From Chlorobiaceae bacterium (lineage in GTDB: Bacteria > Bacteroidota > Chlorobiia > Chlorobiales > Chlorobiaceae): a stretch of 44,785 nucleotides of DNA. The notes under the pieces were generated by a model, which had not been told where the DNA came from, did no database searches, and saw nothing but the letters and a program-made list of their open reading frames with translations. Both the position numbers and the translations under genes were made by a program. The stretch spans positions 109,974-154,758 of the forward strand of contig JAAXWQ010000004.1 in assembly GCA_013335115.1 (NCBI GenBank), written 5' to 3'. Below, piece by piece: positions 1 to 44,785 of this stretch (the stretch's first letter is position 1; each line of letters starts with the position of its first letter).

Positions 1-351
1 CTGGCTACCGTCACGCACCACGAGCGCCCTCGGGCTCGACAGGTCGCGCAGGGCGTCGAGTGCGTGTTCGGTCCTCCCCTCCTGCACCAGGGTAATGCCG
101 ATGATCACCACCACGAACCCCAGGAGCATGAGGGCATCCTCGATACTGCCCAGCATCAGGTAGATGAGGCCGCACGCGATCAGCATGAGGAACATGGGTT
201 CGCGCACTACGCCGGCAAGGAGTGCGAAGAACGACCGCCGGCGTGCGGCAGGTAGCTCGTTCCACCCTTCGTTGCGCAACCGCTCCCGGGCCTCTGCCGA
301 ACTCAGCCCGGCAGGAAGCTGGTCCGATCCATGCACGTTGACCGTTCCCAT
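1..351 (-). CDS. cation-translocating P-type ATPase, N-terminal part (cut by window edge)
   Basis: Reading the minus strand from an ATG at 351 gives an open frame of 117 codons that runs off the window at position 1. It begins MGTVNVHGSDQLPAGLSSAE, then has the N-terminal cation-ATPase pattern (GLSSAEARERLRNEGWNELP), a hydrophobic pair of helices around residues 45-85 (REPMFLMLIACGLIYLMLGS and a following segment) and the start of the actuator region (RTEHALDALRDLSSPRALVV). This matches the first helices of P2-type Ca2+ or related cation pumps. No phosphorylation site can be seen because the rest lies outside. It resembles the same region of the complete ATPase at 2545-5259, so two related pumps lie close together. 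The ion is unknown. Confidence 0.8.
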   Translation of the reverse strand, partial: MGTVNVHGSDQLPAGLSSAEARERLRNEGWNELPAARRRSFFALLAGVVREPMFLMLIACGLIYLMLGSIEDALMLLGFVVVIIGITLVQEGRTEHALDALRDLSSPRALVVRDGSQ

Positions 352-401
352 AGCGTTGGATTCATTTGAAATGCGGAAATGTGGATGGGACCCCATTCCA
401 T

Positions 402-439
402 AAAAAAGCAAAACCCCTGCAATTACGAAAATGCAGGGG
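402..439 (-). terminator. intrinsic terminator after the 77-aa gene
   Basis: A perfect 8-bp stem (414-421 with 432-439) with a 10-nt loop is followed on the minus strand by a T-rich tract (TTTTGCTTTTTT). It lies about 70 bp beyond the stop of the gene at 508-741 and upstream of the ATPase gene starting at 351. Confidence 0.75.
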
Positions 440-507
440 TCATATGCTTCAATTTCTTTGCCTGACGGTGAGGGGCAGTTCCTGCCGGCTCACCGGAACG
501 GCCGTAT

Positions 508-741
508 TCAGTTGGACTCTGGTTCGTTCCTGGTAAGGATGCCGTCTTCGACCATTTTGTTGATCATTTTCGTAAGCTGGTCGTGGGTACGCAGAAGGCC
601 CGGCAGCGACATGGCGACCGTCCCGACCGGGACGACGTTTGTCTTGTCCTGCTCGACCTGCGTGATATTGACGAGATCGATGCGGATGACGCCGTCGATC
701 AGGCTCATGTTGGCGATTCCGTCCGCGTAAATGGTCTGCAT
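508..741 (-). CDS. small conserved-looking protein of unknown function (77 aa)
   Basis: I do not recognise this family. The 77-residue protein starts MQTIYADGIANMSLIDGVIR, has no signal peptide or membrane helix, and reads as alternating beta-like stretches (VIRIDLVNITQVEQ, VVPVGTVAMSLPGLL) followed by a helix (LRTHDQLTKMINKMVEDGIL). The start is well supported by a GGAGG ribosome site a few bases upstream of the ATG. It stands alone: the permease gene ends about 195 bp upstream and its own intrinsic terminator follows, so it is probably a single-gene transcript. The pattern resembles a small cytosolic beta-sheet protein. No function is assigned. Confidence 0.75.
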   Translation of the reverse strand: MQTIYADGIANMSLIDGVIRIDLVNITQVEQDKTNVVPVGTVAMSLPGLLRTHDQLTKMINKMVEDGILTRNEPESN

Positions 742-879
742 ATCTCTTTCCTCCGTTGGGGTTGCTTGTTGTCCTGCGCAGCGATTGTTGATCGCGAAAG
801 GTGAATATACGTATTACGCCCGATTTAATGACAGCATAACGGGACAGCATCTCGTAAATGCCGCGATTTTTTACACAAG

Positions 880-902
880 ACCTGCTTTTCAGAGGAGCAG
901 GT
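880..902. other. 7-bp hairpin downstream of the permease gene
   Basis: A perfect 7-bp inverted repeat (880-886 with 896-902) with a 9-nt loop lies in the 195-bp gap between the permease stop (937) and the start of the small gene (741). It could act as a weak terminator for the permease, but there is no clear T tract after it on the minus strand. Confidence 0.35.
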
Positions 903-936
903 AAAGACTATTCCGGATCTCCCGGAGCTCACATCC

Positions 937-2424
937 TCAACACTCGTGTTTCGTAAGGATGCTGTGGTGGCGGCCGTAGAAGAAGTAGATACAGAAGCCG
1001 ATGGCGAGCCAGACGACCAGCCGGAGCCAGTTTTCCGCAGGGAGGGAGAACATGAGCAGCAGGCAGGTGAGGATGCCGGCGACCGGCACGAACGGTACCA
1101 GGGGGGCCCTGAAAGGCCTTTCAGCTTCGGGATGGGTGCGCCGCATGATGAGTACCGATGCGCAGACGATGACGAAGGCGAACAGGGTGCCGATGTTGAC
1201 CAGTTCGGCCAGCAGGCGCAGCGGGAGGAGCGCCCCCAGGACGGCCACGAACAGTCCCGTCAGGATGGTCGATTTCCACGGCGTGCGATACCGCTCGTGG
1301 ATGGCTCCGAAAAAGCTCTTCGGGAGCAGGCCGTCGCGCGCCATGGCGAGGAACACCCTCGGCTGGCTGAGCATCATCACCAGCAGCACCGAGGTGATTC
1401 CGGTGATGGCGCCGAGCGAGACGAGGAGCTGGGCCCAACCCAGTCCCACTTGCCGGAAGGCATCGGAGACCGGAGCATCGATGTTGATCTTGCCGTACGG
1501 GACCATGCCGGTGATGACCGCCGCCACAGCGATGTAAAGCACCGTGCAGAGGATGAGCGAAGCAATCAGTCCGATGGGTACGTCACGCTGGGGGTTTCGG
1601 GCCTCTTCGGCATGCGTTGAAACCGAATCAAAGCCGATGTAGGCGAAAAAGATCATGGCAGCACCTGCAAGGACGCCAACAGGGGCGCCGGACGGGCCGG
1701 TCTGGCCAAGCACGGTCTGGCCGAATATGCTCAGGCCGGAATAGCCGAACGGGGCGAATGGCTGCCAGTTCGCGGGTTTGACGTACATCGCGCCCAGCAC
1801 GATCACGAACAGGACGATGAGCAGCTTGACAATCACCATGCCGGTGTTGAAGCTCGCGCTTTCGCGGATTCCTTTGACGAGGACCACGGTCACCACGCCG
1901 GTGATCAACACCGCAGGCAGGTCGAACATCGCACCGGTAGCGGAGAGCAGTCCGCTGGAAGGGTCGAAATCAACGGGCGCCTTGGCCAGCAGTGCGGGTA
2001 TATGGTAGCCGAATATGCCGATGAAATCCTGGAAGTAGTGTGACCATCCGTGGGCGACCGTCGCCGATGCCACGGCGTATTCGAGGATCAGGTCCCAGCC
2101 GATGATCCAGGCGAGCAGTTCACCGAGGGTCGCGTAGGCATAGGTGTAGGCAGAACCGGCGACCGGCGCCATGGAGGCGAACTCGGCATAGCAGAGGGCG
2201 GCAAAGACGCAGGCAAGGCCGGCAATCGCGAACGACAGGGTGACGGCCGGGCCCGCCTTGTCGTGGGCGGCGACGCCGATGAGCACGAAGATGCCGGTAC
2301 CGATGATGGCGCCGACCCCGAGGCTGGTGAGGGCGACCGGGCCGAGCACCCGGCGCAGGCGGTGCTCGTCATTCAACTCATCGAGCAGCAGGGAGAGCGG
2401 CTTTTTCCTGAAGCTGTTTTTCAC
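937..2424 (-). CDS. APC-superfamily amino-acid permease
   Basis: This 495-aa inner-membrane transporter belongs to the amino acid-polyamine-organocation superfamily, most like the cationic amino-acid transporter (CAT/YfnA) branch. After a short polar N-terminus (MKNSFRKKPLSLLLDELNDE) comes the family hallmark of helix 1, GVGAIIGTGIFVLIG, around residues 36-50, whose unwound Gly-rich stretch binds the substrate carboxyl and amino groups. About 12-13 hydrophobic segments follow, with the conserved LCYAEFASMAPVAGSAYTYA in helix 3 and GFDSVSTHAEEARNPQRDVP after helix 6. The length is typical. The start codon is GTG. It is separated from the upstream ATPase by about 120 bp. The substrate cannot be told from sequence; amino-acid uptake or exchange is the family role. 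Confidence 0.9.
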   Translation of the reverse strand: MKNSFRKKPLSLLLDELNDEHRLRRVLGPVALTSLGVGAIIGTGIFVLIGVAAHDKAGPAVTLSFAIAGLACVFAALCYAEFASMAPVAGSAYTYAYATLGELLAWIIGWDLILEYAVASATVAHGWSHYFQDFIGIFGYHIPALLAKAPVDFDPSSGLLSATGAMFDLPAVLITGVVTVVLVKGIRESASFNTGMVIVKLLIVLFVIVLGAMYVKPANWQPFAPFGYSGLSIFGQTVLGQTGPSGAPVGVLAGAAMIFFAYIGFDSVSTHAEEARNPQRDVPIGLIASLILCTVLYIAVAAVITGMVPYGKINIDAPVSDAFRQVGLGWAQLLVSLGAITGITSVLLVMMLSQPRVFLAMARDGLLPKSFFGAIHERYRTPWKSTILTGLFVAVLGALLPLRLLAELVNIGTLFAFVIVCASVLIMRRTHPEAERPFRAPLVPFVPVAGILTCLLLMFSLPAENWLRLVVWLAIGFCIYFFYGRHHSILTKHEC

Positions 2425-2544
2425 GTTCCGGTGAGGGTTGGATGGTTACGGAAACAATGACGCTCGTGGCGTCGGCATGAAGTCGGGCGCCTTATGCAGG
2501 CAATCGGGCTCCATGTGGCATGAACCACGTAATTTATCACAATT

Positions 2545-5259
2545 TTATGCTTTCGGTCCAATGATTCCTTTCCGGGCCATCCATTTGACCCCTTCGATTA
2601 CCGGGATGACGGTCATCGAGCAGCAGAAGACGATCAGCCAGTCGACGGCAGGTATCGGAAAGGTTCCGGAAAACCCCCTCAGGGCCGGAACCGTCACGAT
2701 TGCCGCCAGCATGCAGAGTTCCCAGAGTATCGCCATGTTGAGCCAGCGGTTCCCGAACGGCTTGTTCGACACCGACACGGTGAGCGACCGGAAATTGTAG
2801 GCCTTGAAAAACTGGATCAGCACCAGCGAGACGAACGTCATGGTCATCGCTTCGCCAAGGGATCGGCCCGAACTCCTCGCCCATTCGAACAGCGCCAGGT
2901 TGACGATGGTCGACCAGAATCCGCCCGCAAGCATGAGCGCCAGGAGCTTGCTGGTGAAAATCCCCTGTCCCGGATTGTTCGGGCGTCGTTTCATGATGCC
3001 CGCCTCTGCCGGATCCACCGCGAGCGCCAGCGCCGGCAGGCCGTCGGTGGCAAGGTTGACGTAGAGTATCTGGACTGCCGACAGCGGGAGCGGCATGCCC
3101 AGAACGGTCGCCCCGGCCATGAGCCCGAGTTCCCCGATGTTCGAAGAGAGCAGGTAGGTCAGGTATTTGGCGATATTGTCATAGATCCCGCGCCCCTCCT
3201 CGATAGCCGCCACGATGGACGAAAAGTTGTCGTCGAGAAGCGTCATTGCCGATGCTTCCCGCGCCACGTCGGTGCCGGCGATTCCCATGGAGATGCCGAT
3301 ATCGGCCTTTTTCAGGGCCGGGGCGTCATTCACTCCGTCCCCGGTCATGGCCACCACCTCCCCTGCCGCCTGAAGGGCCTCGACAATCCGCAACTTGTGC
3401 TCCGGCGACACCCTGGCGAAGACCTCGACCGAACCCGCAAGGTTCCTGAGAGCATTTTCGTCGAGCCTGTCCAGGTCGCTTCCGGTCAGGACCCGCCCGT
3501 CGCGGAGGATGCCGAGCTCGCGTGCAATGGCCGTAGCGGTCTGCGGATGGTCCCCGGTGATCATGACCGGACGTATGCCGGCATCCCTGCATCGCGCTAC
3601 CGCCGGCCGGGCTTCCTCCCTCGGAGGATCGATCATGCCCGCAAGGCCGAGGAACGTCAGGCCGGCATCGATATCAGGCTCCACTGTTCCCGTTTTGCAA
3701 GCGATGGCGAGCACCCTGAGCGCTTCGCTGCCCATGGCGTCCACCTGCGACATGGTGGACCGGAAGGCATTGCTGTCGAAGGGAACCTCCCCCTCCGCAG
3801 AGGCGAACGACGTACACGCCGGCAGGATCACCTCTGGCGCCCCCTTGACGATGGCAATCACCGCTCCACCGTCCCGATGCAGGGTCGCCATGCGCTTCGT
3901 CGCCGAATCGAACGGCTGTTCCGAGATGCGGGGATAGCGGGCACCGAGCATCGCCTCATCGATACCGGCCTTCCTTGCCGCCACGATGAGCGCCGCTTCG
4001 GTCGGGTCGCCGGCCATGGTGCACCGGCCGTCCGGTTCCTGAAACAGCCGTGCATCATTGCAGAGCACACCGGCTTCAAGAAGCCTTCGGAAGGGTTCCT
4101 GCAGCGCGTTGCCGGTATCAGGGCGTTCAATCAACCCTTCCGGGCAGTATCCTGAACCAGACACCCTGGCGGTCATACCGTCCGCATAGAGGGTGCGAAC
4201 CGTCATCTCGTCGCGGGTAAGGGTTCCGGTCTTGTCCGTGCAGACCACCGTGGTGCTGCCAAGGGTTTCGACTGCCGGAAGGCGCCGCATGAGGGCATGC
4301 CGGCCAGCCATTCGCCGGACGCCGAGGGCCAGCGAAATGGTGACCACCGCCGGCAGGGCTTCAGGCACGACGGCCACGGCCAGGGCGATGCCGAAAACAA
4401 GGATATCGATGAGCGGCTGGCCTCGCATGATGCCGAAGGCGACGATGACCAGGACGATGGCGAGCGCTACCCTGGCGAGCATTGTCCCTACCCGGTCGAG
4501 GTTTTTCTGGAGGGGGGTTTTACCGGTGTCGACCGTCTGCAGCAACCCGGCAATCCGTCCGAATTCGGTTTCCATGCCGGTAGCGGTCACGACGAGACGG
4601 CCACGACCGTATGTGGCCGCGGTGCCGGCGAACAGCATGTTGACCCGATCGGCGACGCCGGTCGTGGCGGCAAGCATCTCGACGGCAGACTTCTCCGAAG
4701 GCAGCGATTCACCGGTCAGCGAGGCCTCATCCATGCGCAGGTTCGACGATTCGATCAGGCGCCCATCGGCAGCAACGCGGTCCCCGGCGGCGATCAGGAG
4801 CAGGTCTCCGGGCACGATCAGGCTCACCGGCAACAGTTGCTCACCGCCGCCGCGGAGCACCCTCGCGTTTGGCGCAGCCATGTCCTTCAGGGCCTCGATC
4901 GCCTTTTCGGCCCGATACTCCTGGACGAACCCCAGCAACACGGCCAGGAGCACGATTACCGAAATGGCCGCGGCTTCGACTTCATGCCCGAGGATGGCCG
5001 AGAGCACGGTCGCCGCGAGCAGCATCAGGATGAGCACGTTTCTGAATTGGGCAAAAAAGATCTTCCACGGACCGGAGGCACTTGCGCCGATGACCAGATT
5101 GGGGCCATAGGCAGCAAGCCTCCGTTCAGCCTCGTCCTGTGCGAGGCCGTCCGGGCCTGTATCGAGAAGGGTCAAAATCTGTTCCGGAGGCAGCGAATGC
5201 CATGGTTGTGGAATCATCTTGCCAAAATCGGGTTGCATCGAGGGCTTCGTCGTCGTCAA
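2545..5259 (-). CDS. P2-type cation-translocating ATPase, Ca2+-pump-like
   Basis: A complete 904-aa P-type ATPase that should pump a cation out across the inner membrane at the cost of ATP. Visible landmarks are the actuator TGES (182-185), helix-4 motif PEALPA (299-304), phosphorylation site DKTGT (342-346), MITGD (567-571) and GDGVNDAP (640-647). The helix 5/6 residues SSNIGE and YVNLATDGLPA match the Ca2+-binding positions of SERCA/PMR1-type pumps, so Ca2+ (or Mn2+) is the best guess. The TTG start at 5259 is preceded by GGAGA at good spacing; an ATG seven codons in lacks a ribosome site. It lies 72 bp after the Nif11-like gene on the same strand. Confidence 0.93.
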   Translation of the reverse strand: MTTTKPSMQPDFGKMIPQPWHSLPPEQILTLLDTGPDGLAQDEAERRLAAYGPNLVIGASASGPWKIFFAQFRNVLILMLLAATVLSAILGHEVEAAAISVIVLLAVLLGFVQEYRAEKAIEALKDMAAPNARVLRGGGEQLLPVSLIVPGDLLLIAAGDRVAADGRLIESSNLRMDEASLTGESLPSEKSAVEMLAATTGVADRVNMLFAGTAATYGRGRLVVTATGMETEFGRIAGLLQTVDTGKTPLQKNLDRVGTMLARVALAIVLVIVAFGIMRGQPLIDILVFGIALAVAVVPEALPAVVTISLALGVRRMAGRHALMRRLPAVETLGSTTVVCTDKTGTLTRDEMTVRTLYADGMTARVSGSGYCPEGLIERPDTGNALQEPFRRLLEAGVLCNDARLFQEPDGRCTMAGDPTEAALIVAARKAGIDEAMLGARYPRISEQPFDSATKRMATLHRDGGAVIAIVKGAPEVILPACTSFASAEGEVPFDSNAFRSTMSQVDAMGSEALRVLAIACKTGTVEPDIDAGLTFLGLAGMIDPPREEARPAVARCRDAGIRPVMITGDHPQTATAIARELGILRDGRVLTGSDLDRLDENALRNLAGSVEVFARVSPEHKLRIVEALQAAGEVVAMTGDGVNDAPALKKADIGISMGIAGTDVAREASAMTLLDDNFSSIVAAIEEGRGIYDNIAKYLTYLLSSNIGELGLMAGATVLGMPLPLSAVQILYVNLATDGLPALALAVDPAEAGIMKRRPNNPGQGIFTSKLLALMLAGGFWSTIVNLALFEWARSSGRSLGEAMTMTFVSLVLIQFFKAYNFRSLTVSVSNKPFGNRWLNMAILWELCMLAAIVTVPALRGFSGTFPIPAVDWLIVFCCSMTVIPVIEGVKWMARKGIIGPKA

Positions 5260-5294
5260 CGCATCTCTCCATACAACCCGTATTCGCGCTTACG

Positions 5295-5319
5295 GGTTCC
5301 GCAGGCCGGCTGCGGAACC
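5295..5319. other. perfect 9-bp hairpin between Nif11-like gene and ATPase gene
   Basis: Positions 5295-5303 pair perfectly with 5311-5319 around a 7-nt GC-rich loop. No T tract follows on the minus strand, so this is not a clean terminator. It may limit read-through or stabilise the upstream mRNA. Confidence 0.5.
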
Positions 5320-5331
5320 GGAGGGTAGGGG

Positions 5332-5595
5332 TCAGTGCCAGAGGCCGCTGCTGCAACAGTGTCCGCCTTTCGAGGGCTGTTCATCAGCGGTATAGCAGAA
5401 CCAGCCGGCGAGATGGCCGAACGCGCCAGGCGGCAAGTCTGCCTTGGCCTGGTCGAGCTCCTGTTCGCTGAACTCGTAACCGGCCTCCCTGATCAGCTCC
5501 ATCCTCTTTTTCGACAGTTCGGCGACAAGGTGCTTGCGGAACCCCTCCTCGTCGATGATCTTGGCAAGGAATGCGCGGGCGGAGGTGTGTGACAT
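5332..5595 (-). CDS. Nif11-like small protein, possible peptide precursor
   Basis: This 87-aa protein begins MSHTSARAFLAKIIDEEGFR and continues with two amphipathic helices ending near EAGYEFSEQELDQAKADLPP. That pattern is the Nif11 domain, found in nitrogen-fixation-linked small proteins and in leader peptides of ribosomally made natural products. The C-terminal 30 residues differ: an aromatic stretch (GHLAGWFCYTADEQPSKG) and then GGHCCSSGLWH, that is, a Gly-Gly followed by a short Cys-Cys tail. The AAAAGGAG ribosome site before the ATG is very strong. No lanthipeptide synthetase, radical SAM enzyme or peptidase-transporter is next to it, so the precursor role is open. A plain Nif11 housekeeping protein is the alternative. 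Confidence 0.75.
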   Translation of the reverse strand: MSHTSARAFLAKIIDEEGFRKHLVAELSKKRMELIREAGYEFSEQELDQAKADLPPGAFGHLAGWFCYTADEQPSKGGHCCSSGLWH

Positions 5596-5698
5596 GTATC
5601 GACTCCTTTTTCAGGTTGGTTGCAATGCTCCGACGGAACGGAGCCTTTCCTCAATATCATGAAATAACGGGAACCATGAAAAAACTCCGGGATTTTGC

Positions 5699-6457
5699 TT
5701 ACAGCCTCGCACCGCCTGAGATCTCGAGGACCTGGCCGGTGATGAACGATGCTTCGTCGGAGGCGAGGAACAGTGCCGCCGAGGCTACGTCCTCCGGGGT
5801 CCCTATCCTGCCGAGCGGGTATCGTGCCGCTGTCGCTTCGGCCATGGCTTTCCATCGCTCCTCTCCGAGGGCGCGGGGAAACGCCTCGACCCCGATGATC
5901 GCCGGTGCGAGGGCGTTGGCCGTAATGCTACTGGCGCCAAGGGCCATGGCGATCGAACGGGTAAAGGAGAAGATGCCCCCTTTCGACGCTGCGTAGCTGA
6001 ACTGGCCGGGGCTGCCCCGGTAGACAAGGGAGCTCATGTTCACGATGCGCCCGTAAGCCTGGGGCTTCATGATTTTGGTGGCTTCCCGGCAGCACAGGAT
6101 GCACGACTTGAGGTTCATGTCGAAATTCCTCGACATGAGCTCGACGTCGATCCCTTCGACCGTGGCCGAGGGTTCGGCATCCCCGCCGGCGACGTTCACC
6201 AGGATGTCGAGGCGGCCGTACTTTTCGCGGATCGCCGAAAAAAGGGCGACCACCTGCGTTTCGTCGGTGAGGTCCGCGGCATGGGCTGTGCCGGCCCCCC
6301 CTTCGGCGACGATGCCGTCGAGCACCCGTCGGCACCCGTCGAAGTCCCTGTCGGCGAGGATGACCGTGGCCCCTTCACGTGCGAAGCGCCTGGCCGTGGC
6401 GCTGCCGATCCCCCCGGCCGAACCGGTCACCAGGGCTATCTTCTGGTTGAGTCTCAT
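5699..6457 (-). CDS. SDR-family NAD(P)-dependent oxidoreductase (FabG-like)
   Basis: A 252-aa short-chain dehydrogenase/reductase of standard length. The Rossmann nucleotide-binding turn TGSAGGIG is near residues 11-18, an NVAGG variant of the NNAG motif near residue 90, the catalytic Ser in NMSSLVYRG, and YAASK supplies the catalytic Tyr and Lys. The C-terminal FLASDEASFITGQVLEISGG is typical of FabG-like members. The substrate is unknown; 3-oxoacyl or sugar/alcohol groups are usual. It follows a glycosyltransferase gene on the same strand with a 27-bp gap and is probably co-transcribed, which hints at cell-envelope or lipid chemistry but does not prove it. Confidence 0.9.
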   Translation of the reverse strand: MRLNQKIALVTGSAGGIGSATARRFAREGATVILADRDFDGCRRVLDGIVAEGGAGTAHAADLTDETQVVALFSAIREKYGRLDILVNVAGGDAEPSATVEGIDVELMSRNFDMNLKSCILCCREATKIMKPQAYGRIVNMSSLVYRGSPGQFSYAASKGGIFSFTRSIAMALGASSITANALAPAIIGVEAFPRALGEERWKAMAEATAARYPLGRIGTPEDVASAALFLASDEASFITGQVLEISGGARL

Positions 6458-6484
6458 TGGGTTACCGTTTTTTTCTACGATTGT

Positions 6485-7399
6485 TCAATACTCTTGCCGG
6501 AAGCCCCTTGCCGGGAGCTCGGTGCTCCCGGGTTCAGCGCTTCCGGCGAACAGCCTGAATCCCATCAGGCTCGTCATCGACTGCACCGCGGAATTGAACC
6601 TGCCGATGAAAAGGTCGAGGTCATTGATCCTGAACTGCGAAATCTCCGCCACCTCCTGCATGAAGTCGAGGAACTGCTGATGCCGCATCTCCCCTATCCT
6701 TGAAGACCAGGACGCATTGGAGATCCGGAACGCGCAAAGCGGTTCGTCAATCATCCAGAGGTCTCCGAGCCTCAGCAGCTGCACCCAGAAATCAAGGTCG
6801 ACCGTGTACGGGATACGGGCGCGGTAACCACGTGTCTTGCCGATCAGGGCCGCAGGATACAAGCCGCAGACCGGTTCGCCGATGATGTTGGTTCCCATGC
6901 GCACCATTTTCCTGACCAGTTCGGAAGACTCCTTTCGCCCACCGTCCATGAAATTGACCTTCCTGATCAGGGTCTTGCCATCCGGATCGATGATGGTCCT
7001 CTGGCAGGATACCAGGCTGACTCCTGAAGATTCGGGGCTGTCGAAGAGTCCGACCTGTTTTTCGAGGCAGCAGGGAAACAGGATGTCGTCAGCGCAGAGC
7101 AGCTTCACCAATCGGCCGCGTACCTCGCTGATTGCGCGGTTCCAGTTCCCCTCGGGGCCCAGGTTCATGTCGCTCGTGATGATCCGTATGCGCCGGTCCT
7201 CGTAGGAGCGGGCGATCTCGAGGGAGCGGTCGGTGGAATGGTCGTCGTACACCAGGAGCTCGAAATCGGGCATGCTCTGCAAGAGCACCGATTCGATGGT
7301 CTCGGCGATGAACCGCTCATTGTTATAGAGTGGAATCGCGACGGTCACCAGCGGTTTTGCTTCGGTTGCCATAAAGGTATCATCCGTTGATGGATTCAT
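6485..7399 (-). CDS. family 2 glycosyltransferase
   Basis: A GT-A type glycosyltransferase of about 304 aa that would transfer a sugar from a nucleotide-sugar to an envelope glycan or lipid. It has the GT2 opening [20 protein letters not shown], then [10 protein letters not shown] and [22 protein letters not shown], where the last Asp pair is the metal-binding DXD equivalent. The ATG at 7399 has GGGGA six bases upstream and overlaps the end of the previous gene; an internal ATG at 7372 is the alternative. The last 15-20 codons ([18 protein letters not shown]) coincide with a REP-like palindrome at 6507-6534, so the native C-terminus may have been replaced or extended by a repeat insertion. 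Confidence 0.88.
6507..6534. repeat. REP-like palindrome inside the glycosyltransferase 3' end
   Basis: The core CTTGCCGGGAGC followed by a 5-nt spacer and GCTCCCGG forms an 8-bp perfect stem (6511-6518 with 6524-6531). The same TTGCCGGGAGC core occurs near 9868 and, in reverse orientation, near 14336, close to the RAYT pseudogene. RAYT proteins mobilise such palindromes in other bacteria. Confidence 0.6.
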
Positions 7400-8681
7400 C
7401 ACTCATCCCCAGTGCCGGGTCGCGCAAGAGGTTCCTCCTCAGGAAAAAGACCGCCGTGCCGAAAACGACTCCACTGATGCCGAGCGCAACATCCTCTCCG
7501 GTCGAGAAGCTCAGGATGATGATTGAAGCCGTAATCAGCATCACCGTCAGCTGCACGAACGCCTTGGCCATGGTGGAGCGGTCAAGTATCTGTTCGAGCG
7601 GGTTGCCGGAGTGCAACAGTTCGAGCGTGCCCGCTTTCTGTATGGCCGGGATGACGATGTAGATCATGCCGGTGAACGAAAGGGTAATCCAGCCCAGCAG
7701 GGCCGCATGGGTATGGGAGTGGTAGATCCACATCCTGTCGGGCCTGATGGGCGGATAGGAACCGAACAGGATCCCCTTGCCGTAGTAAATGTTCATGATG
7801 CCGTAGGCGCTGGTGGCCAGGAGGGAGGCAAGGCCGCCCAGCAGGTACGCCAGGGCAGGATGGGCGAAATTGCTGCGGAAATAGTTGTTCATGAACACGG
7901 CAAACGTGGCGAGCAGGACCAGCACGCCGAACATCAGGAGGTGGCTGATGAGCATCATGCTCACGTACTGCCCGATCAGGATCACCACCAGGAAGAAGAG
8001 CACCCCCCCCACGAAGATGAAGAACCAGATGCCGAACAACCGCCGCGCCAGTTCCATCTTGGGCGTGTTCCGCCAGGCGTAGGTGTACAGGAATCCCATG
8101 ACACTGATGCTCAGCGGGAACGACGAACCGAGGAAATAGGAAGACTGGGTGACGAAGAACGGAATGATCCCGTTCGACGGCCATGCCTCCTTGATGCCGA
8201 GGGTAAGCAGGCCGAGGTTCGCCACGAACAGGAAGATGACGTCGAAAAAGTAGTAACGCCCCGAAACATTTTCCCAGATGCTTCTGGGCGGAAGGACGAC
8301 GAGGATATCCACCAGGAGGCGGACGACCAACATGAGCATCAGCAGGCCCGCCGCCGCCTTGAGCAGCGGCTGTACGAAAAGCACCGACGCCGTGACCATC
8401 ACGAGCGAGGCCATGACGGCGTACAGGTAGCGGCGCTGGCGTTCGGGCCGGATGACCAGCTCCGGATAGATGGCGGCCGTCAGGTAACGGTTGAGCAGGA
8501 GGATCGCCGAGTTACCGAACCCGATAAAGAAGATGTAGGGATGGATTTTTTTCAGGAAGGCGTTGCCGAAGAGCACGCCGAATGCGCCGCAAAAAACAGC
8601 CGTGGCGACAACCGTTACGGAGAACGTGAGGAAGAGCCTTGAGATGTCGCGCAGCGTGTATTCGGAATCGTTCTTGATCAT
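7380..8681 (-). CDS. polytopic membrane protein with oxidase-like His-rich helix
   Basis: About 433 aa with roughly 11-12 hydrophobic segments, so an integral inner-membrane protein. The segment [20 protein letters not shown] near residue 320, followed by TGMIYIVIP, resembles the haem-ligand helix of haem-copper oxidase/NorB-type subunit I relatives, and another His sits in [13 protein letters not shown]. The full set of six His ligands of a true oxidase subunit is not visible, so electron-transfer activity is not claimed. ATG 8681 is chosen; a TTG at 8693 is also in frame. The gene is wedged between DoxX-like and glycosyltransferase genes with overlaps or tiny gaps, which suggests one transcript. 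Confidence 0.7.
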
Positions 8682-8696
8682 GGGCTCATGCAATGG

Positions 8697-9149
8697 TTAT
8701 CGCATCCCGTCGGGGTCGGGCCTATTCAATTCATACAGGGCAATCAGCGAAAGGCCGATTAGCGAAACGTTCAGCGTCAGTGGATTGAACGGCAGGGTGA
8801 ACATCCCCGGATCCACCACGGCCACCCATCCGAGCAGGAGCAGGAGCACGGCCACATTCAGCCCGAACAACCATCGACCAGCCACCAGTAACAGCAACCC
8901 GAAAACGATCTCGCCGTAACCCATCCAGGTAATCAGGGTGCAGGCGATCCGGTAGGCCGGAGCAATCGGAGCGATCAGGCCGACTTCGCCAGGGCTTTTG
9001 CACACGATCTTGGGCACGGCCCCCTGGTAGATCCAGGAAAAAGCGAGCGCAAGGCGGCAAACCAACAGGACCGGCGACTGCCGGAAAAACTGCTTCATGA
9101 GGGTGGCTGGCTTGAGGGTTCTTTCTGCAAGATAAGTGTTAACGGTCAT
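8697..9149 (-). CDS. DoxX-like family membrane protein
   Basis: About 150 aa with four hydrophobic helices. The pattern CRLALAFSWIYQGAVPKIVC, then WMGYGEIVFGLLLLVAGRW and LNVSLIGLSLIALYEL is that of the DoxX-like (DoxX_3) family, small inner-membrane proteins of uncertain role that often accompany oxidoreductases or NAD-dependent epimerases. The ATG at 9149 has an AGG element about eight bases upstream; a GTG two codons earlier is also in frame. It is the first gene of the minus-strand set running to the SDR gene at 5699. Confidence 0.75.
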   Translation of the reverse strand: MTVNTYLAERTLKPATLMKQFFRQSPVLLVCRLALAFSWIYQGAVPKIVCKSPGEVGLIAPIAPAYRIACTLITWMGYGEIVFGLLLLVAGRWLFGLNVAVLLLLLGWVAVVDPGMFTLPFNPLTLNVSLIGLSLIALYELNRPDPDGMR

Positions 9150-9192
9150 TAACACCTAATACCGCATAATAACGTATTTACCTCTTGGCCTG

Positions 9193-9810
9193 TCAGGGCG
9201 ACACGTCCGCATCGTTCCCGGCGCTTGACCATGGCCAGGATCCGGGGGTTTCACCAAGACCCGCTGTTACGGGATTCTCATGGATGTAGTCGATCACCTG
9301 TCGAAATTGTTCTTCATTGCGGATGCACCTGTCCCAGGATTCCCGCATCCAGAAGGCATGGACAGGCGTGGCGATCCCGAGTGTGGCGGCTATCCTCCGC
9401 CCCTCCCGCGCAGTATACTACTTCCAGGACTTCACGATGCAAGACAGTGGCATGATGGGCTCCACCAGCACATGGACATGATTCGGCATGATGCACCAGG
9501 CGAACAATCGGTAGCGCTCACCATGGAACCTGAGCAGGGAATCCTGAACCATTCGTGCAATCTCCGGGCACCGCAACACACAGGAGCCGGCACCCGCATC
9601 GAGCCACGCTTCGATTGACTTCCGACGCTCGCGCCCGGCATCTGTTTTCGGCATGCGGGAAAGGGACGCTTCAAGACGTTGAGGTTTTTCCTGTGGAAGT
9701 CAATCGGCAAGCCGGAACGTCACCGACTGGATGGTGTGGCCGGCATCAAAATGCGGGAGGTAACCGCGAGAATACCAACCCTTGAAGCCATTCCCTGAAG
9801 GTGTTTCCAT
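9193..9810 (-). pseudogene. REP-associated tyrosine transposase (RAYT/TnpA-REP), inactivated by two stops
   Basis: A single continuous frame of 206 codons from ATG 9810 to the stop at 9193 reads as a complete RAYT: FKGWYSRGYLPHFDAGHTIQ at the start, EAWLDAGAGSCVLRCPEIAR, then LFAWCIMPNHVHVLVEP (the HUH metal-binding motif of Y1 transposases), IVKSWK, and FRQVIDYIHENPVTAGL near the end, where the catalytic Tyr is in DYIHENP. Two in-frame stops interrupt it: TGA at 9700-9702 and TAG at 9418-9420. There is no frameshift, so decay looks recent. RAYTs excise and insert REP palindromes, and REP-like copies flank this gene. The 78-codon open stretch at 9418-9654 is only the middle of the gene. Confidence 0.88.
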
Positions 9811-9841
9811 GACAACAAATGCATGGGTTGGAAAATGAGGG

Positions 9842-9890
9842 AGCCTCTTGCCGGGAGTGTCTTGCCGGGAGCGCCGAGCTCCAGGGAGGT
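9842..9890. repeat. REP-like repeat, imperfect, beside the RAYT pseudogene
   Basis: Two tandem copies of CTTGCCGGGAG (near 9847 and 9861) are followed by GCGCCGAGCTCCAGGGAGG, an imperfect palindrome of GGGAGC with GCTCC. It lies in the 100-bp gap between the RAYT pseudogene and the end of the RND pump gene and shares its core with the elements at 6507 and 14301. Confidence 0.55.
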
Positions 9891-9912
9891 ATTATCCCTT
9901 TAGCCCAAGACT

Positions 9913-12900
9913 TCATATGAATCTGTAGCGCTCCCGGGTGCCGAGGCGTTTGAGCAGGGACTTCATACGGGTTTGGAGCTTGTCGAACCAGACGTAGACG
10001 ACGGGGATGACCAGCAACGTCAGGAACATCGAGCTCGACAGGCCGCCGACGAGCGAAACGGCCAGGCCTGATTTCCATTCGGAACCGGAACTGGTGGAGA
10101 GTGCAATCGGCAGGAGTCCGAAGATCAGGGTCAGGGTTGTCATGAGGATCGGTCGGAGCCGCTCCCTTCCCGCTTCGGTGATCGCCGGGACGAGCTCCAT
10201 GCCCTCCTGCCTGAAGTTGTTGATGAAGTCGACCAGGAGGATGGCGTTCTTGCCCACCAGGCCGACGAGCATGATGATGCCGAGGATCGTGAAGATGCTC
10301 AAGGACTTGCCCAGGAGCGCCAGGCCATAGAGGGCGCCGATAATGGCGAGCGGGATGGAGAACATGACCACCGCCGGCCACAGCCAGGAGTCGTAGAGCG
10401 CTACCATGATCAGGTAGACGAAGATGATCGCCACGAGGAACGAGTACAGGAGGCTCACATTCGACTCCCCCTGCCGTTTCAGGTCGGCTTCGTAGACCCT
10501 GCTTACGGTTTTCGGCAGGAGACCCTTCTTCTCCATGTTCACCAGGGCCCGTTCGACCTCCGCACCTACTTCGCCGACTGCCCGCCCGACCACCTGGGCC
10601 TTCACCCAGACGGCGCTGTTGCGGTTCCGTCGCTGCAGCAGCGAATAGCCCCGGTCCTGTTCGACCTGCGAAAACTGGCCGAGCCGCACGACCTGTCCGC
10701 CCTGGGTCCTCATCGAAAGCGCGGTGATGCCGTCGGTAGACTTCCGGTAGCGTTCGTCGAGGATCACCCGGATATCGTACTCGTTGCCACCCTCTCGGAA
10801 TTTACTGATATCGTCGCCGGCGTAAGCGATGCGCATGGCCGATCCGACATCGGCCATGGTCAGGCCAAACGCGGACATCTGTTCCCGGTCCACCTCGACG
10901 CGCATCTCCGGCATGCCGGCCTGCGAGCTCAGGCGGACGTCCGCGGTGCCCCTGATGACCTTCAGGCTATCGCGCAGCGTTCCGGCGACGCGTTCCACCT
11001 GTGCCCGGTCAGGACCGCTCAGCACGACGGTCACGGGCGTTTCGTTGGCCGTGCCGAAGATGCCGATCGGGTTGATGCTGGCCCTGAGGCCGGGAACCCC
11101 GGCGAACTCCTTTCTGACCAGCTGCATGACCTGGTCGGTCGAACGGCTGCGGGACCCTTTCGGCGTGAGGCGCACGCTGATCTCGGCCACGTTGTCGGAC
11201 GCCTGGCCGACCATGCCCTCGTTGGAAGCGCCGACGGTGACGAGGAGCTTTTCCACCTCCGGATACGCATGCAGGCGTCCCTCTGCCTGACGGACAAAGC
11301 GGTTGGTCTGTTCGAGGCTCGTGCCGGGTTCGAGTTCGAGGATGACCGAAAAGTCGCCCCGGTCCGATACCTCGATGAACTCCCCGCCAATCCGTCCCGA
11401 GACGACCAGTGCGAACGAGGAGAACAGCAGCAGGATCGCGGTCAGGACCACCTTCCAGGGGTTGCGGAGGCTCCAGTCGAGCAGTCGAAGGTACAGGTCA
11501 CGCGCCTGCGAATACCTTTTTTCGAAGGCGATGGCAATCCTTCCGGAGAGGCGCTCGGGCGAAGGGTGCTCGATGCGGGAGAACCTCGACGCCAGGAGCG
11601 GGGTGACCGTGAAGGAAACGAAGAGGCTGACCAGGGTCGAAATCACCATGACGATCGAGAACTCGCGCATGATGTCGCCCACCAGCCCGCTGATGAGCGA
11701 GAGCGGCAGGAAGACCACCACGTCCACCATGGTGATCGACACGGCAGTGAAGCCGATCTCGTTCCTGCCGGCCAGGGCTGCATCGCGAGGCTGTTCGCCC
11801 CGTTCAAGGTGCCGGTAGATGTTCTCGAGCACCACGATCGAATCGTCGACGAGCACGCCGATCACCAGCGACAGCGCCAGCAGCGTCATCAGGTTGAGGG
11901 TGTAGCCGAAGAGGTACATGCCGATGAAGGTGGTCACCAGCGAGGTCGGGATCGAGACCATCACGATGACCGAATTCCGAAGGCTATGCAGGAACAGGAG
12001 CATGACCAGCGCCACCAGCAGGATGGCGAGGAACAGGTCGTGCTGCACGGCTGTCACGGCGTCAAGGGTGAAGGTTGAGCCGTCCTGGGCGATATCGAAC
12101 TTCAGCCCCCGGTCGCGATAGGTCGACTCGAGTTGGGCAAGCTTCAGCCTGACCAGGCGGCTGACCTCGACCGTATTGGCGTCGTTCTGCTTCATCACCA
12201 CGATGCCGACGGCGTTCCGGCCGTTGATCCTGGAGATGGTCGTGATCTTCCTGAAGGTATCCTGGACCTCGGCGACATCCCTGAGGTAGACGGCTCCGCC
12301 GGTGCTGCCTGCGGGCCTGACGACCAGGTCCCTCAGCTGTCCGGTCTCCGTGAACTTGCCCGCCAGCCGGACGACGAACTGCCGGTCCGGGGCCTCGACC
12401 GATCCGGTCGGGGCTTCGATGTTCGACCTCCTGACCGCATCGAGCACGTCCGTGACGGCAAGCCCGAGGCTTTCGAGGCGTTCGAGGTCGAGGTTGACCC
12501 TGATTTCACGCTCACGCCCGCCCAGGATGGCTACCTGCCCGACGCCGCCGATGTTGGCCAGGGCCGGCTTGACCTCATCCTTGAGCAGCTGGTAGAACCC
12601 GGTGTCGGAGAGGTTGGCCGTGGCGCCGAGCCGAAGCACCGGCAACTCGTCGAGGGCGAAACGGGAGACCACCGGCTCCTTGATGCCGTCGGGCAGCTTG
12701 TCCCTTCGCTCGTTGACCTTTCGCTGCACATCCTGCAGGGCCTTGTTGATGTCTGCCGAGTTGGAGAACTCGATCGAGACGACCGAAAGCCCTTCGCGGG
12801 AGGTGGAGCTGATGGACGAGATCTTCTCGATGGCCGACACCGCCTCCTCGACCTCCCTGGTCACCGACGACTCGATTTCGGAGGGTGAGGCGCCGGGGTA

Positions 12901-13050
12901 CGCCGTGGAGACGGTGACATAGGGCGTCGTCATCCTCGGCAGGAGCTCGTACTTCAGCTGAAGGTAGCTGAAGAAGCCCAGGATGCCGAGGACCGAGAAG
13001 AGCACCACGACCAGCGTCGGGCGTTTGATGGCAAGGCCGGTGAGAGTCAT
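9913..13050 (-). CDS. RND-family multidrug efflux permease
   Basis: A full-length 1045-aa resistance-nodulation-division inner-membrane pump (AcrB/MexB relatives) that exports small molecules using the proton gradient. It has an N-terminal helix (AIKRPTLVVVLFSVLGILGF), the large periplasmic porter loop with YPGASPSEIESSVTREVEEA, the helix-4 proton-relay pair in GVLVDDSIVVLENIYRHLER, a second periplasmic loop, and helix-10 Lys in GLVGKNAILLVDFINNFRQE. Its start overlaps the stop of the adaptor gene by 4 bp, indicating translational coupling. No outer-membrane TolC-type channel is in the window, so that part must be encoded elsewhere. The substrate is unknown. Confidence 0.94.
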   Translation of the reverse strand: MTLTGLAIKRPTLVVVLFSVLGILGFFSYLQLKYELLPRMTTPYVTVSTAYPGASPSEIESSVTREVEEAVSAIEKISSISSTSREGLSVVSIEFSNSADINKALQDVQRKVNERRDKLPDGIKEPVVSRFALDELPVLRLGATANLSDTGFYQLLKDEVKPALANIGGVGQVAILGGREREIRVNLDLERLESLGLAVTDVLDAVRRSNIEAPTGSVEAPDRQFVVRLAGKFTETGQLRDLVVRPAGSTGGAVYLRDVAEVQDTFRKITTISRINGRNAVGIVVMKQNDANTVEVSRLVRLKLAQLESTYRDRGLKFDIAQDGSTFTLDAVTAVQHDLFLAILLVALVMLLFLHSLRNSVIVMVSIPTSLVTTFIGMYLFGYTLNLMTLLALSLVIGVLVDDSIVVLENIYRHLERGEQPRDAALAGRNEIGFTAVSITMVDVVVFLPLSLISGLVGDIMREFSIVMVISTLVSLFVSFTVTPLLASRFSRIEHPSPERLSGRIAIAFEKRYSQARDLYLRLLDWSLRNPWKVVLTAILLLFSSFALVVSGRIGGEFIEVSDRGDFSVILELEPGTSLEQTNRFVRQAEGRLHAYPEVEKLLVTVGASNEGMVGQASDNVAEISVRLTPKGSRSRSTDQVMQLVRKEFAGVPGLRASINPIGIFGTANETPVTVVLSGPDRAQVERVAGTLRDSLKVIRGTADVRLSSQAGMPEMRVEVDREQMSAFGLTMADVGSAMRIAYAGDDISKFREGGNEYDIRVILDERYRKSTDGITALSMRTQGGQVVRLGQFSQVEQDRGYSLLQRRNRNSAVWVKAQVVGRAVGEVGAEVERALVNMEKKGLLPKTVSRVYEADLKRQGESNVSLLYSFLVAIIFVYLIMVALYDSWLWPAVVMFSIPLAIIGALYGLALLGKSLSIFTILGIIMLVGLVGKNAILLVDFINNFRQEGMELVPAITEAGRERLRPILMTTLTLIFGLLPIALSTSSGSEWKSGLAVSLVGGLSSSMFLTLLVIPVVYVWFDKLQTRMKSLLKRLGTRERYRFI

Positions 13051-14168
13051 CGCCCCGGCGCCCCTTCCTGCCTGACGACCGTCACCGCCGTGCCGTCACC
13101 AAGTTCGTTCTGGCCGCTGACGACTACCAGGTCGCCCTCTGCAAGTCCATCAAGGACTTCGATGCTGCCACCCGATTCGGCACCCGTCACCAGGCGGGTC
13201 AACTTCGCGATCCCCTGCCGCACGACGAACACCTCGGGGGTGCCGATGCTGCCGACGAGGGCCTGCCTCGGGATCAGCAGGGATTGTCTCGACTCCTTGC
13301 CGACGAAGGCTGCGCGTGCGAACATCCCGGAGCGGAACGGCGTCTGCTTCGGGTTGTCCATGGCAGCTTCGACCTGGTAGGTATGCTCCTTCGAGGATTT
13401 GGCGCTGACTGACGTGACCGAGGCGCTGAAGGCCTTTCCGAGCCAGACATCGGTCGTCACCAGCACCGGCATCCCCCCGGAGATCAGGGCAACCTGCTTT
13501 TCGGGAACAGAAACCATGATTTTAACCCGCGAGAGGTCAACCATGTTGGCCAGTTTCATGCCGGGTTGGACCAGGTCGCCGATCTCCACGAGCCGTGACG
13601 TGACCGTACCTTCGAATGGCGCCTTGACGGCGGTGTCTCGGACCCTGCGGCGCGCCGCCACCAGGTCCGCCTCCGCATCTTCAAGCTTGAGCCGCATTGC
13701 CTCGTAACTCGACTGGGCGACCGCGCCCTCCTGCTGCAGGTTGCGGTAGCGTTCGAAGTCCCGGTTCGCCAGTTCACGGTTCACCGTCGCCTTGCGGAGC
13801 GCGGAAGCCGCCACCTCGTCGTCGACCTTGAGTAGCACCGCACCGGCCGACTTCCTTTGGCCGACTTCGGATGAGACCGACCGGACGATGCCGGAGGTTT
13901 CGGACAGGATGTCGACGTCACGCCAAGCCTTGCTGATTCCGACGATGGCAAAGCTGTCGCGCACCGCCCCCTTGCCGACGACAGCGACGGTAACGGGTAC
14001 CTTCGTCGTGAATTGCCGGTCCTGGGCAACCGGCTTGCGAGGCTGTTGCTGGAAGAACCAGAATGCAGCGGCAAAGCATAAAATCAGTGCGATAACCATC
14101 GCCGTGCGTCTACGTCCTGCAGGTAGCTTCATCTTCGTATTCGTTGGGATATCTCCGGGCCCTGACAT
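13047..14168 (-). CDS. RND efflux periplasmic adaptor (membrane fusion protein)
   Basis: A 373-aa HlyD/AcrA-type adaptor that would link the RND permease to an outer-membrane channel. One N-terminal membrane anchor (TAMVIALILCFAAAFWFF) is followed by the lipoyl half-motif VGQRKSAGAVLLKVDD, a helical hairpin (residues about 115-165), the second lipoyl half (KAPFEGTVTSRLVEIGDLVQ), and the beta-barrel and membrane-proximal domains. ATG 14168 has AAGGA about ten bases upstream; an ATG twelve codons in is the alternative. It is the first gene of a two-gene operon with the permease, and palindromic operator-like sites lie just upstream. Confidence 0.92.
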   Translation of the reverse strand: MSGPGDIPTNTKMKLPAGRRRTAMVIALILCFAAAFWFFQQQPRKPVAQDRQFTTKVPVTVAVVGKGAVRDSFAIVGISKAWRDVDILSETSGIVRSVSSEVGQRKSAGAVLLKVDDEVAASALRKATVNRELANRDFERYRNLQQEGAVAQSSYEAMRLKLEDAEADLVAARRRVRDTAVKAPFEGTVTSRLVEIGDLVQPGMKLANMVDLSRVKIMVSVPEKQVALISGGMPVLVTTDVWLGKAFSASVTSVSAKSSKEHTYQVEAAMDNPKQTPFRSGMFARAAFVGKESRQSLLIPRQALVGSIGTPEVFVVRQGIAKLTRLVTGAESGGSIEVLDGLAEGDLVVVSGQNELGDGTAVTVVRQEGAPGR

Positions 14169-14203
14169 GCAGGCCGCGTCCTTGTATGAAACAGTAACCT
14201 AAA

Positions 14204-14229
14204 ATATCATCATGATATCACAAAGTGAT
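14204..14229. promoter_or_regulatory. two adjacent palindromes upstream of the efflux operon
   Basis: ATATCAT-C-ATGATAT (14204-14218) and ATCAC-AAA-GTGAT (14217-14229) are perfect short inverted repeats placed 36-60 bp upstream of the adaptor start. Position and symmetry fit operators for a dimeric repressor, as is common for RND pumps. No regulator gene is adjacent. Confidence 0.4.
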
Positions 14230-14300
14230 GATGTCGTAAAAGAAAAAGCTGTCGATTCGAAGAGCAAAGAAAAGGATAGGCTTGGGCTAGTGCAGAATAC

Positions 14301-14350
14301 CCCGGGAGCGCCATGCTAGAGGCTCCCGGCCAGGCGCTCCCGGCAAGAGG
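14301..14350. repeat. REP-like element with three palindromic half-sites
   Basis: CCGGGAGC at 14302-14309 can pair with GCTCCCGG at 14322-14329 or with the second copy at 14336-14343, which continues into GGCAAGAGG. It is the inverse of the TTGCCGGGAGC core found at 6507 and 9861. It sits between the efflux operon promoter and the phoU-like gene terminator. Confidence 0.6.
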
Positions 14351-14351
14351 C

Positions 14352-14381
14352 GACATAAAGAAGGCGGGCAGTGCCCGCCTT
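14352..14381 (-). terminator. intrinsic terminator of the phoU-like gene
   Basis: A 9-bp GC-rich stem (14361-14369 with 14373-14381) with a 3-nt loop lies 25 bp after the stop at 14406. It is followed on the minus strand by a short T-rich stretch (CTTTATG). Confidence 0.65.
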
Positions 14382-14405
14382 CCTGACGATATTCGATGAT
14401 GGGTG

Positions 14406-15134
14406 TCAGCAGAAGTGGCTGGCGATGGTGCAGGAGACTTCGGCAGAGGCCTTGACGTGCTCGAGGACCGAAAGGATGCCGGTGGAGTTGGTGATGTTGC
14501 CGTCGTTCACCTCGGCTTTCAGCTTCTTTTTGGCAGCTTCGTAGAGCCCCTCGATCTCCTTCATCATCTCGAGGGTTTCGGAAGCGTGCTTTGAGTTGCC
14601 GCTCACGAAGGCTTCGACGGCCTTTTTGATCATCTCGGCCGTGATGTCCCCCATCGGCTTCAGGCCGTACTCGTCCTTGTGCAGCTCCTGGATGTTGGCG
14701 AGCTGAATGTGGCCGGTCTTGTCGGCGATGTTCAGTGCGAACTGGGCAATCCGTTCCAGCTCCTTCTGGATCATGCGCGCATCGAGCACGGTCTTCTGGT
14801 CAGCTTCGCCGAGCTGCTGGAAGTTCGAGTAGGCAAGTGTCATGTACTCGACCTCGAACTTGCCCTTCTGGATGTACTGCTCGTCAAATTCGAAAGCCGA
14901 TGCGGCGAGGTCGCGGTTCTTCTTGGTTGCGGCCCTGACTACCAGCATGAGGTTGTTCTCGACGTTCGATGAAAGCTTGGTGAGCTTCTGCTTCAGCGTT
15001 TCGAGCTGCTCATTCACAGGGCCTGACGGCTTGGTGGCGAGGTTGAACTTCGAAGGATCGATCTGGATGGTGAACGCCTTGGGGATTGCGCCGGATTTCG
15101 AAGAATCGCCCGTTTTCTTGCCGAACAGTGCCAT
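14406..15134 (-). CDS. PhoU-like helical protein
   Basis: A 242-aa all-helical cytosolic protein. The stretch IQKELERIAQFALNIADKTG near residue 125 matches the metal-binding signature of PhoU helices, and the helical pattern is that of a PhoU-type bundle, though the N-terminal 30 residues (MALFGKKTGDSSKSGAIPKA) are low-complexity and not PhoU-like. PhoU proteins restrain the Pst transporter and PhoR signalling when phosphate is plentiful. This gene lies directly downstream of phoU, separated by an intrinsic terminator, so it probably has its own promoter. It ends in an unusual Cys residue (CTIASHFC). Confidence 0.7.
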   Translation of the reverse strand: MALFGKKTGDSSKSGAIPKAFTIQIDPSKFNLATKPSGPVNEQLETLKQKLTKLSSNVENNLMLVVRAATKKNRDLAASAFEFDEQYIQKGKFEVEYMTLAYSNFQQLGEADQKTVLDARMIQKELERIAQFALNIADKTGHIQLANIQELHKDEYGLKPMGDITAEMIKKAVEAFVSGNSKHASETLEMMKEIEGLYEAAKKKLKAEVNDGNITNSTGILSVLEHVKASAEVSCTIASHFC

Positions 15135-15222
15135 AGTGTATGATGCTCGTTGCTGAGGTTGATAAGATACCTGAAAGAGCTGTTAATTTAAGCCGCGGCC
15201 GGGGTTATACCAAGCGGCCGGT

Positions 15223-15262
15223 AAAAAAAGGACCCGCCGGCCACGTCATAAGCCCGACGGGT
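15223..15262 (-). terminator. intrinsic terminator at the end of the pst-phoU operon
   Basis: A 9-bp stem with one mismatch (15232-15240 with 15254-15262) is followed on the minus strand by CC and seven T. It lies 44 bp after the phoU stop. Confidence 0.8.
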
Positions 15263-15305
15263 TTTGTGGATGCCTTCCGGCTCTCAATCCCTCATTCCGC
15301 AGTAC

Positions 15306-15992
15306 TCAGTTCTTGATTGACTGGACCATCTTCTCGAACGAGTCCTCTCCGTGGCGTACGATCTCCCCGGTCACCAGGTAGATCACCTCGAGGGCAATCC
15401 TTGTCGCGTGGTCGGCCATGCGCTCGATGTAGCGCGACACGCTCAGGACAGCGAGAAGCTGCGAGGTATTCGAGCTGTCCATTTTCATGGCATCGGCAAC
15501 TTTCCTGAAAACGAGCCGGTGCATGGCATCAACCTGTTCATCCGACTTGCACACCTCGTCAGCCAGGTGCCTTTCCCGGTCCACGAAACCCTCGATAGAC
15601 GTCCTGACCATCTGCGAAGCGACGCGCCCCATCTTTTCGAACTCGTACTGATCCATTATTATGGCACCGAGGTCCGGCATGCGTTCCGCGATATGCACAG
15701 CCAGATCGCCGATGCGCTCGAGGTCGTCGTTGATCTTGATGATGGTCACAATGGTCCTGAGGTCTCGTGCAACCGGCTGCTGAAGTGCCAGGAAGGCCAG
15801 GCATCGCTCCTCGAGGCGAACTTCGGCGAGGTTGATCTCCTCGTCCATCTCCTTGACCCTTCGTGCCGCCTGCAGGTCCTGAATCCTGACGGCCGTCAGT
15901 GCCTGGTCGAAATTGCTCAACACCGTCTCGGAAAGCATGACAAGCTCTCTGGACAACTCCCTGATAAGTTCGTGTACCGGTCTTTCCAACAT
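15306..15992 (-). CDS. phoU: phosphate signalling protein PhoU
   Basis: A 228-aa PhoU of normal length with both repeated three-helix bundles. The metal-binding motifs are NDDLERIGDLAVHIAE (about residues 85-100) and VSRYIERMADHATRIALEVI (about 185-204). It acts at the inner face of the membrane, damping PstSCAB activity and phosphate-starvation signalling when phosphate is sufficient. It begins 18 bp after the pstB stop and closes the operon, the usual order pstS-C-A-B-phoU. Confidence 0.95.
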   Translation of the reverse strand: MLERPVHELIRELSRELVMLSETVLSNFDQALTAVRIQDLQAARRVKEMDEEINLAEVRLEERCLAFLALQQPVARDLRTIVTIIKINDDLERIGDLAVHIAERMPDLGAIIMDQYEFEKMGRVASQMVRTSIEGFVDRERHLADEVCKSDEQVDAMHRLVFRKVADAMKMDSSNTSQLLAVLSVSRYIERMADHATRIALEVIYLVTGEIVRHGEDSFEKMVQSIKN

Positions 15993-16010
15993 TGCGGTCT
16001 AGTGGTTTCG

Positions 16011-16874
16011 TTAACTGAATCTTCCGGTAATGTAATCCTCGGTCATCTGGTCTTTCGGCTTGGTGAAGAGCTGTGCCGTCGGAGCATGTTCGACCAGGAC
16101 ACCTTCGTAAAAGAACATCGTGTAATCGGATACCCTTGATGCCTGCTGCATGTTGTGCGTCACGATCATGATCGTGTAGCTGCCCCGCAGTTCCTGGATC
16201 AGGTCCTCGATTTTGGCCGTAGCTTTCGGGTCGAGTGCAGAAGTCGGTTCATCGAGAAGCAGGATCTCCGGTTCGACAGCAAGGGTTCGGGCGACGCAAA
16301 GTCGCTGTTGCTGTCCACCGGACAGTCCGAGTGCATTCTTATCGAGGCGATCACTAACCTCATCCCATAGCGCAGCCTTTCGAAGGCTTTTCTCCACGAT
16401 TCCCTCAAGCGTCTTGCGGTCGCGTATGCCGTGGAGTCGGGGTCCATAGGCGATGTTGTCGAAGATCGATTTCGGGAACGGGTTGGGCTTCTGGAATACC
16501 ATGCCGATCTTCTTGCGAAGGAGGACTTCATCGGTAAACCTTCCATAGACGTCCTCCCCGTCAAACATCAGCGCGCCAGTGGTATGGCAGTTCGGGATCA
16601 GGTCATTCATGCGGTTGATTGCCCTGAGGAAAGTGCTCTTGCCGCAACCGCTCGGGCCGATGATGGCCGTCACATACTTGGAAAGGATATCCGCATTGAC
16701 CTTCTTGACCGCTTCGAAATCCCCGTAGTAAATGGAAAAATTTTTTGCAGACACATGCGTTTCACCTCCGCCGGAAACCTGTTTACGTTCAGGCGGCAGG
16801 TAGATATCGCGCGCGGTGGTTTGGGTGCTGCTGGCATCCCTTTTTGTCTCTATTGCTTCAGCAGACGGTTGCAT
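16011..16874 (-). CDS. pstB: phosphate ABC transporter ATP-binding protein PstB
   Basis: A 287-aa ABC ATPase that energises phosphate import. Walker [10 protein letters not shown] is at 73-81, the signature LSGGQQQR and Walker [13 protein letters not shown] follow, with the switch His in [10 protein letters not shown]. PstB-specific features are [13 protein letters not shown] and the C-terminal [11 protein letters not shown]. Compared with typical PstB (about 250-260 aa) there is an extra 35-residue N-terminus; an AGGGG ribosome site before ATG 16874 supports it as real. The gene starts 6 bp after pstA ends. Confidence 0.96.
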
Positions 16875-16880
16875 GATTGC

Positions 16881-18227
16881 TTACCCCTTTAATTTTTTGG
16901 AAATACGCGCCCTGAGGATAATGGCCGTCAGGTTGAGCAGAAGTACGATCGTCACCAGGGCGAGCACCATGCCGTACTGGACATGCCTGATTTCACTTGC
17001 CGCCTCATGTTCGCTGGCAAGATTGTAGATATTCCAGGAAAGAGCCGGCGTCGGCGAATTGAAGACGTCGGCGAGTCCAATAGCTGAACCGACGCTGACT
17101 GCCGCAGTAAAGATGATCGGCGCCGTCTCGCCAGCCGCCCTTCCGAGGCTGATCACGCCACCGGTCAGGATGCCCGGCAGGGCTGCCGGAAGGATCACGG
17201 TGACGATGGTGTTCCACTTCGTCGAACCGAGCCCGAGCGACGCCTCCCTGTATGTTTTTGGGACAGCCAGTATCGCCTCTTCTGCTGAACGGATGATGGT
17301 TGGCAGGATCATGATGGCAAGCGTCAGTGATCCTGCAATGACGCTTTTGGACTCAGAGACTTTCAACGTATTGATGAAAAATGCAAGGCCAAAAAGACCG
17401 AAGACAATGCTCGGCACACCGGCAAGGGTGCTGTTCGCACTCCTGAGAAGGCTGTTGAAAAAACCTTCGCGTGCATATTCCGTAAAATAGATCGCAGCGA
17501 TCACGCCGAGCGGGAAGGCGAAAAGCATAGCCCCGATGGCAAGGAACATGGTACCCTGGATTTCGGGCCAAATACCACCAAAAATATGTGAATCGATCGA
17601 ACTGTCGAAAATGAATCCCCAATAGATCGTCCACTTGGGCAGAAGCATCCGGTCGATGTTCGTTTCAACATAAGGGAAAAGCTTTACGAGCGACGTCCCC
17701 TGGAAGCTTTCCGCACGGCTAACCAGGTACTCCTTTGCTGCGATATCAGGATTCGAATAGTCCCATTTCTTTTCATAAAGCACCTCCCGTAACCGCTCTT
17801 GTGCCTTCTCCCATCGCGTCTGGCCATACCTGAACCTCGTTAGTTCGGGAAGTTCGTCGCCCGGCTTCGGGCCGAGCAGGGACTTGACCGCATCCTTGAC
17901 CTGATTGTATTTATCACGGTACTCAGCCTGCTTTACCTCATCCATCTGATTCAGTTCGGCCTCAAAGGTCGACATCATGTCATAGGCTGTTTTCCGTGTA
18001 GCAGCAGCCTCGGAAATCTCGCGCTGCAAGGCATCACGGTCACCACGGTGAAACTCGTTGTACTGCATCCTGCGGTGTTCGATGGTACCCTTGAACACAT
18101 TGGCGGATATGCCGTTGGTCAGGATCGGCACGAGCACCACCAGCAACATCATACCCATGATCACGATGGAACCGATACCGAGTGCGGTAAACGATTGATC
18201 AAGCAGTTTTCTGGTTCCGAGATTCAT
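16881..18227 (-). CDS. pstA: phosphate ABC transporter permease PstA with large periplasmic insertion
   Basis: This 448-aa protein is one of the two Pst channel subunits. The C-terminal half is ordinary PstA: IQGTMFLAIGAMLFAFPLGV, the SLGLGSTKWNTIVTVILPAA coupling (EAA) loop, and GRAAGETAPIIF. The first helix (about residues 15-40) is followed by some 150-170 residues of polar, coiled-coil-like sequence (EISEAAATRKTAYDMMSTFE and on to residue about 200) before helix 2. Typical PstA is about 280-300 aa, so the insertion is the main oddity. By topology it should lie in the periplasm, where it could contact PstS or the cell wall. Confidence 0.94.
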   Translation of the reverse strand: MNLGTRKLLDQSFTALGIGSIVIMGMMLLVVLVPILTNGISANVFKGTIEHRRMQYNEFHRGDRDALQREISEAAATRKTAYDMMSTFEAELNQMDEVKQAEYRDKYNQVKDAVKSLLGPKPGDELPELTRFRYGQTRWEKAQERLREVLYEKKWDYSNPDIAAKEYLVSRAESFQGTSLVKLFPYVETNIDRMLLPKWTIYWGFIFDSSIDSHIFGGIWPEIQGTMFLAIGAMLFAFPLGVIAAIYFTEYAREGFFNSLLRSANSTLAGVPSIVFGLFGLAFFINTLKVSESKSVIAGSLTLAIMILPTIIRSAEEAILAVPKTYREASLGLGSTKWNTIVTVILPAALPGILTGGVISLGRAAGETAPIIFTAAVSVGSAIGLADVFNSPTPALSWNIYNLASEHEAASEIRHVQYGMVLALVTIVLLLNLTAIILRARISKKLKG

Positions 18228-18274
18228 ACTGACAGGTTTCGTTGGGAGAGATAGTGGCGAATATCACCGGCAGT

Positions 18275-19438
18275 TCACTGACCGGAAAGGATCTTGCGCT
18301 GGCGGACCACAATCCGTTCACTGATGAAGTTGCTGATAAAGCTGATGACCAGCAACAGCAGGCCCATGGCGAACAGCACATGGAATCGCGCAGAACCGGT
18401 AACCTGGTCGGCCTCGCCCATGTCGCCGGCGATGGTAGCCGTAAGGGTACGAACCGACTCGAGGTAATTGAACCAGGGGTCCGGGATATGTGAAGCGTTG
18501 CCGGATGCCATCCACACCACCATCGTCTCGCCCAGCGAGCGCATGATGCCGAGTATGACGGCAGCAAGGATGCCACTGCTGGCAGCAGGCAGAATGATCT
18601 TGATGATGGTTTCGGCCCTGGTGGCCCCAAGGGCGTAGCTCCCTTCACGCAGATCCCGTCCGACTGCCTGCAGGGCATCCTCGGAGACGCTGACGATGGT
18701 CGGGAGCGCCATGAAACTCAGGATGATCGAAACGTTCAGGGCGTTGGTGCCGGTCATGATCTCTATCTTCTGCAGATTGTTGCCGACAAAGAAAAGGAGG
18801 ATGAGCGCGATAAGGCCAAAAAATGAAACATACATGCGCTGGGCGATTTTACGATGCTTGTCGTCCTGGATTGACATGGAAACCAGTTCCGACAGGACAA
18901 TGACGGCGAGCAGCAGGAAGGGTGAAGCGATTATCCACCACGTCCACATAAGGATGGGCCCACCGTAGTTCTGGAGCAGCGGCGCAAGGATGACGAGGGC
19001 AAAAAAACCGAATGCGACCGATGGAATCGCGGCAAGCATTTCGATGACCGGCTTGACATACTGCCGGACCGAGAAAGGAATTACGTCGGAAAGGCAGATC
19101 GCTGCAGCTATGCCCATCGGCACAGCGATAAGCGCCGATCCTGCAGTCACCATGAGGCTTCCATAGATGATAGCCCAAGCGCCGAACCTGGGCGGATCGT
19201 CTGCCGGATACCAGTCACTGCTGGTGAAAAACTCCCTGAAACCGCGAATCTCGAAAAATGGCACGGCATCGCGTGCCACGAAGAAGAAAATGAAGATGAC
19301 GATGATGGCTACAGTCGCAGCAACCAAAAACAACGCCGATTCCCCGATTTTCCTGGTGATTTGTTGGATTTTGCGCTTCTTTGCGGTGACGACAAAAGCA
19401 GATGACCTGCCGGTTGCCACGGAATCTTCACCATTCAT
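18275..19438 (-). CDS. pstC: phosphate ABC transporter permease PstC
   Basis: A 387-aa channel subunit of the high-affinity phosphate importer. A basic N-terminal cytosolic segment (TAKKRKIQQITRKIGESALF) leads into helix 1, then YGSLMVTAGSALIAVPMGIA, a PstC-type MLAAIPSVAFGFFAL, the EAA coupling loop EGSYALGATRAETIIKIILP and MRSLGETMVVWMASGN. It is about 70 residues longer than the common length, partly from the N-terminus and partly from extra helices near residues 150-210. It precedes pstA with a 47-bp gap. A strong hairpin separates it from pstS upstream. Confidence 0.95.
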   Translation of the reverse strand: MNGEDSVATGRSSAFVVTAKKRKIQQITRKIGESALFLVAATVAIIVIFIFFFVARDAVPFFEIRGFREFFTSSDWYPADDPPRFGAWAIIYGSLMVTAGSALIAVPMGIAAAICLSDVIPFSVRQYVKPVIEMLAAIPSVAFGFFALVILAPLLQNYGGPILMWTWWIIASPFLLLAVIVLSELVSMSIQDDKHRKIAQRMYVSFFGLIALILLFFVGNNLQKIEIMTGTNALNVSIILSFMALPTIVSVSEDALQAVGRDLREGSYALGATRAETIIKIILPAASSGILAAVILGIMRSLGETMVVWMASGNASHIPDPWFNYLESVRTLTATIAGDMGEADQVTGSARFHVLFAMGLLLLVISFISNFISERIVVRQRKILSGQ

Positions 19439-19615
19439 ATCAGTGCTGTTTTAGCCGGCCCGTTTGGCTCGGATAGCGGTTACTGCTTCTTTATCGACGA
19501 GACAAATCTATGCTCTTTGGCAATGGAAAACAACGACCACTGTGTTACAAATATGGAAACTAATACTGGCGACCGAAAACGGCATGAAAAAGTACGCTGC
19601 GGATATGGAGGCGAG

Positions 19616-19648
19616 CATGCGGCCGAATTTTTGATTTTCGGCCGCATG
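19616..19648. other. 12-bp perfect hairpin between pstS and pstC
   Basis: Positions 19616-19627 pair perfectly with 19637-19648 around a 9-nt loop, just after the pstS stop. There is no downstream T tract on the minus strand. A stem of this kind is well placed to let the binding-protein mRNA accumulate above that of the permeases by blocking 3' exonucleases or partly stopping transcription. Confidence 0.6.
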
Positions 19649-19667
19649 GACTTACGGACTGGTTGAT

Positions 19668-20489
19668 TCAGTACTTGTTGACAAAGCCGAGTTCAGTGAT
19701 GATCCGCTTCCCTTCAGCGGTTTTCGGCAATTCGACAAACTGCTTCACGGATCCCGTCGGCTGGCCGTTAGTCACAAAAAACAAAGGCCTTGAAAGCGGA
19801 TATGTCCCGTTCTTGACCGTCACCGGGTTCGGCATGACGCCATTGACCGCGATTTTCTTGACCGAAGCATCCGTGAAACCGAGTCCGAGGAACCCGATCG
19901 CTCCCCTGGTCAGGGAGACCCTGTTCTTGACGGCGCCATTGCTTGCCTGGGTTTCAGCGTTTTTCGTCACCGGAACCTCCTTTCCGACGACCAGTTCCTT
20001 GAAACTCTCCTGCGTCCCGCTGTTCGACTCTCGCTGAATCACGACAATCGGGGCGTTCGGGCCGCCGACCTGACGCCAGTTGCTGATCTTGCCCTTGTAA
20101 ATATCGGCGATTTGAGCCGTCGTCAGCGAACGCACCGGGTTCGAGGGGTGCACGACGATGGCCAGGCCATCAAGGGCGGCGACATTGTTTACCGGGTTGA
20201 CGCCTTTCGACTTTGCAGCGACGAGTTCCTGGGGCTTCATCGACCGCGACATGCTCGCGATGTCGCAGGTCTTGTTGATCAGGCTCTTGGCCCCATTGCC
20301 CGAACCAGATTCACTGACGGTTATCGCCACGTTGTACTTCTTGGTGAAATAGGCGGCGAACGACTTCGCCAGTGGCCCGACCGTCGTCGAACCGTCGATC
20401 ACGATATTGTTTTTCGCCTCTGCCTGACCAAACGCCACAAGCACGCCGAATCCGATAACCGCAATAGTTTTACCCAATCTTCCCATCAT
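19668..20489 (-). CDS. pstS: phosphate-binding protein PstS, copy 1
   Basis: A 273-aa periplasmic binding protein that delivers phosphate to PstCA. The signal peptide is MMGRLGKTIAVIGFGVLVAF..., with cleavage likely after AEA. The mature part has the phosphate-loop IDGSTTVGPLAKSFA, SESGSGNGAKSLI, and the RESNSGTQESFKE stretch that closes the site. It is about 70% similar by eye to the neighbouring copy at 20625-21446; both are 273 aa, so this is a tandem duplication with divergent signal peptides. It lies nearest to pstC. Confidence 0.94.
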   Translation of the reverse strand: MMGRLGKTIAVIGFGVLVAFGQAEAKNNIVIDGSTTVGPLAKSFAAYFTKKYNVAITVSESGSGNGAKSLINKTCDIASMSRSMKPQELVAAKSKGVNPVNNVAALDGLAIVVHPSNPVRSLTTAQIADIYKGKISNWRQVGGPNAPIVVIQRESNSGTQESFKELVVGKEVPVTKNAETQASNGAVKNRVSLTRGAIGFLGLGFTDASVKKIAVNGVMPNPVTVKNGTYPLSRPLFFVTNGQPTGSVKQFVELPKTAEGKRIITELGFVNKY

Positions 20490-20517
20490 AGCCCTCTCCT
20501 GGTTTGTTTAAATAGTC

Positions 20518-20541
20518 GGCTCATGAAGTTAAGAATGAGCC
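20518..20541. other. inverted repeat in the pstS leader
   Basis: GGCTCAT (20518-20524) pairs with ATGAGCC (20535-20541) around a loop that contains TTAACTT on the minus strand. It lies about 30 bp upstream of the pstS copy 1 start. It could be an operator or an mRNA leader hairpin. Confidence 0.4.
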
Positions 20542-20569
20542 TGTGATTTAAAAAACCGCCTGCGGGGAC

Positions 20570-20602
20570 AAAAAAAAAGCCTGCGGGAACAACCCCGCAG
20601 GC
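20570..20602 (-). terminator. intrinsic terminator after pstS copy 2
   Basis: A 9-bp GC-rich stem (20579-20587 with 20594-20602) is followed on the minus strand by nine T. It lies 22 bp after the stop of the upstream pstS copy, so much of that transcript should end here. Confidence 0.88.
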
Positions 20603-20624
20603 CTGAAAAACCGATGAGGGAAAA

Positions 20625-21446
20625 TCAGTGGTAGTTCACGAAACCGATCTCGCTGATGATGCGCTTGCCTTCAGCAGTCTTCGACAGGTCGATGAACTGC
20701 TTGACGACGCCGGTCGGCTGTCCGTTGGTGTACATGAACAGCGGGCGGTGCAGCGGGTAGGTGCCGTTCTTGACCGTGCGGACATCCGGGTCGACGCCGT
20801 CGACCAGCAGGGCCTTGACCGAATTGTCAACAAATCCGAGGCCGATGAAACCAATCGCGTTCGGGGTCGAAGCGACACGGCTCTTGATGGCGCCGTTGCT
20901 GGCCTGGGTCTCGGTACGCTGGGAAATCGGGTTGTCCTTGCCCATGACGAGCTCCTTGAACGAATCCTGGGTACCGCTGTTCGACTCACGCTGGATCATG
21001 ACGATCGGTGCGTTCGGGCCGCCGACCTGGCTCCAGTTGGTGAAACGACCCATGTAGATACTGCGGATCTGTGCCTTGGAGAGGTTGTTGACGCGGTTCG
21101 ACGGGTGGACGGCCATGGCCAGGCCGTCGAGGGCGACCACGTTCTCGACCGGGTTGACACCCTTGCCTTTGGCGGCTGCAATCTCGTTGTCCTTCATCGG
21201 GCGGGACATGTTGGCGATGTCGCAGGTCTTGTTGATAAGGCTCTTGGCGCCGTTGCCGGAGCCGGACTCGCTGACGGTCACCTGGACGCCGGTGGTCTTG
21301 GTGAAATGAGAGGCGAACGCCTTGGCGATCGGGCCGACCGTGGTCGAACCGTCCATCACGATCTTGTTGCCGGCAGCCATGGCATCGGCGGAAGCGACGA
21401 GGCCGAACACCGCGGCGGAGTAAACGATTTTCTTGAAGAGTTTCAT
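20625..21446 (-). CDS. pstS: phosphate-binding protein PstS, copy 2
   Basis: A second 273-aa periplasmic phosphate-binding protein. Its signal peptide is MKLFKKIVYSAAVFGLVASADAMAA, and the mature part repeats the PstS landmarks: MDGSTTVGPIAKAFA, SESGSGNGAKSLINKTCDIA and RESNSGTQDSFKELVMG. ATG 21446 is chosen because it opens the signal peptide; an upstream extension in frame is not supported. A strong terminator follows the gene, separating it from the pstS copy next to pstC, so this copy may be expressed alone at a higher level or under other conditions. Confidence 0.93.
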   Translation of the reverse strand: MKLFKKIVYSAAVFGLVASADAMAAGNKIVMDGSTTVGPIAKAFASHFTKTTGVQVTVSESGSGNGAKSLINKTCDIANMSRPMKDNEIAAAKGKGVNPVENVVALDGLAMAVHPSNRVNNLSKAQIRSIYMGRFTNWSQVGGPNAPIVMIQRESNSGTQDSFKELVMGKDNPISQRTETQASNGAIKSRVASTPNAIGFIGLGFVDNSVKALLVDGVDPDVRTVKNGTYPLHRPLFMYTNGQPTGVVKQFIDLSKTAEGKRIISEIGFVNYH

Positions 21447-21496
21447 GATTGTTTTATCAGGTTGTTGTTTAAAGGAAAAATCAGATGTTCCCGTGT

Positions 21497-21532
21497 GGAA
21501 TAAAAGGATCGCCCGGCACACACACCGGGCGA
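21497..21532 (-). terminator. intrinsic terminator after the porin gene
   Basis: An 8-bp stem (21509-21516 with 21525-21532) around a CACACACA loop is followed on the minus strand by CCTTTTATT. It lies 80 bp beyond the porin stop and 50 bp before the pstS copy 2 start. Confidence 0.7.
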
Positions 21533-21611
21533 CCCGGCAGCAACAGTAATGGGCATCACACACACCCACCTAACGAAGAAAGAACAACACACACAAAGGA
21601 CATTACATTCA

Positions 21612-22769
21612 TCAGAACTTCACGACCATGTCAGCCTGAAGCGTATGCAGGCGCGGGTTACCTGCTTCAAGCGAATGGATCTGGTAGTAATTGTAGTACT
21701 TGGCACCAACCGTCATGTTCTGGACGAGGTGGTAGGTGGCGCCGACTTCCCAGCCCTGGGTGCCGGTATTGTAGCTGCCGACCTTCCTGTCGGAGTCAGT
21801 GAAGAACGGAAACACCGAATCCTTCTCGATCCTGTTGTAGTTGAAGTCGAGCGCCCATTGGCCAGGCTGCTTCGCGTTGCCGATGCTCAGGCCTGCAAGC
21901 CAGGCATTCTTCTCGTTCTTGACAGCATTTTCACCGGTATTGTGGGCATACTGGCCACGGAGCTGCCAGGGAAGCGTCTCGGTGAGGTCACCACCAACGG
22001 TTCCGAACAACTCGACAATGTTACGGTCGTCAACCATGACATTCTTCGTTTCTGCTTTTGCATCAACAGCACCGATATGCTTGATGTTCCTGAAGTTGTG
22101 GTCGGAAACTCCGAGCATGTAGCTCATATCGTTGAATTCGCCCTTGTAGGCAAGCTGGACGACCGTCATGAACGGATCGTTCTCCTTTGCCGGATCGTTA
22201 ATTTTTGTGGCTGTGTCGTAAGAGGTACTAACCTGGTCAAGGAAGTAGTAGCCTGCGATAAATACCAATCCGTCCTTCTCCTTGCCGTCTGCAGCCTTGC
22301 CGTACTGCATGGTTGCGCCTTCGAAGGTAAGGTCACCGTCATACAGCATGTCGTCGACCCGGACGAGGGTTTTGGCGACATCACGCTTGCCGAGGATCAC
22401 GTTCACCTGGCCGTCGAATCCATAGTTCATCGGGTGGTAGTCGATGTAGGCCTCGTTCAACCAGATGGACTTTCCGTTGAACAGCGTGCTGTAGCTCTGG
22501 TTCCTGGATACCGAACTCTCATAGTTTGTCTTGTCACCCGTGGAAATCGAAACACCAGCGGAGAGCTCCTCGTTGATCCAGGCATTAACGCCGAAACGGA
22601 CCCTTGTACGCCAGCGGTCGTTGGAGTAATCAACATTTGCTCCATCATACTTGTTCTGGTGCGACTCATACCTGAACCTGACGTCGCCGGTCGGGGTCAG
22701 TTCCACGGCTTCCGCGGAGTTGAAACCCATCGCTGCGGCGAGAGCGAGAAAGAAGAGGGTTTTTTTCAT
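21612..22769 (-). CDS. outer-membrane beta-barrel porin
   Basis: A 385-aa outer-membrane protein. The signal peptide MKKTLFFLALAAAMGFNSAE is followed by amphipathic beta strands (VRFRYESHQNK, RWRTRVRFGVNAW, ELSAGVSISTG and so on) and ends in a terminal Phe (ADMVVKF), the usual beta-barrel signature. It fits the 'putative porin' family. Sitting upstream of two pstS genes on the same strand, it probably lets phosphate or other anions through the outer membrane, as OprP/OprO do in Pseudomonas, but anion selectivity is an inference from position. A terminator follows it. Confidence 0.85.
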   Translation of the reverse strand: MKKTLFFLALAAAMGFNSAEAVELTPTGDVRFRYESHQNKYDGANVDYSNDRWRTRVRFGVNAWINEELSAGVSISTGDKTNYESSVSRNQSYSTLFNGKSIWLNEAYIDYHPMNYGFDGQVNVILGKRDVAKTLVRVDDMLYDGDLTFEGATMQYGKAADGKEKDGLVFIAGYYFLDQVSTSYDTATKINDPAKENDPFMTVVQLAYKGEFNDMSYMLGVSDHNFRNIKHIGAVDAKAETKNVMVDDRNIVELFGTVGGDLTETLPWQLRGQYAHNTGENAVKNEKNAWLAGLSIGNAKQPGQWALDFNYNRIEKDSVFPFFTDSDRKVGSYNTGTQGWEVGATYHLVQNMTVGAKYYNYYQIHSLEAGNPRLHTLQADMVVKF

Positions 22770-22957
22770 GATAAATAAAGTTGTCTTGGTGTTGTTTGTG
22801 TTGTGTGTCATCAAAACCCATGAACACGGTGGCCTTTACGGGGCCATCCTTTGGTCGGGATAAATCTACGCCGCGAAGTATTGCGGAATCATTACGGGTT
22901 TGTGAAGAAATCGCAAACTGTGCGAGCATCCTGAAATCGAGCTACGGCGAATCCGAA

Positions 22958-23617
22958 TCACTCAATACATCCCGAAACGCTCAACCTTTTCCCAAACGGC
23001 GTCCGGATCCCTTCCAGCAGCTCCTGGTAGATGCGGCTGCGGCTGTCCTTAATCCGGTTGTAGAGCTTAAGGATGTCGAGTGTCAGGATGATCCTCGTCG
23101 AACTGCAGTTGAGTTCGCCGAAAAGGTGGCGGCCAATCACCTCAAACCCGAGGATCCTGGTATGAAAATTCAAGGGCGAATGCGCCTTGCCCTCGAACAC
23201 GTCGGTAATGAAATGGGTGTAGCCGCGTTCGACGACCTCGGCCGTGGCGGACCGCATGAGGCGGAGTGCCACGAGGTACTGCCTGCGGTACTCCGGCAGG
23301 ATCATGAACCTCCCGATCTCGGCATAGTGTCCTGAAGACTGCACCTTTTCGATATCGACACCCGGTTCAAAACTGACCTCGAAGGCTTTGGGAAGATTGA
23401 ACGAAGGATCGTACAACAGGCGCATCACCCCAGCCGGCTTACCGCCTACCCTTGCGATGAACCACGAACATCTTTCGGTCGCACCCGCTTTTTCAGGGAG
23501 TTGCTCCTGGGCACCTTCGATCCACTGCTTCTCCCTGACGAACACCGCCTCGATCACCGACATGGCATCGGAGCGGTCGGTCGTCGTGATGACTTTCGAA
23601 ACAGCTATGCTGGACAT
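22958..23617 (-). CDS. GNAT-type N-acyltransferase (FeeM/OlsB-like)
   Basis: A 219-aa protein with the GNAT/autoinducer-synthase fold of N-acyl amino-acid synthases (FeeM) and OlsB-type lyso-ornithine-lipid synthases. It shows FIARVGGKPAGVMRLLYD, the acceptor-strand EIGRFMILPEYRRQYLVALR and LGFEVIGRHLFGELNC. Such enzymes join a fatty acyl chain from acyl-ACP to the amino group of an amino acid. Its start overlaps the end of a PlsC-type O-acyltransferase gene by 13 bp. The pair repeats the two steps of aminolipid synthesis (N-acylation, then O-acylation). An acetyltransferase of another kind cannot be excluded. Confidence 0.7.
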   Translation of the reverse strand: MSSIAVSKVITTTDRSDAMSVIEAVFVREKQWIEGAQEQLPEKAGATERCSWFIARVGGKPAGVMRLLYDPSFNLPKAFEVSFEPGVDIEKVQSSGHYAEIGRFMILPEYRRQYLVALRLMRSATAEVVERGYTHFITDVFEGKAHSPLNFHTRILGFEVIGRHLFGELNCSSTRIILTLDILKLYNRIKDSRSRIYQELLEGIRTPFGKRLSVSGCIE

Positions 23618-24411
23618 GTTGCCTCCGGGGTATGATTGGTTGATGCTTCTTTATTCAGCTTTTGCTCTAGATGAGGATATTCCTTGCCGCACAAGACACT
23701 GACAGCGAGCATCACCTCTCCTGCCGCAACGGCAGCCAATCGGGCCGCTTCCGTCCGGCATCCCTCGTCGATGTTTTTCCTGTATGCCGCTGACAGCTGG
23801 CCGAAACGGAGCGGCTGGCCAAACGTCACCGTCATCCTGCCGGCATAAGGCGGCCGCCCGAGGCGCCCCGATGCAGGGAACCGGATTCCGACCGGAATGA
23901 CTGGGGCGCTGGACCTTAATGCGAGATGGCCCACCCCCGGCTTTGCCCTCAGCATGACTTTGGGATCGTGGTTCATTGTCCCTTCCGGAAAGATTCCTAT
24001 GCTCCCTCCCTGGCAGAGACGCAAAAGGCACTTCTTGACGACATCCTGTCGTACCCGGATCCGGCGTCGTTCCAGGAACGCCAGACGCGAAGGCTTGTTG
24101 TGGACGAACACCGGGTCGGTCTGACGCATGAACCAACCAACAATGGGCAGATGGCCGTACATCCAGTCGATGACGAAACTCACGTTCTGCCCGCCAAGCA
24201 GGAAGATGATAAGGACAGGGACGAACAGTGATTCGAACGCGTTGTTGTGGTTCAGCACGAAGATGCAGGGCGAACCTGAAGCATCGCGAAGGTGCTCTTC
24301 ACCTTCTACCTCGGCAAGTGCGATGTTGGGCAGCATCAGCAGCCTGATCAGCAACGCCTTGCCTTTCGATAGCAAGGGCAACGGCGTCCGGAACAACCGG
24401 GTCATACGCAT
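23605..24411 (-). CDS. PlsC-type 1-acylglycerol-phosphate (or lyso-aminolipid) O-acyltransferase
   Basis: A 268-aa membrane-associated acyltransferase of the LPLAT family. Block I is HNNAFE at residues 55-60, so the usual H-X4-D has Glu in place of Asp. Block III is FPEGTMN at 141-147, and PVIPVGIRF supplies block IV. A hydrophobic stretch lies at about 62-72. The family moves acyl chains onto lyso-phosphatidate or, for OlsA-type members, onto lyso-ornithine lipid. Overlap with the downstream GNAT gene and proximity to the pst genes favour the second role, but this is inference. The conservative D-to-E change in block I may lower or alter activity. Confidence 0.8.
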   Translation of the reverse strand: MRMTRLFRTPLPLLSKGKALLIRLLMLPNIALAEVEGEEHLRDASGSPCIFVLNHNNAFESLFVPVLIIFLLGGQNVSFVIDWMYGHLPIVGWFMRQTDPVFVHNKPSRLAFLERRRIRVRQDVVKKCLLRLCQGGSIGIFPEGTMNHDPKVMLRAKPGVGHLALRSSAPVIPVGIRFPASGRLGRPPYAGRMTVTFGQPLRFGQLSAAYRKNIDEGCRTEAARLAAVAAGEVMLAVSVLCGKEYPHLEQKLNKEASTNHTPEATCPA

Positions 24412-24544
24412 GAATGAGAATTGAAATCGTGATTTCGCCGATGGTGCTACAAGTCACCATGGATAAGGTAGGTCCGGGAGTGTTGGGCTTCTGTTGAGGC
24501 CTGGCAACGATTCTGTGAAAACTGTCGAATGCACCTCCGGAGTC

Positions 24545-24587
24545 AGGAAAAAGGGACTGAAAGGACGACTTGCCTTTCAATCCCTTT
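24545..24587 (-). terminator. intrinsic terminator after arginine decarboxylase
   Basis: A 15-position stem with one internal mismatch (24550-24564 with 24573-24587), loop of 8 nt, is followed on the minus strand by TTTTTCC. It lies about 20 bp after the stop at 24606. Confidence 0.82.
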
Positions 24588-24605
24588 CTTTGCCAGATGA
24601 TACGG

Positions 24606-25151
24606 TCACGGCAGGAGGACGGCGCAAGAAACGACGGTCGTCCACAAACCCGACTCCCCTTCCGCAGACTCGGTGATATTGAACGATTTGATGATTTTGC
24701 CGCTCATCTTGTAGATTCCTTCACGCTCGTCCCAATCCTTGTTCGAGTCGAACTCGATGCCAAGGGTGGTGGCCAGCATGGTGGCGGCGAGGTCTTCGGC
24801 GTATTCGCCGGAATGCTCCGCGGTTTCTCCATGGGGATGGTGCTCGGAGAGATAACCGTATTGCGATTCATCGGCCGGGATTGCAACGCCGACCGATGCG
24901 GAAACAAGGCGGTTGTTCTCGTTAGTCGAGTTGCGGGCAAGCACGGCGAAGGTTATCTGGCCGGGAGAGAGCATTTTTAGGCCCTGTTCTATATCGATGC
25001 GCTCACAATAGGGCGGGAGGATACTCGAGACCGTCACGATGTTGCACTGCTCGATTTTCGCGTCCCGAAGCGCCAGCTCGAAGGATTCGAGGTACTCCTT
25101 ATGCCTGCCGGTGCCTTTGGTGAAAAACACTTTGGTGGGTACGAACGACAT
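24606..25151 (-). CDS. pyruvoyl-dependent arginine decarboxylase
   Basis: A 181-aa proenzyme that cleaves itself to make a pyruvoyl cofactor and then converts arginine to agmatine, the first step of an arginine-based polyamine route. The self-cleavage site is the Ser-Ser pair at 42-43 in [11 protein letters not shown]. Other family marks are [19 protein letters not shown] at the start, [11 protein letters not shown], and the Glu in [15 protein letters not shown] near the C-terminus. Length and motifs match the archaeal/Chlamydial/Chlorobial PvlArgDC family. It follows the third PhoU-type gene after 55 bp and ends in a strong terminator. Confidence 0.92.
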
Positions 25152-25206
25152 GAAGATGAACTTCCTATATATGGTTATGGTTACTTTTTTTACGTCAGGC
25201 GGAGGA

Positions 25207-25902
25207 TCAGTTTTTCCTGAATCCGGTCATCGGCATCATTTGCCCGATGTCGACAGGCTCGCTGGTGAACAGCTCAAAGAATGCCATCATCGAGCTTTTC
25301 GAGATACCCGAAGCATGGGCTGCGACCCGCTCAAGATGCCACGACAAGCTCCTTGAAGCCAGCATCTCTCCCGGGGAATACATGGATGCCTGGAGCAAAG
25401 CCTTGGCGTTGTCATGCAGCTGCCGGTGCATGTCGTCGAGTTCGCATTCGATCGTGATGACGTCGTCGAATGCCTTCGGATCGCTCATGATAAAGGCGTC
25501 AAGCGACCTGATAGCCAACAGGACCGTAAGGTTTCCGATGGTGTTGAATCCGAACGATTCGAACAGTTCAGGACCGATGCCGGTCCGCAGTTCGACGATA
25601 TGCCTGGCCAGGTCGCCGACCTGCTCGAGTTCCCTTGAGGCCTTCATGATGGAGCAGACCTTCAGCAGGTCGTCCGTTATTGAATCTATCAAAGCGACGA
25701 GCTTCAGGCATCGCTGGTTCAGCTCAAGGAACTTCATGGAGGTTCCTTGCCATTTGTCGCCGATCCCTGAGGTATGCGTTGACATTCCGCTTCCGGCATC
25801 CTTCATGGTGCATTCAAGGCAATCAACCACCTCATCGGCGATATCGCCCAGAAGATTGTAACATTGTTCAATCTGCTCCCGGACAATCCGTTGTTCTGAC
25901 AT
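25207..25902 (-). CDS. PhoU-domain protein, third paralogue in the window
   Basis: A 231-aa helical protein with a PhoU signature at [20 protein letters not shown] (about 111-130) and a second, weaker one at [20 protein letters not shown] (about 185-204). It differs from the operon PhoU in the loop after helix 1 ([20 protein letters not shown]). PhoU-domain proteins regulate phosphate or other anion transporters. It is not part of the pst operon and is followed by arginine decarboxylase. An inverted repeat lies 50 bp upstream. Confidence 0.8.
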
Positions 25903-25954
25903 CTCTTTTTACGATTTGTTTTTGGCGTCGGGTCGAAAGATAGGCAGGCGGCTC

Positions 25955-25992
25955 CTGATCCTATGTTACAGTCATGTAAACATTCGGATCAG
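25955..25992. promoter_or_regulatory. long inverted repeat upstream of the third PhoU gene
   Basis: CTGATCC (25955-25961) pairs with GGATCAG (25986-25992), and inside it ATGTTAC pairs imperfectly with GTAAACAT. The element is about 50 bp upstream of the start at 25902. It has no T tract on the gene strand and may be an operator. Confidence 0.35.
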
Positions 25993-26083
25993 AAAAAAGC
26001 ATGGCCAACCGAAGCCTCCCCGGAAGCTCTCAGGCGAGATAGAGGTAAGGCCTCCAGGAATCAACCACCGGTAGGTAATGTTT

Positions 26084-26221
26084 TCAGAGACCGTGTGGAT
26101 GGTGCGCGACCGCCACGGCCTTGCCGCCGAAAACGAGAAGCTCGGCATTTTTTGCGTCGTAGACGCTCAGCGGTTCGTAACTCGCATTAAGGACAAGGAC
26201 TTTAGATTTCCGTAACGGCAT
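26084..26221 (-). pseudogene. 5' remnant of an HNH endonuclease gene
   Basis: Minus-strand ATG 26221 opens a 45-codon frame whose start ([20 protein letters not shown], then [15 protein letters not shown]) is the well-known N-terminus of McrA-like HNH endonucleases ([11 protein letters not shown]...GKAEVVE). The frame stops at 26084. Another frame just before that stop reads [14 protein letters not shown], which fits the next part of the family pattern, so a frameshift is likely. The HNH catalytic region is absent. It is a decayed fragment, too short to be active. Confidence 0.65.
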
Positions 26222-26349
26222 ATCATGCTTTGATTACCGTATAATACTCCGGAAGCCGTGAACAGCCTCTTTTGGTTTGTGAAATCCGGGTTACTTTTGT
26301 TTTTTCGTTAACCGCATCATCACGGCAATCAAGAAGACCAGACTCACTC

Positions 26350-27009
26350 ATGGCAGACAATAACTGGACCGATACGCAACGCTTCGACAGCAAGGCTTCC
26401 CAATGGGACGCCAACGCCGTGCGTGCAGCCCTCGCCGACGCCGTTGCCAGGGCCATCATCGCGCACCTGCCGGTGAGCCGGCCGGAAAATGCCCTTGAAT
26501 TCGGATGCGGCACCGGACTGGTGAGCCTCAGGGTCGCCCCCCGTTGCGGCAGGCTGACCGCAGTAGACAGCTCCGAAGGGATGCTCGGGATGCTGAACGA
26601 AAAGATCACCGCCGAAAACGTCCCGAACGTCGAGACACGGCTGCTCGACCTCTCCCTGGCCGGGGCGGCCTCGAACCTTGGCGGCTCCTTCGACTTTGTC
26701 TTCAGCAGCATGACGCTGCACCATATCCCCGATACCGCAGCATTCCTCGGGCTGCTGTATTCACACATGTCTGCAGGGGGCACCCTGGCCATCGCCGACC
26801 TCGATGCCGAGGACGGGCTGTTCCACGACGACGCCACGGAAAACGTCCATCACGGTTTCGACCGCCAGGCGCTGCAAGCACTGCTGGAACAGGCCGGATT
26901 CGGCAGTGTCTCCTTCCTTACCGCCCACCTCATTGAGAAGAAGAACCGCGAAGGGCAAATCGCCTCCTACCCGGTATTCCTCGCCACAGCCGTCAAACCC
27001 CATATCTGA
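26350..27009 (+). CDS. class I SAM-dependent methyltransferase
   Basis: A 219-aa cytosolic methyltransferase. Motif I ALEFGCGTGLVSL is at 48-60, motif II Asp in LTAVDSSEGMLG, and motif IV/post-motif FDFVFSSMTLHHIPD follows. This is the UbiE/type-11 fold. The substrate is unknown; a small molecule is usual. ATG 26350 is chosen because the upstream in-frame extension shows no conserved sequence. It is followed 6 bp later by a HAD phosphatase gene, so the two are probably co-transcribed. Confidence 0.88.
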   Translation: MADNNWTDTQRFDSKASQWDANAVRAALADAVARAIIAHLPVSRPENALEFGCGTGLVSLRVAPRCGRLTAVDSSEGMLGMLNEKITAENVPNVETRLLDLSLAGAASNLGGSFDFVFSSMTLHHIPDTAAFLGLLYSHMSAGGTLAIADLDAEDGLFHDDATENVHHGFDRQALQALLEQAGFGSVSFLTAHLIEKKNREGQIASYPVFLATAVKPHI

Positions 27010-27015
27010 ACCACC

Positions 27016-27711
27016 ATGAGCCATCAACATCCGGGCCCGTTCAAAGCCGTGCTCTTCGACCTCGACGGCACCCTGCTCGATACCATCGAAGACATCGCCT
27101 TCAGCCTGAACAGCGTCCTCGCCCGCCACGGTTACCCGACCCACACCGTCGACCAATGCCGGATCATGGTCGGCTACGGCATGCAGGACCTGGTCAGGAG
27201 CGCCTTGCCCGCCGATGTGCGCGACGGAACGACGTTCCTGAGGATGCAGGAGGAGATGAGGCAGGCCTACGCCGAATACTGGAAGCTGAAATCAAGGCCC
27301 TTTGACGGCATCGGCCTGCTGCTCGACGCCATCGATTCCCTGAAACTCAAAAAGGCCATCCTCTCGAACAAGCCCGATGCCTTCACCAAGCTTTGCGCTG
27401 AGCACCTGCTCGAGCCATGGCGCTTCGACGTGGTCATGGGCCATCACGAAGGCATCGCCCACAAGCCGGACCCGCAGGGCGCGCTGATGATCGCGGAAAC
27501 GCTCGGCGTTGAGCCCTCGTCGATCCTCTACGTCGGCGACAGCGGCATCGACATGCAGACCGCCGTTTCGGCAGGGATGTATCCGGCCGGGGCGGTATGG
27601 GGCTACCGCGACGCTGCAGAGCTTCGCGCCGACGGAGCAAGCTTCCTGGCGGAAAATCCTGTCGACCTGATTGGACTTCTGAACGCGGCCAGCCCTCATC
27701 ACCACTCCTGA
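27016..27711 (+). CDS. HAD-family phosphatase, phosphoglycolate-phosphatase-like
   Basis: A 231-aa haloacid-dehalogenase-type hydrolase. Motif I DLDGTL has the nucleophile Asp15 and general acid Asp17; motif II Ser is in KAILSNKPD; the motif III Lys in HKPDP and motif IV YVGDSGIDMQ follow. The helical cap between motifs I and II and the length match Gph/phosphoglycolate phosphatases (clearing 2-phosphoglycolate) but other phosphate monoesters are possible. It ends just upstream of a possible Pho-box and the alkaline phosphatase gene. Confidence 0.87.
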   Translation: MSHQHPGPFKAVLFDLDGTLLDTIEDIAFSLNSVLARHGYPTHTVDQCRIMVGYGMQDLVRSALPADVRDGTTFLRMQEEMRQAYAEYWKLKSRPFDGIGLLLDAIDSLKLKKAILSNKPDAFTKLCAEHLLEPWRFDVVMGHHEGIAHKPDPQGALMIAETLGVEPSSILYVGDSGIDMQTAVSAGMYPAGAVWGYRDAAELRADGASFLAENPVDLIGLLNAASPHHHS

Positions 27712-27731
27712 ACGCTCTGCCAGGCGAGATT

Positions 27732-27748
27732 TAACACAGCCGTAACAC
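27732..27748 (+). promoter_or_regulatory. possible Pho-box-like direct repeat upstream of alkaline phosphatase
   Basis: TAACAC occurs at 27732 and again exactly 11 bp later at 27743. Tandem hexamers to octamers at 11-bp spacing are how PhoB-type regulators bind. The site is about 115 bp upstream of the alkaline phosphatase start. The sequence is not the Enterobacterial consensus; the call rests on spacing and context. Confidence 0.35.
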
Positions 27749-27863
27749 ACACACATCTTCGGATTACCTAAGTTTTGATTTTGAAATTTGAACACGGCCA
27801 GCCATGCTGATTTGACTCGCAGCATGGTTACCGCCGGATTTCATGCAAACGTAGTGTTCGGTT

Positions 27864-29405
27864 ATGGCTTGCACCCCTTCGAAACAGGAGCCTTCCGATA
27901 AGCCGGACGGGCGGATTGCCCGCAGGGCCAGGGCTCTGTGGGGAATGATTTCGTTGCTCTCACTGCTCCTGCTCGCAACGACAGCGGAAGGCAAGAACGC
28001 GCCCCGATATATCTTCCTTTTCATCGGAGACGGCATGGGCCCTGCCCAGGTCGAACTTGCGAGCCGGCTCCTGCCTGAAGGCGCCAGTCTTGCGATGACC
28101 TCGTTTCCCGTCACCGGAATGGCCATAACCAATTCAGCCAACCGGCTCATTACTGACTCGGGTGCAGCCGGAACCGCCCTTGCGACAGGCTTCAAGACAG
28201 ACAATGGCATGATCTCCCTGGCATCAAACGGGCTCGATACCCTGAAAACGATCGCGGAGATGGCCAGGGACAGGGGCATGCGTACCGGTATCGTTACGAG
28301 CGTCGGAATCGACAACGCCACCCCGGCATGTTTTTACGCCCACAACCGCAACCGGGACAACTATTACGACATCGCCCTGCAGATGGCGACCAGCAGGTTC
28401 GATTATTTCGGCGGTGGCTACGCCGAGGGTGATTTACCCGCAAAACGGGCAAAAACCGCCACGTTCAGGGGGAGCATCCCTGAAATAATGGAGCGTTCCG
28501 GATACAGGATCGCCAGGAACCTGACAGAACTCGCCTCGATCCCGCCTGGCAAACGCTGCTGGGCCTACGCCCCATATGACAGCAAGGCGGCCCTACTGTT
28601 CGACATGGATCGGAAGCCAGGTGAAGTTGACCTGGCGGCTTTCACCAGGGAGGGCATCAGGCTGCTCGACAACCAGGGAGGGTTATTCATGATGGTCGAG
28701 GGCGGAAAGATCGATTGGGCCTGTCATGCCAACGATGCCGCCGCCGCAGCCCGCGACGTGCAGGCATTCGATGCGGCCATCCGGGAAGCCCTGGTTTTCT
28801 ACCGGAGGCACCCTGCCGAAACCCTTATCGTCGTAACGGCCGACCATGAATGCGGCGGCTTTTCGCTCGGCAACCTCCTGAATGCCTACACCACCATAAG
28901 GCCGGAGCTCCTGAAGCAGCAGCGGGTCTCATCGCAAAAGCTTTCCGAAAAAGTATCCGAATGGAAGCGCGCCGGGAACGTCAGCCACGCCATGGCGCTC
29001 GACAGCATCCGCGTATGGTTCGGCCTTTCGGTGAATGCGGCAGACACCTTGATGGCACTGTCACCGGCCAACCTCGAAACCCTCCGCCTCCGTTATGCCG
29101 AGGGCAAGCCGGCGTCGTTTGCCGACGCGGTGACCCGAATCCTCGATGAACGTGCGGGAATCGGATGGGCCAGCAATGTACACACGATGACGCCGGTGCA
29201 GGTATTCGCCATGGGCGCAGGCTCCGGTGTTTTCAGCGGCATGTACGACAACACCCTGATCGCGAGGAAAATCATGCAACTGACCCGGTTCGACAGGGCC
29301 GTGCCGCCCACCAGGAAAGCATCACGACAGGATGGAAACGTAACCAGCAATAACATCAGGACATGGAAACACCTCCCCCGGAAGGACAGGCTACTGAAGA
29401 AGTAG
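27864..29405 (+). CDS. phoA: alkaline phosphatase (PhoA family), exported
   Basis: A 513-aa phosphomonoesterase that releases phosphate outside the inner membrane. A basic n-region ([11 protein letters not shown]) and hydrophobic core ([16 protein letters not shown]) form the signal. The metal-binding FIGDGMG is near residue 53, the nucleophile Ser is in [14 protein letters not shown] (about 95-108), [14 protein letters not shown] gives the Glu and Asp/His ligands and [10 protein letters not shown] the last Asp-His pair. It belongs with the phosphate-scavenging set. Its last 43 bp overlap the ppk gene. Confidence 0.92.
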
Positions 29406-31534
29406 TCCTTGTTGCAACAGAATCCAACGGCCTGGATCAAGGACGCGACCTCTCCGACCCTTCCCTGTTCGTCAACCGCGAACTAAGTTGGCTGCACTTC
29501 AACCAGCGGGTGCTTGAAGAGGCTGTCGTGGCAGCGCAGCATCCCCTTCTGGATCGTGCGAAGTTCATCTCCATCTTCAGCTCGAACCTCGACGAATTCT
29601 TCATGATACGGGTGGCCGGTATCGAACACCAGGTCGAGGCCGGCCTCCAGAAACGGACCATCGACGGCTACACCCCTGCTGCACAGCTAGAAAGCATCAG
29701 GTCAGTCGTGCTGCGGCAACTGCGGCAGAGGAACGACTCCCTCTACGGGGATATCTTGCCGCAACTAAAGGAAGCCGGCATTGAACTGGTCCATTTTTGC
29801 GACCTTGGCAAAAATTGCCAAGAGGCATTGAACGGATATTTTCGGAGCGAAATCTTTCCGGTCCTGACACCACTGGCATTTGATACCGGCCACCCGTTCC
29901 CCTTCATTTCGAACCTTTCACTGAACCTTGCGGTCGAACTGGAAGACGAAAACACGGCCACCATGAAATTCGCCAGGGTGAAGGTCCCCGACATCCTGCC
30001 CAGGCTGGTCCGGCTCGACAGGATCCCGGGAACGCAAGGCGAAACGGAATCGATACGCTACCTCTGGATTGAAGACCTGATCATGAACAACCTGGACCAG
30101 CTCTTCCCGCGCATGAAGGTCGTCCAGGCACACCACTTCAGGATCATCCGTGATGCCGATATCGAAATCGAGGAGGACGAAGCTGGCGACCTCCTCAAAA
30201 CCATCGAAAAAGGGGTTCGTTCGAGACGCTACGGGCAGGTCGTCAGGCTTGACGTCGGCCCGGAGATGCCGCCCTTCGTCAGGAACCTCCTGATGCATAA
30301 CCTTGAAATCGAGGAGCGCAACATCTATGTCATCGACGGTGCGCTCGGACTGGGAAGCCTGATCGAACTGCTCGGCACGGAACGCCCTGACCTGAAGGAC
30401 GAGCCTTATGTTCCGGCAAATCCTTTCAGCAAGGAATTCGAATACGATATGTTCTCTGCCATCAGGGAAAAGGACCGCCTTCTCTACCATCCGTACGACT
30501 CTTTCCAGCCGGTTGTCGATTTCATCACCAGGGCCTCGGTTGACCCTGATGTCCTGTCCATTAAACAGACACTCTACAGGGTGGGGAGCAATTCGCCCAT
30601 CGTCAGGGCGCTGATGAATGCGGCGGAACTCGGCAAGCAGGTCGCCGTGCTCGTCGAGCTCAAGGCACGGTTCGACGAAGAGAACAATATCATCTGGGCA
30701 AAGGCGCTCGAAGATGTCGGTGCTCACGTGGTTTACGGCCTCCCGGGCCTGAAAACCCATGCAAAGCTCACCATGGTCGTCAGGCGCGAACATCAGCGGC
30801 TGAAACGATACCTGCATCTCGGGACCGGCAATTACAATCCGTCGACCGGAAAGCTTTACACCGACTACAGCCTCTTTACCAGCAACGAAAGCATTGCCGA
30901 CGAGGTCTCCGAGCTGTTCAACTCCCTGACAGGCTATTCGAAGCATACCGCTTACGACAGCCTTCTGGTATCACCGTTCAACACCAGGGACAGGCTCATC
31001 AACATGATCGAACGAGAGGTGGCCTTAAAAAAGAAAGGCCATCCCGGGCGAATCATCATGAAGATGAACTCGCTGGTCGACCCCAAGACCATCAAGGCAC
31101 TCTACCGGGCTTCATGCGAGGGAGTCGTCATCGATCTGGTTGTTCGTGGAATCTGCTGCCTGAAGCCTGGCATCCCGGGAGTCAGCGAAAACATAACGGT
31201 CGTCAGCATCATCGGGCGCTACCTCGAGCATAGCCGGGCCTACTATTTCTCGAACGGCGGCAAGCCGCAGCTCTATCTTGGCAGCGCGGACATCATGCAA
31301 AGGAACCTCGACGACCGGGTTGAAACCCTGTTCCCGGTATTCGACAGTTCACTGGTGCGGAGGGTCCGTGCCAACATAGAGCTCCAGCTCAAGGACAACG
31401 TGAAGTCATGGCGGTTCGAACCCGACGGGACCTCATCGAAAATCAACAACGACGCCCCGAAAATCAACAGTCAGGAACGACTGATGCGAAAAGGTTCTCA
31501 CCGGAAGGGCACGGAAGGTATCAAACGGGGGTAA
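29363..31534 (+). CDS. ppk: polyphosphate kinase 1
   Basis: A 723-aa polyphosphate kinase (Ppk1) that builds polyphosphate from ATP. The core begins at [19 protein letters not shown] (about 36-54), [14 protein letters not shown] gives the next domain, the phosphohistidine lies in [12 protein letters not shown] (about residue 464), and [20 protein letters not shown] and the C-terminal [20 protein letters not shown] complete the PLD-like domains. The start at 29363 overlaps the end of the alkaline phosphatase gene by 43 bp, and no later ATG precedes the conserved core. It heads the group of Cys-ladder repeat, CHAD and ParA genes on the same strand. Confidence 0.96.
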
Positions 31535-31713
31535 CGTCACGCCCTTGTCAAAATTTGGTGAACAATGTGTCACGCACAGGGATCGACTGATGCGGCAGGC
31601 TATCTTGCAATAACGCGCCCTTTCATGCCAGCCTTGGGGCGCTCACGGCGAATTGGCTGTCCTCCTCTTGGAGACGGCAATACACGATCGATCAACAGCA
31701 AATTACCGCAAAG

Positions 31714-32460
31714 ATGCCAACATTCAGGGATGTAATGGGACTACACGATGGGACCGGGGATATCGATTGCTCGAACATGGGGCTGACCTCTCTGGAAGGG
31801 TGCCCCGAAATAGTTGAGGGAGCGTTCAACTGCTCCGGCAACCACCTCACCTCGCTTGAAGGCGGGCCGGCTATAACTGGGAGCTTCGACTGTTCCCGGA
31901 ACCTGCTTGCCTCACTCGATGGTGCCCCGATAAAAGTAACGGGCGACTTCAATTGTGCCGGGAACCGCCTGACTTGCCTGGTATGGGCGCCCAGAAAAGC
32001 GAAAGGCTCATTCAACTGCTCCGACAACCTCCTGCTCTCGCTCAGGGGAGGGCCAAAGAAGGTCCGCGGCACGTTTGACTGCTCCGGGAACATCCTGGTC
32101 ACGCTTGAAGGTTCTCCAATCGAAACCGGTTCTTTCGATTGCTCCGGCAATCGACTCACCTCACTGGACGGGGCTCCTGACGAAGTCCATCGCGACTTCG
32201 ACTGCTCTGCCAACCTGATCACGTCACTTGCCGGAACACCGGATTTCGTACACGGGAATTTTTGCTGTGCAAACAACCTCCTCGATACGCTCAGGCATGG
32301 GCCGGTCGAGGTGTCAGGGAGATACGACTGTTCGGATAACCATATTTCGACACTCAGGCATGCGCCGAAACATGTCGGCGGCATGTTCGACTGCTCCGGA
32401 AACACGATGCTGGCATCCAGGATAATAGCAACATCCGGCAACCTCCAGAAAGCCGTCTGA
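31714..32460 (+). CDS. Cys-ladder repeat protein (11 units of 20-21 residues), function unknown
   Basis: This 248-aa protein is built almost wholly from tandem units of the form GxFDCSGNxLTSLxGxPxxV. I count eleven, each with a Cys at the same position (DCSN, NCSG, DCSR, NCAG, NCSD and so on). The pattern resembles leucine-rich-repeat-like solenoids found in some phage and bacterial proteins, giving a stacked beta face with a ladder of Cys and Asn. No signal peptide or membrane helix is seen. Its stop codon overlaps the next start (TGATG), so it is translationally coupled to the CHAD gene, and it lies 180 bp after ppk. Function is not known; a scaffold or binding surface is a guess. Confidence 0.8.
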   Translation: MPTFRDVMGLHDGTGDIDCSNMGLTSLEGCPEIVEGAFNCSGNHLTSLEGGPAITGSFDCSRNLLASLDGAPIKVTGDFNCAGNRLTCLVWAPRKAKGSFNCSDNLLLSLRGGPKKVRGTFDCSGNILVTLEGSPIETGSFDCSGNRLTSLDGAPDEVHRDFDCSANLITSLAGTPDFVHGNFCCANNLLDTLRHGPVEVSGRYDCSDNHISTLRHAPKHVGGMFDCSGNTMLASRIIATSGNLQKAV

Positions 32461-34028
32461 TGCATCGAAGTATCGACACATTATACTTCAGAGTCATGGA
32501 GCCCGACTCGCCGGCAGTTCCGAACAAGGATAACCTGCCTGACGAATGGAAGCTCGAGATGACCGCTTCCCGAACGGAGCGGCAGACTTTTTACGATACC
32601 TTCGAAAACCAGGCCTGGCAAAAAGGCCTGCTCGTCGTCAGGAAAAAAGGCAGCATTGAAGTAACGAGCCTCGAAACCGGGAAAGTCATTGCCGATATGC
32701 CCTTTTCGAAGACCCCGTCAACCTTCTTCCCGACAACACTGGACGATGACAAGGTTAAAGATCTGCTTCTGGAATGCGGTGGACTCCGTGCATTCACGAA
32801 AAACTTTTCGATCGATGTGGACATCTCGTCATGGAAGGTCCTGGACGACAACAGGAAGACAATAGCAATCATCAACAGCGAATCGTTGCAGCTTGCCGAT
32901 GGGAGTTCCAGAGATCCGTTCGTCCGGTTCTTTTCCCTCAGTCCGCTCAAAGGCTACCACAGGGAGCTTGCGCGAATGCTCAGGACACTCCCGGAGCCGC
33001 TCGACGCCTACCGCCTCACCGGGTTCAGGGAGCGCTTCATGCAGATCTTCGAGGCTACCGGGCATCCGCTTGGGGAATACTCAGCGAAACTGAGGCTGCA
33101 ACTCGACCCTGAAGCCACGATCCACGAGAACATACGGCGTCTCCTTCAGTTTACCTCCTCGGTCATGCTCGCCAACGAAACGGGCATACGCAAGGACATC
33201 GACACCGAATTCCTCCACGATTACCGGGTGGCTACACGACGGGCGCGTTCGATCCTCAGGCAGGTCAAGGGTGTTTTTGAGCCTCACCGCACCGCATGGG
33301 CCCTCCAGGGTCTTCGCGAGCTTGGCAAGCGAAGCAACCGACTGAGGGATTGCGACGTCTACCTCCTTCGACAAGCAGAGTACCTGGATATCCTTCCCTC
33401 CGAGCTCAGGCCCGGCCTGAAGCGATTCTTCAGCACCCTTGCCAATGAACGCCGAGAGCAGCACCGCAGGTTTTGCGAGTACCTGGCCAGCAACGAGTAC
33501 CGTAACTTCATGCAAGAGTGGGCGGGGTTCATTTCCTGTGAGCAGTTGCCCGATCAGGAGACCGCCCCTGAATCAGCAGTTCCGACCAGGATCGTCGCCG
33601 GCAAAGCGGTCAGGAGGGCATGGAAAAAAGTGATCGTCCATGGCCGGCGGATCGGTTGCAAGGAGAACAGCGCTGAGCTCCACGAACTTCGGATCGACTG
33701 CAAACGACTGAGGTACATCCTTGAATTCTTCTCGTCGCTTTTCCCGGACAAAACCGGGGCGCGCCTCATCGGCCACCTTAAGGAACTCCAGGAGAACCTC
33801 GGGGACTTCGTTGACGTCTCCGTACAACTGACGTTCATGCTTGAACGGATCGAACTCCTCGCCACCCGACAGGACGAAATCCTCCAGGCTGCCTCCATTG
33901 GCGGACTTTCCGTAGCACTTTACCAGCGACAGGAGGAGGCCCGGAAACAATTTGCCGAATCCTTCGCCAGGTTCGATGATGAACAGACACGTGAACTGTT
34001 CGACGAAATACTCACCACCCTGCAATAG
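32460..34028 (+). CDS. CYTH-like/CHAD-domain protein
   Basis: A 522-aa cytosolic protein. Residues about 25-215 look like a degenerate CYTH (triphosphate tunnel) domain: RTERQTFYDTFENQAWQKGL is typical of its strand-turn, but the ExExK metal motif is not clear. Residues about 215-520 are a CHAD domain, a helical bundle of conserved basic residues that binds polyphosphate: FLHDYRVATRRARSILRQVK, LRELGKRSNRLRDCDVYLL and LHELRIDCKRLRYILEFFSS. Coupled to the repeat gene upstream and 12 bp from the ParA gene downstream, and just after ppk, it most likely sits on polyphosphate granules. Confidence 0.88.
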   Translation: MHRSIDTLYFRVMEPDSPAVPNKDNLPDEWKLEMTASRTERQTFYDTFENQAWQKGLLVVRKKGSIEVTSLETGKVIADMPFSKTPSTFFPTTLDDDKVKDLLLECGGLRAFTKNFSIDVDISSWKVLDDNRKTIAIINSESLQLADGSSRDPFVRFFSLSPLKGYHRELARMLRTLPEPLDAYRLTGFRERFMQIFEATGHPLGEYSAKLRLQLDPEATIHENIRRLLQFTSSVMLANETGIRKDIDTEFLHDYRVATRRARSILRQVKGVFEPHRTAWALQGLRELGKRSNRLRDCDVYLLRQAEYLDILPSELRPGLKRFFSTLANERREQHRRFCEYLASNEYRNFMQEWAGFISCEQLPDQETAPESAVPTRIVAGKAVRRAWKKVIVHGRRIGCKENSAELHELRIDCKRLRYILEFFSSLFPDKTGARLIGHLKELQENLGDFVDVSVQLTFMLERIELLATRQDEILQAASIGGLSVALYQRQEEARKQFAESFARFDDEQTRELFDEILTTLQ

Positions 34029-34040
34029 ACCGGGCAGTAC

Positions 34041-34787
34041 ATGAAAACCATAGCGCTTTACAGCATCAAGGGCGGCGTCGGCAAAACGGCCGCAGCGGTC
34101 AACCTCTCCTACCTCGCATCACTCGATGCCTCACCGACGCTGATCTGCGATCTCGATCCACAGGGCGCAAGCTCCTACTATTTCAGGATTACGGCTTCGG
34201 GCAAGTATAACAGCGACAAATTCCTGAAAGGCTCCAAAAAGATCTACCGGCACATCAAGGCTACCGACTATGAGAACCTTGACCTCCTTCCTTCGGACAT
34301 CTCCTACAGGAACCTGGACATCGAGCTTTCAGAAGAAAAAAACCCGAAGAAAAAACTCAGGAAGAACATTGCCGACCTCAGCGAAGAGTACTCGTACCTC
34401 TTCTTCGACTGCCCACCGAACCTGACCCTGTTGTCCGAAAGCGTCTTTGCCGCTTCGGATATCGTCCTGGTCCCGATGATCCCGACGACCCTCTCGGTCA
34501 GGACATTCAACCAGCTGGTCGAATTTTTTGAAGATAACCATCTTGATACTTCGAAAATCCGCGCATTCTTCTCCATGGAGGAGAAACGCAAAACCATGCA
34601 CCGTGAAATCATCGAACAGTTGAGGAGCGTGCCCGGCGTGCTCTCAGGCTCCATTCCATACAATTCCGAAATCGAAAAAATGGGTATCCACCGTGCCCCG
34701 GTCATTGCCGGCAAGCCTGGTTCGGTGGCATCCATGGCCTATCGTCGGCTCTGGGATGAACTCCGTGCTGAAATCGAAAGCAAGTGA
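34041..34787 (+). CDS. ParA/MinD-family ATPase
   Basis: A 248-aa deviant-Walker ATPase. KGGVGKT at 10-16 carries the signature Lys, LICDLDPQG at about 35-43 is Walker A', and [15 protein letters not shown] is Walker B. Such proteins form dimers on the nucleoid and move plasmids, chromosomes or organelles. There is no ParB-type gene or parS-like repeat here; instead the gene follows ppk, the repeat gene and the CHAD gene with a 12-bp gap. This suggests polyphosphate granules as cargo. A generic regulatory role is possible. Confidence 0.9.
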
Positions 34788-34875
34788 CCCCCGTCGTTCG
34801 TATCCAAAATCATCCGGTAAGCCTTGTAATCCGGTACCAGCCGGTCATACTTACCCTCCATCAGCAGCGATGAGA

Positions 34876-34920
34876 TCATAGCTGATCCCGCTTTTTGTCG
34901 TCGTGGGCCACAAGGGCGAG
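34876..34920 (-). pseudogene. possible remnant of methylglyoxal synthase start
   Basis: Directly after the stop of the phosphoesterase gene, the same frame continues NLALVAHDDKKRDQL and stops. LVAHDxxK is the N-terminal phosphate-binding signature of methylglyoxal synthase. Only 15 codons match, with no start codon, so this is at best a trace of a lost gene and may be chance. Confidence 0.3.
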
Positions 34921-34923
34921 ATT

Positions 34924-36072
34924 TCAGGTGAATGTCGGGCAGCCCGCCGGCTCATTCCGGAGGCTATCCTGTTCATATGCCTGTTTGTTGTTTGCCAGCA
35001 ACCTGATGCGCGAAAACACGTAATCGAGCCTGTCTTCATTGAGGACCACCCGCGAATATCCGGTCGAACCGAGTTCCTCCACTGGCCGCCCCTCATGCCA
35101 TACCGACGCACCTCCCGTGCCGTTATGCCAGTAGACCAGCTTGATCTTGCCGTCCTCGATTTCGATGGCGGTGATCCCCCGCTTGCCGATGGCGCATCCG
35201 GAATTGAAAATACTCGGAATCGTGATGCTCCCGTAGCGACCGCTCCTGAGGCTTTTGCTGAATCCTTTCCGGTAGCATTCGTTGAGCTCAATCTTCAGTT
35301 GGCCAATCTCCTGCTCGATCTCATAGCGCCTGTCGCTGCATGCTGAAGAATAACCCCGGCAAAGATCCTCGATGCGATAGTTCAGGAAATCGAACTTCGA
35401 GAGGGATTCGAACAGCGGCCGGTGGGTATGGCCGATGATTGAAATAATCCCGGCGCGCTTTGAAAACTCATACACCGCTTTTTCGATCGTGTATCTTCGC
35501 CTGCTCTTGTGTGAAACAGAATAGTTGCGGATTCCTGCGGGCTTGGCAATGTAACGGAGAAGGTAGGACAACGACCGGCTTATGATGGAAAAAGGCTTAT
35601 TGAGGAACGGTGAAGCCTGATGCCCGTGGAAAAGCAATATGGTGTCGTTGCCGTAACGTAACGCCAATGATTCGACCAGCCATGGAGACAACGGGTATTG
35701 GTGCTCATCGATGAGGCCGAGATCGTGGTTGCCGTAGATTTTCCAGAAAAAACCCGACTCCCTGAAACGCAGGAAAAGTTCATAAAGGCCCGACCAGGCT
35801 TTTGCAATACTCGCGAATGAAAACTTCATCAACTCCTCTATGTCGCCGTTCAGGACGAGGCTGAAAGATCGCTCAAGGTAGTACTTCTCGAGCATCGTCT
35901 CGAAGAGGTGCGAGTTATGAAGGAAGTCATCGTTCCTCCCACCGTCGCCGATATGCAGATCGCTGAAAACGACCACACGGGAAGAGTCGTCAAGCGATAT
36001 CGCTGGCGCATTTCGAAGCAACGGTTCAAGAACCCGGGACGTTCCGGAATAGCCTTTCTCCATAACGTTCAT
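34924..36072 (-). CDS. calcineurin-like metallophosphoesterase, paralogue 1
   Basis: A 382-aa binuclear-metal phosphoesterase. Landmarks are SDLHIGDGGRNDDF (about 36-49), LVLNGDIEEL, IYGNHD, LLFHGHQAS and IISIIGHTHRP: the full D-x-H, GD, GNHD, H, GHTH set. It resembles LpxH-type enzymes in motif order but is over 120 residues longer, with an extra helical segment (SDRRYEIEQEIGQLKIELNE) and a C-terminal beta region (SIFNSGCAIGKRGITAIEIE). The paralogue at 37048-38127 shares every block. The substrate is unknown. It converges with the ParA gene. Confidence 0.88.
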   Translation of the reverse strand: MNVMEKGYSGTSRVLEPLLRNAPAISLDDSSRVVVFSDLHIGDGGRNDDFLHNSHLFETMLEKYYLERSFSLVLNGDIEELMKFSFASIAKAWSGLYELFLRFRESGFFWKIYGNHDLGLIDEHQYPLSPWLVESLALRYGNDTILLFHGHQASPFLNKPFSIISRSLSYLLRYIAKPAGIRNYSVSHKSRRRYTIEKAVYEFSKRAGIISIIGHTHRPLFESLSKFDFLNYRIEDLCRGYSSACSDRRYEIEQEIGQLKIELNECYRKGFSKSLRSGRYGSITIPSIFNSGCAIGKRGITAIEIEDGKIKLVYWHNGTGGASVWHEGRPVEELGSTGYSRVVLNEDRLDYVFSRIRLLANNKQAYEQDSLRNEPAGCPTFT

Positions 36073-36131
36073 GGTATGGAATGGAGGAATATGGTCTGGT
36101 CAAAGGTACGTAAAACCGGGAAACCGTAATG

Positions 36132-36149
36132 TTAACTTCAGGTGAACTT
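36132..36149. promoter_or_regulatory. 11-bp-spaced direct repeat, possible Pho-box
   Basis: TTAACTT at 36132-36138 is repeated as TGAACTT at 36143-36149, an 11-bp period. It lies 60 bp upstream of the phosphoesterase start at 36072. A single TTAACTT also lies at 37002-37008 upstream of the PHP gene, and one is in the pstS leader. Orientation relative to the genes is not constant, which weakens the case. Confidence 0.3.
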
Positions 36150-36198
36150 CTCGGGAGGTCGAAGGCGTGAAGATGGCATCAAATCAGGCTCAACACGA

Positions 36199-36939
36199 TT
36201 AGTGCCTGATTTTTCCGCCACGGTACAGGAAGAGCGAAACATTATCGTTCTTCCTGATGGCTTCCTTGACCGACTCGACATTCTTTTCACAGCGCAACAG
36301 GGTTTTCCACGACCGGAGATGCTTCTCTTCGTGGAAATCGGAATTGGCGATGTAATTGAATTTTTTCAGGCCTACAACATTGAACAGGTCGTCGCGATTC
36401 GCCACCTCCCATGCGTCAAACATCGGAGCAAAGCGTTCATGATTTTCCCACAGGAATTCGGAAGGCGAATCTCCCGAATGGTTGCGAACATAAGGGTGGC
36501 AGGCGACGGAAACCGCCCCTTGGCGCCTTATCTCACCGATGATCGCTTCGACTTCCAGGTCAGGGCTGATGTACTCCTTGACATCGAGGGCCAGAATATG
36601 GTACCTGGAGGTATTGTTTGTCAGTTCGATTCCCGGCAGCACCAACATCCCCCAATTCACCCAAGCATTCCTTGCTACCTCCCAAAGTTCACTCCGATAC
36701 TCGCTGAAACGTTCTTTCGGCATGCATCCGGTCTTCCGGCCCAACCTGGTGTGCTGGATTTCGGACCTGGTATCAAGCACATGATCGGTTATGGCGATGA
36801 CATCAAACCCGGTTTTGCCGTACATCTCGACGATCTCGTTGATGGTCAGTCGCCCGTCACTCCATTTCGAGTGTATATGAAAATCACCATAGAGCCATTC
36901 CATGCGGTTCCCCATTTTTTCAAGGAAAGAGTAGGACAT
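36199..36939 (-). CDS. PHP-domain phosphoesterase
   Basis: About 246 aa of the polymerase-and-histidinol-phosphatase (PHP) superfamily of metal-dependent phosphoesterases. DFHIHSKWSDGRLTINEIVE near the start carries the H-x-H pair, AITDH the next ligand, LPGIELT the Glu, VACHPYVRNH the next His, and ANSDFHEEKH the last Asp-His. It acts on an unknown phosphate ester. The start is uncertain: a TTG at 36963 and ATGs at 36939, 36915 and 36903 are in frame, the last preceded by GGGGA. It lies between two paralogous metallophosphoesterase genes on the same strand. Confidence 0.87.
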   Translation of the reverse strand: MSYSFLEKMGNRMEWLYGDFHIHSKWSDGRLTINEIVEMYGKTGFDVIAITDHVLDTRSEIQHTRLGRKTGCMPKERFSEYRSELWEVARNAWVNWGMLVLPGIELTNNTSRYHILALDVKEYISPDLEVEAIIGEIRRQGAVSVACHPYVRNHSGDSPSEFLWENHERFAPMFDAWEVANRDDLFNVVGLKKFNYIANSDFHEEKHLRSWKTLLRCEKNVESVKEAIRKNDNVSLFLYRGGKIRH

Positions 36940-37047
36940 ATCGACAGATTCGATCAAACCCAAGGTATGACAATACGGAGTATCGCATTGTCAAATCAAG
37001 GTTAACTTTTCCGGGGGCAGTCGGGGAGAGCTGTGGGATGCCTTTGT

Positions 37048-38127
37048 TCAGGCCAGGAGGTTGATGCGGGAGAAGACGTAGTCGAGGTGGTCCTCGTTCA
37101 GCACGATGCGGAAGTAGCCGGTGTCGCCGAGCGGTTCCGGATCCGAGTTTCTGTCGCTGACGAACCGCCGCCCCTGCTTTCCCTTGAACCAGTAGACCAG
37201 CCTGATCCGGTCGCCGTCGATCTCCAGCGCCGTCACCCCCCGCTTGCCGATGGCGCAACCCGAATTGAATACGCTGGGGATGACGATGTTGTTATACCGT
37301 CCGCTGCGCAGGCCGATCTTCTTGCCCTCGGTGAAGCAGGCGTCGAGCATCGTCTTCAGCTCGACTATCCGCTCCTTGATCCGCAGGCGCTCCACGGGTG
37401 AAGCGGCCGGATAGGCGCGGCAAAGTTCTTCGATGCGGTAGTTCAGGTGGTCGACCTTGGAGAGCGACTCGAACAGCGGGCGGTGCGTATGGCCGATGAT
37501 CGAGACGATTTTCGCCTGGTTCGAGAAATCGTAGATCGACTTCTCGATGGCGAACCGACGCCGACTGTTGTAGGCAGTCGAGAAGTTCCTGATCCCCATC
37601 GGCTTGGCCACATAGCGCAGGAAGAGCACCACCGCACGGCTCACCATCGGATAGGTCTCCCAGAGCAGGATGGAGGCCTGGTGGCCGTGGAACAGCAGCA
37701 TCACCTCGTCGCCCCAGGTGAACCTGACCGATTCGACCAGATGCCCGGAAAGCCGGTAATCCCGCTCCTCGAACAGGTCGGCGTCGTGGTTCCCGTAGGT
37801 CTTCCAGAAAAAGCCGTTCTGTTCGAACCGCAGAAAAAGGTCGTAGATCCCCTTCCACTGCTCCTGAATGCTCTCCACGGAAAACTTGAACAGCTCCTCG
37901 ACGTCGCCGTTGAGCGCAAGGCTGTACTTTTCGGGTAGGTAGTAATCCTTAAGCATCGCGCGGACCAGGTCGGCATTGCGCTTGAACTCGTCGCGCCGCC
38001 CGCCGTTGCCCATATGCAGGTCGCTGAGTATCAGCACCTTCGACCCGGGGCCGAGCGCTATCGGTTTGGCGGTATTGAGCAGCCGCTCGAGATTCGGGTG
38101 TTTCTTTTGATGCAGGCGCATATGCAC
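37048..38127 (-). CDS. calcineurin-like metallophosphoesterase, paralogue 2
   Basis: A 359-aa sister of the protein at 34924-36072, with LSDLHMGNGGRRDEF, LALNGDVEELFKFSVESIQE, TYGNHDADLFEERDY, LLFHGHQASILLWET and VSIIGHTHRPLFESLS. The extra helical segment and the FNSGCAIGKRGVTALEI end are also kept, so both derive from a duplication. The GTG start at 38127 has AAGGA eight bases upstream; an ATG two codons on is the alternative. It is the upstream gene of the set phosphoesterase-PHP-phosphoesterase. Confidence 0.88.
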   Translation of the reverse strand: MHMRLHQKKHPNLERLLNTAKPIALGPGSKVLILSDLHMGNGGRRDEFKRNADLVRAMLKDYYLPEKYSLALNGDVEELFKFSVESIQEQWKGIYDLFLRFEQNGFFWKTYGNHDADLFEERDYRLSGHLVESVRFTWGDEVMLLFHGHQASILLWETYPMVSRAVVLFLRYVAKPMGIRNFSTAYNSRRRFAIEKSIYDFSNQAKIVSIIGHTHRPLFESLSKVDHLNYRIEELCRAYPAASPVERLRIKERIVELKTMLDACFTEGKKIGLRSGRYNNIVIPSVFNSGCAIGKRGVTALEIDGDRIRLVYWFKGKQGRRFVSDRNSDPEPLGDTGYFRIVLNEDHLDYVFSRINLLA

Positions 38128-38279
38128 GATCGCGTTCCTTCATGCCGGGCCATCCGCCCGGGCGGGACTCCCCGCATTGAGTACAAAGCATGGACGGAAG
38201 CCTCAAGGTTCGGCAACGCCCGTAAGCCCGACCCGGGGCCGGAGCAACGATTGAACATTACGCAAAAAAAAGCTTTCTT

Positions 38280-39038
38280 GTGTTGTATTTTCATGGAGAT
38301 ACCGTCACAAAAACACCACGGACCGTGATCGCTCCCGAACGCTTCCACAAGATCCGCCGGCTCCTCGAACAGCGGCAACCGGACCTCACGCTCGTCATGG
38401 ACAACGTGAACAAAACGCACAACCTCGCGGCCATCATCCGGAGCTGCGACGCGGTCGGCATCCCGGAACTGCATGCGGTCTCCTACCGGTCATCCATCAG
38501 GACGAAGCAGCACACCTCCGCCGGCGCCCACCGGTGGCTCAGGGTGGGGCTAGCCGAATCCATCGTGCCGATCGGCGAGGAACTCCGCCGACAGGGCATG
38601 CAGCTCCTCGTCGCCACCTACCGATCGGACTCGGTCGATTTCAGGACGGTCGACTATACGCTTCCCACGGCCATCATCCTTGGCGAAGAGCTCAAGGGCC
38701 CGTCCGAAGAGGCCCTGTCGATCGCGGACAAGGCCATCTACATCCCCATGCAGGGCATGGTCGAGTCCCTGAACGTCTCCGTCGCCGCCGCCCTCATCCT
38801 CTTCGAAGCCCAGCGCCAGCGACTGCAGGCCGGCATGTACAACGCCAGCCGCTTCCCCCGGGAGACCTTCGACCGCCTGCTCTTCGAATACACCTACCCC
38901 CGCCTTGCGAGGAAGTTCCGCGAAAAGGGATACCCCTATCCCCCGCTGGACGAAGACGGGGCATTCACTCCCCCGCCCGGGATGGTCGTCACCCCGGCCC
39001 GCTACGAACAGGAGGACCTGACTGAAGCGGACACATGA
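38280..39038 (+). CDS. trmH: tRNA (guanosine-18-2'-O)-methyltransferase TrmH
   Basis: A SPOUT-family (knotted) RNA methyltransferase that methylates the ribose of G18 in tRNA. The order of motifs is right for TrmH: VNKTHNLAAIIRSCDAVGIP, AIILGEELKGPSEEAL, and YIPMQGMVESLNVSVAAALI, with a C-terminal helical tail. The GTG at 38280 gives 252 aa; a GTG at 38325, right before the conserved IAPERFHKIRRLLEQRQPDL, would give 237 aa and may be the true start. It heads a three-gene plus-strand group. Confidence 0.92.
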   Translation: MLYFHGDTVTKTPRTVIAPERFHKIRRLLEQRQPDLTLVMDNVNKTHNLAAIIRSCDAVGIPELHAVSYRSSIRTKQHTSAGAHRWLRVGLAESIVPIGEELRRQGMQLLVATYRSDSVDFRTVDYTLPTAIILGEELKGPSEEALSIADKAIYIPMQGMVESLNVSVAAALILFEAQRQRLQAGMYNASRFPRETFDRLLFEYTYPRLARKFREKGYPYPPLDEDGAFTPPPGMVVTPARYEQEDLTEADT

Positions 39039-39051
39039 ACATAACGGCGGA

Positions 39052-39588
39052 ATGATGAAAATACTTTCTCCGAATGGGCTCCGCTGGCTGAAAGGATTCC
39101 ACCTGCTCGCCGCATCCTGCTGGATCGGAGGGGCGCTCTGCCTGATCACCCTCTACTTCCTCAAATCGGGTGTAGCCGACGGAGGAGAGCTCTACGGCAT
39201 CAACCGAAGCATCCACCATGTCGATATGAACATCGTCGTCTTGCCCGGAGCCATAGGGAGCCTGCTTACCGGCCTTTGCTACTCGATCTTCAGCCACTGG
39301 GGATTCTTCAGGCACCGGTGGCTCACGGTCAAGTGGATCGCGACCCTCTCCGCCATCCTCTTCGGGACATTCTTCCTTGGCCCCTGGGAAACCGCCATGA
39401 TGGATATCTCGGGTAAACTCGGCCTCGCCGCCCTGCAGGACACCACGTACCTCGACAGCCAGTTCCTGAACCTCGCCTTCGGCAGCCTGCAGGTCTCCGT
39501 ACTCGCAATCCTGCTCTTCATCTCGATTTTCAAACCCTGGAAAGCTAAGCCCGCCGCTGCTGGAGCACCAAAGGGCGGTGTCGCATGA
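39052..39588 (+). CDS. small integral membrane protein (DUF2269/CopD-like)
   Basis: A 178-aa protein with four or five membrane helices: GLRWLKGFHLLAASCWIGGA, IVVLPGAIGSLLTGLCYSIF, VKWIATLSAILFGTFFLGPW and VSVLAILLFISIFKPW. His residues near the first helices (GFHLLA, SIHHVDMN) recall DUF2269/CopD-type haem or metal membrane proteins. Function is not known. It starts 13 bp after trmH and overlaps the Nudix gene by 4 bp. Confidence 0.7.
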   Translation: MMKILSPNGLRWLKGFHLLAASCWIGGALCLITLYFLKSGVADGGELYGINRSIHHVDMNIVVLPGAIGSLLTGLCYSIFSHWGFFRHRWLTVKWIATLSAILFGTFFLGPWETAMMDISGKLGLAALQDTTYLDSQFLNLAFGSLQVSVLAILLFISIFKPWKAKPAAAGAPKGGVA

Positions 39589-39980
39589 AACGATCCGGAG
39601 CCAGCATCATCCTCGTCAACCCGCGCAGCGAAGTGCTCCTGCTCCTGCGCGACGACATCCCGGAGATCCCCTATCCGAACATGTGGGACCTTCCCGGCGG
39701 CCACGTCGAACCCGACGAGACCCCTGAATCCTGCATCGTACGAGAGATGCTGGAAGAGATCGAGACCGACGTCGCCTCCTGCACCCTCCTCAGGGTCTAC
39801 GACTTCCCCGACCGCTTCGAGCACATTTTCCTCATGCCCCTCGACCGCAACGCAGCCGACATCCCCCTGCACGAAGGCCAGTGCCTCCGCTGGTTCAGCA
39901 AGGGCGAACTGTCCGGCCTCCCCCTCGCCTACGGCTTTGACCTCGTCCTCGACGACTTCTTCGCCTCCACAGAACCGTAA
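39585..39980 (+). CDS. Nudix hydrolase
   Basis: A 131-aa Nudix protein that should cleave a nucleoside diphosphate linked to another group. The Nudix box GGHVEPDETPESCIVREMLEEIE (about residues 39-61) has the REMLEE core; the Gly usually following EE is replaced. The start overlaps the membrane-protein gene by 4 bp (ATGA). The substrate is unknown. Confidence 0.88.
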   Translation: MKRSGASIILVNPRSEVLLLLRDDIPEIPYPNMWDLPGGHVEPDETPESCIVREMLEEIETDVASCTLLRVYDFPDRFEHIFLMPLDRNAADIPLHEGQCLRWFSKGELSGLPLAYGFDLVLDDFFASTEP

Positions 39981-40003
39981 ACTCTGCCGATACCATCCAA
40001 CAC

Positions 40004-40029
40004 GAAGCCCCGGGGAGATCCGGGGCTTC
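40004..40029. terminator. bidirectional hairpin between convergent genes
   Basis: A perfect 10-bp GC-rich stem (40004-40013 with 40020-40029) with a 6-nt loop lies between the Nudix stop (39980) and the FtsZ-like stop (40083). T tracts are poor on both sides, but position favours termination from both directions. Confidence 0.6.
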
Positions 40030-40082
40030 ATGTATCCAGTGCCGTGCTCGACTTTTTGGCTCATCCATAGCCAGCACGCAAC

Positions 40083-41252
40083 TTACTCCGTGATGCGCCG
40101 TTCGAATGCGGGGGTTTCGGGCCTGCTTTTGTTGATACGGTCCCTATGCGGAACAGCGGAGGGCTGAAAGGAAGAGATCCCCTGCAGGACGTCGATGCGG
40201 ATATCCCTCTGAATGTAGGCCGGGGGCTTGATGCCCATGTTCGTGATCCCCGGCAGTGCAATGGGCCAGCCCGGGTGTTTGGTCGGCAGCTCGGTCGGCG
40301 GAACGGTTTTCGGCTCCTTTTGGACCCCCGTGACGATCAGCGTCGCCAGGGTCACCCCGGGTTCGGGCGACTGTTCGATATAGCCGTTGATGATATCGGC
40401 ATCGTTGCCGACACGATCCTGCAGGTAGTTCATCGCCCGGGTCAGGTCCTTCATGGCCACCTCCCCCGTTATGCTGACCATCACCCCTTTGACCCTGCCC
40501 ACCACCTCCTTGCCGATCTGCAGGCCCTTGAACGCCTCCATCACCGCCTTCAGCGCGCTCCCCTCTCCCGATGCCGTCGCCATCCCGATGGACGCATCTC
40601 CGGCGTTCTTCAGCAGTTCAGAAAAATCCGTGAAGCTGATATTGATATGGCCGCGGCAGGTGAGGACATCCGCGATGCTTTTCACCGACCCGCAGACCAA
40701 CTCGCCGGTCAGGGCGAATGCCTCATCGACCAGGGTCGCATCCGGAAACTGTGCCAGCACCTTCTCGTTATCGACCACGATCAGGGTATCCACATATTTC
40801 CTGAGCGAGGCGACCCCCTCCTCCGCGCTCCGGGCCTTGGCCTTGCACTCCCCGGCGAACGGCGTGGTGACGATCCCCAGCGTCAGGATCCCCATGTTCC
40901 TGGCTACCAGGGCAACCCCCGGCGTCAGCCAGGTCCCCGTGCCCTTGCCCATGCCCGCGACGAGGATGATCACGTTCGCTCCGTGCAACCGGGTGGCGAT
41001 ATGCCGGCGCTCCTCTTCGCCCACCTGCCCCCTCGTGGCCGAACCCGCGCCGATACGCAACCTGACCGGAGCCTTCGACTCCTGCAGGGCAAACGGATCG
41101 GAATGGATGGCCACGTAATCAACCCCCTCGACCTCCTTGCCGGCCATCTGGTTGACGACCTCACACCCGAACCTGCCGATGCCGACAACCTTTATACAGA
41201 TACCGGAAGCATCGTCAAGTGAAAGCTCGTCATATTCGAATTCGAAAGCCAT
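40083..41252 (-). CDS. divergent FtsZ paralogue
   Basis: A 389-aa protein of the FtsZ/tubulin superfamily. The overall order is FtsZ: ICIKVVGIGRFGCEVVNQM, DYVAIHSDPFALQESKAPVR, VAGMGKGTGTWLTPGVALVA, ILTLGIVTTPF, EEGVASLRKYVDTLIVVDNE and a T7 loop. Key positions differ. The first glycine-rich loop reads GRFGCE where GGGGGN is usual, the signature GGGTGTG reads GKGTGTW (102-108), and the T7 loop reads NISFTDF (204-210), where the first catalytic Asp of NxDxxD is Ser. The C-terminal tail lacks an obvious FtsA/ZipA-binding peptide. Standard FtsZ is therefore expected elsewhere. ATG 41252 is chosen; an ATG at 41288 also fits. Confidence 0.85.
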   Translation of the reverse strand: MAFEFEYDELSLDDASGICIKVVGIGRFGCEVVNQMAGKEVEGVDYVAIHSDPFALQESKAPVRLRIGAGSATRGQVGEEERRHIATRLHGANVIILVAGMGKGTGTWLTPGVALVARNMGILTLGIVTTPFAGECKAKARSAEEGVASLRKYVDTLIVVDNEKVLAQFPDATLVDEAFALTGELVCGSVKSIADVLTCRGHINISFTDFSELLKNAGDASIGMATASGEGSALKAVMEAFKGLQIGKEVVGRVKGVMVSITGEVAMKDLTRAMNYLQDRVGNDADIINGYIEQSPEPGVTLATLIVTGVQKEPKTVPPTELPTKHPGWPIALPGITNMGIKPPAYIQRDIRIDVLQGISSFQPSAVPHRDRINKSRPETPAFERRITE

Positions 41253-41288
41253 GGCGGTTGGTTGGTTGAGGTTCGAAGGGTGCCTCAT

Positions 41289-41758
41289 TTATATAAGAAT
41301 TGTACCACACACTGCAAGAATGAATGGTGGCAATTCATCCACAGACACCCGGAAACACCTCTGCCTGACCACCTGCTGCTGCCCAAGGTCCAATCACAGG
41401 AAAAAACAAGGTGATTATACCGAAGGAACATGGTCATGGATGGTTTGGCACAAATGATGGTTTCATCTGGAAATCAGGCATGCCGCTCCTGACAGTGCCC
41501 ATAATACCTGGCCTCGTCGGAGTAGAATGTCGACGAATCTCCGCCCACCCGGGACGGCATTTGTCCTACCCCCGGTCGTATCTTTTGACAAATGCGGATC
41601 CACGCCATTCCTTCTACGGCCTGCCCCGGACAAGCAGGAAAGGCTGGCGCCTTCGTCAATGGGCAAGCACTTGCCGAACCGTCGATCAAACGCTATACTG
41701 TGATAATCCAGCAGTTTCGGGTTATCGGCGTCACCAATCACCAACCGGACTGTCCCTC
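41289..41758. other. 470-bp region without a recognisable gene
   Basis: Between the FtsZ-like start and the 131-aa gene no reading frame shows conserved protein features on either strand; long frames here lack a good start and ribosome site. The right end holds a strong-looking promoter (41671-41699). The left end is AT-rich near 41290 and may carry the FtsZ-like promoter. Confidence 0.5.
41671..41699 (+). promoter_or_regulatory. sigma70-type promoter of the 131-aa gene
   Basis: TTGCCG (41671-41676) and TATACT (41694-41699) are separated by exactly 17 bp, 60 bp upstream of the ATG at 41759. Both hexamers are close to consensus. Confidence 0.65.
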
Positions 41759-42154
41759 ATGCACAACATCGTCAGGCTCAACTACCTCTACCGCGACGCC
41801 GGCAACGACAAAGCGTGGGGCTCGGTCGACTTCACCAATCCCGACCAGCTGGCCATCAAAGAGGTCGAACGCAGGCTCCGTAGCGATTTCGAGCAGGGCG
41901 AACTCTTCATCGCCCATCAGGTCGGCCTCCCCGAGCTCTTCTTCTACGCCACCGACCCGATCACCGAAGACGACCACTGCTACCACGAATTCCACTCCGT
42001 CGAAGCGATCGAAACACCCGAGGCCGTAGCGCCCAAACAATCGATCAGCGAATTCCTGACCGCCGTACGCTCAGCCGCTGAAGCCGGCTGGCGAGCCTTC
42101 AACCCGGCCGACCGGTTGCCAGAACTCAGGGCAAACGCTGCTCACGGGAGTTAA
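41759..42154 (+). CDS. 131-aa acidic protein of unknown function
   Basis: I do not know a named family. The protein starts MHNIVRLNYLYRDAGNDKAW and continues GSVDFTNPDQLAIKEVERRL, IAHQVGLPELFFYATDPITE and DDHCYHEFHSVEAIE, a compact alpha/beta soluble protein with many aromatic and acidic residues and no signal peptide. ATG 41759 is used because a promoter lies 60 bp upstream and the sequence before it shows no conservation; an open frame goes back to 41411. The helicase gene begins 38 bp downstream, so the two are probably one transcript. Confidence 0.7.
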   Translation: MHNIVRLNYLYRDAGNDKAWGSVDFTNPDQLAIKEVERRLRSDFEQGELFIAHQVGLPELFFYATDPITEDDHCYHEFHSVEAIETPEAVAPKQSISEFLTAVRSAAEAGWRAFNPADRLPELRANAAHGS

Positions 42155-42192
42155 GCATTAACTAATAGGCAGATAACTACAGCCCTCGTCTT

Positions 42193-44679
42193 ATGAGCCC
42201 GAACCTACCTCCTGGGTTTTACGATCTTCTCCATACGGTTGACCTCGACAAAAGGCTTCGGCAAAACGGACTTTTTGATCAGGCCAAATGGGCTCACGTC
42301 GACTCGAGTGAGCTGCCGCAGCGCTTAGCGCAGGCAATTGCCAAGGAACTCTCTATGCGCTTTGCCGAAGAGTTCTCTACCGTTAAAGAAGAGGACCTGC
42401 TTCACGCGATACGCCAACTCTTCAATGTGCCAGAAAAGCTTATCCCCGTTCTCAACGCACTGCGCCCGCAAGCCATCCAGGCGCTCCAAGAGATTCAATC
42501 TGATGCGCTGTTCCCATCGAATGCCACTCGCCCGGACACCCCGCTTTCGATCTCGGCACTTCTCACCGGGTCGTCTCGTTCCCCAGCGCTTCATACGCAA
42601 ATCATCAAAGAGCTGTCAAGCGCCGACCAGGCAGACTGGCTGGTTTCCTTCATCCGATACTCCGGACTGTTGCCAATCCTGCCAGCATTAAAAGATTTCA
42701 CCGCGATTCCCCATCCGAATGGCGGGCCAAGGCTTCGCATCGCCACCACCTCATACATGGGTGCAACCGAGTACAAAGCGATCGCTGAGCTACTCAAGCT
42801 ACCCAATACCGAAGTCCGGATCTCTTACGATACGAAGCGCACTCGCTTGCATGCCAAAGCATACATCTTCCACCGCAGCACCGGTTTCGGTTCAGCCTAC
42901 ATCGGTTCGGCGAACATCTCGAAAGCCGCGCTGGACGATGGCCTTGAATGGACCGCCAAAATCAGCCAGTACGAAACCGACCATCTCTGGCAACATGCCA
43001 TTGCCACGTTCGAATCCCACTGGGAAGATGATGCTGAATTTACCGTATGTCGCCAAGACGACCTGCCTCACCTTAGGGAGGCCTTACAGCATGAACGTGA
43101 ACAGGTAAACGGTACAGAGAACCCTGACGAAATTCCTTTCTTTGACCTCAGACCCTATGGTTATCAGCAGATAATTCTCGACGATATTCAGGATGAGCGA
43201 AACGCCGGCAAAAACAAGCATCTCGTCATCGCCGCTACTGGCACCGGAAAAACCATGGTTGCCGCATTCGACTATAAACGCTTCGCCAGCAGCACGAAAG
43301 CACTCCCAAAACTGCTTTACGTTGCCCACCGCCAAGAGATTCTCATTCAGGCACGCGGAGCATTTCGCCAAGTGCTCCGCAATGGGAGCTTTGGGGAGAT
43401 TGTTGTCGGTGGCTCAAATCCCGCTGACCAACGCCACCTCTTTTGCACCGTACAAAGCTGGCACAGCAAGGGTTTCGACAGACTCGACCCGGCACACTTC
43501 GATTATGTTGTCCTCGATGAGGCTCATCACGCAGCAGCAGGCACCTACCAAACGTTGATCAATCATGTCAAGCCAACATCGCTGCTCGGGCTCACCGCAA
43601 CACCGGAGCGAGCAGACAACCAAGACATCCGAAACGATTTCGGCGGCGTCTTCACGCACGAAATCCGCCTCCCTGAAGCGGTCGAACGTGCATTGCTCGT
43701 TCCGTTCCACTATTTCGGCATCCCTGACCTTGACGGCCTCGACTTTTCAGGCCTTGACTGGAAAAGAGGCAGTTATGACCAATCAGCGTTAAACGCCCTG
43801 ATTGCCTCGAACAAGAGCCGAGCCCATTGGGTCCTGAGCCAACTCGACCGTTACGTCAACAACATCACGCAAATCCGGGCACTCGGATTTTGCGTCAGCG
43901 TTGAACATGCCAACTTCATGGCCAACATCTGCAACGCCAATAATGTTAAAGCCATATCGCTCAGTGCAGAGTCTTCCCCTGAACTTCGCAAGACAGCACA
44001 GCAACAGCTTGAACAGCGTGAGATCAACATCATTTTCACGGTCGACCTCTATAACGAAGGCGTTGACATCCCGACGGTCGACACCGTCCTGTTCCTCCGC
44101 CCCACCGAAAGCCTCACTATCTTCCTCCAGCAACTTGGCCGAGGTTTGCGCCTCCACGAAGAGAAATCGCACCTCACCGTTCTGGACTTCATTGCGCCCC
44201 AACACCGCAATTTCAGCTATGCCAAACGATTCCGGGCACTGTCAAGCAATCCTGAACGAGCACTGCGGCCGCAGATTGAATCTGACATGCCTTACCTGCC
44301 AGCAGGTTGCCTCGTGCATCTCGAGAAGCAGGCTAAAGAGCATGTGCTCAAAAACATAACTTCGGCCACAAACGCCCTTCGAAGCAACCAACTCCTGCAG
44401 GAACTCCGGCAAATGCAAGGTTCCACCAGCCTCAAGGCGATGCTCGAATATTTGAACCTGGAGTCTCCAGACGAAATCTACAGGAAAGGGCTTCCCCACC
44501 TGCTCTTGGCTGAAGCTCAGGGTTCATTGAGGAGCGACGAAATACCCGGTTATGGCAAATCTCTTGCCGCCGGCTTCCGTCGACTGTTACTTATGGATGA
44601 CATGGATATCGTCAGCGATGGTGCGGCATACCTCAGCGGCAACAAAGCCAAATTGCCGGAATTGAGTACACTGGACTAA
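42193..44679 (+). CDS. PLD-nuclease/DEAH helicase of the DUF3427 type, C-terminally truncated
   Basis: An 828-aa superfamily 2 helicase with a nuclease-like N-terminal half. RLHAKAYIFHRSTGFGSAYI and GSANISKAAL (about 218-247) form a phospholipase-D-type HxK site; IAATGTGKT (Walker A, about 346-354), VLDEAHHAA (441), LTATPERAD and QQLGRGLRLHEEK (motif VI, about 645) define the helicase. After it the DUF3427 region starts (YLPAGCLVHLEKQAKEHVLK), but the protein ends soon after, at PELSTLD, within a 24-bp repeat array. Full DUF3427 proteins run to 950-1050 aa, so the C-terminus seems lost. Such proteins often lie in defence or mobile regions. Confidence 0.85.
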   Translation: MSPNLPPGFYDLLHTVDLDKRLRQNGLFDQAKWAHVDSSELPQRLAQAIAKELSMRFAEEFSTVKEEDLLHAIRQLFNVPEKLIPVLNALRPQAIQALQEIQSDALFPSNATRPDTPLSISALLTGSSRSPALHTQIIKELSSADQADWLVSFIRYSGLLPILPALKDFTAIPHPNGGPRLRIATTSYMGATEYKAIAELLKLPNTEVRISYDTKRTRLHAKAYIFHRSTGFGSAYIGSANISKAALDDGLEWTAKISQYETDHLWQHAIATFESHWEDDAEFTVCRQDDLPHLREALQHEREQVNGTENPDEIPFFDLRPYGYQQIILDDIQDERNAGKNKHLVIAATGTGKTMVAAFDYKRFASSTKALPKLLYVAHRQEILIQARGAFRQVLRNGSFGEIVVGGSNPADQRHLFCTVQSWHSKGFDRLDPAHFDYVVLDEAHHAAAGTYQTLINHVKPTSLLGLTATPERADNQDIRNDFGGVFTHEIRLPEAVERALLVPFHYFGIPDLDGLDFSGLDWKRGSYDQSALNALIASNKSRAHWVLSQLDRYVNNITQIRALGFCVSVEHANFMANICNANNVKAISLSAESSPELRKTAQQQLEQREINIIFTVDLYNEGVDIPTVDTVLFLRPTESLTIFLQQLGRGLRLHEEKSHLTVLDFIAPQHRNFSYAKRFRALSSNPERALRPQIESDMPYLPAGCLVHLEKQAKEHVLKNITSATNALRSNQLLQELRQMQGSTSLKAMLEYLNLESPDEIYRKGLPHLLLAEAQGSLRSDEIPGYGKSLAAGFRRLLLMDDMDIVSDGAAYLSGNKAKLPELSTLD

Positions 44680-44785
44680 ACTGTGCCACTTGTTCTGGAG
44701 TAAAGTAGGCCACCGGTTCTGGAGCAAAGTGTGCCAGGAATTCTGGAGTAAAGTGTGCCACCCCCGCCGCACGGATTTGTAACAT
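44671..44785. mobile_element. IS21-family-like element end (partial), four 24-bp repeats
   Basis: CTGGAGTAAAGTGTGCCA or close variants begin at 44671, 44695, 44719 and 44743, an exact 24-bp period. Multiple terminal repeats containing AAAGTGTGCCAC are characteristic of the ends of one group of IS21-like elements. The first copy supplies the last two codons and stop of the helicase. No istA/istB gene is visible because the window ends at 44785. An ordinary tandem repeat is the alternative. Confidence 0.6.

Follow-up and report, generated by a model that had tools for sequence, protein, structure and literature searches.

In the accepted picture FtsZ forms a polymer that treadmills at the expense of GTP, and the stretch of DNA that we analysed (the window, 44,785 nucleotides of a Chlorobiaceae genome) encodes an FtsZ relative in which the sites that hold and hydrolyse GTP are altered. 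The question raised by this locus is whether such a protein is the division FtsZ of its cell and, if it is not, what a second FtsZ of this kind could be doing. We call the gene ftsZ-beta, beta being the subtype of FtsZ paralogue found in the window and alpha a milder subtype found in related genomes.

Identity of the gene and its canonical counterpart

40083..41252, minus strand: ftsZ-beta, a degenerate FtsZ paralogue of 389 aa, characterized by Pfam, TIGR00065, a residue table, a tree, Foldseek and dN/dS

The open reading frame is intact, and its strand and ends are as given in the preliminary description of the window. The start at 41252 (MAFEFEYD) is consistent with all homologues, and DNA similarity to the orthologue in genome G017 sets in some 19 bp before it; an alternative in-frame ATG further upstream, at 41288, agrees neither with the homologues nor with the edge of that similarity. 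The Tubulin/FtsZ GTPase domain (PF00091) is matched at 81 bits with a cut-off of 33, and the FtsZ C-terminal domain (PF12327) is matched over its full length (1-95/95) at 24.2 bits, where the cut-off is 27. Because TIGR00065 gives 196.9 bits, under its equivalog cut-off of 295.2, the protein classes by profile as an FtsZ homologue and not as an FtsZ equivalog; its identity to canonical FtsZ is approximately 40%. An AlphaFold model for which six natural family members were the input is moderately good (mean pLDDT 57, with most of the N-terminal domain at 75-90), and solved FtsZ structures fill the Foldseek matches listed for it (best E 2e-22, TM-score 0.82 by target length), a level of agreement that excludes a chance resemblance to FtsZ. 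We found no description of this FtsZ subfamily in the open-access literature.

The window is part of contig C21 of a 2.1 Mb genome (29 contigs, 99.6% complete) whose genus we take to be Chlorobaculum, with Chlorobium as the sister genus. According to the preliminary description, the absence of any other ftsZ from the genome would make this gene the division FtsZ. A canonical ftsZ does exist, on another contig (C1:207781-209043, minus strand), where it stands beside ftsA at the end of a dcw cluster with the order ftsW, murG, murC, murB, ftsQ, ftsA, ftsZ; a role of FtsZ-beta as the division FtsZ is thereby ruled out. Within the window it is likewise true that ftsZ-beta has no fts or mur gene beside it. 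Contig C12 (G000:C12:1-3689, L126), which carries the end of an ftsW followed by murG, murC and murB, was considered as a second dcw cluster and is treated as a probable contaminant because it is 94% identical to G018, another Chlorobaculum, and 76% identical to the genome's own cluster; its FtsW fragment was left out of our FtsW counts.

Distribution, origin and selection

Divergent FtsZ paralogues occur in 17 of the 86 Chlorobiaceae genomes, and every carrier (17/17) also has a canonical copy. Eight carriers have the beta subtype, 12 have alpha and three have both. Among the sampled genomes outside Chlorobiaceae none has more than one FtsZ, except for one genome that is 13% contaminated. In C. 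tepidum the profile search gave a single FtsZ. A search of genome contigs with FtsZ-beta as a single sequence gave no match, and when an alignment served as query it matched 7 contigs of Chlorobiaceae and an FtsZ from Acidobacteriota. FtsZ-beta is dispensable, since it is missing from most relatives and its copy in genome G097 is damaged.

The tree that had been proposed as a check places FtsZ-beta as a paralogue nested among the Chlorobiaceae FtsZs, and this placement, together with the separate canonical ftsZ in the dcw cluster, bears out the description of the protein as a divergent FtsZ paralogue. Because the 18 clean paralogues form one clade (support 100/100) inside the Chlorobiaceae FtsZs, we take them to descend from a single lineage-specific duplication within this family. 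A topology in which the canonical copies form a clade that excludes the paralogues was rejected (p-AU 0.007); grouping of the paralogues with Chlorobaculum gave p-AU 0.21, which leaves the genus of the duplication unsettled by the topology test, and the long branches make the exact attachment of the paralogue clade uncertain. An origin from a phage or other foreign tubulin (PhuZ/TubZ) is opposed by this nesting, by a search of PHROGs, which gave no match, and by a search of viral contigs, which gave no relative.

Ratios of dN/dS, calculated by the Nei-Gojobori method, are 0.28 (window and G017) and 0.20 (window and G005) for beta, 0.27-0.31 among the Chlorobium beta copies and 0.11-0.24 among the alpha copies. 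Since canonical ftsZ pairs give 0.10, selection on ftsZ-beta, as judged from the 0.20-0.28 of the window pairs, is purifying but relaxed. The synonymous divergence between the window genome and G005 is 1.21 for beta and 1.29 for canonical ftsZ, values that are near saturation; they are compatible with an old residence of ftsZ-beta in Chlorobaculum and many losses. These figures also bear on the possibility that the gene is a functionless, decaying duplicate. Its dN/dS is 2-3 times that of canonical ftsZ, one copy is damaged and many genomes are without the gene, all of which would be expected of decay; on the other side are open reading frames that are intact, share 45-63% identity and give dN/dS 0.20-0.31, and the retention of D212, glycine and tail positions in 18/18 paralogues. 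We regard decay as highly improbable, and a dead pseudogene in particular is unlikely given the dN/dS values and the pattern of retained residues.

Three further observations concern the other copies. In genome G080, FtsZ-beta lies in two pieces at the ends of contigs C6 and C30 (L087:8042-8413, plus strand, and L086:8538-9455, minus strand), through either an assembly gap or an interruption. The alpha subtype, present in 12 Chlorobium genomes, has T1 intact apart from G23C, has lost T3 and has D209 changed to N; its loci (L073, L074, L076, L078, L079, L080, L038 and others) often have a conserved order near genes for an Rrf2-type regulator and hydroxylamine-reductase-like proteins. A third kind of extra FtsZ, with canonical T1, T3, T4 and T7 motifs, occurs in G031, G029 and G070, at the following loci.

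L041:7919-9316, minus strand: third-kind extra FtsZ
L040:6753-8150, minus strand: third-kind extra FtsZ
L085:8168-9325, plus strand: third-kind extra FtsZ

Altered and retained residues

Residues are numbered as in E. coli FtsZ, and the reference is the set of positions invariant in canonical Chlorobiales FtsZ.

41166..41198, minus strand: T1 region, GIGRFGCEVVN (GVGGCGGNAVN in canonical Chlorobi FtsZ)
41028..41051, minus strand, approximate: site of the missing T3 phosphate loop, with a short GAGSATRG left (canonical GLGAGADP)
40920..40958, minus strand: T4 region, AGMGKGTGTWLTP, in which the sole unusual change is G111 to W
40617..40655, minus strand: T7 region, GHINISFTDFSEL, with D209 changed to S and D212 kept
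40083..40118, minus strand: C-terminal tail, PETPAFERRITE and stop, counterpart of the FtsA-docking peptide, which is PDTPAYLRRKNG in the genome's own canonical FtsZ

The three altered sites first noticed (GRFGCE, GKGTGTW and NISFTDF) are all present, and two of them need qualification. In T4 the lysine of GKGTG is normal for the lineage, as the canonical Chlorobiales motif is GMGKGTGTG with K106 in 49/49 rows, so that only the G111W of the GMGKGTGTW in FtsZ-beta is abnormal. In T7 one catalytic Asp has indeed become Ser (S209); the second, D212, is kept, as is N207, and of the two catalytic aspartates of T7 one alone is thus missing. This pattern is general, in that position 209 is N, S or G and D212 is retained in 18/18 paralogues. 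In T1 the canonical G20 C21 G22 G23 N24 has become R20 F21 G22 C23 E24. Beyond the sites of the preliminary description, the T3 loop GLGAG is gone, a loss common to all paralogues, and N186/D187 of T6 are replaced by G186/E187; the losses in T1 and T6 belong to the beta subtype. Counted over canonical-invariant positions, the window protein keeps 5/11 in T1, 0/7 in T3, 9/12 in T4, 1/7 in T6 and 4/9 in T7, as well as 4/5 in T5, 6/8 in H5, 8/9 in S6/H6 and 3/4 in the tail. On the T7, H8 and H10 surfaces, conservation reaches no more than about one half. The tail, kept across the paralogues, retains in FtsZ-beta the FtsA/ZipA-docking peptide as PETPAFERRITE, with the Leu of PAFLR exchanged for Glu; the Leu of canonical PAYLRR is Glu in the window and in G005 (PAFERR) and Gln in G017. 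FtsZ-beta also retains PAYIxR, the inner motif of Chlorobi FtsZ.

The loop set T1/T3/T4/T6 that canonical FtsZ uses to bind GTP is thus incomplete in FtsZ-beta. Given these losses, and because E. coli FtsZ D212A keeps 7% of its GTPase activity (cited in PMC8142252) and FtsZ D209A forms aggregates and no filaments in yeast (PMC3684127), loss of GTP hydrolysis is expected. It had been suggested that the protein may bind GTP without normal turnover; the second half of this suggestion agrees with our expectation, and the first is weakened, as good binding itself has likely been lost or become poor because the nucleotide-holding T1, T3 and T6 are also degraded. The nearest explanation to that wording is that FtsZ-beta binds GTP, turns it over slowly and forms more stable mixed filaments that would stabilize the ring. 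This would draw on the retained GKGTGT core, E138, N165, N207 and D212, and it has to contend with the absence of T3, with G20R, G23C, N24E, N186G and D187E, and with a bulky Trp at G111; we consider it doubtful.

Genomic neighborhood

39585..39980, plus strand: Nudix gene that borders the insert on its left and is convergent with ftsZ-beta, as in G017
39981..44785, no strand assigned: accessory insert of at least 4.8 kb, reaching the contig end, between nudix and a TMEM175-like/trxB block that is adjacent to it in G019
42193..44679, plus strand: protein with PLD and superfamily 2 helicase domains, type IV restriction-enzyme-like (Pfam; PADLOC mREase_IV, 537 bits)

The window and G017 share a block of metallophosphoesterase, trmH, hemJ-like and nudix genes, with ftsZ-beta at its end, tail to tail with nudix. 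The same block is present without any ftsZ relative in G019, G004, G006 and G007 (hemJ being unmatched in G006 and G007), and in G019 it is followed by a gene that we name TMEM175-like and by trxB. In the window genome trxB lies near the end of contig C6 (81882-82814 of 84579). Because the window stops with C21 and the trxB side is at the C6 end, an insert no shorter than 4.8 kb, with FtsZ-beta and the PLD-helicase protein in it, lies between these two contig ends. Elsewhere in the window, two related calcineurin-like phosphoesterases (34924-36072 and 37048-38127, both minus strand, approximately 55% identical) flank a PHP-domain gene, and tandem homologues of them occur in G004, G006 and G007.

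The restriction-like neighbor and the patchy distribution of the gene would fit a role in phage defence, with FtsZ-beta as a dispensable FtsZ look-alike that soaks up or reports phage-encoded FtsZ inhibitors, and an immune protein that senses phage T7 Gp0.4 bound to FtsZ is known (PMC13423816). FtsZ-beta itself matches no defence family in PADLOC, no conserved defence genes accompany it across genomes and the kept tail would be left unexplained, and we judge this role very unlikely.

A second FtsW and a vWA gene

Some related genomes with the beta subtype differ from that of the window in having the gene close to an ftsW paralogue. This extra FtsW (FtsW2) was found in only four of the 86 Chlorobiaceae genomes (G005, G032, G034 and G097), all of them beta carriers, and in 4/4 it lies 0.2-3.2 kb from the FtsZ-beta gene.

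L033:12495-13727, minus strand: FtsW2, near an FtsZ-beta gene
L037:10798-12057, plus strand: FtsW2, near an FtsZ-beta gene
L039:4498-5862, plus strand: FtsW2, near an FtsZ-beta gene
L075:8909-10156, minus strand: FtsW2, near an FtsZ-beta gene
L034:1012-1605, plus strand: vWA-domain-like gene (phage family phrog_7371)
L033:7373-8059, plus strand: vWA-domain-like gene (phrog_7371)
L039:6602-8368, plus strand: vWA-domain-like gene (phrog_7371)

The co-occurrence of FtsW2 and FtsZ-beta has a Fisher p of 3e-5, which does not include their proximity and should be read with the fact that G034 and G097 are near-copies (96%), leaving about three independent cases. FtsW2 is 63-79% identical to canonical Chlorobiaceae FtsW and keeps the conserved FtsW stretches and SEDS motifs, and in a tree the extra FtsWs, even that of the Chlorobaculum genome G005, fall together with a Chlorobium FtsW. 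In G005, G017 and G034 the vWA gene immediately precedes FtsZ-beta and is read in the same direction, the intervals being 67, 176 and 100 bp; vWA-domain-like genes of this family are present in 16 of the 86 genomes. A WYL-type regulator that lies near some beta loci was set aside as not specific to them, because 10 of the 12 genomes in which it was sought have it, with no distinction between carriers and non-carriers.

These associations suggest that FtsZ-beta, with or without the vWA protein, could form with FtsW2 a small accessory division module for special septum or envelope synthesis, and that the window genome lost FtsW2 or never had it. Against such a module, four of the eight beta genomes, that of the window among them, are without FtsW2, stops break the gene in G097, the FtsW2 and FtsZ-beta trees disagree in detail and the gene order varies. 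We keep the module as a rival and not as our verdict because the searches of the window genome gave no FtsW2 and no vWA gene of this kind, and on balance we hold it to be unlikely. A bolder form of the idea, which we view with considerable doubt, is a transferable second division module of an accessory kind, in which a scaffold derived from FtsZ and independent of nucleotide would dock through its tail and be paired with a dedicated FtsW and a vWA protein, the window genome having a reduced form.

Proposed function

Our preferred reading, held tentatively and with somewhat less than even confidence, is that FtsZ-beta, a paralogue turned pseudo-GTPase, adjusts the behaviour of the normal Z-ring. 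The earlier suggestion that the protein may co-polymerise with the main FtsZ or regulate it is thus still the likeliest guess. One duplication of ftsZ inside Chlorobiaceae, the green sulfur bacteria, would have given rise to a copy kept as an accessory gene. In its sequence the fold is preserved, as are the T5-H5-S6 region, T4 for the most part, D212 and the motif of the C-terminal tail, whereas the phosphate loop T3, important residues of T1 and T6 and the catalytic D209 are gone. In other bacteria the tail motif docks FtsZ to membrane partners. Such a protein would not hydrolyse GTP, would probably bind it poorly and would not treadmill alone; most likely it would cap or insert into canonical FtsZ filaments, occupy FtsA through its tail, or both, and ring dynamics would be damped or delayed under some condition. 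The canonical copy in every carrier, the single clade, the loss of D209 with retention of D212, the purifying selection and the FtsZ fold argue for a modulator, and plant FtsZ1, which restrains FtsZ2 assembly, is a precedent for one FtsZ tuning another (PMC8142252). Counting against it, the exchange of the tail Leu for Glu or Gln could weaken docking, the T7, H8 and H10 surfaces are kept only by about half as noted above, the gene is dispensable, as its absence from most relatives and the damaged copy in G097 show, and plant FtsZ1 required its own GTPase to restrain FtsZ2 (PMC8142252).

A natural FtsZ subfamily that is consistently without the GTP pocket and D209, and in which purifying selection acts on a protein with D212, the fold and the docking tail, provides separation-of-function variants ready made. 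With them one could ask if an FtsZ is of use to the cell when it turns over no GTP, and if parts of the division machinery such as FtsZ and FtsW can be copied and passed from genus to genus as one accessory unit.

Comparison with known systems

With canonical FtsZ (TIGR00065) FtsZ-beta has in common the fold, the domain order, the level of identity, D212, the T5/H5 region and the C-terminal tail motif; it differs in its degraded T1, T3, T4 end, T6 and D209, in its place outside dcw, in being accessory and in scoring under the equivalog cut-off. The FtsZ of Nitrosopumilus maritimus is similarly without the conserved GTP-binding motif or T7 loop, exists beside another division system and does not polymerize in yeast (PMC3684127). 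It is the sole FtsZ of an organism whose cells are divided by Cdv proteins, whereas in Chlorobiaceae the degenerate protein is a paralogue of recent origin, specific to the lineage, and the cell still has a normal FtsZ. The chloroplast FtsZ1 and FtsZ2 of plants (PMC8142252) are alike in that two FtsZs coexist and one tunes the assembly of the other, as we propose for FtsZ-beta; plant FtsZ1, however, keeps the GTPase required for its effect and is without the C-terminal peptide, and FtsZ-beta, with its predicted loss of GTPase, is the reverse on both counts. FtsZl1 and FtsZl2 (Makarova and Koonin 2010, PMC2875224) are also divergent FtsZ relatives, and a vWA gene, which is present at some beta loci, is frequent in the operons of FtsZl1. 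FtsZl1 is without a recognizable T6-H7 and FtsZ C-domain and has a long coiled coil and a helical C-terminal domain, and FtsZl2 has an extra C-terminal mixed alpha/beta region of approximately 300 aa and intact nucleotide motifs (PMC2875224). FtsZ-beta belongs to neither family: at 389 aa it has its FtsZ C-domain region aligned in full, which separates it from FtsZl1, and it is without the approximately 300 aa region of FtsZl2. Unlike either, it combines a complete FtsZ architecture with degraded nucleotide motifs.
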